A stretch of DNA of 64,000 bases from Parapedobacter pyrenivorans (GTDB lineage: Bacteria; Bacteroidota; Bacteroidia; Sphingobacteriales; Sphingobacteriaceae), in contig NZ_BMER01000004.1 of NCBI RefSeq assembly GCF_014636865.1, positions 62,001 through 126,000 of the forward strand. Direction: 5' to 3'. This document shows, piece by piece, positions 1 through 64,000 of the stretch. Position 1 is the stretch's first letter, and every line of letters begins with the position of its first letter. A program made the position numbers and the translations under genes. Below the pieces are notes generated by a model that saw only the letters and a list, made by a program, of their open reading frames with translations, did not search any database and was not told where the DNA came from.

Positions 1-1926
1 GCGGGCAATGAACAGTCCGCCGGGCTCTACGTAAGGGGTGGCACGCCCGACCAGAACCTAGTGCTTTTCGACGGGTTTACGGTATACAATGTGGATCACC
101 TGTTCGGATTTTTCAGTGCCTTCAATGCCCATGCCATCAAGGATGTGCAGCTTTTCAAAGGGGGCTTTGACGCCCAATACGGTGGCCGCCTGTCGGCGCT
201 GATGGACATCACCGGCAAGGAAGGCAGCAAGGCCGCATTCAACGCGGGGGTAGACATAGGTTTCCTGAGCGTTAACGGGTTCGTAGAGACACCCATAGGT
301 GAACACATCTCGGTATTTGCCGGCTACAGGCGAAGCTTCGGCACCTCGTTCTACGACAGGCTGAAAAATCAGGCCACCATAGACAACCAGCGTGCCAGCC
401 GTAACAACGGACGCCTGGCCGGAATTGCCGATAGGCTGCGAGGGGAGGCCGACGTTCAGTCGTGGTTTGAGGACCTCAATACGAAATTAACCTACCGTAC
501 AGACGGGGGCGATGTGTTCAGCTGGAGCGTGTACCACGGAAAAGATCACATGGACAACAGCATCCAGGCGGGGAGTGGCTGGCTCGGGCGTCGGATTTCC
601 TCGTTTCTGTCCAACACCACCGATGTGGCGGCGTGGGGAAACACGGGTACGAGCTTGAAATGGAGCAGGCAGTGGACACCTGCGCTCTACAGCAACACGC
701 TGGTAAGCTATTCCCATTATTTCAGCGAACGCGATAATACGGTGCAAGGCAGCATCACCGACTCACTGGGTGTCGAGCGAGTGTTCCGTAGCGGTACCAT
801 CGAAGATAACCGACTGCACGATTATGCGGCCCGAACCGACTGGGAATGGGCCGCTTCGGCCATCCACCGGCTGGGTTTCGGCATGCAATACAGCTACCAG
901 GATATCGGTTATCGCTATGCGCGGAACGACACGCTTACGCTGGTGGACCGGGCGTCGGCAGGCCATACAGTGGCTGCTTATGCAGAAGACGAGTTGAGCC
1001 TCATCAACCACCGGTTGCATATCGTACCCGGTATCCGGGTTACGGCATTTTCACCCACGGGTAGGGTATACCTGGAGCCTCGTCTGCGCGCAGAATACCG
1101 GCTGACCGATCGCGTAAAAGTGAAGGGTACAGCCGGGCAATACAACCAGTTTGCCAAACGGGTGGTGCGTGAAGACCTGCTGCGGGGCAGCCGCGATTTC
1201 TGGCTGCTTGCCGATGACGGGCGTATCCCCGTGAGTTTTTCGCGCCAGTATTCGGCGGGCATAAGTTGGGAGAATGGCTACTTTCTTATTGATGCAGAGG
1301 CGTATGCGAAGAAGATGGACGGCCTGTCGGAATATACCCTCCGGTTCCAGCCCCAGGGCGGCGGAGCGGATTATGCCGATTTTTTCTATGAAGGTACGGG
1401 GCTGGCCAAAGGGATTGACTTCCTGTTGCAAAAGAAGGTGGGCCGGTACAACGGTTGGGTAGGCTATACGTTGGCCGAAGTGACCAACCGGTTCGATGCG
1501 TACGGCGAAGAAGCATTTGCCGCAGCAAACGACATCCGCAATGAATTCAAAATGGTGCACAACTACCGTCTGGGACGGTTTGACCTTTCCCTGTCGTGGT
1601 TCTATATGACGGGCAAACCCTACACCGCCCCGACAGGGGGCTACCAGATCACGCTGCTAGACGGCACCCGGCAAACCTACCTGAACGTATCGGAAAAGAA
1701 TGCCCTGCGGCTGCCCGCTTACCACCGGCTGGACGCCGCGGTGACCCTCAACTTCGGGCGTCCGGGCAGATTCAACGGTACATTCGGCCTCTCGCTGTTC
1801 AACCTGTACAACCGCACCAATATCTGGTACAAGAACTTCGATATCGTGGAAGACGAAATCGTGGAAACGGATGTAAACTACCTGGGTTTTACGCCCAACC
1901 TGTCCCTGAGTATAAAACTGAACTAA
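1..1926 (+). CDS. TonB-dependent receptor, 5' end outside window
   Basis: The reading frame is open from base 1, so the gene begins to the left. The first visible residues are the end of a plug domain (YVRGGTPDQNLVLFDG, then GGFDAQYGGRLSALMDI), followed by about 550 residues of alternating strands ending in a typical barrel terminus. It is an outer-membrane, TonB-energised importer of an unknown ligand. The DUF4249 gene begins 12 bases after its stop; that pairing is common in Bacteroidota. The plug wording fits the carboxypeptidase-regulatory-domain type rather than a classic SusC. The call is firm; the substrate cannot be named. Confidence 0.93.
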   Translation, partial: AGNEQSAGLYVRGGTPDQNLVLFDGFTVYNVDHLFGFFSAFNAHAIKDVQLFKGGFDAQYGGRLSALMDITGKEGSKAAFNAGVDIGFLSVNGFVETPIGEHISVFAGYRRSFGTSFYDRLKNQATIDNQRASRNNGRLAGIADRLRGEADVQSWFEDLNTKLTYRTDGGDVFSWSVYHGKDHMDNSIQAGSGWLGRRISSFLSNTTDVAAWGNTGTSLKWSRQWTPALYSNTLVSYSHYFSERDNTVQGSITDSLGVERVFRSGTIEDNRLHDYAARTDWEWAASAIHRLGFGMQYSYQDIGYRYARNDTLTLVDRASAGHTVAAYAEDELSLINHRLHIVPGIRVTAFSPTGRVYLEPRLRAEYRLTDRVKVKGTAGQYNQFAKRVVREDLLRGSRDFWLLADDGRIPVSFSRQYSAGISWENGYFLIDAEAYAKKMDGLSEYTLRFQPQGGGADYADFFYEGTGLAKGIDFLLQKKVGRYNGWVGYTLAEVTNRFDAYGEEAFAAANDIRNEFKMVHNYRLGRFDLSLSWFYMTGKPYTAPTGGYQITLLDGTRQTYLNVSEKNALRLPAYHRLDAAVTLNFGRPGRFNGTFGLSLFNLYNRTNIWYKNFDIVEDEIVETDVNYLGFTPNLSLSIKLN

Positions 1927-1938
1927 TAGAATGGTATC

Positions 1939-2760
1939 ATGAATAATGGATTGAACGCATCAAACTTACCCCGCCTGTTTATCGCACTGTGTTTCGGCTG
2001 GCCGGTTTCCCATGGCTGCACGGAGGGAGACGCCCCTTATCCCGAACCCCTACCCGTGGTGGAGGCTTATCTCGCACCCAACCAGCCAGCGATTGTGCAG
2101 ATTACGCGCGAAATCAGTTATGGCAGCGCGGATACACTGATGGCACTGACCGGACTTTCGCCAAGGATCACGCACAACGGCCAATCTTATCCATTGGTCG
2201 AAACCGCTCCCGGCAGGTACGGATCCACCGAAGTACCTCTCACCGCCGGGGGCATTTACGGGTTATCTTTCTCCTTTAATGGCCGGGAAGTCACGGCCGA
2301 AACGGAAATCCCGATGCCGCCCGGTAGGGTCAGCGCCTCGGCCACGGATATCGCCGTGCCCGACTTCGGATCGGGCATCGGGACGGAACTGCCCGACCCG
2401 ATACGCTACACCTGGGATAATCCGGATGGGGCGTTCCATGTACTCGTGGTGCGCAACATAGAAAGCAACCCAACCCCGATCACGTTCAACATTGGCGGCA
2501 GCCCGGTGGAGAAACCGGCGCCCGCCTTCCGGTTGCCGCCGCATAGCGGTGATAGCCAGCAAGTGACGATTGGACGTTTTTCCTATTACGGAGAGCATGA
2601 AGTGATCCTTTATCGTATCCAGCCGGAATACGTTGCGCTGTATGAAAGCAGCGGAAACAATTCGAACGATCTGGTAGCGCCGCCCACCAACATCAATGGT
2701 GGGCTGGGCATCTTCACCGGCGTACATGCCGCCGATACCCTGTCGGTCCATGTGTGGTGA
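1939..2760 (+). CDS. DUF4249-family outer-membrane lipoprotein
   Basis: This is a 273-residue lipoprotein: a hydrophobic segment ends in a lipobox-like VSHGC with the lipid cysteine at residue 27. Then come PEPLPVVEAYLAPNQPAIVQITR and an Ig-like strand-rich region, as in DUF4249 proteins, which accompany TonB receptors. It is probably anchored at the cell surface and helps the upstream receptor bind its ligand (inference). It is somewhat short for the family. The start gives a 12-base gap to the receptor, so the two are an operon. Confidence 0.82.
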   Translation: MNNGLNASNLPRLFIALCFGWPVSHGCTEGDAPYPEPLPVVEAYLAPNQPAIVQITREISYGSADTLMALTGLSPRITHNGQSYPLVETAPGRYGSTEVPLTAGGIYGLSFSFNGREVTAETEIPMPPGRVSASATDIAVPDFGSGIGTELPDPIRYTWDNPDGAFHVLVVRNIESNPTPITFNIGGSPVEKPAPAFRLPPHSGDSQQVTIGRFSYYGEHEVILYRIQPEYVALYESSGNNSNDLVAPPTNINGGLGIFTGVHAADTLSVHVW

Positions 2761-2858
2761 TGGAAAGCTGGTTCAGGAATTTGTCCGTTTCATCGGCTAA
2801 CGGCTGATTATCGGTGGTACATCCCGTCAAAACACTAAATGCAAAAACAAAGAAGAAC

Positions 2859-3095
2859 ATGAAGAAAATTATCATCCCTCTGGCGCTGGTACTGGGTACC
2901 ATCGCCTCCGAAGTGAATGCACAGACGGTCGTTTTCCGCCGTCCGGTACGCCGCGTGGTTGTGGTGCCGCCGGTAGTAATTGCACCAAGGCCTGTTGTAA
3001 TCACCCCGCGTCCTATCAGGGTTATCCCCACCCCCGTTTCCCCACCGCCATCCACTACGGTGGTACGGAAAAGGACGGTCATCCATAAGCTGTAA
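2859..3095 (+). CDS. small exported Val/Pro/Arg-rich protein
   Basis: A 78-residue protein with a clear signal peptide (MKKIIIPLALVLGTIASEVNA, cleavage after NA) and a mature part made almost only of Val, Pro, Arg and Ile (repeated RPV, IAPRP, ITPRP). I chose the MKK start at 2859, preceded by AGAAGAAC, rather than an upstream in-frame ATG. Its stop overlaps the next start by one base (TAATG), so the two are translationally coupled. The function is unknown; the low-complexity basic mature part suggests a periplasmic or envelope-bound role. Confidence 0.7.
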   Translation: MKKIIIPLALVLGTIASEVNAQTVVFRRPVRRVVVVPPVVIAPRPVVITPRPIRVIPTPVSPPPSTTVVRKRTVIHKL

Positions 3096-3868
3096 TGCAC
3101 GTGGAAGGATCGCCGTATAGAATATGGGCAGCAGGAGTGCTGCTCATTCTTATCGTTGCGGAAATGGTGTGGAGCTGGCGGAACGACAAAAAGGTATACC
3201 AGGTAAAAGAGACACTGACCAACCTCGGCATCATGGCCGGGTTTCAGTTCACCAAGGTGCTCTTTACCGGCTACCAACTGGCCATTTTGGGCTGGGCGTA
3301 CCGCTACCGGCTGTTCGATTTCGAATCATCGGCCGGATTATTTGCGATCGGGTTTATCGTGGCGGACTTCACCTACTACTGGTTCCACCGGGCATCGCAT
3401 GCCTGGAAGCCGCTATGGGCATTCCACCTCATCCACCATTCAAGCATGTGGATGAACCTCACCACATCGTACCGGCTCAACTGGTTTTCGGCCATCGTTA
3501 CCCCGGTCTTTTACCTGCCGATGGCCCTGTTGGGTTTCCCGCCGCTGATGATCGCGCTGGCTGTCGGGCTCAACCTCCTCTACCAGTTTTTCATGCACAC
3601 GGACGCCGTAGGCAAGCTCGGTGTGCTGGAAGGGGTCATCGATACGCCGTCAGCGCACCGGGTGCACCACGGATGCAATCCCATCTACATCGACCGGAAC
3701 TTCGGCGGCGTGCTGATGGTGTGGGATCGAATCTTCGGCACGTACCAGCCGGAAACCGAGAAGGTGCGCTACGGTATTACCAGCGGTTTCGTAAGCCACA
3801 ATCCGTTTGTGCTCGTTTTACACGGGTTTGTCGACCTATTTAAAGGGAAAATGAAATATAAGGGATGA
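3095..3868 (+). CDS. sterol desaturase / fatty acid hydroxylase family membrane protein
   Basis: A 257-residue membrane protein with the histidine clusters of the non-heme di-iron hydroxylase superfamily: HRASH (residues 98-102), HLIHH (111-115), H168 and HRVHH (188-192). Four hydrophobic segments surround these motifs. The family hydroxylates or desaturates lipid chains or sterol-like rings; the substrate here is unknown. It overlaps the preceding small exported protein by one base. Confidence 0.88.
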   Translation: MHVEGSPYRIWAAGVLLILIVAEMVWSWRNDKKVYQVKETLTNLGIMAGFQFTKVLFTGYQLAILGWAYRYRLFDFESSAGLFAIGFIVADFTYYWFHRASHAWKPLWAFHLIHHSSMWMNLTTSYRLNWFSAIVTPVFYLPMALLGFPPLMIALAVGLNLLYQFFMHTDAVGKLGVLEGVIDTPSAHRVHHGCNPIYIDRNFGGVLMVWDRIFGTYQPETEKVRYGITSGFVSHNPFVLVLHGFVDLFKGKMKYKG

Positions 3869-3880
3869 CCTACTACCGAA

Positions 3881-3925
3881 TTTGCCAAATGACAAATTTT
3901 ACACACTTCATATTAGCTAATTTTG
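3881..3925 (+). promoter_or_regulatory. Crp/Fnr-type operator plus -7 promoter element
   Basis: TTTGCCAAATGACAAA (3881-3896) is a near-perfect inverted repeat of TTTGNCA half-sites. It is followed by TAATTTTG (3918-3925), a perfect match to the Bacteroidota -7 element TAnnTTTG. The centre of the palindrome is 36.5 bases from the last base of the -7 element and covers the place of the -33 element, as at activator-dependent promoters. The same arrangement occurs at 7660-7704. It would drive the Cys-rich/MbnP/MbnH genes. The likely binding protein is the Crp/Fnr regulator at 7059 (inference). Confidence 0.7.
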
Positions 3926-4005
3926 ATTACAAATGTCTTCGTACCATGGGCGGAAATGAGGCTGAGATTTATCACGAACAATATTAAGCAACGTTAAAAC
4001 GGCAG

Positions 4006-4404
4006 TTGAAAAGAATCGTTTCCATATTTTTACTTTTAACACTCATCGGTTCGATGTTTTCAAGGGTATTTGTACTGGTTGGGTTTGAATTAAACAAAAA
4101 TTATATTCTCGGCAATCTTTGTGAGAACAGAGATGATCAGGCTTCTTCTTGCGTCGGTAAATGTTATTTAACAAAAAAACTAAATCAAGCGGCAGATAAC
4201 GAAAAAGAACATTCAAAAAATTCGGAGCATAACAATGCTGAAACCTATCTGTCCCACAATCAACATGCTATTGCAAACCCTGCGCTTAGCCTTTTTCCTC
4301 GTCCATCTAAGCTAGGTCACGGAAATACGGTGGAGTTTGTCAGCAATATCCCCGAAAGTATTTTTAGACCTCCTCGGATCATAGACTTAATGAGCAAGGT
4401 TTAA
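4006..4404 (+). CDS. small membrane-anchored Cys/His-rich protein, copper locus
   Basis: A 132-residue protein starting at TTG (no closer in-frame ATG). It has an N-terminal hydrophobic segment (IFLLLTLIGSMFSRVFVLVGF), then CENRDDQASSCVGKCYLTKKL: three cysteines and a KCYL motif seen in small proteins of metal-handling loci in Bacteroidota. A His-rich stretch follows. It lies about 75 bases behind the operator/promoter at 3881-3925 and ahead of MbnP/MbnH. I infer a metal-related role; I do not recognise a named family. Confidence 0.6.
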   Translation: MKRIVSIFLLLTLIGSMFSRVFVLVGFELNKNYILGNLCENRDDQASSCVGKCYLTKKLNQAADNEKEHSKNSEHNNAETYLSHNQHAIANPALSLFPRPSKLGHGNTVEFVSNIPESIFRPPRIIDLMSKV

Positions 4405-4503
4405 AAGTTGCACAGCATCAGCACTTCCGTAAACCGGGATGAGCAGGTGTCCTAGCTGTATTTTATTTAGTGAACAGCATTTAATATTCCTTAAAACAAA
4501 GCA

Positions 4504-5319
4504 ATGAAAATTTATATTTTAAGAAATGCTTTTATTGTTCTTGTGTCAATCAGTATTGCTTTATCGTCAATCGCACAAGAAATAGAAGCTCAGTTTGCCC
4601 ACTTTACATTAAGCCTAAACCATATAGTAGGAGAGCGTCCTTTAATACTAGAAAATGAAACCTATGTTAATTTTTCTGGCGAAAAATTTAGTGTATCAAC
4701 GTTCAATTACTTCATTAGCAATATCATATTAGTCAGAGATAATGACGAGGAGTATATTGTTCCCCAAGACGATAGCTATTTCCTAATAAAGGAAGATAAC
4801 CCGTTAAGCAAGGAGATCGAACTTTTGATTCCCGAAGGAAGATACAAAACCGTCAAATTTATGGTTGGCGTTGATAGCTTACGAAGTATAGCTGATTTAA
4901 GCCGCCGCACAGGGGCGCTCGACATTGCTGGTGGCATGCTTGAAGGGATGTATTGGACATGGAATAGCGGGTATATCTTTGTTAAGCTTGAAGGCAACTG
5001 TGATCAGGTTGCCGTTGATAGAACAGGGCAAAAAAAATTCAGATACCACATTGGAGGTTTTGGTGGTTACAAAACGCCTTCATTGAATAATATTAAAACA
5101 GTTGCCATCGACCTTCCACGTAGAGGCAGGATTAAAGCAAAAAATGGCAAGAAAACAACCGTCGCTTTGCAGGTTGATCTGCTGAAAATATTTGATGGAA
5201 ATACATTGATTAGCCTAAAAGAGAACCCCGCCATCATGTTCGGCAATACGAGTAAGGCAGTAGCCGAAAACTATTCCAAAATGTTCGACCATCTTTCAAC
5301 AGAAAATAGACGGCGATGA
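4504..5319 (+). CDS. mbnP: MbnP-like copper-binding protein
   Basis: A 271-residue exported protein (signal peptide ending SSIAQ). The family signature is present: VNFSGEKFSVSTFNYFISN near the N-terminus, GVDSLRS (122-128), and GMYWTWNSGYIFVKLEG with W151 and W153. In methanotroph MbnP a tryptophan is converted to kynurenine by the di-heme partner MbnH and helps bind copper; one of these Trp residues may be the equivalent. The next gene overlaps by 4 bases and encodes the MbnH-like enzyme. No methanobactin precursor is visible, as usual for Bacteroidota pairs. Confidence 0.85.
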   Translation: MKIYILRNAFIVLVSISIALSSIAQEIEAQFAHFTLSLNHIVGERPLILENETYVNFSGEKFSVSTFNYFISNIILVRDNDEEYIVPQDDSYFLIKEDNPLSKEIELLIPEGRYKTVKFMVGVDSLRSIADLSRRTGALDIAGGMLEGMYWTWNSGYIFVKLEGNCDQVAVDRTGQKKFRYHIGGFGGYKTPSLNNIKTVAIDLPRRGRIKAKNGKKTTVALQVDLLKIFDGNTLISLKENPAIMFGNTSKAVAENYSKMFDHLSTENRRR

Positions 5320-6350
5320 AAATAAAACATATAGGCGCTATATCGTTACTCTTACTGTTTGTAATGTCTTTTACCGCGCTGGAATTCAGCGGATTTGTGG
5401 TGCCACAGAATTTTCCACCGCCGGTCTATGATATGGCTAAATCACCAGTGACAAAGCAAAGCTTTGAGTTGGGACGAAAACTATTCTACGATCCTTTACT
5501 CTCGAGAGATCATTCGATTTCCTGTGGCAGTTGCCATATCCAGTCTTCGGGTTTTACGCAGCATGGTCATGATTTAAGCCATGGTGTGGACGACCGTTTA
5601 GGCAATCGCAATTCCCCACCAATAATGAATCTAGCCTGGAATAATTTTTTCATGTGGGACGGAGGTATTTTCCATCTCGACTTATTTCCGGTATCACCGA
5701 TTACAAACCCGGTGGAAATGGATGAAAAGATCGAAAATGTATTGATAAAATTGCGAGATAAACAAGAATACCGAGATCAGTTTAAATCGGCGTACGGTTC
5801 TGATGAAATAACGAGTACAAAAGTATTCAAAGCGCTTTCACACTTTATGGTGATGTGCGTCAGCAGCGATTCAAAATATGATAGTATTATGCGAAACACC
5901 GGCACTAGGTTTTCACCTGCAGAAGAGCAAGGATATGAGATTTTCAAAGCAAAGTGTAACAGCTGCCACACCGAGCCACTATTTACAGACGGTTCCTTTA
6001 GAAACAATGGGCTTGATACGACCTTCAATTTAGATAACGGAAGACAAGCGGCAACCCTTCACAGCATGGATCGGTTCAAGTTTAAGGTACCATCCCTGAG
6101 AAATTTGAGTTACACCGTTCCATATATGCATGATGGCCGTTTTATAAGTATTGACCAAGTGCTCAACCATTATGCAAGCGGCGTCAATTACAGTAACACG
6201 GTAGATCCATTATTATCCCGGGAATCAAAGCCAGGAATACCGTTAACAGATGACGAAAAGCAACAACTCAAAGCGTTTTTAAAAACGCTCGATGACAAAC
6301 ACTTTGTAACGCGGGCAGACTTATCGGAACAGTGGGGAAACGATTCATAA
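5316..6350 (+). CDS. mbnH: di-heme cytochrome c peroxidase, MbnH/MauG-like
   Basis: A 344-residue periplasmic enzyme with an N-terminal hydrophobic anchor and two heme c motifs, CGSCH (70-74) and CNSCH (214-218), plus the conserved RNSPPIMNLAWN and FKVPSLRNL regions of the family. The start codon overlaps the MbnP stop (ATGA), so the two are coupled. This pairing suggests it performs the MauG-type oxidation of a Trp in MbnP rather than simple peroxide removal (family knowledge plus context). Confidence 0.9.
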   Translation: MKIKHIGAISLLLLFVMSFTALEFSGFVVPQNFPPPVYDMAKSPVTKQSFELGRKLFYDPLLSRDHSISCGSCHIQSSGFTQHGHDLSHGVDDRLGNRNSPPIMNLAWNNFFMWDGGIFHLDLFPVSPITNPVEMDEKIENVLIKLRDKQEYRDQFKSAYGSDEITSTKVFKALSHFMVMCVSSDSKYDSIMRNTGTRFSPAEEQGYEIFKAKCNSCHTEPLFTDGSFRNNGLDTTFNLDNGRQAATLHSMDRFKFKVPSLRNLSYTVPYMHDGRFISIDQVLNHYASGVNYSNTVDPLLSRESKPGIPLTDDEKQQLKAFLKTLDDKHFVTRADLSEQWGNDS

Positions 6351-6465
6351 ACTACGCTGTCGTATCCGCACCGTTCTTGTCCAGTTTATCCCGCAGTTAA
6401 TTTTAACATATCTTTTCAACTGAAATACAAGAAAACAGGGCTTTAAAAATTATTTGGTAAAATTG

Positions 6466-6939
6466 ATGAAAATGAGGTATTTGGTTGTAGCGTACGTTTT
6501 TCTTTTGTTTTATACGATCGGTGCGTTGACGATAGAGAATAATGTGAATTACGATACATGGCGTTATATCAGCCCTGCGGATTTCAAAGACTATCACCAA
6601 CGTTTGGAAGTTTTACTAGGGTGGCATATGTTTATCCCCATGGGGACTGCACTGATATTAAATGTGGTTTTAATTTTTGTAAAATCACTGCGTCCGAATA
6701 GGTGGGTAGTCATATGCTCTGCTGTGCTATTTTCGTTCATAGTGGCTTTTTCGTTGGCGATACAAGTTCCGCTACATCAAGAACTAGCAGCAAACTTTAA
6801 TGAAAGGGATTTAAACCAGCTTATTCGCAACCACAACCTTATACGGTTGCCGGCAACCATAGCATTAATGCTCATAAACGTACTTTTATTGTTGCGACTG
6901 TTAAGAAATAATCAAGCCGTACGCGATCCTGAAATTTAG
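6466..6939 (+). CDS. four-helix membrane protein, DUF1772-like
   Basis: A 157-residue protein with four hydrophobic segments. The ATG at 6466 is used; a TTG at 6454 would add four residues. The second half (VPLHQEL, a linker, then RNHNLIRLPATIALML) resembles the VPLN..L and N..R signatures of DUF1772 proteins, but I hold that assignment loosely. It follows MbnH by about 115 bases in the same direction and precedes the Crp/Fnr gene, so it may belong to the copper block. Confidence 0.6.
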   Translation: MKMRYLVVAYVFLLFYTIGALTIENNVNYDTWRYISPADFKDYHQRLEVLLGWHMFIPMGTALILNVVLIFVKSLRPNRWVVICSAVLFSFIVAFSLAIQVPLHQELAANFNERDLNQLIRNHNLIRLPATIALMLINVLLLLRLLRNNQAVRDPEI

Positions 6940-6977
6940 CTATTCACCAGCCCCGTTTTATATGAGCCCTGCGGGAA

Positions 6978-6989
6978 TGACAGCTGTCT
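6978..6989. promoter_or_regulatory. possible autoregulatory palindrome
   Basis: TGACAGCTGTCT contains the 10-base perfect palindrome GACAGCTGTC and fits the TGNCA-N2-TGNCA core of the sites at 3881 and 7660 except for the last base. It lies about 70 bases upstream of the Crp/Fnr start at 7059. Its distance to the best -7 candidate (TTTCTTTG, 7030-7037) differs from the other two sites, so the link is weaker. Confidence 0.35.
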
Positions 6990-7058
6990 CAAATTGTGCC
7001 TTAATTTCGTTAAATATAACATGCTGGGTTTTCTTTGTACTATTAATACAAAAATAAC

Positions 7059-7616
7059 ATGAAGCTCCATGAATTTCTAAAGGTAAAAACAGCCTTGAAT
7101 GACGATTTATTGAGTGATTTAGTTTCCAAATTTAAAAAGAAGCATCTTAAAACCGGAAGGTTCTTATTGCGTAAGGGACAAATTGCGGATAGCTATTGGT
7201 TTCTAGAAGATGGATTTTGCCGCAGTTATTATGTGAAAAATGATGTAGAGCATACGGTTTGGATAGAGGCTCCCGGCGAATTGGTCTGTGAGATAAAGAG
7301 CTTACGTCTGCAAATCCCAACGGAGTACTCCATTCAAGCAATGGAACCCATTACCTATTATACCATAAAATCAGAAGTATTAGAACAGTTAGTGTCTGAG
7401 AGCGCTGAATTACAGGCATTCATGGTACGTCTTTGGGAAACCAGATTTATCATTGCCATGGATGGTCTGCGGGCATTTCAAACCATGGGCGCCAAGGAAA
7501 GATACGGTTATTTGTTAAAAAATTTTCCGAATATGGAAAAGCTTACTTTATATCAACTTGCCAATATTTTAGGCATAACCCAATCGTCACTAAGCCGAAT
7601 AAGACGGTTAAAATGA
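7059..7616 (+). CDS. Crp/Fnr-family transcriptional regulator
   Basis: A 185-residue regulator: cyclic-nucleotide-binding-like domain (about 25-115, with FLLRKGQIADSYWFLEDGF) and a C-terminal helix-turn-helix (LYQLANILGITQSSLSRIR). There are no Fnr-type clustered cysteines. It sits inside the copper block, and palindromes at 3881 and 7660 have equal spacing to their promoters. I infer it activates both. The effector is unknown; many Bacteroidota members do not bind cAMP. Confidence 0.88.
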   Translation: MKLHEFLKVKTALNDDLLSDLVSKFKKKHLKTGRFLLRKGQIADSYWFLEDGFCRSYYVKNDVEHTVWIEAPGELVCEIKSLRLQIPTEYSIQAMEPITYYTIKSEVLEQLVSESAELQAFMVRLWETRFIIAMDGLRAFQTMGAKERYGYLLKNFPNMEKLTLYQLANILGITQSSLSRIRRLK

Positions 7617-7659
7617 GACAATAAATCAATCCGAAATTTCAAAAGGTTTAAGAATGTTT

Positions 7660-7704
7660 TTTGCCAAATGTCAAATTCAGAAGTATCATTTCTGCTGATA
7701 TTTG
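7660..7704 (+). promoter_or_regulatory. Crp/Fnr-type operator plus -7 element upstream of SCO1 gene
   Basis: TTTGCCAAATGTCAAA (7660-7675) differs by one base from the palindrome at 3881. GATATTTG (7697-7704) is a one-mismatch -7 element. The centre-to-element distance is again 36.5 bases. Transcription would start near 7711, which excludes the long open frame from 7668 and supports a start at 7761. Confidence 0.68.
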
Positions 7705-7760
7705 ATGCCATATTTATACCGGCTAAGATCGGTTTCCGTATCAAATTTTATTTTTTTCAT

Positions 7761-8423
7761 ATGATGAATTTATTTTTCAATAGACAACGTGTTTTGCTAA
7801 TCCTGGTACTAGCTTTCGCAAGCTGTTCAACAGAAACAGATAAGAAGCTTCCAATAATTGGCTTGCATGACATTGAGCAGCATGAAGTACACGGAAAAAA
7901 AATTGTGGATACTAGTTACCACAAGATTCCCGACTTTTCTTTCATAAACCAAGACAGCAGTATTGTAACTAACGAAACGTTCGATGACAAGGTTTACATC
8001 GCCAACTTTTTCTTCACGAACTGTCCGAGTATCTGTCCAACAATGCAGCGAAGTCTTTTAAGAATTTACGAAAAATACAGCGAAAATAAAAGGGTCGCAT
8101 TGCTATCACATAGTATAGACTTCAAACACGATTCACCGAGCGTATTAAAGTCCTACGCTCAGAAATTAGGCGTTAAAGATAATCGCTGGCAATTTGTCAC
8201 GGGGAGCAAAAAAGACATCTATGGTATAGCCGAGAAATACCTGGTATATGCCAGCGAAGACGCATCGGCTCCAGGGGGATATGACCATCAAAGCTATCTG
8301 GTTTTAGTTGATCAGAATAAATATATCCGTGGATTTTATGATGGCACCAACGATGAGCAAGTCTTACAATTATTAAAAGATATTGAGACCTTAATGAAGG
8401 AAAATAAACATGGTACTAACTGA
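7761..8423 (+). CDS. SCO1/SenC-family lipoprotein
   Basis: A 220-residue lipoprotein: MMNLFFNRQR, hydrophobic core, lipobox AFASC with Cys22. The thioredoxin-like copper site is present: C88 and C92 in NCPSICP and H176 in YDHQSY. SCO proteins carry copper to cytochrome oxidase CuA or keep its thiols reduced at the membrane. The open frame extends upstream to 7668, but the promoter and operator lie in that stretch. It overlaps the acetyltransferase gene by 14 bases. Confidence 0.9.
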   Translation: MMNLFFNRQRVLLILVLAFASCSTETDKKLPIIGLHDIEQHEVHGKKIVDTSYHKIPDFSFINQDSSIVTNETFDDKVYIANFFFTNCPSICPTMQRSLLRIYEKYSENKRVALLSHSIDFKHDSPSVLKSYAQKLGVKDNRWQFVTGSKKDIYGIAEKYLVYASEDASAPGGYDHQSYLVLVDQNKYIRGFYDGTNDEQVLQLLKDIETLMKENKHGTN

Positions 8424-9069
8424 TATAACTATAGAACGACTGGCAACATCAGATATCTATCGAGTTTCTGTTCTGCTTGCTGAGAGCATGTGTACCAATC
8501 CCAATCACATATCGATTTTCGGCGATCCCAGCTCAGCACGTGTGGAAAAACAAAGAAAAATGTTTGAAATGGTGCTTAGTGATCCAAAAAACATAAGTTT
8601 TGTAGCCAAAGTTAATGACGAAGTCTTAGGGAGTATGACCTACACGACTTCTGATTATTGCCAGCTTTCGAAATATGAAATCTTCAAATCATTGCCGAAG
8701 TATATAAAAATGTTTGGTCGTAGTTTAGCGCCGGTTTTGAAGTGGCGGAAGAAATGGGCCAATCACGATTTAGCCAGTCCCCATGTTCATTTTGGACCAC
8801 TGGCCGTTCAGAAATCGTATCAAGGTAAAGGCGTTGGTAAACTTCTCTTATCGGAATTTTGCCAGTATTTAGACGAAACAATTCAAGTAGGATATTTAGA
8901 AACAGACAAGAAAGCAAATGTGTCTCTTTATGAGTATTTTGGCTTTAAAGTTATAGCGACTGATGAACTTTTTGGAGCAAGAAACTGGTTTTTAGTACGG
9001 GAAGTAAAGAAAAATCGAGCGAAAAATGATAAAGAAAGCCAAACTGCTGATAACAATTATATTTTTTAA
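8410..9069 (+). CDS. GNAT-family N-acetyltransferase
   Basis: A 219-residue protein with the acetyl-CoA loop region (FGPLAVQKSYQGKGVGKLL, around 137-155) and the later GYLETDKKANVSLYEYFGF motif of the GNAT fold. The substrate is unknown. The start lies inside the SCO1 gene, so it is probably co-transcribed from the 7660-7704 promoter. Confidence 0.85.
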   Translation: MVLTDITIERLATSDIYRVSVLLAESMCTNPNHISIFGDPSSARVEKQRKMFEMVLSDPKNISFVAKVNDEVLGSMTYTTSDYCQLSKYEIFKSLPKYIKMFGRSLAPVLKWRKKWANHDLASPHVHFGPLAVQKSYQGKGVGKLLLSEFCQYLDETIQVGYLETDKKANVSLYEYFGFKVIATDELFGARNWFLVREVKKNRAKNDKESQTADNNYIF

Positions 9070-9141
9070 AGTGCTTTGCCCCAACACGGTTAAGGTATAA
9101 GTCAACGTTGAAGATCAAATCTTGTCTGCTCAATTTAATAA

Positions 9142-9172
9142 CAGGAACTCGGTCGATCTTCACGAGTTCCTG
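9142..9172. terminator. bidirectional terminator hairpin
   Basis: CAGGAACTCG and CGAGTTCCTG are perfect 10-base arms around an 11-base loop. AT-rich flanks (ATTTAAT on the left, AATTAAAT on the right) can also pair, giving U-runs on both strands. It lies between convergent genes ending at 9069 and 9257. Confidence 0.65.
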
Positions 9173-9256
9173 AATTAAATATCGGGTGCAAAGGCAGCGA
9201 GTCAAATTTTCGTTATGCCACAAAGTATCCAGCAAATGTCCGGCAGCGTCTTTATG

Positions 9257-9760
9257 CTATTTGCTTTCGGTTGCAGTCGTCCCATCAGGGTTCAACGTAA
9301 CGGTTTGTATCTTTGACCCGTTTACCACATTAAAATGATAGTCGTTTACATTGTTCCGCTCGCCTATTATTTTTTGAAGATTCACGACTGCTGTTATTTC
9401 CTTCTCGCGGTCAAAGCTTTCATCTTCACCGTTGTAAAGCATAATCAGTCGGATTCCCATCGGAAATGATTCCTGCACGCGGCCATCCCAAATGAACTGA
9501 AATGACTCCCCATCACCGCCACCTTTCACCATCACTTCCAATACATCATTTTTCCGGGTCACTTCCAGAATCTCAAAGGTGTTTTTCGAGTTCCGGTCGG
9601 AGAGGGTATTGCGGAAAAGTGTGTTGTCCATCAATAGATTCGCCTCCAAGCGGTAGGGATTATCGCTTTTTGGCCCGTTATCCTCTTTGGTACAAGCTAA
9701 AAAAAGAGTAGACAGCGCGATCATTAACCCAGGCAATGTCAATAGAAGTTGATTTTTCAT
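9257..9760 (-). CDS. hypothetical lipoprotein
   Basis: A 167-residue protein with a signal peptide and lipobox LFLAC (Cys23), followed by a strand-rich domain (FQFIWDGRVQESFPMGIRL). No family recognised. It lies 93 bases after the sigma-factor/membrane-barrel pair on the same strand and may be the last gene of that operon. Confidence 0.72.
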   Translation of the reverse strand: MKNQLLLTLPGLMIALSTLFLACTKEDNGPKSDNPYRLEANLLMDNTLFRNTLSDRNSKNTFEILEVTRKNDVLEVMVKGGGDGESFQFIWDGRVQESFPMGIRLIMLYNGEDESFDREKEITAVVNLQKIIGERNNVNDYHFNVVNGSKIQTVTLNPDGTTATESK

Positions 9761-9853
9761 GTTTTAAAAATTTTTGTTTTCTTAGTATCGGTTCTTCAAT
9801 GCATAAAACACTTCATAATCTGTATTCGCTACATCAAAAGTGAAAAAGAATGC

Positions 9854-11002
9854 CTAAAACAATACTTTTACCTTGATGCCCGAATTCAGGAGGTTTACGT
9901 CGCCGCGCTGCAGTCCTCCCATCGGTATTTTAATGAACGGTTCAAAAAGCAGGTCTGTGTTTTTATTGAAGCGTTGCTTTCTGCCGATAGAAAGGTTCAG
10001 GTATCTCAAATTGCTCCGGCCCTCAAAATCAGTATCTGTGCTTCTCTCGCTGTATTCATTTTTAACCACTTCAAAAACAGATATCGAAGCACCGCTTTCC
10101 GGGTCCATCATCACGTTCTCCTGCAATACTTCCGACTCCATGCGGTAAAATTTGTCTTCATCCAATACCGCAAGGGCTGAGACCCCTACCGAGGCATACC
10201 AGCCATCGGTTGGTTCATAAACGATGCTGAGTGGTATGTCGATCGCCTTGATCAGTGATTTCGTGCCCACCATCTTTGTGTCGTACGATAGCTGTACCGG
10301 ATCAGTATCGTGAATCGCTGATATGCGCGAGTAAGTCAATCCCGTAGAAAGTTTGATTTTCTGCGCAACCTCAAACTGTGCTAATATCCCAGCAGCAACA
10401 TTAGGTCTATTAGTGGTGAGCGACGAGTTGACCTCAAGGCCGAATTTCCATCTGCCGGATGCAGGTGTATATCCGCCTTGCGACTCTAGGGTTGCAATTG
10501 GCTCCTTTTGCCAGCTGGGATAGGTCGCTTTGTCTTCCATTATTGTCGACGAAATAGGAGGGGGCACCGTTTCGCTGGCGTTTGGTTCAATAACAACGTG
10601 ATCACGTAATCGAGGTTCTGTCAAAGAAGCGATCTTCGGAGTTAGCCCGATTGGATGGCCCGCAGAAGGAGGGGCGACTAAGGTATCACGATTGTTCAAT
10701 AGTTGCAGGGTGATTTCCTTCTCCTTTGTATCGGCTCCTGCCTGTTCGAATATCCGGTCCTGCTTCATCCCAACTTTTTCGGTATCGTTCCATGGCATGT
10801 TTACGAGGGCGCCAATTAACGCTGCGGCCGAAATATATTTCAAACGGATTATCAATGTTTTCCGCCGCGTACGATGGCCTTCGGGAGTTCTTTCCTCATA
10901 TAATTTCTTGAACTTCTCCCAGTTTCCGTCTTCATACGGTATTTCAAAATCATAAAGTCCATCTCTGATTTCGTTTATCAGCTTTCTTTCTTCGCTATCC
11001 AT
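9854..11002 (-). CDS. membrane protein: cytosolic anti-sigma-like N-terminus with outer-membrane-barrel-like C-terminus
   Basis: A 382-residue protein. Residues 1-48 are charged and cytosolic (EERKLINEIRDGLYDFEIPY), about 50-67 a single transmembrane helix, 70-180 a Pro/Thr-rich linker, and from about 185 a set of amphipathic strands (KFGLEVNSSLTTNRPNV) resembling a small beta-barrel. It starts 2 bases after the ECF sigma gene. I infer a sigma-controlling or envelope-sensing role. The inner-membrane helix and barrel-like strands in one chain are unusual, though the layout recurs beside ECF sigma genes in this group. Confidence 0.65.
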   Translation of the reverse strand: MDSEERKLINEIRDGLYDFEIPYEDGNWEKFKKLYEERTPEGHRTRRKTLIIRLKYISAAALIGALVNMPWNDTEKVGMKQDRIFEQAGADTKEKEITLQLLNNRDTLVAPPSAGHPIGLTPKIASLTEPRLRDHVVIEPNASETVPPPISSTIMEDKATYPSWQKEPIATLESQGGYTPASGRWKFGLEVNSSLTTNRPNVAAGILAQFEVAQKIKLSTGLTYSRISAIHDTDPVQLSYDTKMVGTKSLIKAIDIPLSIVYEPTDGWYASVGVSALAVLDEDKFYRMESEVLQENVMMDPESGASISVFEVVKNEYSERSTDTDFEGRSNLRYLNLSIGRKQRFNKNTDLLFEPFIKIPMGGLQRGDVNLLNSGIKVKVLF

Positions 11003-11004
11003 AA

Positions 11005-11589
11005 CTATACCATTAAAGTCCGGTACAACATCTTCAGTTTCTCCTTAGCCCTGGCCAGATATACTCGGCTTGAGCTTGCTGATATCCCCATCAACTCGGC
11101 AATTTCGTCGTGATTGAAGCCTTCAATTTCATACAATGTGAATACCTTCCTGTAATTCGGGCTCAGATTGTTAATGAGGTCCCATACGTTTTCGATGTGC
11201 AGGTTGTCTTGCAGTACGACAGGGAAGCGCCAGTCGTGTTCGTCGGTTAGCGACTCGCGCAACGCGCCGTTTTTATGCTTACGTAGTTCATTAAGCGCGG
11301 TCCGCGCTGTAATTTTTGCCATCCATCCCTTCAGCAGTTTATTGAAATTCTCCATATCGGCGCACTCAAACGCAGCAAGGTTTGAAAAAATCTTCATAAA
11401 ACTGTCGTTTACGACCATGCCTGCCGTATCCCGGTCGGAAACGTACCTCAACGCAACTCCCATCAGGTATCCCCAATAATGTTTATATATACGTTCTTTC
11501 AGTTTGTCTCCGATGTTTTGCCAATCCTTCGACAGAACTTCGACCAAGTCATTATCAGTGCCCAATATTTTCCGACGATTAGCTTTCAA
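11005..11589 (-). CDS. ECF-type RNA polymerase sigma factor
   Basis: A 194-residue sigma-70-family protein with region 2 (YWGYLMGVALRYVSDRDTA, DSFMKIF) and region 4 (YRKVFTLYEIEGFNHDEIAE, then SASSSRVYLARAKEKL). It should direct transcription of an envelope or stress regulon and is coupled to the membrane protein 2 bases downstream. The divergent DUF4397 lipoprotein begins 170 bases away and may be a target. Confidence 0.93.
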   Translation of the reverse strand: MKANRRKILGTDNDLVEVLSKDWQNIGDKLKERIYKHYWGYLMGVALRYVSDRDTAGMVVNDSFMKIFSNLAAFECADMENFNKLLKGWMAKITARTALNELRKHKNGALRESLTDEHDWRFPVVLQDNLHIENVWDLINNLSPNYRKVFTLYEIEGFNHDEIAELMGISASSSRVYLARAKEKLKMLYRTLMV

Positions 11590-11760
11590 TCTTGCAGGCT
11601 ATACAAATTTGTTTTATCGGCAGAAACACAGGTTTTTGCATAAACGCTACAGTTCACGGCTGATAAGGCAGCATTATTTTTTAATTGATTTGATCGTGTA
11701 GCGTTATCAATCGGTTCTGTGTTTGGGTTTGGAAATTGAAATTTTATTCACAAAAATCAA

Positions 11761-12474
11761 ATGACGATGAACATCAAATTACGGAAAACCCCAAAACTAT
11801 TGCTTTTTGCCTCAGCGGCGTTATTGGCGTTGACAGTTAGTTGCGAAAAGGATGACAACGACACGCCCAACCCTCCCACCGGGTCCGGAAAGGTTGCCCT
11901 GCTAAATGCAGCCTTCGGAAGCGATTCAGTAAACTTTTTTGTTGGTACCAAGAAGGCCACCAGCAAGCTGCTCGGCTATGGAGATAGTTTAAAGTATCTC
12001 GATGTCGCAGCCGGTGAACCCACATTCGAGCTTAAAGGGAAGGACGACAAATCCATTGTCAAAAAATCATTCAAGACGGAGAAAGATAAAAGCTACTCTA
12101 TACTTGCCAGCAATTCGAAAGACGGCAAAACGTTTGAGCTTATCCAAGTAACCGACGATCTGACGGCACCCAAGACCGACAAGGCAAAAATCAGGTTCAT
12201 TCACCTTTCACCGGATGCCGGCAAACTGAATTTAGCAAATGGCAATACCAAACTGGCCGAGAATGTCACCTACAAAAGTGCCAGTGCCTATAAGGAGGTC
12301 GATGCGAAGAAGACCTCGTTCAATATTGTAGATCCGGAGGCAAAAAAGACCTTACTTACCGTAAAAGATCTTGAATTAGTTAAAGGCAAGATATATACCA
12401 TTTGGGTAGCCGGATTGGAGGAAACTGGTGACGCAAAGAAAAAACTGAAGGCCCATATTTTTACCAATAACTAA
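11761..12474 (+). CDS. DUF4397 domain-containing lipoprotein
   Basis: A 237-residue lipoprotein (lipobox LTVSC, Cys28). Two DUF4397-like Ig halves follow: VALLNAAFGSDSVNFFVG (about 43-60), then KIRFIHLSPDAGKLNLANG (about 141-160). These proteins lie at the cell surface in Bacteroidota; the role is unknown. A hairpin terminator follows at 12589. Confidence 0.85.
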   Translation: MTMNIKLRKTPKLLLFASAALLALTVSCEKDDNDTPNPPTGSGKVALLNAAFGSDSVNFFVGTKKATSKLLGYGDSLKYLDVAAGEPTFELKGKDDKSIVKKSFKTEKDKSYSILASNSKDGKTFELIQVTDDLTAPKTDKAKIRFIHLSPDAGKLNLANGNTKLAENVTYKSASAYKEVDAKKTSFNIVDPEAKKTLLTVKDLELVKGKIYTIWVAGLEETGDAKKKLKAHIFTNN

Positions 12475-12588
12475 GTATTATCAGCTTTATGGCCCTACGG
12501 AAGATCGAAAAGTATTGCTATCTTTGTACCATACAGACTTAGTAAAGCCTCTTTCTCTTGTAGGAACGTAGCTAAGTAGGAGATATTT

Positions 12589-12620
12589 GGGGTTCGAAAG
12601 AACCCCATTTTTATTTTATT
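12589..12620 (+). terminator. rho-independent terminator
   Basis: GGGGTT / AACCCC arms with the loop CGAAAG (12589-12606), followed by a T-rich tail (ATTTTTATTTTATT). It ends the DUF4397 transcript about 115 bases after its stop. Confidence 0.75.
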
Positions 12621-12738
12621 GGCTGTTTACCCTTTTTACTAGAATTCCGGTTGTCAAAATCACCGATCGCATGGATGTTAAAGCAAAATTAAGGAATTAT
12701 TTTGTAGCTTACCCGCAGACAATGAAATTGAACAATTC

Positions 12739-14268
12739 ATGAAAAAAGAAATTTACGGGTGGCATTATGGATATCTGATTATATTTTTTGTCGCTACCTT
12801 AGCCTGTACAAAAGATCAGGCCCCTGGTGACCAGTCAACAAGCAATGATCTAACCAGCTTCGTCTTCAAAAAAGAAAAAAATCCTGATTTATGGAATAAT
12901 ATCGAGGCAGAAATAAATGGCGACACCATTTATGCCCACACCTTGGTAGGGACAGACCTTACCGCGCTGGTTCCCGAATTTGAACACAACGGCGTTGCGG
13001 TGGTTGTGGACGATGTTAAACAGCAGAGCGGCAATTCAGCACAGGATTTCTCGCAGTTGGTTGCCTACACCGTGGCGGCAGCGGACGGCAGTACGCGACG
13101 TTACATTGTCAAGTTTGCTGACACCGGTTTGCCAGCGATCTATCTTTTCACCGATGGCCAACCCATCGAGAGTAAAGAAATATATGTCGATGGAGCGATT
13201 AAGATCACTAAGGGGCTCGAAGGCAAGGTGCTATTCGAGGGAATCACGGAGATTAGGGGGCGCGGTAATTCCACGTGGGGAATGCCAAAAAAACCCTACC
13301 GGATCAAACTAGCTGATAAAGCCCCGTTGTTGGGCATGCCGGCAGATAAGAGTTGGGCACTAATGGCCAATTATGGCGACCAGTCATTGCTCCGAAACGA
13401 GGTGGCTTTCGAAGTAAGCCGGAGGTTAGCACTGGAATATACGCCCCGCCAGCAATTTGTCGAATTATTCCTCAATGGTGAATATATGGGAAATTATACC
13501 CTCACTGAGCATATCAAAGAAGGCGAAGACCGGGTTGCTATCGATGAAGATAATGGTGGATTTATCATCGAAGAAGACGGGTATGCAGCACAGGAGCCTT
13601 CCCATTTTTACACGCCCCGAGGTATGCCCGTCACGATAAAATTTCCTGATGAGGATGACATCACACCGGGTGAATTTCAATACATCAGCGATTATGTTTC
13701 CTCATTCGAACAGGCCCTGTTCTCCCCGGGCGATGGCGCCGAAGCGAATTATCAACAATATTTCGATCTGGCGAGCTTCGTTAATTACTATTTGATCAAC
13801 GAAATTTGTGGAAACCCGGATATGCTGTGGAGCATGCGGATGTATAAAAAGAGCAGCCAGGATCCAAAGATATATGTTGGGCCGGTTTGGGACTTCGATC
13901 TGGGCTTTAACAACGACAAGCGCCTGGGGGATTCCCAGACGAAATTGATGCTCACCGACGCCCATGAACCAAGAGTTTGGATGAACCGGCTCATGGATGA
14001 TCCGGAATTTAAGAAGCTGGCCCGTAATCGGTGGAATGCGGTAAAGGAGCAGGTACAGTCTATTCCAGCATATGTAGACGAGAAAGCCGAACAAATCAAA
14101 TATAGCCAGCTACCCAATTTTCAACGATGGAATGTCCTTGGCGTCAACGTCAATCAAAGTTGGTTTACCGGTGGGACCCATCAAGACTATGTCAACTTTA
14201 TCCGGAACTATTTGACTGCCCGGATTGCCTGGTTGGATGGCGTGATCAATGGCGAACGATTTGATTGA
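12739..14268 (+). CDS. CotH kinase family lipoprotein
   Basis: A 509-residue lipoprotein (lipobox ATLAC, Cys23). An N-terminal Ig-like region (about 30-130) precedes a CotH domain: EIRGRGNSTWGMPKKPYRIKL, the core LRNEVAFEVSRRL, LNGEYMGNYTLTEHIKEGEDR, and the metal-site VWDFDLGFNND. CotH of spore coats is an atypical protein kinase; surface CotH proteins of Bacteroidota are uncharacterised. It is transcribed alone. Confidence 0.9.
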   Translation: MKKEIYGWHYGYLIIFFVATLACTKDQAPGDQSTSNDLTSFVFKKEKNPDLWNNIEAEINGDTIYAHTLVGTDLTALVPEFEHNGVAVVVDDVKQQSGNSAQDFSQLVAYTVAAADGSTRRYIVKFADTGLPAIYLFTDGQPIESKEIYVDGAIKITKGLEGKVLFEGITEIRGRGNSTWGMPKKPYRIKLADKAPLLGMPADKSWALMANYGDQSLLRNEVAFEVSRRLALEYTPRQQFVELFLNGEYMGNYTLTEHIKEGEDRVAIDEDNGGFIIEEDGYAAQEPSHFYTPRGMPVTIKFPDEDDITPGEFQYISDYVSSFEQALFSPGDGAEANYQQYFDLASFVNYYLINEICGNPDMLWSMRMYKKSSQDPKIYVGPVWDFDLGFNNDKRLGDSQTKLMLTDAHEPRVWMNRLMDDPEFKKLARNRWNAVKEQVQSIPAYVDEKAEQIKYSQLPNFQRWNVLGVNVNQSWFTGGTHQDYVNFIRNYLTARIAWLDGVINGERFD

Positions 14269-14411
14269 TTTAATATTTCGATTTCTGCGCTGAAATGAGA
14301 GCTCCCTGCTCTAAGCAGCGCTTCATCGGTTCCATTGTTGATTCCACCAATGTTCGGCTCCATAAGCAAGATGAAATACAGTAAAGAACGTTGCTCATAA
14401 ACTCCAACTAA

Positions 14412-15014
14412 TCAAGCGCTAATCCACCCCACAGATTTCCGCCATTCATCCATTTCCAGGTTCCTTTTCTTCAAATCCGAGGGCGGGGATTCGTTCTCAT
14501 TTCTCGCGCGGCGCGCCATAACCGCAGTCTGCTCCTCGAGGGAGTTAAGCCCGATGGAAGCCCGGCGCCGGTTAACCCGATCGAGGTCGTCGAAGCGATT
14601 AGGTCTCAATTCACCGCTTTCGTCCCAGTCAAACTGGGTACCATAAAGTTGCGGGCTCCCCTCGAGCACGGCGATCCGGTCTGTCAGGTAGGCTAGATTT
14701 TTAGGGTCGGCCTGTTTCTCTTGCACGGCTTGTTCCAGTAGCTTCAGGCATTTCCTCATCAAGTCTGGCTGCCCGATAGCATGCTGGATGACCAGCCAGG
14801 CGGCTTCGCTGGCTGCTGGTCCCACCTTACCGATGGTCGGATAACCGATGGTGTCGATGATGCCTTCCAACGTCTGCGCATGTTCGTTGTGGAGACGCTC
14901 CATCGCTTTGTGATAGCCTTCCGACAGCTGGCCACTTTGCGCAAGCGAGGACCGGAGTTCTAGGTCCGTCTTTTCCATGCAGATGATTTGCTGGGCAATA
15001 CGATGGTAGTCCAT
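14412..15014 (-). CDS. DUF6624 family protein
   Basis: A 200-residue cytosolic protein. IGKVGPAASEAAWLVIQHA, LAYLTDRIAVLEG and QLYGTQ are the landmarks of DUF6624. The function is unknown. It has no coupled neighbour. Confidence 0.75.
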   Translation of the reverse strand: MDYHRIAQQIICMEKTDLELRSSLAQSGQLSEGYHKAMERLHNEHAQTLEGIIDTIGYPTIGKVGPAASEAAWLVIQHAIGQPDLMRKCLKLLEQAVQEKQADPKNLAYLTDRIAVLEGSPQLYGTQFDWDESGELRPNRFDDLDRVNRRRASIGLNSLEEQTAVMARRARNENESPPSDLKKRNLEMDEWRKSVGWISA

Positions 15015-15081
15015 TCCGTTATCGATAGGTTAAACCATGCAAAGATAGCGATTTACGGTTGGTCACAACTCATTTCCAATC

Positions 15082-15384
15082 TCACTCTTCCACCTCTTTC
15101 GCATCAAACCGATACTGCTTGCCATTGTAATGCACGTGTATATATAAGTCGGTATTATGATCATATAGCCGGGTGAAGTCGTCTAACCCACGAGAGGGAT
15201 AAGGCAGCCGTTTGTTTATGAAATCCAAGTCCACCAAGTGATGGCACACCTCATCCAAAACACCATCCAATTGCAGGTTCTTTTTGATGGTAGGGTGGAT
15301 TTTTCCCATATGTTTGGCATACAACTCCGCTCGCAGTGCTTGCAGGTCTACGACTTCCGTTTTTCGTTTTCTTCCTCGTTTCAT
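15082..15384 (-). CDS. small conserved protein, duplicated at 36416
   Basis: A 100-residue basic protein (MKRGRKRKTEVVDLQALRAE). No family recognised. A near-identical 98-residue copy is encoded at 36416-36712 on the same strand, and the matching DNA continues about 25 bases past the start codon. The DNA similarity (mostly synonymous changes) suggests selection on the protein. Lys/Arg-rich N-terminus; possibly nucleic-acid binding (inference). Confidence 0.65.
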   Translation of the reverse strand: MKRGRKRKTEVVDLQALRAELYAKHMGKIHPTIKKNLQLDGVLDEVCHHLVDLDFINKRLPYPSRGLDDFTRLYDHNTDLYIHVHYNGKQYRFDAKEVEE

Positions 15385-15425
15385 GGATGCAAATTAACTA
15401 AAAATATTAGTAATACAAATGCTCT

Positions 15426-15520
15426 TTATGAAGGTTTCCGGTTCCCGTAATGTTCCGCCGTTTCCGCTCGCTGCCTTGGTACCGCCAATAGCGAGTTCTG
15501 CTACTGGCGTCTCGGCGCGC
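15426..15520 (+). repeat. remnant of leader-B repeat
   Basis: GGTTTCCGGTTCCCGTAATG, then CGTTTCCGCTCGCTGCCTTGGTAC, match the first part of the repeats at 27687 and 30203. The promoter and leader-box parts are missing here. Confidence 0.5.
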
Positions 15521-15574
15521 TGACGATTTATATTTGATAAAAACTAAACTGCTCCTATTGAAAAATTAAAATTT

Positions 15575-15610
15575 GCATCTGTTATCGTAAATTAGATTTT
15601 ATGATTTTTG
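15575..15610 (+). promoter_or_regulatory. MocR-type operator and -7 element
   Basis: GCATCTGTTATC (15575-15586) and GATTTTTG (15603-15610). The same 12-base box, with one change, occurs at 18213 and is the same 36 bases from box start to the end of the -7 element. The box covers the -33 position, so activation by the intervening MocR regulator is likely. Only 3 bases separate the -7 element from the ATG at 15614, so the mRNA would be leaderless. Confidence 0.62.
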
Positions 15611-15613
15611 TGT

Positions 15614-16708
15614 ATGACGAATAACAACTTAGAGCAGGATAAATCTGCACTGATCATTATAGATATGCAGTACGATTTCGCAAATGCTAAAGGCCAAGCT
15701 TATGTCAATGGCACGGAAGAAATAATTCCCCACCTCGCTTCTCTAATAAATATATTCAGGAAACACGAAAAACCTGTGTTCCATATCATACGCCTGTATC
15801 AACCAGACGGAAGTAATGCCGAACTATGCCGTAGAGCGCTTATTTCGTCCGGTAAACAGATCGTTGCTCCACATAGTCCGGGTGCAGAAATAATCGGTGA
15901 ATTATTGCCTGAAACTGGCAACCCGCCTTCTCATGACGAGCTTCTTCACGGAAATATCATCCGGTGTGGAGATAATGACTACATCTTGTACAAACCAAGG
16001 TGGGGCGCATTTTATAACACGACATTACATGATGTGCTGCAATCAAAGGAAATAAATTCGCTTTTAGTTGCCGGGTGCAATTTCCCGAATTGCCCACGCA
16101 CAACCATGTACGAAGCCAGTGAACGGGATTACAAGATTGCAATGATTCCATCGGCAATATCGGGTATCTACGATAGAGGCTTGCAAGAAATGCGGAATAT
16201 CGGTATCCATATCTTTGACGATCTTGCCCTCGTAGATTTCTTTTTAAAAAGCGGAATAATAATCACCGAATACCACCCGTCCTATAAAGACGCTTTCAAA
16301 GCGTTGAATATGGCGTGGCTGAACCAGTATTTTGATATAGAACCGGTTGACGAATACGTATTATCCAATCCGGAAGAAGCTATACTCAAAAACGGTGGTA
16401 AAATCCTGTTTGCCATAAAAGACGGTCAACCTATCGGTACGGCTGCATTGAAGAAAATGGATGACGGTCGGTTGGAACTGACCAAGATGACCGTACATGA
16501 ACATTACCGGGGGCGTGGTATCGGCAGCATGCTATGCCGCCAGGCGATATCCGTATCTAAACAGCTTGGTGTGAAAGAGCTTGTATTGTTTTCGCACACC
16601 CGCTTGCCGGATGCCCTGCATATATATCGGAATATAGGATTCAACGACACAGAAGTAGACAAGACAAAATACAAAAGAGCGGATGTCATGATGACGTTCA
16701 CCTTTTAA
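15614..16708 (+). CDS. isochorismatase-like cysteine hydrolase fused to GNAT acetyltransferase
   Basis: A 364-residue two-domain protein. Residues 1-205 form a cysteine hydrolase with catalytic D17 (IIIDMQYDF), K127 (YKPRWGAF) and C160 (GCNFPNCPRTT). Residues 220-364 form a GNAT domain with LTKMTVHEHYRGRGIGSML. The hydrolase family cleaves amides or vinyl ethers; the acetyltransferase may act on the released amine (inference). The promoter box is shared with the operon at 18256, so MocR control is likely. The MocR gene converges 28 bases away. Confidence 0.85.
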   Translation: MTNNNLEQDKSALIIIDMQYDFANAKGQAYVNGTEEIIPHLASLINIFRKHEKPVFHIIRLYQPDGSNAELCRRALISSGKQIVAPHSPGAEIIGELLPETGNPPSHDELLHGNIIRCGDNDYILYKPRWGAFYNTTLHDVLQSKEINSLLVAGCNFPNCPRTTMYEASERDYKIAMIPSAISGIYDRGLQEMRNIGIHIFDDLALVDFFLKSGIIITEYHPSYKDAFKALNMAWLNQYFDIEPVDEYVLSNPEEAILKNGGKILFAIKDGQPIGTAALKKMDDGRLELTKMTVHEHYRGRGIGSMLCRQAISVSKQLGVKELVLFSHTRLPDALHIYRNIGFNDTEVDKTKYKRADVMMTFTF

Positions 16709-16736
16709 AAGAGAAATTCAAAATTGGATATCGTTT

Positions 16737-18173
16737 TTATAACGCTTTACGGGCAAGGTCTCCTAGCAATTTAAGATCGCGATCCAATCGCTCATTCCAT
16801 AACAAGCCGTAGTTTAATCGAAGGCAATTTTCGTATTGATTTTGCAACGTAAAAATTCTGCCCGGCGCAAAACTGATTTTATGCAGCAGGCATTGTTCAT
16901 ATAATGCGATGGTATCAATGTTTTTAGGCAATTCCACCCAAATAACAAACCCACCCTGCGGTCTGCTGGCCATGGTTCCGTCAGGGAAATAATCCGAAAT
17001 GGCCCTGGCGAATTTGAGTAGATTGCCATGGAGCGTATGCCTTAGTTTGCGAAGATGGTTCTCATACCGACCTGTTTCGAGAAACCCGGCAATCACTTCC
17101 TGCGTGATTGAAGTTGATGAAATATTGTGGTAGCGCTTCATGCGCCGTACCTCATCTTTGAACTTTCCCGGAGCAACCCAGCCCACCCGATAGCCGGGGG
17201 CGAGCGTTTTGGATACCGAGCCGCACCACAGTACGAGGCCGCCTTCATCATAGGTCTTGCAGGATTTCGGGCGTTGTTGACCAAAATAAACGTCACCGTT
17301 GAGATCATTCTCAATAAGCGGAACGTTATATTTTTCGAGGAGACGCACCGCCTGTTTCTTGTTTTCGTCGGGCATGCAGCTGCCCAGCGGATTGCTGAAA
17401 TTGCTGATAAAAAGACATACATTTATCTTGTTATTTCTTAGTGCATCTTCCAATGCGTTCAGGTCAACACCATGCTGAGGATCCGATGGTAGCTCCAATA
17501 CTTTTAAACCTAATACCTGAGCGAGCTGTAACATGCCAAATGAAATAGGACTTTCCATTGCCACCGTATCTCCTTTATTCGTCAACGCCATCATACAATA
17601 TGACAGCGCGTTCAGGCAACCACTCGTCGTGATGATTTCATCATGCTTTAAATTACACTCCATTGCAAAAGACCATCGGGCAATCTGACGGCGTAACCGC
17701 TCATTTCCCTCCGTTTTATCGTACATGACGCCGCTGCCGTTCATCTCCCTCGTGGCCAACATCAAGCCTTTGTTGAGTTTTGCTATGGGCAATAACGCAT
17801 TTGTTGGAGTCCCCAGCGCAAGCGGTAGGTGACCATCTTCCCCCAGGCTATCATAAATCTTACGCACCAGCAAGTCACTGTCGGCATAATTCGCTTCCGA
17901 TTCGGGGTTGGTGAGCTGGGGAAGCGCAGGAGTTTTCGTTTTTGAATACTGCACATAATATCCAGACTGAGGTCGGGTCTCAACCAGCATTTTACGCTCT
18001 AAATAATAATACGCACTTAATGCCGTATTCTGACTTACACCATATTCACGGCATATCGTCCGCAGCGATAGGAGCTTATCACCGGTACGCAACGTTCCGT
18101 TCAGGATTTGTTGCTCAATAATTTTGGCGATACGCATATAGGCGAATTCCGACTTGTTTTGTGTTTTCTTCAT
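16737..18173 (-). CDS. MocR/PdxR-type regulator (GntR HTH plus aminotransferase domain)
   Basis: A 478-residue protein. The N-terminal winged helix (MRIAKIIEQQILNGTLRTGD, YGVSQNTALSAYYYLE) is followed by a fold-type-I PLP domain with the Schiff-base lysine K322 (SVSKTLAPGYRVGW) and SNFSNPLGSCMP near 258-268. MocR proteins sense PLP or amino-compound ligands and usually activate a neighbouring gene. It is divergent from the operon at 18256, and the box GCATCTGYTATC is seen on both sides. Confidence 0.92.
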   Translation of the reverse strand: MKKTQNKSEFAYMRIAKIIEQQILNGTLRTGDKLLSLRTICREYGVSQNTALSAYYYLERKMLVETRPQSGYYVQYSKTKTPALPQLTNPESEANYADSDLLVRKIYDSLGEDGHLPLALGTPTNALLPIAKLNKGLMLATREMNGSGVMYDKTEGNERLRRQIARWSFAMECNLKHDEIITTSGCLNALSYCMMALTNKGDTVAMESPISFGMLQLAQVLGLKVLELPSDPQHGVDLNALEDALRNNKINVCLFISNFSNPLGSCMPDENKKQAVRLLEKYNVPLIENDLNGDVYFGQQRPKSCKTYDEGGLVLWCGSVSKTLAPGYRVGWVAPGKFKDEVRRMKRYHNISSTSITQEVIAGFLETGRYENHLRKLRHTLHGNLLKFARAISDYFPDGTMASRPQGGFVIWVELPKNIDTIALYEQCLLHKISFAPGRIFTLQNQYENCLRLNYGLLWNERLDRDLKLLGDLARKAL

Positions 18174-18212
18174 TTCTTATTCCTTACTGCTACCTACAAA
18201 AATAATAAAACT

Positions 18213-18248
18213 GCATCTGCTATCATGCAACTATATTGCCGAATTTTG
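18213..18248 (+). promoter_or_regulatory. MocR-type operator and -7 element
   Basis: GCATCTGCTATC (18213-18224) and GAATTTTG (18241-18248), spaced exactly as at 15575-15610. It lies in the 82-base gap between the divergent MocR gene and the reductase gene, so it could also serve autoregulation. Confidence 0.62.
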
Positions 18249-18255
18249 TTGGGTG

Positions 18256-19200
18256 ATGGACGATTACAGACATATATTTATCGTTGGTTCGGGCGCTATC
18301 GGTAAAGCGCTTGCTGTTTTTCTTTCTCAAGCGGGCAGAAAAGTTACAATGATAAGAGGAAGCGTAGACAACGGTAGTACAACAACCCGCCGATTCGCTG
18401 TCGAAATGGAAAACGGCGCTATACGCGCGGCCGATGTGGAGGTTAGAACGATGAGTTCCCTTGCCGAGGTTAACGGTATCGTCGTTCTCGCAACCAAATC
18501 TTTCGGGAATGAGAAGCTGGCTCGTGCAATCAAATCAAAAATAGGCGACTCACCCATTGTACTCCTACAAAATGGCCTGGGTGTTGAGCAACCGTTTTTG
18601 GAGCATGGATACCAGCACGTGTACCGCTGTGTGCTCTTTGTAACAAGTCAGTCGATTGATGAAGTTTTGGTGCGGTTTAAACCGGTGGCAGCCTGCCCTG
18701 TGGGGATAGCACGCGGCGATAAAGCGCAACTCGATACGATCGTCGCCCATCTGAATACCCCTGATTTCGGATTTAAGCGTGAAGTACACATCCAGCCTAT
18801 CATTTGGAAAAAAGCGATCATCAATTGCGTGTTCAATTCGGTTTGCCCGTTATTGGAAACTGATAATGGCATCTTCCACAGAAATCCTGATGCGTTGAAA
18901 ATTGCCCGTAGCGTCATTGCCGAATGCGCAACTATTGCCCATGCAAAAGGGATAGCCATTCAGCCTGATGACGTAGAGCGTAGCCTGATTCAGATAAGCC
19001 GGTTGTCCGACGGACAAGCCATATCGACCTTACAAGATATACGGCGTAATAAAAGAACCGAAATAGAAACGTTAAACGCCGAAATAGTAAGGATAGCGGA
19101 GCAGATAAACAGGCCGGAAGCCGTTCGGGAAACAAGACTATTAGGTGAACTTACCAAAATCAAATCTGAGCTCGCGCTAAATTTGGTGTCCGCAAGTTAA
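18256..19200 (+). CDS. ketopantoate reductase-family (ApbA/PanE-like) oxidoreductase
   Basis: A 314-residue NAD(P)-dependent reductase: Rossmann motif IVGSGAIGKALAVFL (about 8-22), LLQNGLGVEQPFL near 102, and a C-terminal domain with KAIINCVFNSVCPLL and the family lysine. The ATG at 18256 follows the promoter; the open frame upstream is spurious. It is the first gene of a three-gene operon under the MocR box. Its substrate need not be ketopantoate; a related 2-keto acid is possible. Confidence 0.85.
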   Translation: MDDYRHIFIVGSGAIGKALAVFLSQAGRKVTMIRGSVDNGSTTTRRFAVEMENGAIRAADVEVRTMSSLAEVNGIVVLATKSFGNEKLARAIKSKIGDSPIVLLQNGLGVEQPFLEHGYQHVYRCVLFVTSQSIDEVLVRFKPVAACPVGIARGDKAQLDTIVAHLNTPDFGFKREVHIQPIIWKKAIINCVFNSVCPLLETDNGIFHRNPDALKIARSVIAECATIAHAKGIAIQPDDVERSLIQISRLSDGQAISTLQDIRRNKRTEIETLNAEIVRIAEQINRPEAVRETRLLGELTKIKSELALNLVSAS

Positions 19201-19236
19201 ATATTGATATAATTTAATAACCATAAAGTACTTGTA

Positions 19237-19980
19237 ATGAAAACAATATTAATCACAGGCGCCAGCCGAGGAATAGGGGCCGCTACGGCACTCCTTGCCG
19301 CGAGAAACGGTTATGCAGTAGCGGTAAATTATAAAAAGAACAAAGCAGCTGCCGACGATGTAGTTAGCCGGATTGTATCGCAAGGAGGAAAAGCCGTCGC
19401 CATGCAAGCAGATGTTTCCAGGCAAGATGAGATTGCTCGTTTATTTTCTGAAGTAGATAGGCATTTTGGAAAGCTCCATTGCCTCATCAACAACGCCGGA
19501 ATACTCGAACATCAAAAGAAATTTGTCGATTTAGATTATGAAAGAATGCAACGGATGTTTAACGCCAATGTAATGGGCCCGCTGCTATGCTGCCAAGAAG
19601 CCATTAAGCGGATGTCGCCAACCTATGGCGGTGAAGGCGGAACCATTGTCAATGTTTCCTCCATTGCTTCCCGGACAGGGGCACCATTTGAATACACCGA
19701 TTATGCGGCTACAAAAGGAGCGTTAGATACCATAACGATCGGGTTATCGAAAGAATTGGCGGAAGAGGGGATCCGAGTAAATGCCGTTCGCCCCGCCTTC
19801 ATCCATACCGACATCCACGCAGACGGCGGTGAGCCAGACCGGATTGATCGGATAAAGCATACTATTCCGCTTCAACGTGGCGGTTTGGCGGATGAGGTCG
19901 CAGAAGCGATTTTGTGGCTCGCATCGGATAAATCATCCTATTCGACAGGCATTTTTATTGATGTGACGGGTGGACGTTAA
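19237..19980 (+). CDS. SDR-family NAD(P)-dependent oxidoreductase
   Basis: A 247-residue short-chain dehydrogenase: TGASRGIG cofactor loop (about 7-14), NNAG (about 87-90), catalytic Ser in NVSSIAS and YAATK (Tyr and Lys). It starts 36 bases after the reductase gene in the same operon. Substrate unknown. Confidence 0.92.
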   Translation: MKTILITGASRGIGAATALLAARNGYAVAVNYKKNKAAADDVVSRIVSQGGKAVAMQADVSRQDEIARLFSEVDRHFGKLHCLINNAGILEHQKKFVDLDYERMQRMFNANVMGPLLCCQEAIKRMSPTYGGEGGTIVNVSSIASRTGAPFEYTDYAATKGALDTITIGLSKELAEEGIRVNAVRPAFIHTDIHADGGEPDRIDRIKHTIPLQRGGLADEVAEAILWLASDKSSYSTGIFIDVTGGR

Positions 19981-20012
19981 CTTTCCCGAATCAAGAAGTA
20001 AATAAAAAAGAT

Positions 20013-20576
20013 ATGAAAAATAAAGTCATCAATATTCCAAAACCACTATGGAAGTTACATGGAAAGCAAGCTTACAAACAGGATTTAATCATGACTTACC
20101 TCATTGCCGTAATCGTAATGTTGGTAAATTTAAAAACAGGCAATGGGTTGGTCTTATGGAAAGTGATCGTTGTGGCTATTCTGTCAATAGATATTGGCGG
20201 CGGGGTAGTCAGTAATTTCACAAGAGGCACGATAAATTACTATCAGGAATCGAAGCTTTCCCCTCATCTTTTTGTATGGTTTCATTTATTACAAACATTT
20301 GCCCTAGCTCTTATTTACACGGATTCCTCTTTTCCGATTTCATTAACCATGATAACAGCTATGATTGGTGCAAGTGTCGCGATAGTATTCCATAAAACAG
20401 TTATGCAAAGGCAAATCAGTGTGTTTTTCTTTGCGTTAGTAGCGTTAATGTTAAGCCTCTTTCCCGAAATCCCTATCCCGGCCAATACGTTAACGTTGTT
20501 GATGTCATTCAAACTGCTGGTGGGATTTTCAAGTCACTACGGCAAGTACGCAACGACTTTAATCGAAAACACATGA
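20013..20576 (+). CDS. multi-pass membrane protein of unknown family
   Basis: A 187-residue protein with about five hydrophobic segments (DLIMTYLIAVIVMLVNL, VIVVAILSIDIGGGVVSNF, and others). It starts 32 bases after the SDR gene and ends the MocR-linked operon. No family recognised. A transport or vitamin-related role would be a guess from context only. Confidence 0.7.
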   Translation: MKNKVINIPKPLWKLHGKQAYKQDLIMTYLIAVIVMLVNLKTGNGLVLWKVIVVAILSIDIGGGVVSNFTRGTINYYQESKLSPHLFVWFHLLQTFALALIYTDSSFPISLTMITAMIGASVAIVFHKTVMQRQISVFFFALVALMLSLFPEIPIPANTLTLLMSFKLLVGFSSHYGKYATTLIENT

Positions 20577-20584
20577 TTAATCTA

Positions 20585-20705
20585 TAAGCCAATAGGCCTA
20601 AGAAAAACTTTTTCTCGTCTTCGGGCATTTGCTGCCTGCGGCTTCGGATGTGCAGGGTAGGGCCGCCGCTTATACCGCTGCCGAGCAAAAGGGTGCCACG
20701 GTGTA
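20585..20705 (+). repeat. truncated copy of leader-box/small-gene repeat
   Basis: It starts with the box TAAGCCAATAGGCCTAA (20585-20601), then jumps straight to the middle of the small-protein signal peptide (TTTTTCTCGTCTTCGGGC) and ends at GGTGCCACGGTGTA. Compared with the copy at 38129 it has lost about 100 bases, including the start codon, and its 3' half. Confidence 0.75.
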
Positions 20706-20856
20706 ACGGTTGCTGCGTTTTTGTCCCATATACCCCACCAATTCGTCCTATTTACACGGCAAAAACGCCTTTGCAAAATAGTAGTTTTGGACAAGCAGTT
20801 TAGGGTGAGTCATCCGTACATCAGTATCGTAATACACGCAGATTAAATTAATCGTT

Positions 20857-21252
20857 ATGAAACCGAAAATGATTTGGGCGAATTTAGCCGTAAGCGATTT
20901 GGAGCGGACCACGAGATTCTATACCAAATTGGGGTTCAAGTCCAACGGTGCCTCCAAAGAGCTGACCAGCTTTTTTGTCGGCAAGGCTGATTTTGTGATC
21001 CACTTTTTCTTGAAGAGCGTCCTTGCAACCAACCTCAAAATTGAAATAGCCAATGCACGAGAAGTAGCGGAGGTTGTATTCACATTTTCCGCTGAAAGTA
21101 AAACGCAGGTGGATAGCTGGGCACAGGAGGTTGAAGAGGCGGGCGGGCACATCGTTTCCAGGCCAGAGGAATTTGGAGAAGGATATTATGGTTTTCTCTT
21201 TGCCGACCCGGATGGCCACCGGTTCAACGTCTTTTACATGGAAGGTCTTTAA
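20857..21252 (+). CDS. VOC-family (glyoxalase/bleomycin-resistance fold) protein
   Basis: A 131-residue protein with the paired beta-alpha-beta pattern: MIWANLAVSDLERTTRFYTK at the N-terminus and FADPDGHRFNVFYME at the C-terminus (metal or substrate site). No specific substrate. The DUF1801 gene follows after 12 bases. Confidence 0.85.
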   Translation: MKPKMIWANLAVSDLERTTRFYTKLGFKSNGASKELTSFFVGKADFVIHFFLKSVLATNLKIEIANAREVAEVVFTFSAESKTQVDSWAQEVEEAGGHIVSRPEEFGEGYYGFLFADPDGHRFNVFYMEGL

Positions 21253-21264
21253 ACATAATCTGCC

Positions 21265-21639
21265 ATGTCTCCTTCGAAATCGAAAACAGTCGACGAATAC
21301 ATCCAGGCGGCGCCCGAACATGCTCGGAAAAAGCTGAACGAACTCCGATCCCTGTTGAAGTCGGTCGCCCCCAACGCGTCGGAAGGCCTGAAATGGGGTC
21401 AGCCGGTCTTGATGGAAAGGCGGATTCTTTTTTCGTATGCCGCTTTCAAAAACCACCTGACCTGGATGCCAACGGGTCCGGCAATAATCCCCTTTAGTGA
21501 AGAATTATCGACGTTCAAAACCGGTAAGGACACCATCCAGTTTCCCTATGACCGGCCGCTGCCTACAGAACTGATCAAAAAGATCGCTACGTTCCGATAC
21601 CGGGATGTGATAGAAAACGACGCCCGGTGGATGTATTGA
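21265..21639 (+). CDS. DUF1801 (YdhG-like) domain protein
   Basis: A 124-residue protein: VDEYIQAAPEHARKKLNEL, ASEGLKWGQPVLM and ILFSYAAFKNHLTWMP match DUF1801, sometimes annotated as an iron chaperone with a frataxin-like fold. It is in an operon with the VOC gene. Its stop codon touches the end of the convergent RelE/ParE toxin gene. Confidence 0.82.
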   Translation: MSPSKSKTVDEYIQAAPEHARKKLNELRSLLKSVAPNASEGLKWGQPVLMERRILFSYAAFKNHLTWMPTGPAIIPFSEELSTFKTGKDTIQFPYDRPLPTELIKKIATFRYRDVIENDARWMY

Positions 21640-21981
21640 CTACAAATCCAACGCCCTGATGATTTTTACAACATCCTCCTTCTTAATGGATGCTTCCTCA
21701 GATTTATCGAAGATGGTGATTAAGTAAATGTCGGTACCGTCTTCTGCTTCTTTGACCAGATAGGTAATCACCCTGAATCCACCGCTTTTTCCTGTGCCTT
21801 TCGACGCATCGGCTACCCGTACCTTATAAATGTTGGCGCCATAGCTGTTTCCCATCTGCGGGTTTTCGAGCAAATTACCTTCCAAGGCAGCGAGGCTTTC
21901 GCCAAGTGTCTTGTATTTTTTAAGCAGTCGTTTTGCTTTTTTGTAGAAATAAGGAGTTAGGTGTATTTTATTGTTTGTCAT
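21640..21981 (-). CDS. RelE/ParE-family toxin
   Basis: About 113 residues from the ATG at 21981 (MTNNKIHLTPYFYKKAKRLL). GNSYGANIYKVRVADAS, GGFRVITYLV and IYLITIFDKSEEASI are the core strands of RelE/ParE ribonuclease or gyrase toxins. The gene overlaps the upstream antitoxin by 14 bases. A longer open frame to 22023 exists, but it lies wholly inside the antitoxin gene. Confidence 0.85.
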   Translation of the reverse strand: MTNNKIHLTPYFYKKAKRLLKKYKTLGESLAALEGNLLENPQMGNSYGANIYKVRVADASKGTGKSGGFRVITYLVKEAEDGTDIYLITIFDKSEEASIKKEDVVKIIRALDL

Positions 21982-22192
21982 GTAGTAGGTCAGCCATGGT
22001 GTAGGATTTGGTTTTTCCCGCACGTATCTGCTTTACCTCGCTTAAACCTTGTTCTATTTCCTTCAACAGCACTTCTTTCTTGGAGTCTGATGATTCCCGT
22101 TTCACGGAAATCACCTCGCCGCCAAGTTCCTTCACAAACTCGGTGATGCGTGATTTAGCGTTTTGCGGAATTTTGATGGTTAATAGAGCCAT
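21968..22192 (-). CDS. antitoxin of RelE/ParE pair
   Basis: A 74-residue protein with a short strand (ALLTIKIP) and two helices, ending in a charged toxin-binding tail. It precedes and overlaps the toxin. A promoter of perfect form ends 5 bases before the ATG, so the message is probably leaderless. Confidence 0.8.
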   Translation of the reverse strand: MALLTIKIPQNAKSRITEFVKELGGEVISVKRESSDSKKEVLLKEIEQGLSEVKQIRAGKTKSYTMADLLHDKQ

Positions 22193-22196
22193 AGCA

Positions 22197-22228
22197 CAAA
22201 GTTATTGAATATTATCTTTATTGGCAAA
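22197..22228 (-). promoter_or_regulatory. promoter of the RelE/ParE operon
   Basis: On the minus strand, TTTG (22228-22225), a 20-base spacer and TAACTTTG (22204-22197), a full match to the Bacteroidota consensus. The ATG is at 22192. The 390 bases between this promoter and the gene at 22620 hold no other feature I can support. Confidence 0.72.
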
Positions 22229-22619
22229 TGCAGTAGTGCCACTATGGAGTAACGACCGGAAACATATTTACCCAACGGAGGAATATTTCCGAACCGAAGG
22301 AAAGATAACGAGAACGGACTGTGTTATGTTTTCAGTTTTTTCGTATGTTTGCAGCCATGGAGTATTCAAAATATACAACACACATGGCCAAACCCTGGGT
22401 GGCCTAGTCTGGGCGTTACTTTAGCGCACTTTTTTTGTAGAGTCAATTTCCTAATTGCTCTTCCTCTTTTTATGTAGTCCAATACGAATAACTATTAAAA
22501 TTTCATGGAAAATCAAAAATGACTGCAGACCACTTTGCGTTGTCGGGATGCATCTTCCGTTATTGGATTTTTGCAGTCGTATTCACTTAACGTAATCATT
22601 TACAACTAAGAATTTAAAA

Positions 22620-23504
22620 ATGACAATTAAAGATATTCAAATACTTGCCGAAGCGCATGGATTGCTACTTACGGACGAAATGAGCTTCAACGAGATGGGC
22701 ATTGATTTCAAGGTCGGTTTTGCCAAGGATCACGATGGCCAACAATGGTTGCTCCGGATTCCCCGACGGAACGATTTGGGCGATCAGATCGAAAAGGAAA
22801 AGCTTATCCTCAGTCTGGTGAAAAAGCACTTGTCCGTGCAGGTGCCGGATTGGAAAATAGCCACTTCAACACTGGTTGCTTATCCACTCCTAAAAGACAA
22901 GCCGGCGTTATCGTTTCATGAAAAAACTTACGAAGTGACCTGGAATATGGACGAGCACAGTCCGAATTACGGCCCATCGCTGGCCAAAGCGTTAGTTGAG
23001 CTGCACGGCATTCCAGCGGATGATGTGCTTGAAAAGGGGTTGAAAATCATGAAACCAGCCGATCTACGACCGGAGATTGCAGCGCGACTGCAATTGGTCA
23101 AATCGGAGTTGGGTATCAGCGAGGAGTTGGAAAATCGCTATCAGAAGTGGTTGGACAATGATGTGCTCTGGCCGGATTTCACCGCGTTCATCCACGGCGA
23201 TTTGTATGCAGGCCACGTGATGGCCAATCCGGAAGGCGTCGTTTCAGGAATAATCGATTGGTCTACCGGACACGTTAGCGACCTTTCTCAGGACTTTTCG
23301 GGGCATATGACTGTATTTGGAGAAAAAGGGCTGAAGGAACTTATAAGCGAATACGAAAAGCAAGGAGGTAGGGTTTGGAACCGGTTGTATGAACAGGCCG
23401 TAGAACGTGCGGCAGCTGCACCGTTAGCCTATGGTTTTTTTGCCGTAGAAACGCAGGATGAAAACCATATTACTGCTGCAAAGAACCAACTAGGGGTCGG
23501 ATAG
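22620..23504 (+). CDS. mph: macrolide 2'-phosphotransferase-like enzyme
   Basis: A 294-residue aminoglycoside/macrolide kinase-fold protein. LLRIPRRNDL resembles the N-lobe of Mph enzymes, FIHGDLYAGHVM carries the catalytic HGD (192-194) and IIDWSTGHVSDLSQDF the metal-binding DW (213-214). Length agrees with Mph family members. They phosphorylate macrolides at the 2'-hydroxyl and inactivate them. It is likely chromosomal and intrinsic; whether it confers resistance cannot be told from sequence. Confidence 0.85.
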   Translation: MTIKDIQILAEAHGLLLTDEMSFNEMGIDFKVGFAKDHDGQQWLLRIPRRNDLGDQIEKEKLILSLVKKHLSVQVPDWKIATSTLVAYPLLKDKPALSFHEKTYEVTWNMDEHSPNYGPSLAKALVELHGIPADDVLEKGLKIMKPADLRPEIAARLQLVKSELGISEELENRYQKWLDNDVLWPDFTAFIHGDLYAGHVMANPEGVVSGIIDWSTGHVSDLSQDFSGHMTVFGEKGLKELISEYEKQGGRVWNRLYEQAVERAAAAPLAYGFFAVETQDENHITAAKNQLGVG

Positions 23505-23527
23505 CGACGGATAAGGGGTTGTTTCAA

Positions 23528-23576
23528 AGAGGCCGTTTCCTATGTTTGTTGTAAGCAAATGTAGGAGACGGCCTCT
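23528..23576 (+). terminator. terminator hairpin after the mph-like gene
   Basis: A 21-base stem, from AGAGGCCGTTTCC to GGAGACGGCCTCT, with three mismatches and a short loop, followed by TTTTA. It starts 23 bases after the stop codon. Confidence 0.72.
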
Positions 23577-23610
23577 TTTAGGAACGGATTCGCACCGAAA
23601 AAGTCACATC

Positions 23611-23780
23611 AATTAGGGAATGAGTCATTTGAGGGGCGTGTTTCCAAAGCATTGCAACTAATCGTCATTTATGAAAATTATACAGCCCATGAAATTGGTG
23701 TCGTCGCTAAACTATTTAAAAGCGATCGTGATACATATCGTATGGGAGTTATAGCCGGTACATTGATGCTTTTGAAATGA
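23611..23780 (+). pseudogene. remnant of an AlbA_2-type ATPase gene (C-terminal piece)
   Basis: In one frame, 23673-23780 reads ENYTAHEIGVVAKLFKSDR then DTYRMGVIAGT before a stop. This matches NYTAHEIGIIANLFKNKDD then TNRMGAIVDTFG near the C-terminus of the intact protein at 40794-42506. The upstream part to 23611 is open but not clearly alike. Only this fragment survives. Confidence 0.62.
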
Positions 23781-23938
23781 CGGATGTCGGTCGATCCATC
23801 GGGCGGTATGACTCATACAAGTCCAAGTAGTTACTGGGAAATGAGCTAACTTTAACTGTCAGCAATATGGAAATATATAAAAAAAGCCATCTGTTTTCCC
23901 AGATGGCCCCTTCTATTTATACATCTACTCGATATAAA

Positions 23939-24409
23939 TTATGCCAATTCGTGGCTTTCTCTTTCAATTAGCCTCAACGCCTCCTCTGCCTGATACTCGG
24001 TCAATCCCACAGACCCGCTTGTTAGTAACAGCCTGTTTTTCAAAAACTGTGGCAATTCATTCAAAGACTTGTCGTCGTCTATTATGATGAAATTATCATG
24101 AAAAGGGTTTGTGTTAAACCACTTCACCAATTCATCTCTCCTGTTTAGCTGCAAAGTGTTCTCAGGGAGACGTTTGATGCTATTTACACTGATACCTCTC
24201 TTCTTAAAAATGCCTCGCCATTCCTTTGGCGTATACCTGGACTTGTGCGATGTGGTCAATACAATGCCTGCGCCCGTTGAAGAAATAATCTTCTGGAGGG
24301 CTTCAGTAGCCTTAGGACCAAACGCCGGAAAGCCGTCATCTAAGATTTCGGGTCTTCTCCAGGAGTTGGCAGGAACCATTACACCATCTATGTCCAAATA
24401 CAACAACAT
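23939..24409 (-). CDS. HAD-like phosphatase/hydrolase of the RNA-repair-associated (HAD_SAK) type
   Basis: A 156-residue protein. YLDIDGVM gives the HAD nucleophile pair D6/D8, GIVLTTSHKSRYTPKEW the second motif and FIIIDDDKSLNEL the acidic end motif. The short cap-less form resembles HAD domains found with RNA-repair proteins. It lies 17 bases after the ParB-like gene and is likely transcribed with it. Confidence 0.75.
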   Translation of the reverse strand: MLLYLDIDGVMVPANSWRRPEILDDGFPAFGPKATEALQKIISSTGAGIVLTTSHKSRYTPKEWRGIFKKRGISVNSIKRLPENTLQLNRRDELVKWFNTNPFHDNFIIIDDDKSLNELPQFLKNRLLLTSGSVGLTEYQAEEALRLIERESHELA

Positions 24410-24426
24410 TATGCAAATTTAAAGAA

Positions 24427-24810
24427 TTATTTTGTCATTTCAATTATTTTTTCTATGGGCAGGTTATTGAACTTGGCATCTATCTGGTTTAGATACCTAA
24501 TCTTATCCTCCGTATCCCACTCCTCCAATAGGAAATCCACTTCTCTCCAGCTATACTCCACAGATGCCGAAGTTTTAACACTCGGTACCGTACCTATCTC
24601 GATGCCTGCAAAAAGCGAACTTACATAACGATGATGGCCGTCAATCAACAGGTTATCGCACACCTTGATGTGTTCAAACAGTATACCATTCACCATCTTT
24701 TTATATATCCTGTTTATAATAGGAAGGCATAATTTATCATGGGTAGGGCTGTATTTGACTTGATTGCTTTTGAAAAATGCTGAAAGGTCCGCTTTTGTTA
24801 TTTCTTTCAT
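24427..24810 (-). CDS. ParB/sulfiredoxin-like domain protein
   Basis: About 127 residues from the ATG at 24810. IKVCDNLLIDGHHRYVSSLFAG is the DGHHR signature of the ParB N-terminal fold, which binds CTP or acts as a nuclease. The open frame continues to 24888, but the minus-strand promoter at 24886-24893 would start RNA near 24881, so the downstream start is favoured. Its partner is the HAD gene. Confidence 0.68.
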   Translation of the reverse strand: MKEITKADLSAFFKSNQVKYSPTHDKLCLPIINRIYKKMVNGILFEHIKVCDNLLIDGHHRYVSSLFAGIEIGTVPSVKTSASVEYSWREVDFLLEEWDTEDKIRYLNQIDAKFNNLPIEKIIEMTK

Positions 24811-24880
24811 TATGATGGAATAGGTTGCTGTTTCGTTGGGGTATTTATCTTCTACTATTGTCGGGTTCGTAATAAATGAT

Positions 24881-25157
24881 GCTAACAAATGTAGTAAACG
24901 CAGTGCTGACTTACAAATAATTTTTAATCCAAACCCACCAACCTTCCGGTTTCCCGTAATGTCCTCACCATTCCAGCGGTTACCTTTGGGTAATCAAAAT
25001 TTGTAATTCTCAATCCGATGTTTTACCTTGCATGTTATAACTGCCATTATAAGCCAATAGGCCTAAGAAAAACAATTGATAAATCAATAATACCATATAA
25101 TCAATAACCGAATTCACTAATCACTAACCGTTAATCAAGAAACCAACACCAACCATC
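24881..25157. repeat. leader-A repeat with bidirectional promoters
   Basis: The left edge GCTAACAAATGTAGTAAAC is shared with 38129. Leftward promoter: TTTG (24917-24914), 20 bases, TACATTTG (24893-24886), facing the ParB/HAD pair. Rightward promoter: TTTG (25000-25003), 20 bases, TACCTTGC (25024-25031). Then come the leader box TAAGCCAATAGGCCTAA (25050-25066) and a conserved AT-rich leader up to the ATG at 25158. Confidence 0.78.
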
Positions 25158-25352
25158 ATGCGTACGCGTATCCTTTACCTTTTTCTCGTCTTCGGGCTTT
25201 TGCTGCCCGCGGCTTCGGATGTGCAGGGTAGGACCGCCGCTTATACCGCCACCGAGCAGAAGGATGCCACGGTGTACATCACCAAACCGGGGAGAGTTAC
25301 CACATCGGATCATACTTCTATTGCTATTTTTCCTACAGCTACCTTCGTATAA
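25158..25352 (+). pseudogene. decayed small secreted protein gene (repeat family copy)
   Basis: It begins intact (MRTRILYLFLVFGLLLPAAS, a signal peptide), continues to DATVYITK, then loses the family reading frame at ACCAAACCGGGGAGAG. The Cys-containing end seen at 34923-35159 is missing. The result would be a 64-residue exported stub. Confidence 0.75.
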
Positions 25353-25359
25353 CCAACGG

Positions 25360-25526
25360 AAAAACGTTCATGAGAAATATTACAACCCTTAATTTGGTGC
25401 ATGCATTTGCAAAAATGAAGACCATGTTGTAATTTGCATTGCACTACGACCAGTGTAAGCCAATAGGCCTGATTAAAATAACGAAAAGAGAAAAATTAGC
25501 TATCATCACTAAAACCGTCAACCGTC
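25360..25526 (+). repeat. leader-B repeat in front of DUF2167 gene
   Basis: Promoter TTTG (25406-25409), 20 bases, TAATTTGC (25430-25437), then the leader box TAAGCCAATAGGCCTGA (25456-25472) and AGCTATCATCACTAAAACC. The leader continues into the first codons of DUF2167, whose CGTATCCTTTACCTTTT is also the start of the small-gene family. Confidence 0.75.
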
Positions 25527-26447
25527 ATGCTTAAACGTATCCTTTACCTTTTCTTTACCTTTACCCTGCTATCTGTTAATACACACGCGCAGGAAGTAAC
25601 CGAAGAAGATTACACCCATCAACTCGATTCAATAGAGCAGCTGTTCACCTATCGGCACGATACGGTTGAGCTGGCCAACGGAATCGGGAGAATTATCGTG
25701 CCGGATGGATTCAGATACCTCGATGCCGACCAATCGGAGAAAGTCCTGGTCGAGCTGTGGGGCAACCCCTGGTACGAAGGCATGACGCTCGGCATGATCC
25801 TTCCCGAAAATCAGGGTGTAATGAGCGACAGTGGCTACGTCTTCAACATCGAATATAATGAGATCGGTTATGTGAAAGATGGTGATGCCGGCGATATCGA
25901 TTACGATGATTTGCTTAAGGACATGCAGGACGAAACAGCCGCTGGCAACAAACAGCGTACTGATGCGGGCTATGAGCCCATATCCATCATCGGCTGGGCT
26001 GCATCCCCTTTTTATGATAAGGACCGCAAGATCCTCCACTGGGCCAAGGAAGTCCAGTTCGGCGACAACCCGGAGCATACGCTCAATTACAACGTCAGAG
26101 TACTGGGCCGCAAAGGCGTGCTGGTGCTCAATGCCGTCGGCAGCATGTCCAGCTACGGGCAGGTGGAGCAGGATCTGGCCCATGTGCTCAATATTGTGCA
26201 GTTCAACGACGGGTATCGGTACGGCGACTTCAACCCATCGGTTGACGAGGTTGCCAGTTGGACCATTGGTGGTTTGGTAGCGGGCAAGGTATTGGCCAAG
26301 GCCGGTTTCTTTGCCGTTATATTGAAATTCTGGAAGTTCATAGCCATTGGGGTGGTTGCGTTGGTGCGTATTTTTTGGTCGAGGATCCGGGGCAAGAAAG
26401 CCAACGATGGGGGAGAAGGAACCGCTATTCCAGAGCAATTGACTTAA
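25527..26447 (+). CDS. DUF2167 membrane protein
   Basis: A 306-residue exported membrane protein. The signal peptide MLKRILYLFFTFTLLSVNTHA is followed by a periplasmic domain with GRIIVPDGFRYLDADQSEKV, LVELWGNPWYEGMTLGMI, IGWAASPFYDKDRKILHWAK and NVRVLGRKGVLVLN, all DUF2167 landmarks, and a C-terminal hydrophobic segment (about 255-285). Function unknown. It is expressed from a leader-B repeat whose start region and signal peptide resemble those of the decayed small genes. Confidence 0.87.
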   Translation: MLKRILYLFFTFTLLSVNTHAQEVTEEDYTHQLDSIEQLFTYRHDTVELANGIGRIIVPDGFRYLDADQSEKVLVELWGNPWYEGMTLGMILPENQGVMSDSGYVFNIEYNEIGYVKDGDAGDIDYDDLLKDMQDETAAGNKQRTDAGYEPISIIGWAASPFYDKDRKILHWAKEVQFGDNPEHTLNYNVRVLGRKGVLVLNAVGSMSSYGQVEQDLAHVLNIVQFNDGYRYGDFNPSVDEVASWTIGGLVAGKVLAKAGFFAVILKFWKFIAIGVVALVRIFWSRIRGKKANDGGEGTAIPEQLT

Positions 26448-26493
26448 TAGCGAAGGCGATATTATCACGCTGACCATATATCTCGAAACCTAA

Positions 26494-26712
26494 ATGTACA
26501 CAAGATCAACCTACATATTTCTTCTATTTCTTTGCACGGCATCCCTGGTGTGGGCACAGCAGCGTCCCCAGTATACCCAGTACATCTTCAATGGATTTTT
26601 GATGAATCCTGCCGTGGCGGGCATTGAGCGCTATGTCGATGTGAAGCTTCGGCTGCTCCAGCGATTCAGCGAAGACGTTGACTATCGGGTATTATCGGCA
26701 AGCCTCTTCTAA
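26494..26712 (+). pseudogene. truncated PorP/SprF gene
   Basis: The first about 52 codons (signal peptide, then QRPQYTQYIFNGFLMNPAVA) match the intact gene at 30529 with long identical DNA. After GATGTGAAGCTT the sequence departs and stops 20 codons later. It is a recombination or deletion product lacking nearly the whole beta-barrel. Confidence 0.85.
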
Positions 26713-26760
26713 AAAAACCAAACTTGCAAAGTTGCTTTATATAGGGTAACTTGGGCCCTT

Positions 26761-27339
26761 ATGCCGAATCTTTACATTATAGCCGGTTGCAATGGTGCTG
26801 GAAAAACCACAGCCAGTTATACGGTATTGCCAGAGATTTGGGATTGCAAAGAATTTGTAAATGCGGATAATATCGCCGTCGGACTTTCTCCATTCAATCC
26901 TGAAGGTGTGGCCCTTGAGGCAGGTCGTATTATGCTTACCCGCATCCATGAACTGCTCGAAGAAGGGGCAGACTTTGCATTTGAAACTACCTTGGCAACC
27001 AGAAGCTACGTTCCATTTATTAAGGCTGCCAAGGGAAAAGGATATCATGTAGCACTCGTATATTTTTGGCTTGATTCGCCCGAACAGGCCATAAAGCGGG
27101 TTGCCAACCGCGTATCAAACGGGGGGCATCATATTCCAGACAATACAGTGATTCGGAGATATTATCGTGGATTGCACAATTTGACGCACTTATATATTCC
27201 CCATTGTGATAAATGGTTTGTGTTGGATAATATGGATTTGACGCCAGAAATCATTGCCAAATGCGATGAATTTGGAAAAGCAATCATTAATGACGAAATT
27301 TGGTCAATAATACAAGGACAACACAATGGCATTAAATAA
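26761..27339 (+). CDS. zeta-toxin-family kinase
   Basis: A 192-residue P-loop protein: GCNGAGKTT (9-17), ADFAFETTLATRSYVPFI and YFWLDSPEQAIKRV are the zeta-toxin/PezT landmarks. Zeta toxins phosphorylate UDP-N-acetylglucosamine; chromosomal Bacteroidota versions are mostly untested. A 63-residue partner gene overlaps by 14 bases, downstream rather than upstream, unlike epsilon-zeta. Confidence 0.87.
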   Translation: MPNLYIIAGCNGAGKTTASYTVLPEIWDCKEFVNADNIAVGLSPFNPEGVALEAGRIMLTRIHELLEEGADFAFETTLATRSYVPFIKAAKGKGYHVALVYFWLDSPEQAIKRVANRVSNGGHHIPDNTVIRRYYRGLHNLTHLYIPHCDKWFVLDNMDLTPEIIAKCDEFGKAIINDEIWSIIQGQHNGIK

Positions 27340-27517
27340 CTCAACATCTTTTCCATCTGGGGCATCTTTTTCGGAGAAATTGCTTTATGGTGTTCAAAAG
27401 GCATTGCGTAAACTCGCCGAAGAAACCGCTGCTAAAGACGGTAGTCTCGTTGTGAAAATCAATGGTGAAATAAAAGATGTACCAGCCAAGGAGTTATTGA
27501 AAACGCTCCCTAAGTAA
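27326..27517 (+). CDS. small partner of zeta-like kinase
   Basis: A 63-residue protein: helical first half (FSEKLLYGVQKALRKLAEET) and a short strand-rich end (SLVVKINGEIKDVPAKELL). It overlaps the kinase gene by 14 bases, so it is translated with it. I infer an antitoxin or chaperone role; the sequence itself is not recognised. Confidence 0.7.
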   Translation: MALNNSTSFPSGASFSEKLLYGVQKALRKLAEETAAKDGSLVVKINGEIKDVPAKELLKTLPK

Positions 27518-27686
27518 GATAAATGCAGTAAAAAAGCATATCGAAACCACCTATGCCTGAGATTGCTTTGCTTACAAAATAGGGATTATCGTGATAATAG
27601 CGCACGTGATCTGCTTTCCAGTCAGTGCATTAGACTTGTAGCATCCAACAGTCGTTTCATCTCAATCAATGCATCGGTATAACCGC

Positions 27687-27884
27687 CCGCCCGCTTTCCG
27701 GTTTCCCGTAGTGCCCTTCCGTTCCCGCTCGCTACCTTCGTACAGTCTACGGAAGAGCACCCATGAAAAGTCCACGTCGTGGATTGCCGCATACATTTGT
27801 AAAATTGAAAAGCAGGTTGTAATTCGCGCTTCACGACGACCGGTAAGCCAATAGGCCTAATTAAAACTACGGAAAGCAGAGAGA
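27687..27884 (+). repeat. leader-B repeat
   Basis: It starts at GCTTTCCGGTTTCCCGTAGTG. Promoter TTTG (27796-27799), 20 bases, TAATTCGC (27820-27827); leader box TAAGCCAATAGGCCTAA (27844-27860). It feeds the 98-residue gene at 27885. The 170 bases before it hold nothing I can assign. Confidence 0.75.
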
Positions 27885-28181
27885 ATGTTATTCAAAATAT
27901 GTGCATCTTTGGGTGTAAAATTAATTGGCATGGGTGAATTGGAAGTACTGGAGAATGTTGGCACTGCAGCTGTAAGGCGCTTGAGAGATAGCAAACTATC
28001 TGCAGGTAAACCGTTTATGATTAACTCCGATGAATTGCCGTCTGGGCAAAGTTATTTGGAGTATCCGGATGGTACGGTTTGCATTGTTGAAGTGTCGGCT
28101 GATTCACGTTCATTTGTCATATTGGATACATTAGCTGCTCCTGTGGCCGATGCTGTTCGACTGCGTCACGGAATTGGTTAA
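27885..28181 (+). CDS. hypothetical protein behind leader-B promoter
   Basis: A 98-residue protein of balanced composition (ELEVLENVGTAAVRRLRDSK, SGQSYLEYPDGTVCIVEVS) with no signal peptide. No family recognised. A promoter, the leader box and AGAGAG before the ATG support that it is real. Confidence 0.6.
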   Translation: MLFKICASLGVKLIGMGELEVLENVGTAAVRRLRDSKLSAGKPFMINSDELPSGQSYLEYPDGTVCIVEVSADSRSFVILDTLAAPVADAVRLRHGIG

Positions 28182-28212
28182 ACCTAATATAGCCCGATGC
28201 CAGACCTATATA

Positions 28213-28420
28213 TCTTCGGGCTTTTGCTGCTTGCGGCTTCGGATGTGCAGGGTAGGGCAGCCGCTATACAATCACCGAGCAGAAGGATGCCACGGTGTAC
28301 ATTACCAAATCGTGGGAGAAGTACCAAAACGTAGCATGCCGGGTACTTAAACAAAAGTTAGATTAAAGCCACGAAGAAAGAAGCCGTCAAGAATGGGATA
28401 GGCTGTGCTAAAATCCTTTC
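28213..28420 (+). pseudogene. decayed small secreted protein gene fragment
   Basis: It begins inside the signal-peptide codons (TCTTCGGGCTTTTGCTGC) without promoter or start codon. It keeps the middle (GATGCCACGGTGTACATTACC) and a degraded end (GCCGTCAAGAATGGGATAGG) with several small deletions. Confidence 0.75.
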
Positions 28421-28783
28421 TTAAAGCGGCAAGATCCTAACCCGTTTTTTGTGTTCGTCCAAAATCAACAAAGCACCTTCCTCCAACAAAGCGGCGTGTT
28501 CCAACAAGGTCTTTATTACCATGCTTTTCAGATGGTTTACAGTTACATCCTGAGTTCTTACCTGTATTACACTTGGCTTTTCCGCATTGGTTAGCGCCAG
28601 CGCCGTGCCAAAATCCAGATCGTGAGTGAATACGATATAATCGTTATCCCGAGCCCATTCCATCAAAAGCACATCTGGAGCATCAAATTTACCTACTGAT
28701 GTCCAATGTATTGCTTCAATGCCATAGTTGCTAAATTCATCCACCCATTCGGGCGATAGGTTCATGTCGATAAGTATCTTCAT
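28421..28783 (-). CDS. DUF5615 PIN-like toxin
   Basis: A 120-residue protein: MKILIDMNLSPEWVDEF with the first acidic residue, WARDNDYIVFTHDLDFG with the second acidic pair, and the SVIQVRTQDV strand are the Mut7-C/DUF5615 PIN-like core. The DUF433 antitoxin gene overlaps by 4 bases upstream; this is a standard type II pair. Confidence 0.87.
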   Translation of the reverse strand: MKILIDMNLSPEWVDEFSNYGIEAIHWTSVGKFDAPDVLLMEWARDNDYIVFTHDLDFGTALALTNAEKPSVIQVRTQDVTVNHLKSMVIKTLLEHAALLEEGALLILDEHKKRVRILPL

Positions 28784-29010
28784 GCGGTAGCCAAGGGCAC
28801 TTCGATTTCTTCAGATCGCCAAGCCGCATAGGCTAAAGCCTCTTTTAAATCTTCCTCAACCAAATATGGATACATTTTCAGAATTTCAGCATTCGAATAT
28901 CCCGATGCCAACAAACCGATAATCGTACCTACGGTTACACGAACACCTTTGATACATGGTTTTCCGCCCATTACATTGGGATCAAGCGTAATTCTTTTTA
29001 ACTGTTTCAT
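28780..29010 (-). CDS. DUF433 antitoxin
   Basis: A 76-residue protein: ITLDPNVMGGKPCIKGVRV, then TVGTIIGLLASGYSNAEIL and YPYLVEEDLKEALAYAA. This is the DUF433 winged-helix DNA-binding antitoxin, overlapping the toxin start (ATGA). Confidence 0.9.
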   Translation of the reverse strand: MKQLKRITLDPNVMGGKPCIKGVRVTVGTIIGLLASGYSNAEILKMYPYLVEEDLKEALAYAAWRSEEIEVPLATA

Positions 29011-29087
29011 TTCCTTACTTACTTACTCAACGTAAAGATACGGATTATTTATGAATTACACCCTTTATCCATTTTGTAGTCATACCC

Positions 29088-29186
29088 GGATCCTTTACCT
29101 TTTGCTCGTCTTCGGGCTTTTGCTGCTTGCGGCTTCGGATGTGCAGGGTAGGGCAGCCGCTATACAATCACCGAGCAGAAGGATGC
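29088..29186 (+). pseudogene. fragment of small secreted protein gene
   Basis: CGGATCCTTTACC, then CTCGTCTTCGGGCTTTTGC to CCGAGCAGAAGGATGC, with no leader box and no 3' half. It shares the variant CTATACAATCACCGAG with the copy at 28213, so one probably derives from the other. Confidence 0.72.
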
Positions 29187-29390
29187 AATAAGCTTCTCCC
29201 GCTCATCAAGCACATCCATTTTCTGTGTGCAAGATGCATAGCGTGTCGCTTGTCATATACTATCCAGCGCTTTGTTCCATTTTCCAAGCCGTTCGTAGTA
29301 TGTTGCTTTTTTCTGGAGCATCACGCCCTTGTACATACCTTTCAGTGTCAACGCAAAATCGATCAGTTAGATTGATCCGGAGGACACAGT

Positions 29391-29567
29391 TCACGTCACA
29401 CTCTCTAGGATTGCCGTTGCTTCTTGCTTTTTGACGAGCTTGTCTTTTTTAGCGTTAGTACTTGCTGCTTTGCTTTTTCTAATGAAATCGGTGATTGCTT
29501 GGATAGCACTTCCATTTGTAACGCTGCAAGTTCCTGAAATGATACCTTGTAGTTCATTTTTTAACAT
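29391..29567 (-). CDS. small ORF, possible remnant of a larger gene
   Basis: A 58-residue frame starting at 29567: LQGIISGTCSVTNGSAIQ, ITDFIRKSKAAS, then a Lys-rich tail. The pattern recalls the N-terminus of phage or plasmid-type Bacteroidota proteins that begin with an ISG motif followed by a long chain. A further open piece downstream (29235-29350, minus strand; YKGVMLQKKATYYERLGKW) may be another remnant. Low certainty. Confidence 0.35.
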   Translation of the reverse strand: MLKNELQGIISGTCSVTNGSAIQAITDFIRKSKAASTNAKKDKLVKKQEATAILESVT

Positions 29568-29696
29568 TATTAAAGCGATTTACAAAGACACTGAAATTAA
29601 ATTATTCAGTTTATGCAAACGATATCGGTAAGGCCAAATATATAGATATTTTGTCTTTTCCGTTACGCAGTTGGTTCGATGGCTGGATTGCTAACA

Positions 29697-29828
29697 AAGT
29701 TTCTGCTCGCTACCCTCGTACAGTCTACGGAAGAGCACCCATGAAAAATCCACTTCGTAGATTGCCGCATATATTTGTAAAATCGAAAGGCATGTTGTAA
29801 TTTATGCTTCACGACGACCAGTAGGCCG
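29697..29828 (+). repeat. leader-B repeat, degraded box
   Basis: Promoter TTTG (29774-29777), 20 bases, TAATTTAT (29798-29805); the leader box is reduced to AGTAGGCCGATAG. It stands 68 bases before the truncated PIN gene at 29896. Confidence 0.68.
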
Positions 29829-29895
29829 ATAGATCGCGTAGAAATTGCTATCTACAGCGTTTCTTTCATCAACTATTCCGATAGCGATTTAACGG

Positions 29896-30171
29896 ATGAG
29901 CTTGACAGGATCTCGGGAATATAGCATCGTAATCACCGATACCAGTTGCTTTATCACCCTGGACAAAATCGGGGCATTCGACGTCTTGCGCAAGGCGTTT
30001 AGCCACATCGCCACCACCCCTGAAATTCAAGAAGAATTTGGTTCGGAATTGCCCGAATGGATTGAAATCAGGCCGGTTCAGGATCACACACTGAAAGAAG
30101 TTTTCAAGGAAACGGTTGACGCGGGAGAGGCAAGCATTCGAGCAACATGTATTAAAGAGAACAAATCATAA
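29896..30171 (+). pseudogene. DUF3368 PIN-domain gene, C-terminally truncated
   Basis: A 91-residue frame: IVITDTSCFITLDKIGAFDV (active-site Asp), TTPEIQEEFGSELPEWIEI, and VDAGEASIRATC where GEA marks the second acidic site. The family normally continues for another about 60 residues with a further acidic cluster; here a stop follows at once and repeat sequence begins 32 bases later. Confidence 0.72.
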
Positions 30172-30202
30172 TCTTGCTTTTACCCGTGAGATTTCACAAC
30201 AC

Positions 30203-30451
30203 TTTCCGGTTCCCCGTAATGCCTTTCCATTCCCGCTCGCTTAGTACGGCCAACATAGGAATATGTGCATGAAAAACCCACTTCGTAAATTTGACCATAC
30301 ATTTGCAAAATTGAAAGGCATGTCGTAATTTGCATTGCACAACAGACAAAGTAAGCCACAAGGCCTAATTAAAACAGAAGGAAACAGCTATCATCATTAA
30401 ACCCATTGCCATGCGTAAGCGTACCCTTTACCTTTTTCTCGTCTTTGAATT
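30203..30451 (+). repeat. leader-B repeat with start of small gene, before PorP
   Basis: Promoter TTTG (30302-30305), 20 bases, TAATTTGC (30326-30333), leader box TAAGCCACAAGGCCTAA (30352-30368), then ATCATCATTAAACCCATTGCC and the first about 13 codons of the small gene (30411-30451) before sequence changes. It probably drives the PorP/cargo pair. Confidence 0.75.
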
Positions 30452-30528
30452 CGCGCAACCTGCGGCAGTAAACTGGCTGGCGGTCGGTTTCAGGGGAGTC
30501 AGATAGATCGATTGTCAAAGGATACAGT

Positions 30529-31533
30529 ATGTACACGAAATCAGCCGGCTTGCTATTTATTTGCCTTAGTATGGCATCTGTGTTGCTGGCACAGCAACGC
30601 CCACAATATACCCAATATATCTTCAATGGATTTTTGATGAATCCTGCCGTGGCGGGCATTGAGCGCTACGCCGATGTGAAGCTTGGCGGGCGTAGCCAAT
30701 GGCATGGTTTGGAAGGAGCTCCGCAGACGGCGTACCTCTCCGCGCATCTGCCTATCGGCGCCCGGCATATTCAGGATGGTGCCACCTCCTTTGGGGAGGG
30801 TGGTTACAATCCGTACAGCAGGGGGTACAGCCACAGATATCGTGCTTCAGAACCGCACCACGGTGCGGGCATTATTGTACAGCACGACCGTGCGGCACAA
30901 TTTGTCCGTACCGATGCACTGGTAGCCTATGCCTACCACTTACGTATAGCCGAGACGATGAATCTTTCAGCAGGCATAAATGCGGGCCTCTCACAGGTAC
31001 GGTTGGATATGGCAGGTATCAGTACGCCGAATGATCCCGTGTTGGCCAACTATGCAGACAGTCGTGTGGCTCCAGAACTGGGTTTGGGGCTTTGGCTGTA
31101 TGGCGCACGTTTTTTTGCAGGCATTTCTGCGCAGCAGCTGCTGGGCAATCCGCTCGCGTTTTCGGACAATGCGCAGCGCATGGGAGGCTACCAACAGTTT
31201 TTCGTTACGGCAGGGTATAAGCTGCACCTGGGTAGCGACATGGCAGTTGTGCCCTCGGTGCTGTTCAAACAAATGGCGCGGATGCCGTTTGTGGGTGACT
31301 ACAACGTCAAACTGGCTTTTCGCGACCGGCTCTGGGTGGGCGGCGGCTACCGCAACCACGAGTCCTTTTCGGCGATGGCAGGCATCAATATCAGTGCGTT
31401 GCTGAACCTCAGTTACTCCTACGATTTTAGTACCGGCCCGGTGCGCACGCTGGCACACGGTAGCCACGAGGTGGTGCTAGGCTTCCTGCTCAACAACCGG
31501 TATAGGGTGTATTGCCCACAGGTGATGTTTTAA
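30529..31533 (+). CDS. PorP/SprF-family outer-membrane protein (type IX secretion partner)
   Basis: A 334-residue outer-membrane barrel: signal peptide, QQRPQYTQYIFNGFLMNPAV, AGIERYADVKLGGRSQWHGL, GAPQTAYLSAHLPI and a strand-rich barrel ending in NNRYRVYCPQVMF. PorP/SprF proteins accompany single type B cargo proteins of the type IX secretion system and hold or deliver them at the surface. The cargo gene begins 12 bases downstream. Confidence 0.93.
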   Translation: MYTKSAGLLFICLSMASVLLAQQRPQYTQYIFNGFLMNPAVAGIERYADVKLGGRSQWHGLEGAPQTAYLSAHLPIGARHIQDGATSFGEGGYNPYSRGYSHRYRASEPHHGAGIIVQHDRAAQFVRTDALVAYAYHLRIAETMNLSAGINAGLSQVRLDMAGISTPNDPVLANYADSRVAPELGLGLWLYGARFFAGISAQQLLGNPLAFSDNAQRMGGYQQFFVTAGYKLHLGSDMAVVPSVLFKQMARMPFVGDYNVKLAFRDRLWVGGGYRNHESFSAMAGINISALLNLSYSYDFSTGPVRTLAHGSHEVVLGFLLNNRYRVYCPQVMF

Positions 31534-31545
31534 TCTGATCTGAAT

Positions 31546-34500
31546 ATGAAACACATAAGCAGCCGCCTATCGCGAATGAAAGCAGTAGCTTCGCTGTGGT
31601 TCTCCCTGCTGCTTGCTTTTTGTGCCAATGCAGAAACATTCGTGGTGACCAGCAATGCCAGTAGCGGGCCGGGCACCCTGCGTAATGCGCTGGAGCGGGC
31701 CGCTGCCAATGGTAGTGATGAAACGGATTACATCCATTTCAATTTGCCCGGTAGCTCCCTGGCTGCAAGGACAATAACGCTTACTAGCAGTCTGCCTGAT
31801 TTCACGCCCCATATCGTGCTCGATGCAACCACACAGCCGGGAAATCCCTTCGGCACAAGCCAGGCCAAGATACGTATCACTCCGGATAGGAATACATACC
31901 TAGCCACAGGCCTAGGAGTATTTGCCATCGATAGCATCGAGCATATAACCATCTACGGATTTATTTTTGAAGGTTTCCACTCGTTGATGAGCTCCCCGCC
32001 CGGCAGTTATGTATCAACGCCCACCATTTCGGTTACCTCTTCGAGCCACGTCATCATCGGAGCCCCGGGCAAGGGGAATGTATTTTGGGACAACCCCAAT
32101 GACATCGATGTACGCACAACCTATGACGAAGAAACGCTCATTGTAGACACCTGCAATTTTATTACCGTGCAAGCCAATTACATCGGATGCGATACAAATG
32201 CAAATTTCACCAACTTGAATGCGCCGCCAGAGGGGTTGAGGCTAAACGCGAAGAACCTCGTATTCGGCGGTGAGGAACCGGCCGAAGGGAACCTGATCGC
32301 GGCAGATACATACGTGCAGGCTTACGATTTTTTCATGGCAAGCAACGTATTCCTCAAGGCCTTTTCGGTAGTAGTATTTGCTAGTAAAGACGGTGTCATC
32401 CGGGATAATGATTTCGGAAATTCACCACTTGGCATCCAACACCATTATGGCGGTATTGAAGTGTATGGAAACAAGGGCATTGCCGGGATGTTCATGATCA
32501 GCTATGAGCCGCGTGACGAAGGCGTTATAAAAATTGGGTCGGATCGGGAGGAGGACATCAACATCTTTACCGGCTCAATAGGATCGGATGCCGAAGTTCG
32601 CAAAAACAGTTTCAGGTGTGTGGATTATGCATACTATGTTGCAAACGATACCAGCCCCGTCATCGCCGTGACCGAAAACAGCAATACGACATTCAGGGGC
32701 ACGGCCACACCGGGCGCCGACATTTATATCTATGAAGACGATTCCGATTGCGAAATCTGCAGCCCGGTTACCTTCTTCCGCAGAATAACGGCTGACGCCA
32801 GCGGCAGTTGGAGCATCAGTGGCGACTTTTCCGATAAGCGTCTATTGGCCAATGCTGTGTTAGGCAACGCTTCATCACCCTATACGCAGGTGGGTTTCTC
32901 AAACTTTGTCGATCAACTGTTTGAAAATTTCCAGTTGGTGCATCCAGACTGCAACGACAACAACGGTTCCATTACGCTGCTGAATTTAATAAACGTGCTG
33001 CATATCGACTGGTACGATGCCGATGGAAATAAAGTGGGTGAAGGCGTTACCGCGTCGGGCCTTTCCGCCGGTAGCTATACCGCTGTGCTCCGCAATGGCA
33101 ACTGTAGCAAGGTGATGCATTACGATCTCCATGAACCGATTGTCGATTTTATCGATTATAATATGGTGCTCCATCATCCCACATGTGGTGTAAACAACGG
33201 GGCAGTTGTAGACTTGGATTTCTATTCAATTTATAACGAGATTATCAGAAAAGAATGGCGTGACGCTGCTGGCCATGTGGTAGATACCACCGGATACCTT
33301 GAAAATGTGGCTCCCGGCACGTATACGATGTATGTATACATTTCGGAAACGTGCTTTGAAACCTATGAGGTAACACTGGAGCGCATGGATGGCCCTACGG
33401 TAGATCTGTCGGCCATGGTGGCCACACCGATTTCCTGTGCGGGGCCCGGGCGCATTTCGGGGATACGTGTCAACACGGCGGCAGTGATCGAATATCACTG
33501 GTTGGACGCTTCGGGGGCACGTGTAGGGGGCGACGGCGCCAACCTATCCAACATCACCCACCCCGGCACCTATCGGTTGGCGCTCGTGGGTGATGCCGCC
33601 TGCGATACCATATGGGCCGCTTCTGTACACGTACCTGAAGAGGGGGTGTTACGAATGGATGAAACCGCCGTAAGGGTTACACCGGTGGGTTGCGACGGGG
33701 ATACCCAAGGTAGTATCCATGGCATCCAGACCACCAACGCCACCAACTACCAGTGGGTAGATGGGGCAAACCGGACGGTAGGCAATACCTTGGTTTTGAA
33801 GGATATGTCCGTAGGCCGCTACCGGCTACGCGCCAGCAATACCGATGGATGCGAGGTATATTCGGCCTGGTATGAGGTTGCGCAGCTCGATCCCGTGGAT
33901 TTTCCGGCTTATACCGTCACAAAGGATGCACCGCATTGCGAGCACAATAATGGGCGGCTGGCTGTGGAGTATGGTAGTTCGGCTATACGCCCAACAGCCC
34001 AACGGTGGGCAGACCAGTTGGGCAACGACCTGGGCCATGGCCAGCAGATCACAGAATTGGCACCGGGTACCTACCACCTGTATCTCACCGACCACAATGG
34101 GTGCGAAACGCTATACCAATCCATTACACTGTTGGCCATACCGTTATTGGAGGTGGATATTACGGCAGTAAACGTGCTACATGTTACCTGTGCCTCGCCC
34201 AATGGGCAAATCAGTAACGTGCAAGTGCACGGTGGGGTGGCACCCTACCGGTTTACATGGTACGACCACCTTGGCGTAGTCGTATCCGAATCGGAAGTGC
34301 TGCAAGGCGTTGCCGCGGGTCATTATTCGGTATCGGTAAAAGACGCAGAAGGCTGTTCAGCGATGTCCGGCGCTATTGAAATCAGCACATCCAGCGGTGA
34401 TGACCTCACCATACTCAACGCCTTCAGCCCAAACGGCGATGGCATCAACGACACGTGGCTGCCTTCGGGCGTCACGCGCTATACACGTGCTTCGGTCACG

Positions 34501-34665
34501 GTGTTTGACCGCAATGGGCAACAGGTATACCGCATGACCGACGCGCAACAGCCATTTGACGGGCGCTACCGGGGGGCGGATCTGCCCGTTGGCCCTTACT
34601 ACTTCATCATCGATTTAGGCAATGCCTGCCCGCCCATCAAAGGGAGCCTGAATTTGCTGCGATAA
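31546..34665 (+). CDS. large type IX secreted surface protein with CHU_C sorting domain
   Basis: A 1039-residue protein. Signal peptide to about residue 30; right-handed beta-helix region about 30-330 (SSGPGTLRNALERAA, LDATTQPGNPFG), with GTATPGADIYIYEDD (an Ig-like linker) following. Several SprB-type repeats lie at about 460-950, each with a 'C....G' core such as TPVGCDGDTQGSIHGIQ. The C-terminal gliding-motility domain begins near 955 (LNAFSPNGDGINDTW). Such proteins are adhesins or filaments exported by type IX secretion with a PorP partner. Confidence 0.92.
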   Translation: MKHISSRLSRMKAVASLWFSLLLAFCANAETFVVTSNASSGPGTLRNALERAAANGSDETDYIHFNLPGSSLAARTITLTSSLPDFTPHIVLDATTQPGNPFGTSQAKIRITPDRNTYLATGLGVFAIDSIEHITIYGFIFEGFHSLMSSPPGSYVSTPTISVTSSSHVIIGAPGKGNVFWDNPNDIDVRTTYDEETLIVDTCNFITVQANYIGCDTNANFTNLNAPPEGLRLNAKNLVFGGEEPAEGNLIAADTYVQAYDFFMASNVFLKAFSVVVFASKDGVIRDNDFGNSPLGIQHHYGGIEVYGNKGIAGMFMISYEPRDEGVIKIGSDREEDINIFTGSIGSDAEVRKNSFRCVDYAYYVANDTSPVIAVTENSNTTFRGTATPGADIYIYEDDSDCEICSPVTFFRRITADASGSWSISGDFSDKRLLANAVLGNASSPYTQVGFSNFVDQLFENFQLVHPDCNDNNGSITLLNLINVLHIDWYDADGNKVGEGVTASGLSAGSYTAVLRNGNCSKVMHYDLHEPIVDFIDYNMVLHHPTCGVNNGAVVDLDFYSIYNEIIRKEWRDAAGHVVDTTGYLENVAPGTYTMYVYISETCFETYEVTLERMDGPTVDLSAMVATPISCAGPGRISGIRVNTAAVIEYHWLDASGARVGGDGANLSNITHPGTYRLALVGDAACDTIWAASVHVPEEGVLRMDETAVRVTPVGCDGDTQGSIHGIQTTNATNYQWVDGANRTVGNTLVLKDMSVGRYRLRASNTDGCEVYSAWYEVAQLDPVDFPAYTVTKDAPHCEHNNGRLAVEYGSSAIRPTAQRWADQLGNDLGHGQQITELAPGTYHLYLTDHNGCETLYQSITLLAIPLLEVDITAVNVLHVTCASPNGQISNVQVHGGVAPYRFTWYDHLGVVVSESEVLQGVAAGHYSVSVKDAEGCSAMSGAIEISTSSGDDLTILNAFSPNGDGINDTWLPSGVTRYTRASVTVFDRNGQQVYRMTDAQQPFDGRYRGADLPVGPYYFIIDLGNACPPIKGSLNLLR

Positions 34666-34790
34666 CGGGTAGGAGATACATTTAGCCTGGAGCCCCAAAA
34701 CTCCGTAAGCTCATTGATGAATTGATGGAGTAAGGTTGGCTATTTTCAAAGAGGAACCATTGGATATCATTTTTGCTTATCACCGCATCG

Positions 34791-34922
34791 GTGATAAACC
34801 CACCAACCTTCCGGTTTCCAGTAATGCCCTCAACACTCTTTCGGTTACCTTTGGGTAATCAAAATTTGCAATTCTCAATCCGATATTTTACCTTGCATGT
34901 TATAACGACCATTATAAGCCAA
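34791..34922 (+). repeat. leader-A repeat, box truncated
   Basis: From GATAAACCCACCAACCTTCC. Promoter TTTG (34865-34868), 20 bases, TACCTTGC (34889-34896), then GACCATTATAAGCCAA where the box breaks off and joins directly to the fourth codon region of the small gene. The left edge with the leftward promoter is absent. Confidence 0.75.
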
Positions 34923-35159
34923 AAGTACGCGTATCCTTTACCTTTTTGTCATCTTCGGATTTTGTTGCCCGCGGTGTCGGATGTGCAGGGTAGGGCAGCC
35001 GCTTATACCGTCGCTGAGCAAAGGGATGCCACGGTGTACATCACCAAATCGGGGGAGAAGTACCACAAGGCGGGATGCCAGTACATTAATAAGAGCGAGA
35101 TCAAGACCACGAAGAAAGAGGCCGTTAAGAATGGTTATGGGGCGTGTAAGGTATGTTAG
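34923..35159 (+). pseudogene. small secreted zinc-ribbon-like protein gene, start deleted
   Basis: The 3' part is the only intact one in the window: DATVYITKSGEKYHKAGCQY, then INKSEIKTTKKEAVKNGYGA and CKVC. H-x3-C plus C-x2-C could bind one zinc; this 'YHKAGCxY...GYxxCxxC' unit is a known small domain in Bacteroidota and Firmicutes. The ATG and first codons are deleted and the signal peptide is frameshifted. An open frame runs to 34773 but is not a plausible start. Confidence 0.7.
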
Positions 35160-35269
35160 CCGTAAGAGATATATTTGGGACTGTAAATACTCGACACCTA
35201 TGGAATACCATCGCTCCAAAATTAGAATCCTCGAGAAAGTAACTGGTCGATTTAAGCATGCGGAATAGT

Positions 35270-35710
35270 TTATTGAACTATGGGATCCCCAAAGCAACAG
35301 GGCTTCATATCATTCAAGAAAAATCTTCGGCAATTTTCGATATTCTTGTGAGCAAGGGAAAATCCACGACATTTCTGGGAAGACCCCATAATATTACTTT
35401 TTACGGTTTTCTTTTTTTCCCTGATCGATACTTTCATCCCCAATGATTCAAACTCGTTGACGATCGCTTCCTGATATTTACCAAGATTAAATTCTGTATC
35501 CACATCGAGTAATGAGAAATCCAGATCTTCCGAGAAGCGATCCAATCCATAAAATATCCTTAACGCTGTTCCCCCATAAAAAGCTGCCTTTTCAAAGAAA
35601 CCAGCACGATAAAGTCCGGCAAGCGCAATCTCTTGCATGATTTCCCTCAATGCGTCCTTTGCTTCCTGTTCGTTTGCTGGTTTGTAGCTATCCAGCCATT
35701 CCTTAATCAT
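35270..35710 (-). pseudogene. AbiEii/AbiGii-type nucleotidyltransferase toxin, truncated
   Basis: The nucleotidyltransferase core is present (FYGGTALRIFYGLDRFSEDL then DFSLLDV). After KKKTVKSNIMG the frame no longer resembles the family, and the protein ends at 146 residues instead of the usual about 250-300. The toxin is probably inactive. It overlaps its antitoxin gene by 4 bases. Confidence 0.75.
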
Positions 35711-36351
35711 AACTGTTCGATCATTTTTAAAACCATCAATAAGCTATCCCTTTTGGGCGCATCCGTAAGCCATCCATGTATCGCCCTTACATCCAAATCT
35801 TTTAATCCCGATTCATCCATCCGCATATCATCGACAAGATAATCATAGGCGTTTCTGATGCTTCTCAATGTCAGTCCAGATGTGCTTACTATTTTGTCGC
35901 ATAACGCTTTTTCCGGTGAGGCTACAATTGCATATTGATTGGACGATAACCGGACCATGTCTAGTCCAAAGGAATAATAAGGCAACGGAAGGCGGTAGTA
36001 CGTGAATAATCCCATTGCTGTTTTAAAAGTACGGGATGCTTTTGTCGTCATGGAAGAAATCTCATAAATCCGTTCTGGTATCAGTCCATGATACGAAAGG
36101 GCTGTTTCTACTGATACGTAACTGGGGCCCGATAAGTGGTTTGCCACAATTAGCGCATCCGGCTTTTTCTCTGTCGCCGAAGGCCCTGCAATGTATAACC
36201 CTTTTTTTAGTGGTACCAGAAACCCCCGGGCTTTCAAACCCAAAACCTTATCGTTTGGACGCTTGTAATCTTTCAACCATGACATCAATAGTTGATGTGG
36301 TAATGGCTGGTCAGCATGAGTATCTATAATCCGGGTAATTTCCATATACAT
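35707..36351 (-). CDS. AbiEi-type antitoxin
   Basis: A 214-residue protein: LKARGFLVPLKKGLYIAGP is the winged-helix part. SYVSVETALSYHGLIPE and YAIVASPEKALCDKIVSTSG are the C-terminal AbiEi landmarks. Type IV pair with the nucleotidyltransferase downstream. It is intact although the toxin is broken. Confidence 0.87.
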   Translation of the reverse strand: MYMEITRIIDTHADQPLPHQLLMSWLKDYKRPNDKVLGLKARGFLVPLKKGLYIAGPSATEKKPDALIVANHLSGPSYVSVETALSYHGLIPERIYEISSMTTKASRTFKTAMGLFTYYRLPLPYYSFGLDMVRLSSNQYAIVASPEKALCDKIVSTSGLTLRSIRNAYDYLVDDMRMDESGLKDLDVRAIHGWLTDAPKRDSLLMVLKMIEQL

Positions 36352-36415
36352 ACAAACTGTAAAAAAACAACAAGATAACCGAAAATAAATCGTTTATCTT
36401 ATGTTAGAATTACAA

Positions 36416-36712
36416 TCAAGTTTCTTTCGCATCAAACCGATACTGCTTGCCATTATAATGCACGTGTATATATAAGTCGGTATTATGATCATATAGCCGG
36501 GTGAAGTCGTGCAACCCACGAGAGGGGTAAGGCAGCCGTTTGTTTATGAAATCCAAATCTACCAAGTGATGGCACACCTCATCCAAAACACCATCCAATT
36601 GCAGGTTCTTTTTTATGGTAGGGTGGATTTTCGCCATATGTTTGGCATACAGCTCTTGCCTCAGCGCCTGCAGGTCCACGACTTCCGTTTTTCGCTTTCT
36701 TCCTCGTTTCAT
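36416..36712 (-). CDS. small conserved protein, duplicate of 15082 gene
   Basis: A 98-residue protein nearly identical to that at 15082-15384. The DNA match runs from about 36423 to 36743, ending after ATTAACTAAAAATATTAGTAATA. It starts directly behind the AbiE module. Unknown function. Confidence 0.65.
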   Translation of the reverse strand: MKRGRKRKTEVVDLQALRQELYAKHMAKIHPTIKKNLQLDGVLDEVCHHLVDLDFINKRLPYPSRGLHDFTRLYDHNTDLYIHVHYNGKQYRFDAKET

Positions 36713-36943
36713 GGGTGTAAATTAACTAAAAATATTAGTAATAAGAAAGCGCTTTTTGCAAAATAGAAATAATTAACACGCAAAGTATGAACAGCGAGGT
36801 ATTCAAACAGCCGCTAATAAATATTATTTTATCGATGGGCTTTGTTTGATTCAGGCCGATACCGAACTCCGGATCAAAAAATCGTAGGGAAAGGCGACGG
36901 ATTGATCATACACTTATAAACAGCTTTTCATCAAAGGGAATAG

Positions 36944-37264
36944 TTACTTGCCGCAAACAGTTACGGAAATAATATCCTCGCCCAATGCACATTCAATAGA
37001 AGCGATCGTTTTTGGTGAAAAACTATAGGTTCCGCTGAGCCACTTGCTGATTTCCGACTGCTGTTTATCCATCACCTTTGCTAAATCAGCTGGTTTCATG
37101 TTCTTTTTGGAAAGTATATCTGCAATTCTGTTGGCAATGGCCACATTACGCTTAGTCAATTTGTCAATTGCGGGATCTGCGTGCTCTTCAAGCCAATTGG
37201 TGATTAGGTTATCTCCCTTAGTAATGCCGGCTTTACCAGCGTGCATTTTTCCTTCTTTTTTCAT
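36944..37264 (-). CDS. XRE-family helix-turn-helix protein
   Basis: About 106 residues from the ATG at 37264 (a TTG at 37300 would add 12). The HTH is at about 55-85: IADILSKKNMKPADLAKVMD then KQQSEISKWLSGTYSFSP. Antitoxin-like size. It is the third gene of the DUF6934 module; 52 bases separate it from the 51-residue gene counted to the TTG start. Confidence 0.82.
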   Translation of the reverse strand: MKKEGKMHAGKAGITKGDNLITNWLEEHADPAIDKLTKRNVAIANRIADILSKKNMKPADLAKVMDKQQSEISKWLSGTYSFSPKTIASIECALGEDIISVTVCGK

Positions 37265-37352
37265 GCGAATCAACTGTACCTCTTCCGTTATGGCTCTCAA
37301 AAAGCATGAGAAGCGGGGTGTTCTTCCAGAAATTTGGCTCTTTAAACCTCCT

Positions 37353-37508
37353 TTACTTCCAGAAAGAATCAGGTATAGGGTGTTTGGCTAAAAATGCTTT
37401 TGCACGTTCATCCTTTTTTTTAAAGAAGGCCGAATTGGAGTATTGGGCAACGGACCCGGTCTGTTGGATATCTTTGTTGACTTTTTGCTTGTTTTTATCT
37501 TTTTCCAT
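37353..37508 (-). CDS. 51-residue hypothetical protein
   Basis: MEKDKNKQKVNKDIQQTGSV, a basic middle, ending HPIPDSFWK. It lies 24 bases after the DUF6934 gene and ahead of the XRE gene. The tight layout supports translation; no family recognised. Confidence 0.6.
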   Translation of the reverse strand: MEKDKNKQKVNKDIQQTGSVAQYSNSAFFKKKDERAKAFLAKHPIPDSFWK

Positions 37509-37532
37509 ATTAACCCCTTCGCTTAAACAAAG

Positions 37533-37985
37533 TTACTGATTTTTTCGAATAATGAATGCTTCAAAATTTATGCCTTTTTCAAATGGCTGCCAACTGCCAT
37601 TAACGTATCCCTGGACAATATAGGAACCCTGTTTTATTTCTTTCCAATAGGAAAGGATATTCATTTGATACAAGCGCGTTCTGGATGCAGTGCTGCCTTC
37701 TGCAAATATGACAGCGTGCGGATATACGACTAAAAAATCAACAACCGTTTCAGCAACTGTGGCCAACACCTTCTGTCTGTCATCATTGTTTGTATTGATC
37801 TGATCGTCAACATCCTGGCGTTCTTTATCCCAATCTCCAAAACCGAGATTGAAAATTTTATAAGGATATTTTTGGATTAGACTGTATCGTACAATTTTTT
37901 TGATAACACCTTTCGGTCCATTGCTATAGAATTCATAGTAATGTTCCTCAGGAACTTTTGAAAAGGAATATTTTTCATCTGCCAT
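37533..37985 (-). CDS. DUF6934 family protein
   Basis: A 150-residue protein: YYEFYSNGPKGVIKKIVRYS, IFNLGFGDWDKE, NDDRQKVLATVAETVVDFL and GSTASRTRLYQ are DUF6934 landmarks. First gene of a three-gene set (with the 51-residue and XRE genes), which together look like a toxin-antitoxin-type module. It is transcribed from the leftward promoter of the leader-A repeat at 38133-38164. Confidence 0.78.
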   Translation of the reverse strand: MADEKYSFSKVPEEHYYEFYSNGPKGVIKKIVRYSLIQKYPYKIFNLGFGDWDKERQDVDDQINTNNDDRQKVLATVAETVVDFLVVYPHAVIFAEGSTASRTRLYQMNILSYWKEIKQGSYIVQGYVNGSWQPFEKGINFEAFIIRKNQ

Positions 37986-38128
37986 GATTCTGGTTTATAG
38001 TAGGGAATTCTGGTCAATCATTACCTGCACGCCCCCGATCATGAATATCTTGCTTTGGATGGCTTTGTGTTTCAGCACTCCAACATCAGTCTTATCCATA
38101 GGTTATTGGTTTTACGGTTATATGTTTG

Positions 38129-38399
38129 CTAACAAATGTAGTAAACATAAGGATGCATTGCAAATCTTTTTTAATCGAATCCTCCCACCTTCCGGTTTCC
38201 CGTAATGCCCTCACCATTCCTACGGTTACCTTTGGGTAATCAAATTTGTTATTCTCAATCCGATGTTTTACCTTGCATGTTATAACGACCATTATAAGCC
38301 AATAGGCCTAACAAAAACAATAGATAGATCAATAATACCATATAATTAATAACCGAATTCACTAACCGCTAACCGTTAATAAAGAAACCACAAACCATC
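38129..38399. repeat. leader-A repeat with bidirectional promoters
   Basis: Left edge GCTAACAAATGTAGTAAAC. Leftward promoter TTTG (38164-38161), 20 bases, TACATTTG (38140-38133). Rightward promoter TTTG (38245-38248), 20 bases, TACCTTGC (38269-38276). Leader box TAAGCCAATAGGCCTAA (38295-38311). It matches 24881-25157 over nearly its whole length. Confidence 0.8.
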
Positions 38400-38643
38400 A
38401 TGCGTAAGCGTATCCTTTACCTTTTTCTCGTCTTCGGGCTTTTGCTGCCTGCGGCTTCGGATGTGCAGGGTAGGGCAGCAACTTTTGCCGTCGCTGAGCA
38501 AAAGGATGCCACGGTGTACATCACCAACTGGGGAGAAGTACCACAAGGCAGGATGCCGGTATCTGAGCAAAAGCCAGATTAAAACGACGAAGAAAGAGGC
38601 CGTCAAGAATGGGTATGGGGCGTGTAGGGTTTGTAAGCCTTAA
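38400..38643 (+). pseudogene. small secreted zinc-ribbon-like protein gene, frameshifted
   Basis: The longest copy: start codon, signal peptide (MRKRILYLFLVFGLLLPAAS), then DATVYIT. A small deletion at ACCAACTGGGGAG shifts the frame; the expected end (KTTKKEAVKNGYGACRVCKP) is still readable in another frame up to the stop at 38643. Confidence 0.78.
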
Positions 38644-38687
38644 ATATAATTGAATTACAAATTTGCAGCATGAAATAACCTAAAATT

Positions 38688-40508
38688 ATGAATCTAGTAA
38701 AAGTTAAAATTTCAAATTTTAGATGTTACCAACAGGAAGTCGAGGTAGATATAGATAGCTTAACGACGCTGGTCGGTAAGAATGACGTAGGTAAGTCTAC
38801 CGTGTTGGAAGCACTTGAAATATTCTTTAATAATGCGACAGTAAAGATAGATTCGTCAGACGCGAACGTCTATAGTGCGAGTGATGAGGTTACAATTACC
38901 TGCGAGTTTGATAATCTGCCGGAAAAGATTGTCCTAGATTCAGGAGCGGTTACGAATTTGAAGGAGGAATTTCTTTTAAATGAATTTGGTCGATTGGAGA
39001 TAAAAAAAGTTTATGATTGCAGTAAAAAGACACCGACCGTTGAAGCTTTTATTTTGGCTCTTCACCCGGTAAATACCCCATATAATAACTTGCTTGACTT
39101 AAAAGAAAAAGAATTACAGAGTTTGGTTAAACAATTGGGATTGGATGCATCGCTGAAAGGAAACCCTGGCATGCGCAAAGCAATATGGAGCTCAGCAGAT
39201 TCTCTTGAAATGGATAAGGTTGCAATGGCAGTTTCCAAACCGAAGGAAGACAGTAAGCGCCTTTGGGAGCAAATCGATTCATATTTGCCATTTTTTGCAT
39301 TGTTCCAAAGTGATAGAAACAGTAGCGACGCTGATAATGAGGTTCAAGATCCTATGAAAGCCGCTATTACCGCTGCTTTGTCGGAAGTTCAGGAAGATAT
39401 CAATCGCATACAAACTAAAGTGCGAGAGAAGGCAGAAGAAATTGCCCAGAATACTTACGATGCGCTACAAAAGCTAGATCCAAGACTGGCGAAAACATTG
39501 GCACCACAGTTTACACCACCCACACCGGCTAAATGGAATGGACTTTTCACTGTTAAAATGGATACAGAGGACGGTATCCCATTAAACAAACGCGGAAGTG
39601 GCGTAAGAAGGATGATATTAGTTAGCTTTTTTAAGGCAGAAGCAGAACGTCGGTTGCGTTCCAATAATAAGAGAAGCATCATTTACGCCATCGAAGAACC
39701 AGAGACGGCTCAGCATCCGAATAATCAGCGCATATTAATAGAATCATTCAAAAGTCTAGCTGCCGAGCCTGGTTGTCAAGTGCTTTTAACTACCCATAGC
39801 CCTGGCTTGGCGTCAGAGTTACCGGTCGATAGCATACGATATATAGAGAATATTAATGGTAGCTTGCATGTAAAAGCGGGTGTTGATGTTTTTGCGGATG
39901 TCGCTGCGGCATTAGGATTGACTCCAGACAGCCGGGTGAAGTTGCTGATTTGTGTTGAAGGACCAACAGACGTACAGGCTTTAAAGAGTCTAAGCAGGGC
40001 GTTGTATTTAGAAGATCACACTATACCCGATTTATCTACCGATCCTCGTGTTGCTTTCGTATTGCTAGGAGGATCAACGTTAAAGCATTGGGTTGATCAA
40101 CATTACCTGAAAGGAATAGGTTGTAAAGAATTTCATTTGTATGATGCTGATGTTGCTAGATATGCTGCATCTGTTGAAGAAGTTAATGCTCGGGGAGATG
40201 GCTCTTACGCAACGTTGACTAATAAGTATGAGATAGAATGTTATTTGCATTGCCAAGCTATTCTTGAGGGATGTGGTGTCGAAGTCGTAGTAAATGATCA
40301 TCCCCAAGATGGATGGACCGTTCCGAAAATTTTCGCTGAAGCTTATAGCACAGCAAAACAACTTGACGGTAGACTTAAGGATAACACTGCAAAGACCTAC
40401 CTTGCCAACAATGCCTTTCCCAATATGACCTCGCTTATGATTAAAGAACGTGATTCAGTAGGAGAAGTGGAGAGTTGGTTTAGAAGAATGGCTGAAATGA
40501 TGATTTAG
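38688..40508 (+). CDS. OLD-family ATP-dependent endonuclease (AAA plus TOPRIM)
   Basis: A 606-residue protein. Walker A GKNDVGKS (30-37), ABC-type signature RGSGVRRMIL, Walker B region IYAIEEPETAQHP and H-loop LLTTHSP. The C-terminal TOPRIM has E424 (CVEGPTD), the acidic pair D486/D488 (LYDAD), and KYEIECY. OLD enzymes nick or cut DNA and act in phage defence, alone or with partners such as GajB; no UvrD-like partner follows, so it is probably a class 1 or novel form. A 69-residue gene follows after 12 bases. Confidence 0.88.
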   Translation: MNLVKVKISNFRCYQQEVEVDIDSLTTLVGKNDVGKSTVLEALEIFFNNATVKIDSSDANVYSASDEVTITCEFDNLPEKIVLDSGAVTNLKEEFLLNEFGRLEIKKVYDCSKKTPTVEAFILALHPVNTPYNNLLDLKEKELQSLVKQLGLDASLKGNPGMRKAIWSSADSLEMDKVAMAVSKPKEDSKRLWEQIDSYLPFFALFQSDRNSSDADNEVQDPMKAAITAALSEVQEDINRIQTKVREKAEEIAQNTYDALQKLDPRLAKTLAPQFTPPTPAKWNGLFTVKMDTEDGIPLNKRGSGVRRMILVSFFKAEAERRLRSNNKRSIIYAIEEPETAQHPNNQRILIESFKSLAAEPGCQVLLTTHSPGLASELPVDSIRYIENINGSLHVKAGVDVFADVAAALGLTPDSRVKLLICVEGPTDVQALKSLSRALYLEDHTIPDLSTDPRVAFVLLGGSTLKHWVDQHYLKGIGCKEFHLYDADVARYAASVEEVNARGDGSYATLTNKYEIECYLHCQAILEGCGVEVVVNDHPQDGWTVPKIFAEAYSTAKQLDGRLKDNTAKTYLANNAFPNMTSLMIKERDSVGEVESWFRRMAEMMI

Positions 40509-40520
40509 TACTGTAATGAT

Positions 40521-40730
40521 ATGAATATAAGAAAGTATAATGTAAATCAGATTTTGCTATTGGATACACAAAAAATGCTAAGGGATAAACTGAATCATCT
40601 TGACAAGATATATGTCGGAGACGAACATTTTGCCCAAGTTAAAGGAGTTTTGGACCGTAACGAAATACGTTATCAATGCATTCGAGATGCCGAATTGAAA
40701 ATCAATACGTTGCTAGTATTACTTGAATAG
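40521..40730 (+). CDS. 69-residue hypothetical protein
   Basis: A helical protein (LLLDTQKMLRDKLNHLDKIY) starting 12 bases after the OLD gene in the same direction; probably co-translated. No family recognised. A small cofactor or regulator of the nuclease is possible (inference). Confidence 0.58.
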   Translation: MNIRKYNVNQILLLDTQKMLRDKLNHLDKIYVGDEHFAQVKGVLDRNEIRYQCIRDAELKINTLLVLLE

Positions 40731-40793
40731 TTTTAACAACCGATGAATCTCTGCATTTTTTCTATATTTGTCTCTCAACAACTACCAATCTAA

Positions 40794-42506
40794 ATGACTA
40801 TTGAGCAACTTAAACGCCTAAGGGAGAGCGAAGACAATATTGAATTCAAGGAAGCTAAACGGAACTTTCCGTACAATGGCGGCTCGCATCGCGAGCAGTC
40901 CAGCCGGAGGAAATGTGTATTAGGGTACATTACCGCATTGAGCAACGAAGGGGGTGGAATGTTGGTGTTGGGTATGGCAGATCAATTGCCGCACCTAGTG
41001 GTCGGCACCGATTTTGCAGTAGGTAAAATTGGCGAAACAGCCGATGATATTTACTCCCGTTTACAGATGCGGGTGGTTATAGAAGAGCTGTTTGAGGGTG
41101 ATAAGAGGATAGTTGTATTCCATGTGCCATCACGCCCCGTTGGCAAATTAATGAAGTTTGAAGGTGTTCCATTAATGCGGGTGGGAGATAGTTTGCGCAA
41201 TATGTCAGATGAGGAAATGTTTAAGGTGCTTTCGGAATCGGAGCCAGACTTTTCGGCTACGTTCTGTACTGGTGTTACTATTTCCGATTTAGACGACGAG
41301 GCTATGGAAATTCTAAAAGCACAGTATGCGCAAAAACAACAGAACCCTGCGTTCAGGTCACTTTCAAACCTGCATGCACTTAATGATCTTGGGCTGATTA
41401 TCGACGGCAAAGTTACCTATGCTGGGTTGATTTTGCTTGGTAAACGAGATGTAATACAACGATATTTACCCCAAGCGAAAATTATTTTGGAATACCGAAA
41501 TCAAGAGTCGCAGATTCCTTTTGATTGGCGTGAGGAAATATGTGACCCTTTGTTCATCGCTATTGACCGCGCTTGGCAATTGATTCATTCACGTAATTCG
41601 TTAGATCATCACAGCGTTGGTCCTTATATTTTCGATATTCAGGTGTTTGACGAATTGGTTATACGTGAGGGGCTTTTGAATTCGGTTACCCACCGTGACT
41701 ACCGGTTGACGTCTGAGGTGGTTGTCAAGCAATACCCCCGTAAACTCGTTATTAACAACCCCGGAGGCTTCCCAAAAGGGGTTTCCATAGAAAATCTACT
41801 TTCCGTAAGCAGCACCCCACGCAGTCGATTGATTGCCGATGTGTTGCTTAAAACCGGTTTGGTCGAGCGCTCTGGACAAGGTGTCGATAAGATATTTGCT
41901 CTTACGCTACAGCAAGGGAAGCCGATGCCAGATTATAGCTATTCCGACCCGTTTCAGGTATCGTTGGTCCTGGATCACCGAGTTATTAATGGTAACTTTC
42001 GCCAGTTTTGTCAGCTGGCTGCCGAACAATTGGATGAAGGGGAACACTTGGGAGTATATGAAATCATGACGTTGGTTGTCGTTCGTGACGGATTATCCAT
42101 CCGTCCTGAATATACAAGTAGTTTAGAAAGGCTTGTGGCACTTGGGTTGGTTGCTCGTGTTGGTTCTAATAAAAGTAAGAGATATGTTCTTGGAGGTTTA
42201 TATGAAGCCCTGACAGCCGAATCTGCCAAGGTAGGCAATTATACCGCCCATGAAATTGGTATCATTGCTAACCTGTTTAAGAATAAGGATGACACAAACC
42301 GTATGGGGGCTATAGTCGATACATTTGGAACATCCTATACACGGGAGCAGGTTAAATTTCTGGTTGAAAAATTAGTCTCCGATGGCGTATTGGTCAAGGA
42401 GGGTAGGGGTAACACAACTTCGTACAGGTTGGCTCCGCAATTTTTTTCTAATGAAGGCAATTTGGAAGGTGAGATTTATAGCCACTTGGAGACGGCACAT
42501 AGCTAA
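40794..42506 (+). CDS. AlbA_2 (Schlafen-like) domain ATP-binding protein
   Basis: A 570-residue protein. The N-terminal AlbA_2 domain has ESEDNIEFKEAKRNFPY and YITALSNEGGGMLVLGM. The middle HATPase_c_4-like region has NSVTHRDY, KLVINNPGGFPKG and GLVERSGQGVDKI. Winged-helix modules lie at the C-terminus. Such proteins are regulators or defence effectors. A remnant of the same family lies at 23611-23780. It is likely downstream of the OLD nuclease. Confidence 0.87.
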   Translation: MTIEQLKRLRESEDNIEFKEAKRNFPYNGGSHREQSSRRKCVLGYITALSNEGGGMLVLGMADQLPHLVVGTDFAVGKIGETADDIYSRLQMRVVIEELFEGDKRIVVFHVPSRPVGKLMKFEGVPLMRVGDSLRNMSDEEMFKVLSESEPDFSATFCTGVTISDLDDEAMEILKAQYAQKQQNPAFRSLSNLHALNDLGLIIDGKVTYAGLILLGKRDVIQRYLPQAKIILEYRNQESQIPFDWREEICDPLFIAIDRAWQLIHSRNSLDHHSVGPYIFDIQVFDELVIREGLLNSVTHRDYRLTSEVVVKQYPRKLVINNPGGFPKGVSIENLLSVSSTPRSRLIADVLLKTGLVERSGQGVDKIFALTLQQGKPMPDYSYSDPFQVSLVLDHRVINGNFRQFCQLAAEQLDEGEHLGVYEIMTLVVVRDGLSIRPEYTSSLERLVALGLVARVGSNKSKRYVLGGLYEALTAESAKVGNYTAHEIGIIANLFKNKDDTNRMGAIVDTFGTSYTREQVKFLVEKLVSDGVLVKEGRGNTTSYRLAPQFFSNEGNLEGEIYSHLETAHS

Positions 42507-42512
42507 GAATTC

Positions 42513-42646
42513 ATTCCCCAACTTTCTGGGTTTATTCCCCAACTTCTATAAGAAGTGGTAATCAGCCTAGTTTTAAAAATATTATTAAAATATTGATATT
42601 TAGATAAATGGTATAATTATATCAATAAAAAGTCATTCCCCAACTT
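42513..42646. repeat. three copies of ATTCCCCAACTT
   Basis: The 12-base unit occurs at 42513-42524, 42534-42545 and 42635-42646, directly behind the AlbA_2 gene. Between the second and third copy the DNA is very AT-rich. It is not part of any frame. Confidence 0.7.
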
Positions 42647-42678
42647 CACATTTCTTCCTTGTATGAATTACGGGTAAG

Positions 42679-42734
42679 TACCCCCAGTGCACGGGCGGCT
42701 CCACTTTAGTGGAGCCGCCCGTGCACTGGGGGTA
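42679..42734. terminator. 27-base perfect hairpin (loop TT)
   Basis: Arms 42679-42705 and 42708-42734 are perfect complements, GC-rich in the centre (GTGCACGGGCGGCTCC). It is far longer than a usual terminator. It lies between convergent operons and may serve as a bidirectional terminator, but could be another kind of element. Confidence 0.75.
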
Positions 42735-42759
42735 GTATAACGTTATTATTTTTCTCGTC

Positions 42760-42808
42760 AAGTAGGAACCACCCGAACTTTCGTAGAAAGTTCGGGTGGT
42801 TCCTACTT
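42760..42808. terminator. 23-base perfect hairpin (loop GTA)
   Basis: Arms 42760-42782 and 42786-42808, AAGTAGGAACCACCCG and complement, perfect, with AT-rich DNA on both sides. Unrelated in sequence to the hairpin 26 bases to its left. Confidence 0.75.
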
Positions 42809-42918
42809 AAAGAAAGACAATACCACTCCCTATAAGAAGATGCCTTCTTTTAAAAATAAATTCAGACTACTTGTGCACTTTTCCAAAGGTAAGAAGCGAA
42901 TATAAGACTTCCAAATTT

Positions 42919-44160
42919 TTAATTTTCCAACTGACTTTGACGCAAATAATCATACCCCAAAATTCTATTTACAGCTTGTATTTCCCTATAGACTGATCGT
43001 CCTTTTTTAATTATCTTATCGATAATGATCTGAGAAACATCAATTTCTTGGAGTAATCTGATAGCAACAATGATATCTAGCACTAGACTGATATAGAGCA
43101 GTTCGAAATCTGAGAAAATATTTTGATTTTCTATATTACTGTGAACATGGTAGTCACGGGATCGAATGATATTTGAAACAAAATCGTCTAGGTTTTCGTT
43201 TGTAACGTCTGTCATCTTAATGATGAGTTCGTCGTTGTCTTTAAGAAATTGTTTGAGTGTGGGTTTCTTCTGTTGTCCAAAACGCTTGCCGTATGCTTCC
43301 AAGCATGAGATGGAATTGGTAAATCTTTTACTATGACTTAATTTTCCGGTAGTTTGATTGTCCAATAGCTTGGTGACACAAAAGGAAAATGATTCGTTGT
43401 TAAATATGCTGTCAAATAGGCGAGGTAAATCCGGCAATAAATCATTAAAATCGATTGTAAAATATGTAAAGGTGCTACCCTTATATACGTCATCCTGGAA
43501 ATATAGACTTCCCCAGCTTTCGCAATCCAAGCATTGGAAATTGAAATAATTAAACTGGCAGGTCTGTCCGCTTATGAATTGAATGAGTTTTTGAAAGGTA
43601 CGATAAACGTCGATTGCACCAATTACCTTGACCGTTGTATCAGAAGTGAATTTAACCGAACCTCGTGTTTTTGAACTAAATTGGCCCCGCCCGAATGTGC
43701 TGTCTACCGAAAAGACCAATTCAATAGCTAACTTAATGTTCTCAATTCTAAAAGAATGGAGTTCTTCAGTGTCGAAATTTAATATTTTATTTGATAAATC
43801 TATGTCAAGGTTTGGTTGTCGCCAAATAGTTAATTCGTCATTAGATATACTGAACTTTTTGAATACAAGGGAACGCGGTTCCACTAAATGATGTGGATGT
43901 ATAAAACAGTATTGTGGCAGATATGTGGCATTGCTTGTCAGGCCGCTCGACGTAGATTTAATATGGCAATCCAAAAAAGTCAGATATCCAAGTCCTGTAA
44001 AGGCTCCAAGTATTGTTTGATGCTTGTAATGTACCTTATCGGAAACTAAATTTGTTTCTAATGACACTTCTCCATCTTTGAATGTCAGTATACAAAAGCA
44101 TCGCTTGGCCTCGTTTTCTGAAAACCAGACCTCACCATGATATCTTTCTTTTTTTAGCAT
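42919..44160 (-). CDS. ApeA-like HEPN protein
   Basis: A 413-residue protein. The N-terminal part (YHGEVWFSENEAKRCFCILT, then the strand region to about 200) resembles the ApeA N-terminal domain; the C-terminal part is a HEPN domain with RSRDYHVHSN (333-342), giving an R-x4-H RNase motif. ApeA is an abortive-infection effector that cuts tRNA on phage infection. Last gene of a three-gene leftward operon, 30 bases after its neighbour. The gene is AT-rich. Confidence 0.75.
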   Translation of the reverse strand: MLKKERYHGEVWFSENEAKRCFCILTFKDGEVSLETNLVSDKVHYKHQTILGAFTGLGYLTFLDCHIKSTSSGLTSNATYLPQYCFIHPHHLVEPRSLVFKKFSISNDELTIWRQPNLDIDLSNKILNFDTEELHSFRIENIKLAIELVFSVDSTFGRGQFSSKTRGSVKFTSDTTVKVIGAIDVYRTFQKLIQFISGQTCQFNYFNFQCLDCESWGSLYFQDDVYKGSTFTYFTIDFNDLLPDLPRLFDSIFNNESFSFCVTKLLDNQTTGKLSHSKRFTNSISCLEAYGKRFGQQKKPTLKQFLKDNDELIIKMTDVTNENLDDFVSNIIRSRDYHVHSNIENQNIFSDFELLYISLVLDIIVAIRLLQEIDVSQIIIDKIIKKGRSVYREIQAVNRILGYDYLRQSQLEN

Positions 44161-44190
44161 ATTACTAACTTCTTGATTTAAATCTACATG

Positions 44191-45756
44191 TCACTGTAAG
44201 AATCTCTTTTCTAATGTATTGAGTGTGAATATCGATTTTTCTAAAATATCTTCAAATACGTCCTTGTAATTACTATCAGATAAGCCAAAATATTCCATGG
44301 CCTTTTTACAATCTTTATTGGTTTCACTGAAACTATGTGCGATCAATCCAGATCGCAGACTTTGAAGATGCCTTAAAAACACAAACATGTCCGGAATAGT
44401 AATATCATGATACTCTAAGAACTTTTCAAGCTTTCCTATACCTTTGATGCCTTTAGGAATTTCAATACCTTTTGCTAATTCTTTCTCATTTAATCTATCT
44501 ATCGTTAATTTGACGACGGTTAGCGCTTGTTCACAGAAGGCCTTTATGTTGTTTGATGATATGCAATGAAGGGCCGTAAACAGATGCTCATCTTGTTTTG
44601 CGAGGGGTTTATATAGCTTCCATCCAAATTTCTGTTCCCATTTTTTGTTGAACTCTTCGTATTTATCTTTAAAGAACAAATCTATTGCATCTGGCTGTTC
44701 TGCCCAATTGCCATCGATCATCGTCCGGTAATACGTACGGCTTAACCCCATTCCAGCCTTTGGAGGAATGTTATACTGCTTCCAATGGAGTTGTTCCGTA
44801 TGTGGCAAAGATTTTAAATCTGATAAAAATACGGGTACGTACTCTCCGACGTTGTTATCACATTTTAATGTGAAGAATCTTGACTTAACACCGAATCCGT
44901 CTACTTGGTATTTGCCGGGGTCGTTATAATACTTATCAAGAACCTCTTTTTTAAAGAAAGTAGTTTTAAAGTCAATCCTTTCAGCGTCGCAACTCTCATA
45001 AATTAGATTGCCTTCTTCGTCATACCCTGTAATGAAAGATTCATATTTATATTCGGGGTCAAAATGAGTTTTCTTTATCGGATTAGGACCGATAAAGACC
45101 TTGCCCATGATCCAGCTCTGAAATTCTCCGGCAATGTTGCGAATAAGATGGCTATAAGTCGAATAGTCATTTTGAATCAGCTCTTCTTTAAAAGCGACTT
45201 GCCAATCTTTAGGTATCTCACTTGTAAGTCGCATATAATCAAAGCATACTACGAGATGCATATCCCGAATGGTAATGTATTCTTTTAAGTACCTAATTCT
45301 AACTCTAATTTGTTTGGGTTCGACCACTATTACTTCATCCAATTCTCCGTAGTCATCGACGTAATAGAATGTTCTATTTTGCTTGTTCTTGCCTCGCTCA
45401 TACAGTTTAAAATATAGCACAAATTCTTCTGAGATATCGATATAATGCTCATAGCCATCGTTATATGAAAAGTGTTTGTAAAACAGAAAGGGCTCAACGC
45501 CTTCTTCGTCATATGTTTTATAAGTATTGTCTCCATATACAGATGGTTTGCCTTCGCTACCTTTTCGAATAGACCAGGAATATTGTTCACCCTCTGCTTG
45601 GCGTTTACTTTCAGAAATCAGATAACAAAAAATACCTGCGGAATCTTTAAAGTCAATGGTGTCGCTTCCATAAATCTTTAACCAACCATCGCGGGAGACG
45701 AATCTTGATTCGATTTCAGCTATTTTATCTGTTAAAAGAAAGTAGTCCTTTTGCAT
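44191..45756 (-). CDS. unknown 521-residue protein of candidate defence operon
   Basis: No family recognised for the first 400 residues (many Tyr/Asp/Glu, strand-rich). The C-terminal about 130 residues are helical and contain SLRSGLIAHSFSETN, with R468 and H474 in an R-x5-H spacing like HEPN active sites. It lies 8 bases after the STAND gene and 30 before the ApeA-like gene. The role is inferred only from context. Confidence 0.7.
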   Translation of the reverse strand: MQKDYFLLTDKIAEIESRFVSRDGWLKIYGSDTIDFKDSAGIFCYLISESKRQAEGEQYSWSIRKGSEGKPSVYGDNTYKTYDEEGVEPFLFYKHFSYNDGYEHYIDISEEFVLYFKLYERGKNKQNRTFYYVDDYGELDEVIVVEPKQIRVRIRYLKEYITIRDMHLVVCFDYMRLTSEIPKDWQVAFKEELIQNDYSTYSHLIRNIAGEFQSWIMGKVFIGPNPIKKTHFDPEYKYESFITGYDEEGNLIYESCDAERIDFKTTFFKKEVLDKYYNDPGKYQVDGFGVKSRFFTLKCDNNVGEYVPVFLSDLKSLPHTEQLHWKQYNIPPKAGMGLSRTYYRTMIDGNWAEQPDAIDLFFKDKYEEFNKKWEQKFGWKLYKPLAKQDEHLFTALHCISSNNIKAFCEQALTVVKLTIDRLNEKELAKGIEIPKGIKGIGKLEKFLEYHDITIPDMFVFLRHLQSLRSGLIAHSFSETNKDCKKAMEYFGLSDSNYKDVFEDILEKSIFTLNTLEKRFLQ

Positions 45757-45764
45757 TTTATTTA

Positions 45765-48700
45765 TTAGTAGAAGTCAACGGGATTATTAATTGTTACGCT
45801 TGACGTCTGTCGATCGGCTTTCCCTTCTATTTCAAAAGAAGCTAGCTGTATAAATTTTTGGAAACTTTCAAAAAAGGGTTTTAGATCAACTTCTGAACAG
45901 TACGTATGTATAAGTTTGACGCAGTTGCCCGGAAAATAATAAAGACTTTGGAAGTATGTGCCATCACTTGATTTAGAAGTGATTGCGTTAATTAGAATCT
46001 CTTTGATTTCTAATCGAACAATTTTCTTTGGATAAGTTTTGTACAACTCTAATTCTGCCAGAACAGTATAGTCCGCATTTGGATATTTTGCAATTTCAGC
46101 AGGCTTAAGTCCCAGCTTTTTTATAAAGCTACGGTCTTCGTCGGCAAGAATACCTTGGTCGTATCTTTTTTTGCTACCTGTCCTTGTGCTTTTATCTGCT
46201 GTCGCGGTTACGTATTTTATTCCGGCATTTTCTAATCGTTGAATACCTGCCTTTTCTCTATCAGAAATACGTACATAATATCGTAAAAGGTCGAGCATTG
46301 ATTTTAAATCTTCAGCGCGATTGGATCGTATTACATTTTCTACGTCACGATACTCTACTTCGCTTCTACCATAGTCATACTGTCTAAGAGTGTCGTGCAA
46401 TTGACAGTTAAAAATTTGCTCAGGCAGCTTGTTAATAAATTTGGGTGATAACAGAAACCAATCAATTCTTAAACTGTCAATATTGAAATTGCTGTGAATA
46501 AATGGTAGGATTGTGACTTCCTTATTTTCGATATACTCCACCAATAGGTGTCGGTAACCTTTTTCGGATTGGTTCTGAATGGAAGTAATTAGGTTAATGG
46601 ATTGTTCTTCATTGATGAAATTTAGTCTTTCGAATATTGGAAGAGCGTTGAAAATGCTATGAAGGCTATAATCTTTCCTGTTATAATATTTACTCCAAAA
46701 GGAGCTAATTTGACTGATGTCTATTTTTTTGCTACGATGATTTACTAACCTGATGTAATTAAGAATCTTTTTATGGAAGTCGAAACTGCCTTGGGCTTTA
46801 TATTTGGATACAAATTCCTCAAAATCTAAATTTAAATAGTCATTATTTTTGTGAATGTAGCCCAATGCAAAGATATTGTCCTTCGCTTCATTCAATATCC
46901 AACTTGCTTGGTAAAGGCTATAACCTTTTTTCTGAAAAAGATTTTCAAGCCTATTAATCGCAGATATTTCGCTTTTATCGACATATTCCGTAATAATGTC
47001 TGTAAAATCTTGAAAATCGTTAATGTTTTTGTGAAGATAAAGGTTTATCAAGATGAACCTAAGACGTTCATAAGTATACTGGTCGAAATCAGTGTTTAAC
47101 AATTTTTTGATTTGCACCACAGATCCTGGTTTGCTTTGCCTGTCAAAAAATTCACGTTCGTTGTTGATATCATCTTCGAGCTTTTCTTTAAACTGGGAAG
47201 TATCATAATGTTGGTCACTATGTAGATTGTAAAGGATAGAATTGTCTCCACTTTTGATATAATACAACATTGCAAATAGGTAACCATTACTGGTTATATA
47301 TTCTTCGTCAAAACCTAAGAAGTCCAAATAAGTCAGATAGGTGAACAAGAAATCGTTTGATGTCGAAATGTGGTCTCTGTTGATTGTGTTAATGATCAAG
47401 GAAAAATCATAAATATTTCCAAGGGTTATTTCATCTTTACTGATATCTGAAAGATTGTCTCTTAGCTGGTTGTAAAACGCTCTTAAGCCTTCAATGTCAA
47501 TTGTTTTGGAGAGCAATTCTTCGAAATAATTGATATCAGTATATTTTTTGAAGATTTTTGTTTCGGCGTTTATCGGTAGGTTAAAGGAATTTAGTCGCGA
47601 TAAATACTTAATCTCGCCAGACATGATTGAGTTCGTAACCTTCGTATTTACCCTTTGCTTCGTTCTCGAAAAATTCGTAGTCCTCCTTCTTAAATATGTG
47701 TTGAAGCTGTCATGGAACAATGTGATTCTATTCAGCCTAATTTCGAATAGGTAAGGGTGTTCATTAACAAATTCTATAATATAGGAGCCAAGTTCTTCTC
47801 CCATCAGTAGTGAAATCTCTGATTTGAAAAAATAGGAGTAAGAACATAAAAACAACGATAACGAGGTAAGCCCTTTTTCATTTTTCAGCACTGTACCATA
47901 GTACTCGTCTATACTTTGTAAGCTGTTAATGATGGGAAGTTCTTTGGTTTTTTTAAAGTGTTCAGCAATATATCTTACAAGTATTGGGTAGCCATTGGTA
48001 ATCCTGTATATTTTTTCGACGATTTGATGCTCTTGTATTTGAAAAAGAGAGTTTAATACCTTCTTTGTTTGGCCCTTATTCCAGTTTTTTAGAACAATCT
48101 TCCTCCATTTAATTTCAAAAAGCAGCGGTCTGGATAGTACAATTATCTTGTTGTATATTTTGGCTTTATCTATAAATTGAATGAAATTTTCCAATTCCCC
48201 GCTGTTGTAATTTTCTACATGATCAAGGCCGTCAATGATAATTGTGTTTTTACTTTTTCTTAATTTCTCTAATATTCGAGTCTCATCGTAATGCTTCTGA
48301 TCGTGAAACAAAAGCTTTGAAATATTAAAAAGAAACTGACCATACTTTAACCGAGTTAGATAATCTTTGTCTTGACTACCTATCCAAAATCGGTATACAA
48401 GCGGTGATTGGGTTTTATTCTTTAATTCTTCGACCAAATGGCTTTTCCCAACTCCTGGCTTGCCTTCTATAAATATAATATTTTCTTTAAGCAAAATGCC
48501 TCGTCCAACGATTACAGTCTTCTCTGTGAGTTTGGTGTTAAATACGGGAATAGATGGAAGGTCAATCAAATCAATCGTCCATTTTCGTTTGTCGAGTATT
48601 TCATTAAAATACTGTTTTATTATTCTTTCTCGGTTCTCATTAGCTTTGTATAACTTATCTGTAATGCCGTCAATTTTCATTCGATCAATACTCACAATAA

Positions 48701-49046
48701 ACAGATTATCTGTTTGTAAAGCGTTTATTCCAAAAATTTTACAGTTTGTTTCTATATCTATTTCCTTAAAAAATAAAATATTGATATGGCTTGAAAGTTG
48801 ATGCGTGTTGTTTTTGATTTTAACTTGGTTGTTCGATATTTCAATGTCAGATAATTTTACTCCAGCAAAGTCTTTTATCTGTACAAAATAGTGTTCGCTG
48901 TCTGTAGTTAGGTGAATATCATCAAAGTTGTGATTAACATCTGCTTCTATGGATATATGCTTAATTTTTCGTTCCACATCCATTTTGGACAGAAACAATA
49001 AAGTAACCTGCTGCTGATAAGTATATCCACTGAAAGCGTTTCTCAT
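45765..49046 (-). CDS. nuclease-STAND NTPase (Avs-like defence protein)
   Basis: A 1093-residue protein. Residues 1-60 hold a PD-(D/E)XK-like nuclease start: SGYTYQQQV, D42-D43 in NFDDIHL, and Q56-I57-K58, as in Cap4/Mrr-like effectors. P-loop EGKPGVGKS (194-202), Walker B TIIIDGLDHVE with D272, then a winged-helix region and about 650 helical residues that may sense a phage ligand. Avs proteins have this effector-STAND-sensor order. First gene of a three-gene operon; strongly AT-rich relative to flanks. Confidence 0.75.
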   Translation of the reverse strand: MRNAFSGYTYQQQVTLLFLSKMDVERKIKHISIEADVNHNFDDIHLTTDSEHYFVQIKDFAGVKLSDIEISNNQVKIKNNTHQLSSHINILFFKEIDIETNCKIFGINALQTDNLFIVSIDRMKIDGITDKLYKANENRERIIKQYFNEILDKRKWTIDLIDLPSIPVFNTKLTEKTVIVGRGILLKENIIFIEGKPGVGKSHLVEELKNKTQSPLVYRFWIGSQDKDYLTRLKYGQFLFNISKLLFHDQKHYDETRILEKLRKSKNTIIIDGLDHVENYNSGELENFIQFIDKAKIYNKIIVLSRPLLFEIKWRKIVLKNWNKGQTKKVLNSLFQIQEHQIVEKIYRITNGYPILVRYIAEHFKKTKELPIINSLQSIDEYYGTVLKNEKGLTSLSLFLCSYSYFFKSEISLLMGEELGSYIIEFVNEHPYLFEIRLNRITLFHDSFNTYLRRRTTNFSRTKQRVNTKVTNSIMSGEIKYLSRLNSFNLPINAETKIFKKYTDINYFEELLSKTIDIEGLRAFYNQLRDNLSDISKDEITLGNIYDFSLIINTINRDHISTSNDFLFTYLTYLDFLGFDEEYITSNGYLFAMLYYIKSGDNSILYNLHSDQHYDTSQFKEKLEDDINNEREFFDRQSKPGSVVQIKKLLNTDFDQYTYERLRFILINLYLHKNINDFQDFTDIITEYVDKSEISAINRLENLFQKKGYSLYQASWILNEAKDNIFALGYIHKNNDYLNLDFEEFVSKYKAQGSFDFHKKILNYIRLVNHRSKKIDISQISSFWSKYYNRKDYSLHSIFNALPIFERLNFINEEQSINLITSIQNQSEKGYRHLLVEYIENKEVTILPFIHSNFNIDSLRIDWFLLSPKFINKLPEQIFNCQLHDTLRQYDYGRSEVEYRDVENVIRSNRAEDLKSMLDLLRYYVRISDREKAGIQRLENAGIKYVTATADKSTRTGSKKRYDQGILADEDRSFIKKLGLKPAEIAKYPNADYTVLAELELYKTYPKKIVRLEIKEILINAITSKSSDGTYFQSLYYFPGNCVKLIHTYCSEVDLKPFFESFQKFIQLASFEIEGKADRQTSSVTINNPVDFY

Positions 49047-49178
49047 GATTCCAATAATTAACCTTTACATGCCTTATTTGGGTGTTCTTAGTTTTTTACA
49101 GAGCGCATTTCTGCAACGAGGTCTTTGAATTTCAGGTAATAGCTGTGATTTATATGCTTACTGCGTTTATTTATATAT

Positions 49179-49988
49179 TTATGACCGTAATTGGATTTCC
49201 GATACGGAAAAACTGTTTATTAATTTAGCATCGCGTAATATTTTTTTAATATTTTCTTTTTTCCATTTTTCCATACGGGGATGACAAACAACTTTCATCT
49301 CAAGTGAGGATAAATCTATCTGTTTAGATAGGATCATGGCTGTCTCCTTGTTTTCTAACAATACGGATTTATTTATCTTGATAACATATCTTACCTCTTT
49401 TTCATGTGCGTAACTTTTGTCTTTCCTAAGACCGACCTTCTTTACTTTATTGAGAGATTCTTGTGAAAATTTGTCTTCATCTAGAAAATCTTGATAGTCT
49501 ACTTTTCCACAGTAGAAATTATGAATGGGTATTTTTGTGTCTGGATCAGGAACAAGAGATTCATTTAAGTTCTTGAAAGGGATTTTTATAGCGACACCAT
49601 CTTGATTTGAATATAGGTTCCACATAGCCATTGATTCCCGTACTTCATGAAACCAACACAATACATAATGAGTAGATTGTAATTCTATGATTTTTTGTGT
49701 TCTCCCGCTTAAATTTGTTTGTGTACCATCTTTGTTTTTGTTAAAGGCGGAAAGGAGGTTTTCTGTAATATTGAAATCTCCTTCCTTATATTGACTAGAG
49801 AGCTTAACGATTTTGCGAATAATTTCGGTAGTGATTCCCTCAAAGGGGTCTTCAAATGAAGTCATTCTGTTGAATACGAATCTTTTAAAATTGATTAGAT
49901 AAATGAATTTGTGGATATCGATATATCTCCACAGATAATCGTTGTCTTTTGGAAGATGTTTATTTGATATAATCTTCAACTTCTTCAT
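49179..49988 (-). CDS. DUF2971 family protein
   Basis: A 269-residue protein: YLWRYIDIHKFIYLINFKR, RMTSFEDPFEG and CWFHEVRESMAMWNLYS match DUF2971. LRKDKSYAHEKEVRYVIKI is the C-terminal landmark. It is common in defence islands, function unknown. It begins 36 bases after the HEPN-like gene and probably ends that operon; 130 bases separate it from the STAND gene. Confidence 0.78.
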   Translation of the reverse strand: MKKLKIISNKHLPKDNDYLWRYIDIHKFIYLINFKRFVFNRMTSFEDPFEGITTEIIRKIVKLSSQYKEGDFNITENLLSAFNKNKDGTQTNLSGRTQKIIELQSTHYVLCWFHEVRESMAMWNLYSNQDGVAIKIPFKNLNESLVPDPDTKIPIHNFYCGKVDYQDFLDEDKFSQESLNKVKKVGLRKDKSYAHEKEVRYVIKINKSVLLENKETAMILSKQIDLSSLEMKVVCHPRMEKWKKENIKKILRDAKLINSFSVSEIQLRS

Positions 49989-50024
49989 TTGGGATATAGG
50001 TTGAGATTAAAATACCATTATTGT

Positions 50025-50969
50025 TCAAAACGATTGATCATAAAACTCGCCCATATCGCCAAACTTGAGGACGTAAGAGTAATCAAGATATTTATACATT
50101 TTTTTGCTTTCAGGAATTAGACCTACTGCAACTACATTGGGGTGTGCGCAAAAGGATGAGGCTAAATGGACAAATATTTGTTCGAAAATACTTAGATAAT
50201 TTGGCGTTAATATTTTCAGAAATTCATAAATACTTATCCTTTCAAGTTTGGCCTTTTTATGCTTTAGTTCGATAGTCGGCGTAAGTATATCATTATTAGG
50301 TTTTTGACTAAAGTTAGAAACCGTTACTGTTGATAACCTGTGGTCTAAACCATTTCTTAATTCTCTTATAATAGTTGTGAAGTACGTTATTCTATCCATA
50401 GCTTTATAGAATTGACTGTTTTGTCCATATTTATTTTTAACTATCTCAACAAAAGTTGGAAAATGGGATTGTTTTGTGATTTTTTCACCCGCATAGAATA
50501 TAGAGAGAATTGATATCAAAATTTGTTCAAGATGATCACAACGCTGAACTATAGCTTTACATCGAGGTTCCAGATGCAGAATACTAGGTAGCCTGAAATC
50601 TTCATTATTTTTCCTTCGCAATTCATAGTCGTCGATTTCCTTTTTCTCCATAACATTGTATCTTTGGATATCATCTTCTAAGACAAATATTTCCGATAAA
50701 ATTTCATTAACAAGCGGTATAATTCTTTCGATTTCAGTGACCTTGATGTATTCTTTTTTAAACAATACCAAAGCTGTTAAAAAGATACGGCCGACAACTT
50801 CTGAATTAATTCCCTCGTTTACTATTAGTTTCTGGCTAGGAGAATTACTCGAAAATCCCGTGACTTCATAAATTGCCCGCTCTTTAAGAACAACAACCTT
50901 ATCACCAAAGAATTTCATTACTTGTATACCCCCTTCACTAGGATTACCGATATCTATTTTTCCACTCAT
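50025..50969 (-). CDS. HEPN-like protein
   Basis: A 314-residue protein. The C-terminal helical half contains IIRELRNGLDHRLSTV with R205-N206 and H210, a typical HEPN R-x4-H ribonuclease motif. The first 90 residues are unassigned. It overlaps the next upstream gene by 4 bases, so the two products are likely partners. Confidence 0.6.
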   Translation of the reverse strand: MSGKIDIGNPSEGGIQVMKFFGDKVVVLKERAIYEVTGFSSNSPSQKLIVNEGINSEVVGRIFLTALVLFKKEYIKVTEIERIIPLVNEILSEIFVLEDDIQRYNVMEKKEIDDYELRRKNNEDFRLPSILHLEPRCKAIVQRCDHLEQILISILSIFYAGEKITKQSHFPTFVEIVKNKYGQNSQFYKAMDRITYFTTIIRELRNGLDHRLSTVTVSNFSQKPNNDILTPTIELKHKKAKLERISIYEFLKILTPNYLSIFEQIFVHLASSFCAHPNVVAVGLIPESKKMYKYLDYSYVLKFGDMGEFYDQSF

Positions 50970-51811
50970 ACGCTTGCTTCATTTTTCTCGATTAACCTCA
51001 ACAATGCATGGATAGTAGCAAGATAATGATAAAACATCCAGCTCAACCATATCGCTTTGTCATAGCCTGTTTTTTGTATTTCATTATGATGTCTAATTCC
51101 GAAGTTGTTGGCGATGTTGAATAGTTCGTTTTCATCTTTCTTGTCTAAATATATTTTAGCCTTTGGACGCAAATACTCCAGTACATCGACAAGTTCTCTG
51201 ACGGCCTCATGCCTTTCAGATATACTGGATTTATACCGTCTAAACTTCAATATTGATTTTTCGATCCGTGATGAAACGTTTTGTTCTTCTTTTGTCGGGA
51301 TGCCAGCAGTCAATATGCTGTGTAGCCCTTGGTCTCCAAGACTAAGAATTTCCCCGTTCACTGATAGCTCGTAAGGTTCCATGTAATCTTTTAGAATCAG
51401 GTTCAATAATTCCCTAAAATGTTTCTGTCCTGCTTCATCATCGAAGGTATGATAATGATAGCCGCAATCGTTCCATGAATGATAATCTCCCTCAATGCCT
51501 TTAGAGCAGTGATCGTGAAGAAATTCTATGACGTCAAATAAATCATCTTCGGAGTAATTGTCTATTTTTTGGTAGACAGGATATAAGTTTTCTTTTCGAA
51601 TATTTATGAATATTATAGAGTCGATGTCTCTACCTAATTCTCCTATACACTCCCCATCAACACAGTAATAGCCAAAATACTTCTGGAAATAGCCTTCTTC
51701 AGTCATCTTGTTGTATACCGCCATAAATAAGCGTTTTAGAACTGGTAAATTAATTTCCTGGCCGGAGACCATTTTCCCAGTTCTAATAGAATAGTATTCC
51801 CTCTTTTTCAT
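50966..51811 (-). CDS. hypothetical protein with Abi-like C-terminus
   Basis: A 281-residue protein. The C-terminal part (FNIANNFGIRHHNEIQKTG, then IWLSWMFYHYLATIHALLR) resembles the helical end of several abortive-infection proteins. The first half has an acidic, aromatic-rich stretch (DYHSWNDCGYHYHTFDDE). It overlaps both neighbours by 4 bases, giving a tight operon. Function inferred from context only. Confidence 0.6.
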   Translation of the reverse strand: MKKREYYSIRTGKMVSGQEINLPVLKRLFMAVYNKMTEEGYFQKYFGYYCVDGECIGELGRDIDSIIFINIRKENLYPVYQKIDNYSEDDLFDVIEFLHDHCSKGIEGDYHSWNDCGYHYHTFDDEAGQKHFRELLNLILKDYMEPYELSVNGEILSLGDQGLHSILTAGIPTKEEQNVSSRIEKSILKFRRYKSSISERHEAVRELVDVLEYLRPKAKIYLDKKDENELFNIANNFGIRHHNEIQKTGYDKAIWLSWMFYHYLATIHALLRLIEKNEASV

Positions 51812-52551
51812 AAATCGCTTATTGCGCTGTCGTCACCTGGTCTCCTACTAGCAGTTAAATAAACCCTCCTCCCAAACTCATTCGTCTTACTCTTATCCAG
51901 CAATGGCACCCCACTTTTCCTATTCGTATAATGATTGATTACGCGAATCATATTTCTGGGATGAAAATTGTCACCGAAATGTTTGCGGCATCGCCGCAGT
52001 ATATCCAAGGCGGTTTTAGTCTCATCGAAGAAGCCTTCCGAAAGCAGCGCATCAATGAAACTTTGTACTTCATCAAATGGCACAACATTCAACGGTGTCG
52101 GAAGCTCGACCAATTTCTTTTCCTCAATAACCGTTGTGAATGGTTCGTATACGTCTCTATTCTTTTCGTTTCGCGGATCGATAAATTCATCCCATCTGGT
52201 TGGAGTTTTTCTCTTGGTTATTTCCCAAACCCAAAGCCGAACTTCATTTCGATATTTAGTCACCTTAAGGTGATAGGTATCTTCTTCAACTACCGGTGGC
52301 GAGAAGGTGGATAGAGGCTCATTGAATATCAGCTCAAGATAGTTCGTGTCGATGATGTTAAAATGGGTGTTCTCAAATGGATCTTCCGCATCGCGGAAGA
52401 AAAAGTCGTGCTTACCCAACAAGAAAGAGCATTCGTACGCGGAGTATCCCCATTTTTCACGAAAAGCTTTTGTACGGTAAATTTTTTCAAAGGCGAGGCC
52501 ATTGAAAATTTGTTTTTTGGTGTTTTTCTTGAAAGGCTTAGGCTTATCCAT
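51808..52551 (-). CDS. hypothetical protein linked to XRE regulator
   Basis: A 247-residue cytosolic protein, aromatic-rich in the middle (YECSFLLGKHDFFFRDAED), with a helical end (FIDALLSEGFFDETKTALDI, MIRVINHYTNRKSGVPLLDK) that may bind DNA. It lies 42 bases after the XRE gene and overlaps the next gene by 4. The pair looks like a repeated regulatory unit of Sphingobacteria; family not recognised. Confidence 0.65.
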   Translation of the reverse strand: MDKPKPFKKNTKKQIFNGLAFEKIYRTKAFREKWGYSAYECSFLLGKHDFFFRDAEDPFENTHFNIIDTNYLELIFNEPLSTFSPPVVEEDTYHLKVTKYRNEVRLWVWEITKRKTPTRWDEFIDPRNEKNRDVYEPFTTVIEEKKLVELPTPLNVVPFDEVQSFIDALLSEGFFDETKTALDILRRCRKHFGDNFHPRNMIRVINHYTNRKSGVPLLDKSKTNEFGRRVYLTASRRPGDDSAISDL

Positions 52552-52593
52552 GCCAATTCTTTGTTCTGGTCACGGAGGCAATTTAATAAAAAT

Positions 52594-53133
52594 CTATGGC
52601 CTTTTAAACAACGCTTCTTCTTCGCTCTTGCGGATTAATTTGCCTTCGTCCACCGCTACCTTCACGATTGCTGTGAAATCATTATTGGTCCAAACTTTAT
52701 CAGCTTGCTTCCCACAGAATGCAGCAATCTCAGAAACGGTATGCCAATCTTTGAAGAACTTTTCTTTCTTCTCTACTAAAAGGAGATGAAGCATTCCTGT
52801 TTGTTTAAGTTCTTTGGGTATATCAATTACCTTTTTAGGAACCAATATTTCATCCATTGCGTTAGCTGGATAGAAATCTTCCAATGTGTACATATGATCT
52901 AATCCCAAAATCCTCGCCCGTTTAGAAAACGCACGTGCCAGTTTATTTAGATTTTCATCGGTGAATCCATTCTTTCTAAAACTGCTTTCAATACTTCCTA
53001 AAAGGTTGTTGTCAGAGTCAGGATACAAAATCCTAGATACATCCCTTTGAGTAAAACCCAATTCCATTCTTATTTGCCGTATTCTGTTGATTATATAAAG
53101 TACTATAGCAGGTACTAGGACTGGCTCTTTCAT
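52594..53133 (-). CDS. XRE-type transcriptional regulator
   Basis: A 179-residue protein. HTH at about 15-60 (IRQIRMELGFTQRDVSRIL, then NNLLGSIESSFRKNGFTD); a second helical part with FKDWHTVSEIAAFCGKQADK. First gene of the leftward defence-like operon (52594 down to 49179) and probably its regulator. Confidence 0.75.
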   Translation of the reverse strand: MKEPVLVPAIVLYIINRIRQIRMELGFTQRDVSRILYPDSDNNLLGSIESSFRKNGFTDENLNKLARAFSKRARILGLDHMYTLEDFYPANAMDEILVPKKVIDIPKELKQTGMLHLLLVEKKEKFFKDWHTVSEIAAFCGKQADKVWTNNDFTAIVKVAVDEGKLIRKSEEEALFKRP

Positions 53134-53661
53134 TTAGCCAAATTCCCTGTTGCCTTGTTAATAGTTTGAATGCAAAAATGTTTTTATTATTTTAAATAAT
53201 TTTGTATCATTGCATTGTGGTTGGTAAATAATTCCAATCCGACGAGTGTTAACAAAGAGTCTCGACTACAAACTCTGACAATTAATCACAGACGAGGCGA
53301 TAGGTTAATGCCCATAGTTGCTTTTTGCGTACTTTTGTACGACTATAGCGCTGTGGGCTCTATCGTAAATCCGTTTTGTGAGGGGTCAGAGCCTTGTAGT
53401 GCGGTTGATAGGGCCTGCTATAGTTTCCGTGCTCTACATATCGGAGAGACTCGTTTTCAAACTAACCATTATGAAAGCGAGTTTTTTATTTTTACGACCT
53501 GTTAGTTTTCCATCTCAAATAAGAGAGGAGAGAACGGTATCATCCAAACCGTGGAGAGTTTCCACGAAAAATCTTTATAAAAACATCATCAGCAAACCCG
53601 TTTGATTCGGTGTAAGAAACCTGAATTAACCATTTTTCTTACACCTAAAATCAAATATTAG
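53134..53661. other. intergenic region without supported gene
   Basis: The 528 bases between the leftward defence operon and the TlpA locus hold no convincing gene. A perfect -7 match, TAATTTTG (53197-53204), faces right but has no TTTG at 20 bases. Small open frames are of odd composition. This is the border between AT-rich island DNA and GC-richer core-like DNA. Confidence 0.5.
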
Positions 53662-55728
53662 ATGAAGCAATTTTTACGCTTAGTGGGCTTGTATTGCCTA
53701 AAGCGAACACAAGCAATTGACCATATACATCAACAATACACATCGGATACGCAAAATATTTGCGCAGGAAACTCGCAAACACTTCCGGCTTTTCTCCGTA
53801 CTTTCTTCCCACTTTCTCCTGACATCTGCTATGGATTGGCTAAGGCCTGGCTAACCCGTCGCTATAAAATCGTTAGCCACCGCACGGCTAGGGGATACCC
53901 GGGGGATAGCGGATGGCAGAACAAGGTCAGGAGAAAGTCGGGTAAAGGTATGTCCGTGGTTGGGAAAGCCCTGCCAATCCCGTGCTTCAGCCCACCTTCC
54001 CTTACCCTTCCTTCGGGTCCTATCCCCATATGTCCCGCATATACTTCGGTAAAAAGGCCCAAAAGCGATACTTTAGCGAAGGGTAAGCGGCTATATAGCG
54101 GGAGAAAGGGACATACGGATAGGCAAGGGATGGGGTGGGGACTTGTTGGAGCCTGCTTGGGGTCCGCTTCGGAGCTTGGGTTGAGCTCCGTGCTAACTCG
54201 TTCTGCACTCCATCGACGCCGACCAAACCAAGCCCAGTCGGAGTCCAAACCAAGACCAAACCAAGTCCAGTCGGAGCTCCGAAGCCATACCGAAGAAATC
54301 CCTAGCAAAAGACGTGGCCATCGGCATGGCAGTCGAAAAAATATTGAAGAATCATGTGTTTGTACCCATGCGAAGGCCCCAGCCCGTAGCGGGCTGGGCC
54401 TCGCTTTGGGGTTGGTGGCGTTTTTCGTGTTTTCCGGGTTCAATGGCTTATATGCACAACCGAGTGCGCAACGCGCAATGGAAACAGACAGCATTACGCC
54501 ATTACAGATCGGGGATACCATCCCCGAAGCGTTGTGGCACCTACCATTGCAGGTGGTAAACCATCCGGAGGGGAGGGATACTATAACGCTGCGCGATTAT
54601 AAAGGCAAGCTAATCATCTTGGATTTTTGGCATACCGGATGTGGTGCGTGTATATCGAATTTTCCAAGGCTTGATTCGTTGAGCCAGCTGTTTGATGATA
54701 GCTTACTTGTTCTTCCGGTTACTTTTCAGGGCCGACAGCGAGTTAATTCGTTTTTAAAGAAGAATCCGCTTGTCTTAAATTCTAGTTTAGTTTATGCAGT
54801 TGAAGACTCCGTACTTCACAAGGCTTTTCCGCATCAGTTGCTCCCGCATTATGTGTGGATAGGCCCGCACGGAAATGTCAATTCGTATACACCTTCGGAA
54901 TACGTCACGGCGATAAACATTGAAAAATCCCTACATAAACCCAGTGTTACGCTGTTTCGCAAAGAAGATAAACTCAATCATGATTACAACATGCCGATTT
55001 TCAATGTAACGGAAAACGCCGGTACGCTGAGACCAGTGTATTATACGGCTTGGGGTAAGCATATCAAAGGCCTTGCTGCAAAATCAGGAATAGTTAATGA
55101 TTCCTTGAATGCGCAGACCAGATACTATTGTATAAACCATAGTTTGCTTCATTTATATGCAATAGCACTAAATTCAGGTTTGCCGCTGCAACCCAAACGG
55201 CGCGTGCTGGAAGTGAATGAGCCGGGTAGGCTGATCCATGATCAGGCAGCTGGTTATTTAAGCAAATGGCAGCAGGAATATACCTACACCTTCGAAACGG
55301 TCGTTGTGCATGGCACCTCAAAGCCCGAACTTAACCATACATTGCATCATGAGCTAAACCGCTTTTTCAACCTGGAAGGCCGGATAGAAGAGAGAAACAT
55401 CCCCAGCGTGGTATTGACGACGGATCAGAAACCCAATGGTAATTTATTTACAAGGGGCAACCAAATGCAAATCTTTCGGGATCCATCCGATAAACACTCG
55501 TACATTAAAAACATAACCATAGCCGATCTGGCGCATATGCTTGAAAGAGCCGAGGGAATTAAATACCCCGTAGTGGATAAAACCGGGATGACACAGGCCT
55601 TTGATATAAAGCTTGACAAATGGCCTACCTCCCAACAAGAATGGTTTAAAATTTTGCGGGATATCGGCGTGGAAGCGCGGATTGAACCGGCGCTTTTATA
55701 CGTATTTGTTATTTCAGACCAGCACTAA
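53662..55728 (+). CDS. TlpA-like thioredoxin-domain exported protein (5' end unclear)
   Basis: The open frame is 688 codons, but only the part after about 54400 looks like protein: signal peptide LALGLVAFFVFSGFNGLYAQ, then a TlpA/AhpC domain with redox C-G-A-C (DFWHTGCGACISNFP) and a C-terminal domain of about 250 residues (LARMLERAEG-like plug-interaction region). No in-frame ATG precedes the signal peptide closely; an ATG at 54314 in the neighbouring frame (MAVEKILKNHVFVPMRRP) would join it if the CCCC run near 54382 had one more C. It lies 11 bases ahead of SusC. Confidence 0.7.
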   Translation: MKQFLRLVGLYCLKRTQAIDHIHQQYTSDTQNICAGNSQTLPAFLRTFFPLSPDICYGLAKAWLTRRYKIVSHRTARGYPGDSGWQNKVRRKSGKGMSVVGKALPIPCFSPPSLTLPSGPIPICPAYTSVKRPKSDTLAKGKRLYSGRKGHTDRQGMGWGLVGACLGSASELGLSSVLTRSALHRRRPNQAQSESKPRPNQVQSELRSHTEEIPSKRRGHRHGSRKNIEESCVCTHAKAPARSGLGLALGLVAFFVFSGFNGLYAQPSAQRAMETDSITPLQIGDTIPEALWHLPLQVVNHPEGRDTITLRDYKGKLIILDFWHTGCGACISNFPRLDSLSQLFDDSLLVLPVTFQGRQRVNSFLKKNPLVLNSSLVYAVEDSVLHKAFPHQLLPHYVWIGPHGNVNSYTPSEYVTAINIEKSLHKPSVTLFRKEDKLNHDYNMPIFNVTENAGTLRPVYYTAWGKHIKGLAAKSGIVNDSLNAQTRYYCINHSLLHLYAIALNSGLPLQPKRRVLEVNEPGRLIHDQAAGYLSKWQQEYTYTFETVVVHGTSKPELNHTLHHELNRFFNLEGRIEERNIPSVVLTTDQKPNGNLFTRGNQMQIFRDPSDKHSYIKNITIADLAHMLERAEGIKYPVVDKTGMTQAFDIKLDKWPTSQQEWFKILRDIGVEARIEPALLYVFVISDQH
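54222..54276 (+). repeat. short direct repeat, 33-base period
   Basis: ACCAAACCAAGYCCAGTCGG occurs at 54222-54241 and 54255-54274 (each followed by AG), with a partial copy between. It lies in the part of the open frame that does not look coding. Confidence 0.6.
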
Positions 55729-55739
55729 ACCTTACAAAC

Positions 55740-58700
55740 ATGATGAATAAAAAAAACTCAAAACCACTCATCGCTATCCTGCTGTTATTGCAGGCTTTTA
55801 GCGCATTGAAGGCTCAACAAACGATTTTGGGAAATGTAGTTGACAAAGATACCGGAGCGCCGATAGCCGGTGCAACCGTGTCGATAGGGCTTGCAGGTAA
55901 TAAATCCATCAGCGATGAAAGCGGCGACTTTTCAATAGAAACGGCTGGCCAAGCGGATACCCTCTACATAAGCAATCTTGGGTATGTTACATATCGTCTT
56001 GCACTAACCCCACGCTACTCGGCCCAGTTACTGCGTGTGGCGCTAACACCCGTAGAACGTGTGTTGGAAGAGGTAAATGTCAATACGGGCTACCAGGTGC
56101 TGACTAAAGAGCGAGCGACCGGTTCATTCGAGATAATAGACAATAAACTTTTTAACCGCCAGATAAGTACTGACGTGATCAGCAGGCTGGACGGCGTGGT
56201 CAATAGCGTGCATTTCGATAAACGGCTGGGCAGCGGTACAGACTTCAGCATACGCGGACTAAGTACCCTCACAACCGCTATCCGGCAGCCGCTTATTGTA
56301 TTAGATAATTTCCCCTTTGAGGGCGATATAAACAGCTTAAACCCCAATGATATTGAAAACGTTACATTCCTGAAGGATGCTGCGGCCTCGTCAATATGGG
56401 GTGTACGGGCCGGAAACGGGGTCGTTGTCATTACCACAAAGAAAGGGCGGCGCAACCAGCCTTTGACCATCGGATTTAATGCGAACGTGAATGTGATTGG
56501 TAAACCGGACTTATACTACCAACCAGCTATTTCATCAGCTGATTTTATCGACGTTGAATGGTTTCTCTTTGACCAGGGTTTTTATAATACTGCACTTCAA
56601 AACACCACCAACCGGCCGGTCATCTCACCCGTCGTAGAGCTTCTGACTAGCCGGCAGGGTGCGGATGCAGGGACAGTGCAGGCCATCGATCGGGCGATTG
56701 GGCAATACCGCAAGTGGGATGTCCGCGATGATTTTCTGAAGCATGTTTACCGAAGCGCGATTAACCGACAATATGCACTTAATTTCTCAGGAGGTACAGA
56801 AAAACTGAATTATATCGCGTCTGTGGGCTATGACGATAACCTGAGTAATCTGATTGGCGATGGTTACAGGCGAATGACCATTCGCACCGATCAAGCTTAT
56901 CGACCCGTTAAGGATCTAGAATTTGCTTTCGGATTTCAATACGCGGCTGGTGCCCGTGATAACAACAGCCAGGGAGGATACGGTGAACTCGCCACGGGTG
57001 GCGGGAAGAATTTCCTTTATCCCTATGCCCGTCTCGCGGATGATCAGGGGAATCCACTGGCGCTTGAGCGCGGGCACAGGAAACTGTTTTTGGATACACT
57101 TGGGCAGGGACGGTTGCTTAATTGGGAGTCGAAACCGTTGGGTGAACGAGATTTTGCAAACAATTCGTCCACATCGCGGGATATTTTGATACGGGCCGGT
57201 GGGAAGTACCGACTAATGGAGGGACTGGATGTATCTGCGCAATATCAATATCAGCAGGGTAGCAGGAGCGCGTTGAATATATACGGACTTGAAACTTACT
57301 TTGCACGCGATCTGATAAACAGGTATTCAACCTTAACAGAATCGGGACTCATCTATAATCTGCCCTATGGTGCCATAAGGGATGAAACGGGTGCGACAAC
57401 AAGGGCCTATGGAATACGGACGCAGATAAACTTAGCAAAGGCATGGAACCTACACCGTGTAGATGCAATTGCGGGAGCAGAGGCGAGGGAATCAACTGCA
57501 GAATTGAGCTCAACGCGCAGTTATGGCTTTGATGAGCAGAATTATACCGTAGCGCCGGTAGACTACCTCACAAGGTATCCCATCATCGGTAATCTTTCGG
57601 GCAACAACGTGATTCCTTTTGCTGATCGTTTCACGGGCACGATAAGCCGGAATGTGTCTATGTATGCAAATGCTAGTTATAATTATAAGAACAGATATAC
57701 CATCAGTGCAAGTGCAAGAAGAGATGCCTCCAATGTTTTCGGGGTGGCAACAAATAGCAAATGGGTGCCGCTTTGGTCGGTTGGCACTGCATGGCTTATC
57801 TCAGAAGAGACCTTTTACAGAGCCGGATGGCTGCCGTATCTTAAGCTCAGGGCAACGTATGGTTACAGCGGAAATGTAAACAACTCGATTCCGGCTGTGA
57901 CCACGATTTCGTATCGCTCGCCAACGCTATCAAACAGCATCAACGGCCTCCCGTATGCTGTGATTTCAAATTTTCCTAATCCGAATCTCCGCTGGGAAAA
58001 GGTTGGTATGACCAACGTAGGATTGGACTTTTCAACTAAAGGCGCTCGACTTTCCGGCAGTGTTGAATACTACTTCAAAAAATCAATTGATTTGATTAGC
58101 CCAGTTCCGTTGGATAGAACCGCCGGTGCCGGCGCGACCATTTCTGCAAACAGTGCAATCTTGAATAACCATGGCGTGGATATAACATTGAACACATTAA
58201 ATCTAAATGGAACTTTGAAATGGAGCTCTGCGTTGCTGTTCTCTTATAACCGTAATGAAGTTGCCAAATACCTTTTCGATCCGGGCCAATTGACGACATA
58301 TGTAGGCGCGGATGCTATTATTTTTCCAAAGGAGGGCATGCCTGCATATAACTTAGTGAGTTATCGCTGGAATGGCCTCGACCCGCAGACGGGTGACCCG
58401 ATAGGCTCGTTGGATGCAAAGCCCAGTAAGGATTATAACGCAATCGTTTACAATGCTACTGAAAATGACCTGGTTTTCCACGGATCCGCGCTGCCGCAGT
58501 ACTTCGGTAGTTTTAGAAATGATTTGAGCTTCCGTAAATTCTCCTTGTCAGTGAATGTTGTTTATCGGTTCGACTACTATTTCAGGAGGTCGAGTATAAA
58601 CTATAGCGGATTATTCAACGACTGGTTGGGGCATGCTGATTTCTCGCATCGTTGGCAAGCCCCGGGCCACGAGCGTCATACCAACGTGCCGTCTATGGTT

Positions 58701-58973
58701 TATCCAGCCAACCCGCAGCGTGATGAAGTTTATGTGAATTCCAGCGCGCTGGTAGCGCGCGGAGACCATATCCGGCTGAAGGATATAAGGGTTTCTTATG
58801 AAATTTCACTGGCCGAGCTTAAAAAGCTGAATATGAAAAATGTGAATGTCTTTTTCTATGCAAACGATATTGGAATCATGTGGCGAGCAAATAAGCATAA
58901 ACTAGATCCGGATTATGGGTATGGTATGCCTGCTGCCCGTAGCATCGCTTTTGGCATTTCAACTACCTTTTAA
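55740..58973 (+). CDS. SusC/RagA-family TonB-linked outer-membrane protein
   Basis: A 1077-residue receptor. Signal peptide (to about 25), carboxypeptidase-regulatory-like domain about 27-110 (GNVVDKDTGAPIAGATVSIG), plug about 115-235 (SFEIIDNKLFNRQISTDVIS, FSIRGLST, FLKDAAASSIWGVRAGNGVV), then barrel to the C-terminal IAFGISTTF. With SusD it imports a nutrient through the outer membrane. No glycoside hydrolase is near, so the substrate is open. Confidence 0.96.
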   Translation: MMNKKNSKPLIAILLLLQAFSALKAQQTILGNVVDKDTGAPIAGATVSIGLAGNKSISDESGDFSIETAGQADTLYISNLGYVTYRLALTPRYSAQLLRVALTPVERVLEEVNVNTGYQVLTKERATGSFEIIDNKLFNRQISTDVISRLDGVVNSVHFDKRLGSGTDFSIRGLSTLTTAIRQPLIVLDNFPFEGDINSLNPNDIENVTFLKDAAASSIWGVRAGNGVVVITTKKGRRNQPLTIGFNANVNVIGKPDLYYQPAISSADFIDVEWFLFDQGFYNTALQNTTNRPVISPVVELLTSRQGADAGTVQAIDRAIGQYRKWDVRDDFLKHVYRSAINRQYALNFSGGTEKLNYIASVGYDDNLSNLIGDGYRRMTIRTDQAYRPVKDLEFAFGFQYAAGARDNNSQGGYGELATGGGKNFLYPYARLADDQGNPLALERGHRKLFLDTLGQGRLLNWESKPLGERDFANNSSTSRDILIRAGGKYRLMEGLDVSAQYQYQQGSRSALNIYGLETYFARDLINRYSTLTESGLIYNLPYGAIRDETGATTRAYGIRTQINLAKAWNLHRVDAIAGAEARESTAELSSTRSYGFDEQNYTVAPVDYLTRYPIIGNLSGNNVIPFADRFTGTISRNVSMYANASYNYKNRYTISASARRDASNVFGVATNSKWVPLWSVGTAWLISEETFYRAGWLPYLKLRATYGYSGNVNNSIPAVTTISYRSPTLSNSINGLPYAVISNFPNPNLRWEKVGMTNVGLDFSTKGARLSGSVEYYFKKSIDLISPVPLDRTAGAGATISANSAILNNHGVDITLNTLNLNGTLKWSSALLFSYNRNEVAKYLFDPGQLTTYVGADAIIFPKEGMPAYNLVSYRWNGLDPQTGDPIGSLDAKPSKDYNAIVYNATENDLVFHGSALPQYFGSFRNDLSFRKFSLSVNVVYRFDYYFRRSSINYSGLFNDWLGHADFSHRWQAPGHERHTNVPSMVYPANPQRDEVYVNSSALVARGDHIRLKDIRVSYEISLAELKKLNMKNVNVFFYANDIGIMWRANKHKLDPDYGYGMPAARSIAFGISTTF

Positions 58974-58983
58974 CAAAAAAAAA

Positions 58984-60330
58984 ATGAAGCAACTGACATA
59001 TTTGATCTTGTTAACGGCGCTAACACTATCGTGCAAAGATTACCTGGATGTAAAACCGGATAAAGCCTTAGCCGTACCGGAGACGATAAAGGATTTTATG
59101 GCCATAATTGATGGCCAAGAGATGTCCTACAATTACCCCGCAATAGCGGATGATGCCTCCGATGATCATTTCCTGCCCGTAGACCGGTATGAAGCATTGA
59201 GAATCCTTGAGGCACGGCAAAACTATATATGGGATGCCAATGCCCAAAATGAGATTGCATGGTCATCCGCTTACCGGGTGGTGATGAATGCGAATGTCAT
59301 CTTAGGTGGGTTAGGCAAGCACGATAGTGGATCCGGTTTAACAGTCAACAACGCAAAAGGATGTGCATTCTTTTTTAGGGGGTATAGCTTTTACCACCTA
59401 GCGCAGGTGTTTTCGCCTGTATACCGTAAGGAGGATGCAGCTTCACTCGATGGAATTCCCCTGAGACTGACCGCCGATATCACCGAGCAGACAACCAGAG
59501 CAACGGTAGAACAAACTTATCAACAGATAATCGATGATTTTAAAAAGGCGGCCACATTGCTTCCGGAGACCCAGCAGGTAAAGACACGGCCTACGCGGGC
59601 TGCATCGTTTGCCGCGCTGGCGAGGGTTTATTTAGTGATGAACGAATTTGAACAAGCCAATCGGTTTGCCGATTCAGCGCTACAATCATTTCCGTTTCTT
59701 ATTGATTTGAATGAGCATGATATCAGGGCTGACATGCCGTTTGACCGTTTTAATAACGAAGTGTTATTCCATTCCACATCTTCGGGCAGGGGTGGGGGGC
59801 TAACGCCGAGTAATGCGCGGGTAGATACCAGTCTGATGGCAATGTACGGGCTAAACGACCTTCGCCGCGAGGCATTTTTCCGCGAGGAAGGCGATGGTTA
59901 TTATAGCTTTAAGGGCAACTATGCAGGACGCAACAACGCATTGCTTTTCAACGGGTTTTCTGCCGGAGAATTGTTGCTGATACGGGCGGAAACGTCGGCA
60001 AGGCTCGGAAATATTCCAGGCGGGATGAAAGACCTCAACAGATTGTTGGCTCATCGAATGCAGCGAGGTCAATATACCCCGATGGGCGAGGATTTGTCTG
60101 CACAAGAGGCGCTGGAAATTGTGCTTACGGAGCGTAGGAAAGAACTCGCTTTTCGCGGCACCCGATGGAGCGATATAAGGCGGCTAAACAAAGAAGCGGA
60201 ATTTGCTAAAACCTTGGTGCGGTCATTAGGTGATGAGACGTTCACCTTGCCGCCAAATGATCCCAGATATGTTTTTTTGATACCCTGGAGTGTCATTGAA
60301 TTATCTGGGATTAAACAGAATCCTCGATAA
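58984..60330 (+). CDS. RagB/SusD-family nutrient-uptake lipoprotein
   Basis: A 448-residue surface lipoprotein. MKQLTYLILLTALTLSC gives lipid Cys17, then KDYLDVKPDKALAVPETIKD. TPR-like core with CAFFFRGYSFYHLAQVF, RATVEQTYQQIIDDF and the C-terminal LTERRKELAFRGTRWSDIRR. Lid of the SusC channel. The ATG at 58984 (10 bases after the SusC stop) is chosen over an upstream in-frame ATG inside SusC. Confidence 0.95.
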   Translation: MKQLTYLILLTALTLSCKDYLDVKPDKALAVPETIKDFMAIIDGQEMSYNYPAIADDASDDHFLPVDRYEALRILEARQNYIWDANAQNEIAWSSAYRVVMNANVILGGLGKHDSGSGLTVNNAKGCAFFFRGYSFYHLAQVFSPVYRKEDAASLDGIPLRLTADITEQTTRATVEQTYQQIIDDFKKAATLLPETQQVKTRPTRAASFAALARVYLVMNEFEQANRFADSALQSFPFLIDLNEHDIRADMPFDRFNNEVLFHSTSSGRGGGLTPSNARVDTSLMAMYGLNDLRREAFFREEGDGYYSFKGNYAGRNNALLFNGFSAGELLLIRAETSARLGNIPGGMKDLNRLLAHRMQRGQYTPMGEDLSAQEALEIVLTERRKELAFRGTRWSDIRRLNKEAEFAKTLVRSLGDETFTLPPNDPRYVFLIPWSVIELSGIKQNPR

Positions 60331-60335
60331 TAGAA

Positions 60336-60369
60336 AAAGACTTCCCGCATGTATTGGCGGGAAGTCTTT
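60336..60369 (+). terminator. terminator of the TlpA/SusC/SusD operon
   Basis: Perfect 13-base arms AAAGACTTCCCGC (60336-60348) and GCGGGAAGTCTTT (60357-60369) with an 8-base loop, six bases after the SusD stop. It could act on both strands, as the next gene converges. Confidence 0.85.
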
Positions 60370-60410
60370 GGATTCGATCCGGCAACCATAGACTTGGTTG
60401 CGACCAGCGA

Positions 60411-60758
60411 TTAGTTTCTCAAAACCACCTCGTCTCCCTCGGTATCAAGCGTATTTATTTTACTTGCCAATTGAGGGGATATTTGGGGCTGCCCCGGTGT
60501 TCCCTCGGGCGCGTTGATGCCGCAAAGCTCGTTGGAACCTTCGCATGGTTCATCTTCGGGCTCAGGGGCCCGATAGCTGGATGGTGAGGTTTCCGGCAGC
60601 CCACCGCCCTTATAGACCCAAAACTGGTTTACCACCGTTTTGGAGTCTTTCTTTTCTTTCCTGTTGTCATCAGTGGCTGCCTTTACGGCAACACTGGCAT
60701 TTGTTAGTGTGATAGCACAAATCAACGTTAGTGCTATTACGGATAATATCTTTTTCAT
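60411..60758 (-). CDS. small exported protein, DUF6520-like
   Basis: A 115-residue exported protein. Signal peptide to about residue 28, then a charged and proline-rich mature part with CEGSNELCG near 72-80. The two close cysteines and overall form recall the DUF6520 family of Bacteroidota. Function unknown. Confidence 0.65.
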   Translation of the reverse strand: MKKILSVIALTLICAITLTNASVAVKAATDDNRKEKKDSKTVVNQFWVYKGGGLPETSPSSYRAPEPEDEPCEGSNELCGINAPEGTPGQPQISPQLASKINTLDTEGDEVVLRN

Positions 60759-61150
60759 AATAGTTGAAAAATATTGGATTTTAAAATAGTTATTTGCCTG
60801 CTTGACGATCCGGTAGGCACGCCGGTCGCGAAGGCCCCCTGCTTCAGGCGGGCGTCCGCAAGCTTAGCGGGAAGGGCGCGTATTTACGATCGTGTGTGAA
60901 TGCTTTAGTTGCTCCGAAAGGTAGCCGAGGTGCTTGGTAAACCATCCTGGAGAAAACATCGAGGTAACGGATGATCAGTTGGATGTAACGAAAGGTAAGC
61001 CGGGTGATTTGTGTCCATTGGATCCACCTGACCGCAATATGAAATCCGGTGCTCTCCTTGCTATGCCGTGTGTTTGTGAATGCATTGCCCATAGTACAAA
61101 AATGCACACAGGCGATGACGCCCACAGTCCGATATCGGACTGAATTTACA
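60759..61150. other. intergenic, no supported gene
   Basis: About 390 bases between two leftward genes. Open frames on both strands are short and lack a recognisable pattern. I see no strong hairpin or repeat. Confidence 0.5.
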
Positions 61151-61726
61151 TCATGGAAGTTTGTTGAAGGCTGCTTTGGCTGTAAAATACTGGCTCCGGC
61201 TCATGTGCAGGTAGGCGATCTGTTCTTTTTCATCCAACAATGCAAACAGCTCATGCATATGGATGCGGAAGACAGCGTACCGGCTATTGGTGGGCTTGAG
61301 GACGAGGAGCAGTAATTCTTCCTGGCGCTGCATGCGTCGCTGCTTCAAAACGTGCAGCAGCTCGCTGATGGAAAGAAAGTGCTGTTGTGCGTATTGCATG
61401 ATCGCAGCAGGGATAAGCAGGAGCTGCGTGTCTCGTAGAAAATGGATGCTGGCCGTGTGCGGCCGGCCGGTAAACAGGTGCATGGTGCCAGTGAAATATT
61501 CGCCTGGCCTAACCAACCAGTTGTAGATCTGCCTGCCGCTGGCAAGGTGTTCTACACCAACCACCAAGCCGGAGAGGACGAAGCACCAGAATGGCCGTGC
61601 ATCGCCGGCTGTGGTAAAATCGGTGCCAGCCCGGTAGGAGCGGATCTGGCTGTGATTAAGGAGGTAGCCGCGCGCCTTTTCTTCCATTGCTACCCATTGC
61701 CTTGAATACGTAAAAAAGCGCTCCAT
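61151..61726 (-). CDS. Crp/Fnr-family transcriptional regulator
   Basis: About 191 residues from the ATG at 61726 (MERFFTYSRQWVAMEE), the usual start form of the Bacteroidota family; in-frame ATG (61765) and TTG (61774) starts lie upstream. cNMP-binding-like domain (FWCFVLSGLVVGVEHLASGR, PGEYFTGTMHLFTG) and C-terminal HTH (EKEQIAYLHMSRSQYFTAK). A palindrome at 61768 just upstream may be its own operator. It may control the peptide locus to the right (inference). Confidence 0.83.
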   Translation of the reverse strand: MERFFTYSRQWVAMEEKARGYLLNHSQIRSYRAGTDFTTAGDARPFWCFVLSGLVVGVEHLASGRQIYNWLVRPGEYFTGTMHLFTGRPHTASIHFLRDTQLLLIPAAIMQYAQQHFLSISELLHVLKQRRMQRQEELLLLVLKPTNSRYAVFRIHMHELFALLDEKEQIAYLHMSRSQYFTAKAAFNKLP

Positions 61727-61767
61727 ATTGGTAAGTTGATGGGGAAAGTTAATGGCGTTATGCATTA

Positions 61768-61781
61768 CTGTCAAGTGACAG
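61768..61781. promoter_or_regulatory. palindrome upstream of Crp/Fnr gene
   Basis: CTGTCAAGTGACAG: perfect CTGTCA/TGACAG arms around AG, sharing the TGNCA-N2-TGNCA core with the copper-block sites. A weak leftward -7 (TATGTTTC, 61837-61830) lies upstream, so the site would fall after the transcription start and act negatively. Confidence 0.45.
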
Positions 61782-62091
61782 GGGGTGGCAGGTAAGGCAA
61801 TTTACAGGCAACTTGCTAATAAGCAATGGGAAACATAGCTATTTTAAAAAGGCTTGCACGATTGAAATACGCGTTTCGATATTGCGCGTTTCCGGAATAG
61901 AAATATCCTGGTATTTAGCCCGCCTAAATGCCGTGACTAGGGGAGACATCAACTATAAAACCGCAAGCAAATCGTTAAATGGATGCCGGAAAACGGTCTC
62001 CAGTGGTGACACGCACTGATGTGATGCCCGTTGTAAAAAAATAGAACATTTGACCAGTTTACGTTGCCACACGCCTGTTTACGGGATGAAA

Positions 62092-62122
62092 TTGCCTAGC
62101 CTGCCCGGTAGCCCCATGTTTG
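62092..62122 (+). promoter_or_regulatory. promoter of the small-peptide locus
   Basis: TTG (62092-62094), 20 bases, CATGTTTG (62115-62122), one mismatch from TAnnTTTG. It would start RNA about 60 bases before the peptide ATG at 62186. The rest of 61782-62185 holds nothing else I can name. Confidence 0.5.
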
Positions 62123-62185
62123 TGAAAGCAGGAGGGGGCCGCGCCTGTAAGGAACATAGACGGCAATTGCAAACACAAACACCAA

Positions 62186-62323
62186 ATGGACATGGTAGAT
62201 TTACTTTCCCCGCAGCTGATTGATCAGCTGCAGCAGGTGCTAAGCCAGCCAATCCCCTTTGATCAATTTCTGAAAGACGTGGATTGGGGCGATATCGAGC
62301 CCTGCGATGAGTTCATCCTCTAG
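62186..62323 (+). CDS. 45-residue peptide, possible modified-peptide precursor
   Basis: It starts MDMVDLLSPQLIDQLQQVLS, a helical, acidic leader-like part, and ends in a short tail with one Cys (DIEPCDEFIL). It has its own promoter, a hairpin after it (62352-62373), and an acyltransferase-like gene next. This is the layout of a RiPP precursor and its maturase. It could also be a plain small regulatory protein. Confidence 0.5.
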   Translation: MDMVDLLSPQLIDQLQQVLSQPIPFDQFLKDVDWGDIEPCDEFIL

Positions 62324-62351
62324 CCCGGGTGATGGACAACACGGGTGTATT

Positions 62352-62373
62352 GGATGGAGCATGCACTCCATCC
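62352..62373 (+). terminator. attenuator-like hairpin between peptide and enzyme genes
   Basis: GGATGGAG (62352-62359) and CTCCATCC (62366-62373) with a 6-base loop, followed by moderately AT-rich DNA. It would lower enzyme expression relative to the peptide, and it argues against enzyme starts upstream of 62411. Confidence 0.5.
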
Positions 62374-62410
62374 AATCACCTTATTAAACCGTAACTTGAA
62401 TTACCCAACC

Positions 62411-63469
62411 ATGGATAAGTATAGACAGACTTCACAGCGGATTGCTGAATTCGCGAATCGACTTAATCCCTTTGAAACGCCGGACCGGCTTCAGCAGTTT
62501 TCACTATTCAGTGCAAACCTGACTAATTTTCTTCCGGTATTGGATTATGGATGCCACTTGCCGTTGTACCGGCAGGCTTACATCAACCAACAGCTATCCC
62601 TGCTGGACGAACGTTATTTTGGGTCGCAGCTGCCGGTAGCCATCAACGGCTGGGATGATGACGTTACGGAGCGCCTACGGTCGCATCCCGGCATCATTTG
62701 TACGTTTCATGCCGGTTCGTACCGCGTGATCAATTACTTGCTGGCAAAAAACAAACTGCCTTTTGCTTTGCTGATTGCCCATCGGGCGTTCGAACAGCAG
62801 GGCGCAAAATTTAAACGGCTTTTTAGGTTGCTTGGGAATAACCATGGCCTTCGCCACGAGTTGCAACTGGTAGATGCCGAACAGCGGTCTACCGTGTGGC
62901 AACTGATGCGTCTGCTCAAACGTGGGTATAACATTGTCTTGTACCTGGATGGTTTTACCGGATTGTCGGTAGCTGACACGGCTAAGTTGGAGCGGCTACC
63001 GTTTCTTGGCCAACACTTGTTTTTGCGCAAAGGTGCGGCATATCTTGCCCAAAAGCTAGGGGTACCGCTCCATCCAATCTATTGTACCCGCTCAGCTGAG
63101 GGAGCCATCCAATTCACGGCTAATCCCTCATTTATCCCCGCAATGGCGGACTCCGGGATTGCTTCGGAATGGGCATTATCAAAAATTCTGGATGATTTTG
63201 CGGGCATGCTGCTGCATGCTCCGGCACAATGGGAGAACTGGTTCTTTCTGCATCACCAGTTTGCAACGCAAGAACTGCGGGGTCCGTATATCTTGGATGA
63301 TGGAAACCAGGCATTTGCCGGCAATGCGCCGGAAATTTCCGAATACGGGATTGTACGTAACGGCAGGCGCTTTTTTCTGTTGAAGAAAAGGGGATATGAA
63401 ATGTATTCGTTGCCAGAATCGGCTATGCAGGCCATTTTAAACGTTTGGAAACGACAGGTGGGTTCGTGA
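62411..63469 (+). CDS. lysophospholipid acyltransferase (LPLAT/HtrB)-like enzyme
   Basis: About 352 residues from the ATG at 62411; GTG (62345) and ATG (62354) starts lie before or in the hairpin. IICTFHAGSYRVINYLL holds the catalytic-type His, GYNIVLYLDGFTG the second motif, and RLPFLGQHLFLRKGAAYLA the substrate loop of LpxL/HtrB-type acyltransferases. It lacks the usual N-terminal membrane helix. Following a short peptide gene, it may acylate that peptide (inference); lipid A acylation is the alternative. Confidence 0.68.
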   Translation: MDKYRQTSQRIAEFANRLNPFETPDRLQQFSLFSANLTNFLPVLDYGCHLPLYRQAYINQQLSLLDERYFGSQLPVAINGWDDDVTERLRSHPGIICTFHAGSYRVINYLLAKNKLPFALLIAHRAFEQQGAKFKRLFRLLGNNHGLRHELQLVDAEQRSTVWQLMRLLKRGYNIVLYLDGFTGLSVADTAKLERLPFLGQHLFLRKGAAYLAQKLGVPLHPIYCTRSAEGAIQFTANPSFIPAMADSGIASEWALSKILDDFAGMLLHAPAQWENWFFLHHQFATQELRGPYILDDGNQAFAGNAPEISEYGIVRNGRRFFLLKKRGYEMYSLPESAMQAILNVWKRQVGS

Positions 63470-63509
63470 AAAAAATGATTCTTTGTACCTTGGGCGGAAA
63501 TCTAAATTG

Positions 63510-64000
63510 ATGAAGTCTCCAGAAAAACTTAGCGGAATTGTCCTCAGCCTATTACATGTCGGATTGATAACCTCAATGATTACGCTCAACACCGTGTACA
63601 ATCTCAAAATGCGTGAAGAAGTAAATATCGTCAATGTGTTGGCATATACGGCGCTTTCGCTGGTGGTGATATACATCCTGATGGGCAATTTTTTTCTGAT
63701 CTTCTCCAGGACAACGTGGGTGTGGGGGCTGTTGCTTATGGGCGTGGTGGTTTACGCAATTATCAAAGTGAACCATAAGTTGATTTACGACATATTTCCA
63801 TCCTCATTGAAAGTAATTCCCAATCGACAGACCGATCGCACACTGGAAGAGTTCATCATCATGGCGATACCCCGGCTGTATTATTACACCATCATTGCCC
63901 TTTTTCTCGTTGCCGCGCACCGGCTGAGTGCGGCATTGATCAATATGTTTAAGACAACACGCGAAAAACTGGAAGTGGACATTGCGCGGTTGGAGGCGGA
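63510..64000 (+). CDS. sensor histidine kinase (LytS-like), 3' end outside window
   Basis: At least 163 residues from the ATG at 63510; the frame is open to the edge. Four hydrophobic segments (IVLSLLHVGLITSMITL; VLAYTALSLVVIYILMGNFF; VWGLLLMGVVVYAII; LYYYTIIALFLVAAH) are followed by a charged coiled coil (KTTREKLEVDIARLEA). That is where the histidine-kinase dimerisation helix of LytS-type kinases begins. The kinase domain itself is not visible. Confidence 0.62.
   Translation, partial: MKSPEKLSGIVLSLLHVGLITSMITLNTVYNLKMREEVNIVNVLAYTALSLVVIYILMGNFFLIFSRTTWVWGLLLMGVVVYAIIKVNHKLIYDIFPSSLKVIPNRQTDRTLEEFIIMAIPRLYYYTIIALFLVAAHRLSAALINMFKTTREKLEVDIARLEA

What the first reader, a model, noticed from the sequence alone, without database searches (positions are those of the whole stretch)
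42919..49046. Three-gene candidate defence system: nuclease-STAND ATPase, unknown R-x5-H protein, ApeA-like HEPN
The genes are spaced 8 and 30 bases, read the same way and are equally AT-rich. A PD-(D/E)XK-STAND sensor is normally a single-gene Avs-type system and ApeA a single-gene abortive system. Here they share an operon with a 521-residue protein of unknown fold that may carry a second HEPN-type active site. This combination is not one I know as a described system.
Basis: partly seen in the sequence, partly recalled or inferred. Interest (0 to 1): 0.85.

Follow-up and report, generated by a model that had tools for sequence, protein, structure and literature searches.

The report
Likely phage sensor fused to RNase
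Three neighbouring genes that looked like one new antiviral system are more probably three separate defence genes packed side by side, and the unnamed middle one seems to join part of a known bacterial virus-sensor to an RNA-cutting domain.

The parts
44191..45756 (-). P0002, 521 aa: Avs2/3-type C-terminal domain (residues 1-226), conserved middle region (227-357, motif EQLHWKQYN at 321-329), HEPN-like domain (about 375-521, R468-x5-H474)
45765..49046 (-). P0003, 1093 aa: nuclease-like N-terminus (D43, Q56, K58), STAND-type ATPase (Walker A 195-202, IIDGLDH 270-276), helical C-terminus; Avs4-like. Neighbour of P0002, probably a separate system
42919..44160 (-). P0001, 413 aa: ApeA (ApeA_NTD1 plus HEPN_Apea, R335-x4-H340). 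Neighbour of P0002, probably a separate system

Best explanation
The stretch is part of a packed defence island with three probably independent single-gene systems. P0003 is an Avs4-like nuclease-STAND protein and P0001 is ApeA. P0002 is a self-contained sensor-effector: an N-terminal domain of the kind found at the C-terminus of Avs2/Avs3, a conserved middle region, and a C-terminal HEPN domain. Proposed mechanism: the Avs-type domain binds a conserved phage protein (large terminase is the first candidate), the middle region passes on the change, and HEPN domains pair into an RNase that cuts RNA and stops growth (abortive infection). Shown by computation: domain order, invariant R/H pair, fold match, and occurrence apart from the other two genes. 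Inferred: ligand, dimer activation, RNase activity, protection.
Confidence: 0.6

Rival explanations
1. A true three-gene system, newly assembled in this lineage: the STAND nuclease senses phage and the two HEPN proteins are further effectors expressed from one transcript.
For: Gaps of 8 and 30 bases, one strand, shared low G+C. No promoter-like match stands before P0002 or P0001.
Against: P0001 relative in 0 of 46 and P0003 relative in 1 of 46 P0002 loci, not adjacent; neither P0002 nor P0001 next to the five other full-length P0003 copies; the close P0001 relative stands alone. The codirectional run goes on upstream.
Confidence: 0.08
2. P0002 is a single-gene HEPN defence protein, but its N-terminal domain does not recognise terminase: it binds another phage product, or serves as a scaffold shared with Avs proteins.
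For: The match is one of fold, and a fold shows no function; the residues conserved most are in 268-332, outside the Avs-like part. Tha is triggered by tail proteins. Some Avs proteins answer to other ligands (passages of PMC12931631).
Against: Avs1-3 are reported to target large terminase through the C-terminal sensor (passage).
Confidence: 0.3
3. P0002 is not a defence protein but a cellular or plasmid RNA-processing or toxin protein.
For: Neighbours of relatives include housekeeping genes (enolase, methylmalonyl-CoA mutase); no PADLOC or NCBIfam family is assigned.
Against: Patchy presence (1 of 9 genus genomes, the own one), copies on plasmids (10 records), a GMT-island copy and an Avs-type domain.
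Confidence: 0.12

Closest known systems
Avs2/Avs3 (AVAST types 2 and 3)
   Same: The C-terminal domain of Avs3 and of Avs2-like proteins matches residues 1-226 of P0002
   Different: P0002 has no match to an ATPase family; the domain sits at the N-terminus; the effector is HEPN-like instead of a nuclease at the N-terminus
Tha (tail-activated HEPN system)
   Same: Single protein with a C-terminal HEPN domain and an R-x4-H type motif (passages)
   Different: Tha-1 is 301 aa with no discernible N-terminal domain by HHpred; P0002 is 521 aa with an Avs-type domain; sequence relation not tested
ApeA
   Same: Beta-rich N-terminal part plus C-terminal HEPN, and the next gene here is ApeA
   Different: P0002 has no ApeA Pfam match, and the profile of P0001 does not find P0002 relatives
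Avs4 (for P0003)
   Same: Two chains of Avs4 bound to portal are the only Foldseek targets with E <= 0.001
   Different: P0003 is shorter (1093 aa against 1541 residues in chain 8dgf_A); no PADLOC Avs match; TM is 0.13 and rmsd 42 over the whole length, from a weak model

Membership tests
   P0001 in 0 of 46 and P0003 in 1 of 46 P0002 loci; neither partner next to 5 other full-length P0003 copies
[quoted passage not shown]
   R468 and H474 in 42 of 42 sequences; position in model
HEPN RNase (P0002) | HEPN helical-bundle fold | tested here: inconclusive
HEPN RNase (P0002) | RNase activity | not testable with these tools
   needs an assay
Avs2/3-type C-terminal domain (P0002 residues 1-226) | same fold | tested here: met
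Avs2/3-type C-terminal domain (P0002 residues 1-226) | sequence-profile relation | tested here: met
   0 of 60 shuffles for the N part; weaker for whole protein, 1 of 100 block shuffles; low hhalign probability
Avs (AVAST) protein (P0002) | STAND ATPase | tested here: not met
   no ATPase family in Pfam, NCBIfam or PADLOC scans of 42 members
Avs (AVAST) protein (P0003) | STAND-type ATPase with Walker motifs | tested here: met
   invariant GKPGVGKS and IIDGLDH; AAA/STAND/NLR rows
Avs (AVAST) protein (P0003) | N-terminal nuclease | tested here: met
Avs (AVAST) protein (P0003) | match to a PADLOC Avs model | tested here: not met
   only mad8 at E 0.028
ApeA (P0001) | ApeA_NTD1 and HEPN_Apea above curated cut-offs | tested here: met
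   85.2 against 25.5 bits and 39.3 against 24.4 bits
Tha | homology to Tha-1/Tha-2 | not tested
   no Tha sequence was fetched

The most novel reading that the evidence does not exclude
A widespread family of STAND-free 'mini-Avs' proteins: the phage-protein recognition domain of Avs2/Avs3 works outside the STAND switch, wired through a conserved middle module (EQLHWKQYN) straight to a HEPN RNase, so that recognition is uncoupled from ATP-driven oligomerisation.
Probability: 0.4. Interest if true: 0.78.

Novelty: new variant of a known kind. Interest (0 to 1): 0.55.

Why it matters
Avs proteins are bacterial counterparts of NLR immune receptors, and their recognition is reported to act through the STAND ATPase. 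A natural protein that keeps the tail-end domain of Avs2/3 but couples it to a HEPN domain would suggest that recognition is a portable module, and would give a small (521-residue) protein in which recognition and activation can be studied. It would also give a testable function to a family seen here in records of Bacteroidota, Gammaproteobacteria, Alphaproteobacteria, Chloroflexota, Cyanobacteriota and (plasmids) Actinomycetota (phyla assigned from the organism names), whose ten plasmid matches lie in genes annotated as hypothetical proteins.

Tried and rejected
Three-gene system: rejected on co-occurrence.

P0002 as a known defence family: no Pfam, NCBIfam or PADLOC match for P0002 itself and only weak single-member matches among 42 members. 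PHROGs gave nothing for P0002. The viral structure library gave no match with E <= 0.001. By sequence profile, no convincing solved relative (best E 0.25; Avs3 not among the six listed).

C-termini of other large STAND proteins (L075-L077) and of P0004 did not align significantly with P0002; the deeper Avs2-like set did. The idea that P0002 holds a further copy of the half-domain (232-316 against 100-182) is not supported: 3 of 60 shuffles reach its score.

Promoter pattern TTTG-N17-23-TAnnTTTG (consensus recalled): 8 matches in the window against 2.95 expected, none before P0003, P0002 or P0001 on their strand; uninformative.

Avs3 sequences were sought by trying neighbouring PADLOC accessions, which proved to be Avs2 models. 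A Cap4 family search in 198 genomes gave 7 with a match and no protein of Avs3 size. P0004 has no PDB relative at E <= 0.001. No match on plasmids for P0003 and P0001, in viral contigs for P0001, or in phage records for P0002; one P0002 relative in viral contigs.

Rows dropped before a count: six broken or partial P0002 loci (L018, L021, L023, L028, L042, L044) and a fragment in L039 are not in alignment A1, which holds P0002 and 41 relatives from 40 of 46 loci. 123 of 162 neighbour ORFs were scanned, because of the size limit. Two fragments of a P0003 relative in G023 were not counted as a locus. Three weak P0001 matches (G012, G277, G241) were not followed. Nine of the Avs2-like plasmid hits were fetched.

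Full report
Observation. One search confirms three minus-strand ORFs at the stated coordinates, with gaps of 8 and 30 bases. P0003 (1093 aa, 45765-49046) comes first, then P0002 (521 aa, 44191-45756), then P0001 (413 aa, 42919-44160). G+C falls to 0.321-0.380 over 42-50 kb. The codirectional run starts further upstream, at 53133, so the three genes are not set apart from their neighbours.

P0001. Pfam places ApeA_NTD1 (E 7.1e-24) and HEPN_Apea (E 1.1e-9) over their cut-offs. Five of 296 genomes had a match, the own genome included; one is close (G057, 45% identity), three are weak. The G057 copy lies between two genes on the other strand and keeps R335-x4-H340. P0001 is an ordinary ApeA.

Co-occurrence. 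The scan of genome contigs (84,980 species genomes) with P0002 gave 46 loci. tblastn finds a P0003 relative in one of them (L020, 6.7 kb away with three ORFs between) and a P0001 relative in none. Profile searches of 810 ORFs from these 46 loci and ten further ones agree. Around the five other full-length P0003 copies (G174, G839 which is L020/L065, G901, L061, L062) the neighbouring genes differ, and neither P0002 nor P0001 is adjacent. After P0002 itself, the largest gene cluster shared between P0002 loci spans 8 of 46. A codirectional gene within 30 bases upstream of the P0002 relative is seen in L020 and L022 (SEC-C proteins of 1259 and 1266 aa, 3 bases), in L033 (2 bases) and, by overlap of the called ORFs, in L039; the other codirectional upstream genes lie 41 bases or more away, pieces of broken copies left aside. 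Limits: the scan starts from short exact peptide patterns and is not exhaustive; contig ends cut the flanks of several loci; and no relative of P0002 was found in the eight other genus genomes searched.

Mechanism. A passage of PMC12724215 reports that Avs2 recognises its target through a C-terminal sensor domain, that Avs1-3 target large terminase and Avs4 portal. A passage of PMC12931631 names terminase, portal and Ksap1 as ligands of Avs1-Avs4. The primary paper, which I recall as Gao et al. 2022, is not held. Passages of PMC11087260 describe Tha, a single HEPN protein triggered by phage minor tail proteins. The simplest reading is that P0002 works like Tha but with an Avs-type recognition domain. 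P0002 is not an Avs protein, because no ATPase family matches it. Which phage protein it binds is unknown; terminase is the first guess because of the fold.

Context. Plasmid relatives occur in 10 records, four covering at least 80% of P0002, all annotated as hypothetical proteins. One follows gmtX of a GMT island directly; a passage of PMC12039261 says that GMT islands carry anti-phage systems. Of 162 neighbour ORFs, 123 were scanned: no PADLOC or Pfam family matches more than 3 of them, and both defence-type and housekeeping families occur. So the context alone does not prove a defence role.

Novelty. I found no family in Pfam, NCBIfam, PADLOC or PHROGs that convincingly covers P0002. Paper searches for HEPN with terminase and abortive infection (6 listed) and for Avs with C-terminal domain, TPR, terminase and sensor domain (4 listed) show no title or abstract start that describes such a protein. 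The library holds open-licence papers only, so it may be in print elsewhere.

Verdict. The three-gene interpretation is not supported. The middle gene is of interest, as a probable single-gene sensor-RNase of unusual composition.

Noticed in passing
window 38688-40508 (+): 606-aa AAA_15 ATPase, best PADLOC match AriA (E 1.6e-69); the C-terminus looks TOPRIM-like by eye (not tested), so it may be an OLD-type or PARIS-type defence protein.
   Followed up: partly
window 40794-42506 (+): 570-aa protein with Schlafen AlbA_2 and HATPase_c_4 domains; part matches the PNTD region of a PADLOC pAgo-associated model.
   Followed up: no
window 49179-49988 (-): 269-aa DUF2971 protein matching the PADLOC candidate PDC-S31 (E 2e-20), 132 bases upstream of P0003.
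   Followed up: no
window 50025-53133 (-): Four codirectional genes, three of them overlapping by 4 bases: HTH-like 179 aa, 247 aa, 281 aa (PADLOC PDC-S32; AbiJ_NTD4 below cut-off; 50 plasmid records have a relative) and 314 aa with an R-N-x3-H motif by eye and no plasmid relative.
   Followed up: partly
window 35270-36351 (-): Two overlapping genes that look like AbiEii/AbiEi toxin-antitoxin partners by eye; not tested with profiles.
   Followed up: no
L020 6194-11623; L022 6173-11665: In two Flavobacterium loci a P0002 relative follows a 1259/1266-aa SEC-C protein by 3 bases, the one tight pairing of P0002 seen twice with the same partner.
   Followed up: partly
L116 3197-9518: A P0002 relative is the first gene after gmtY, VPA1269-family and gmtX genes on a Pseudomonas syringae plasmid, a GMT island cargo slot.
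   Followed up: partly
L061, L064, L065: P0003 relatives are followed by different genes: a SIR2-like protein by eye (L061), a 581-aa protein with a nuclease-like motif by eye (L064), a 746-aa protein (L065).
   Followed up: no
L005 4535-6151 and 10001-11578: Two diverged P0002 relatives in one Draconibacterium locus (64% and 30% identity to P0002), about 3.8 kb apart.
   Followed up: no
L074 651-7229 (-): 2192-aa STAND protein with a nuclease-like N-terminus, matching the ATPase region of PADLOC Avs1b; its C-terminus recalls P0002 by eye but aligns without significance.
   Followed up: partly
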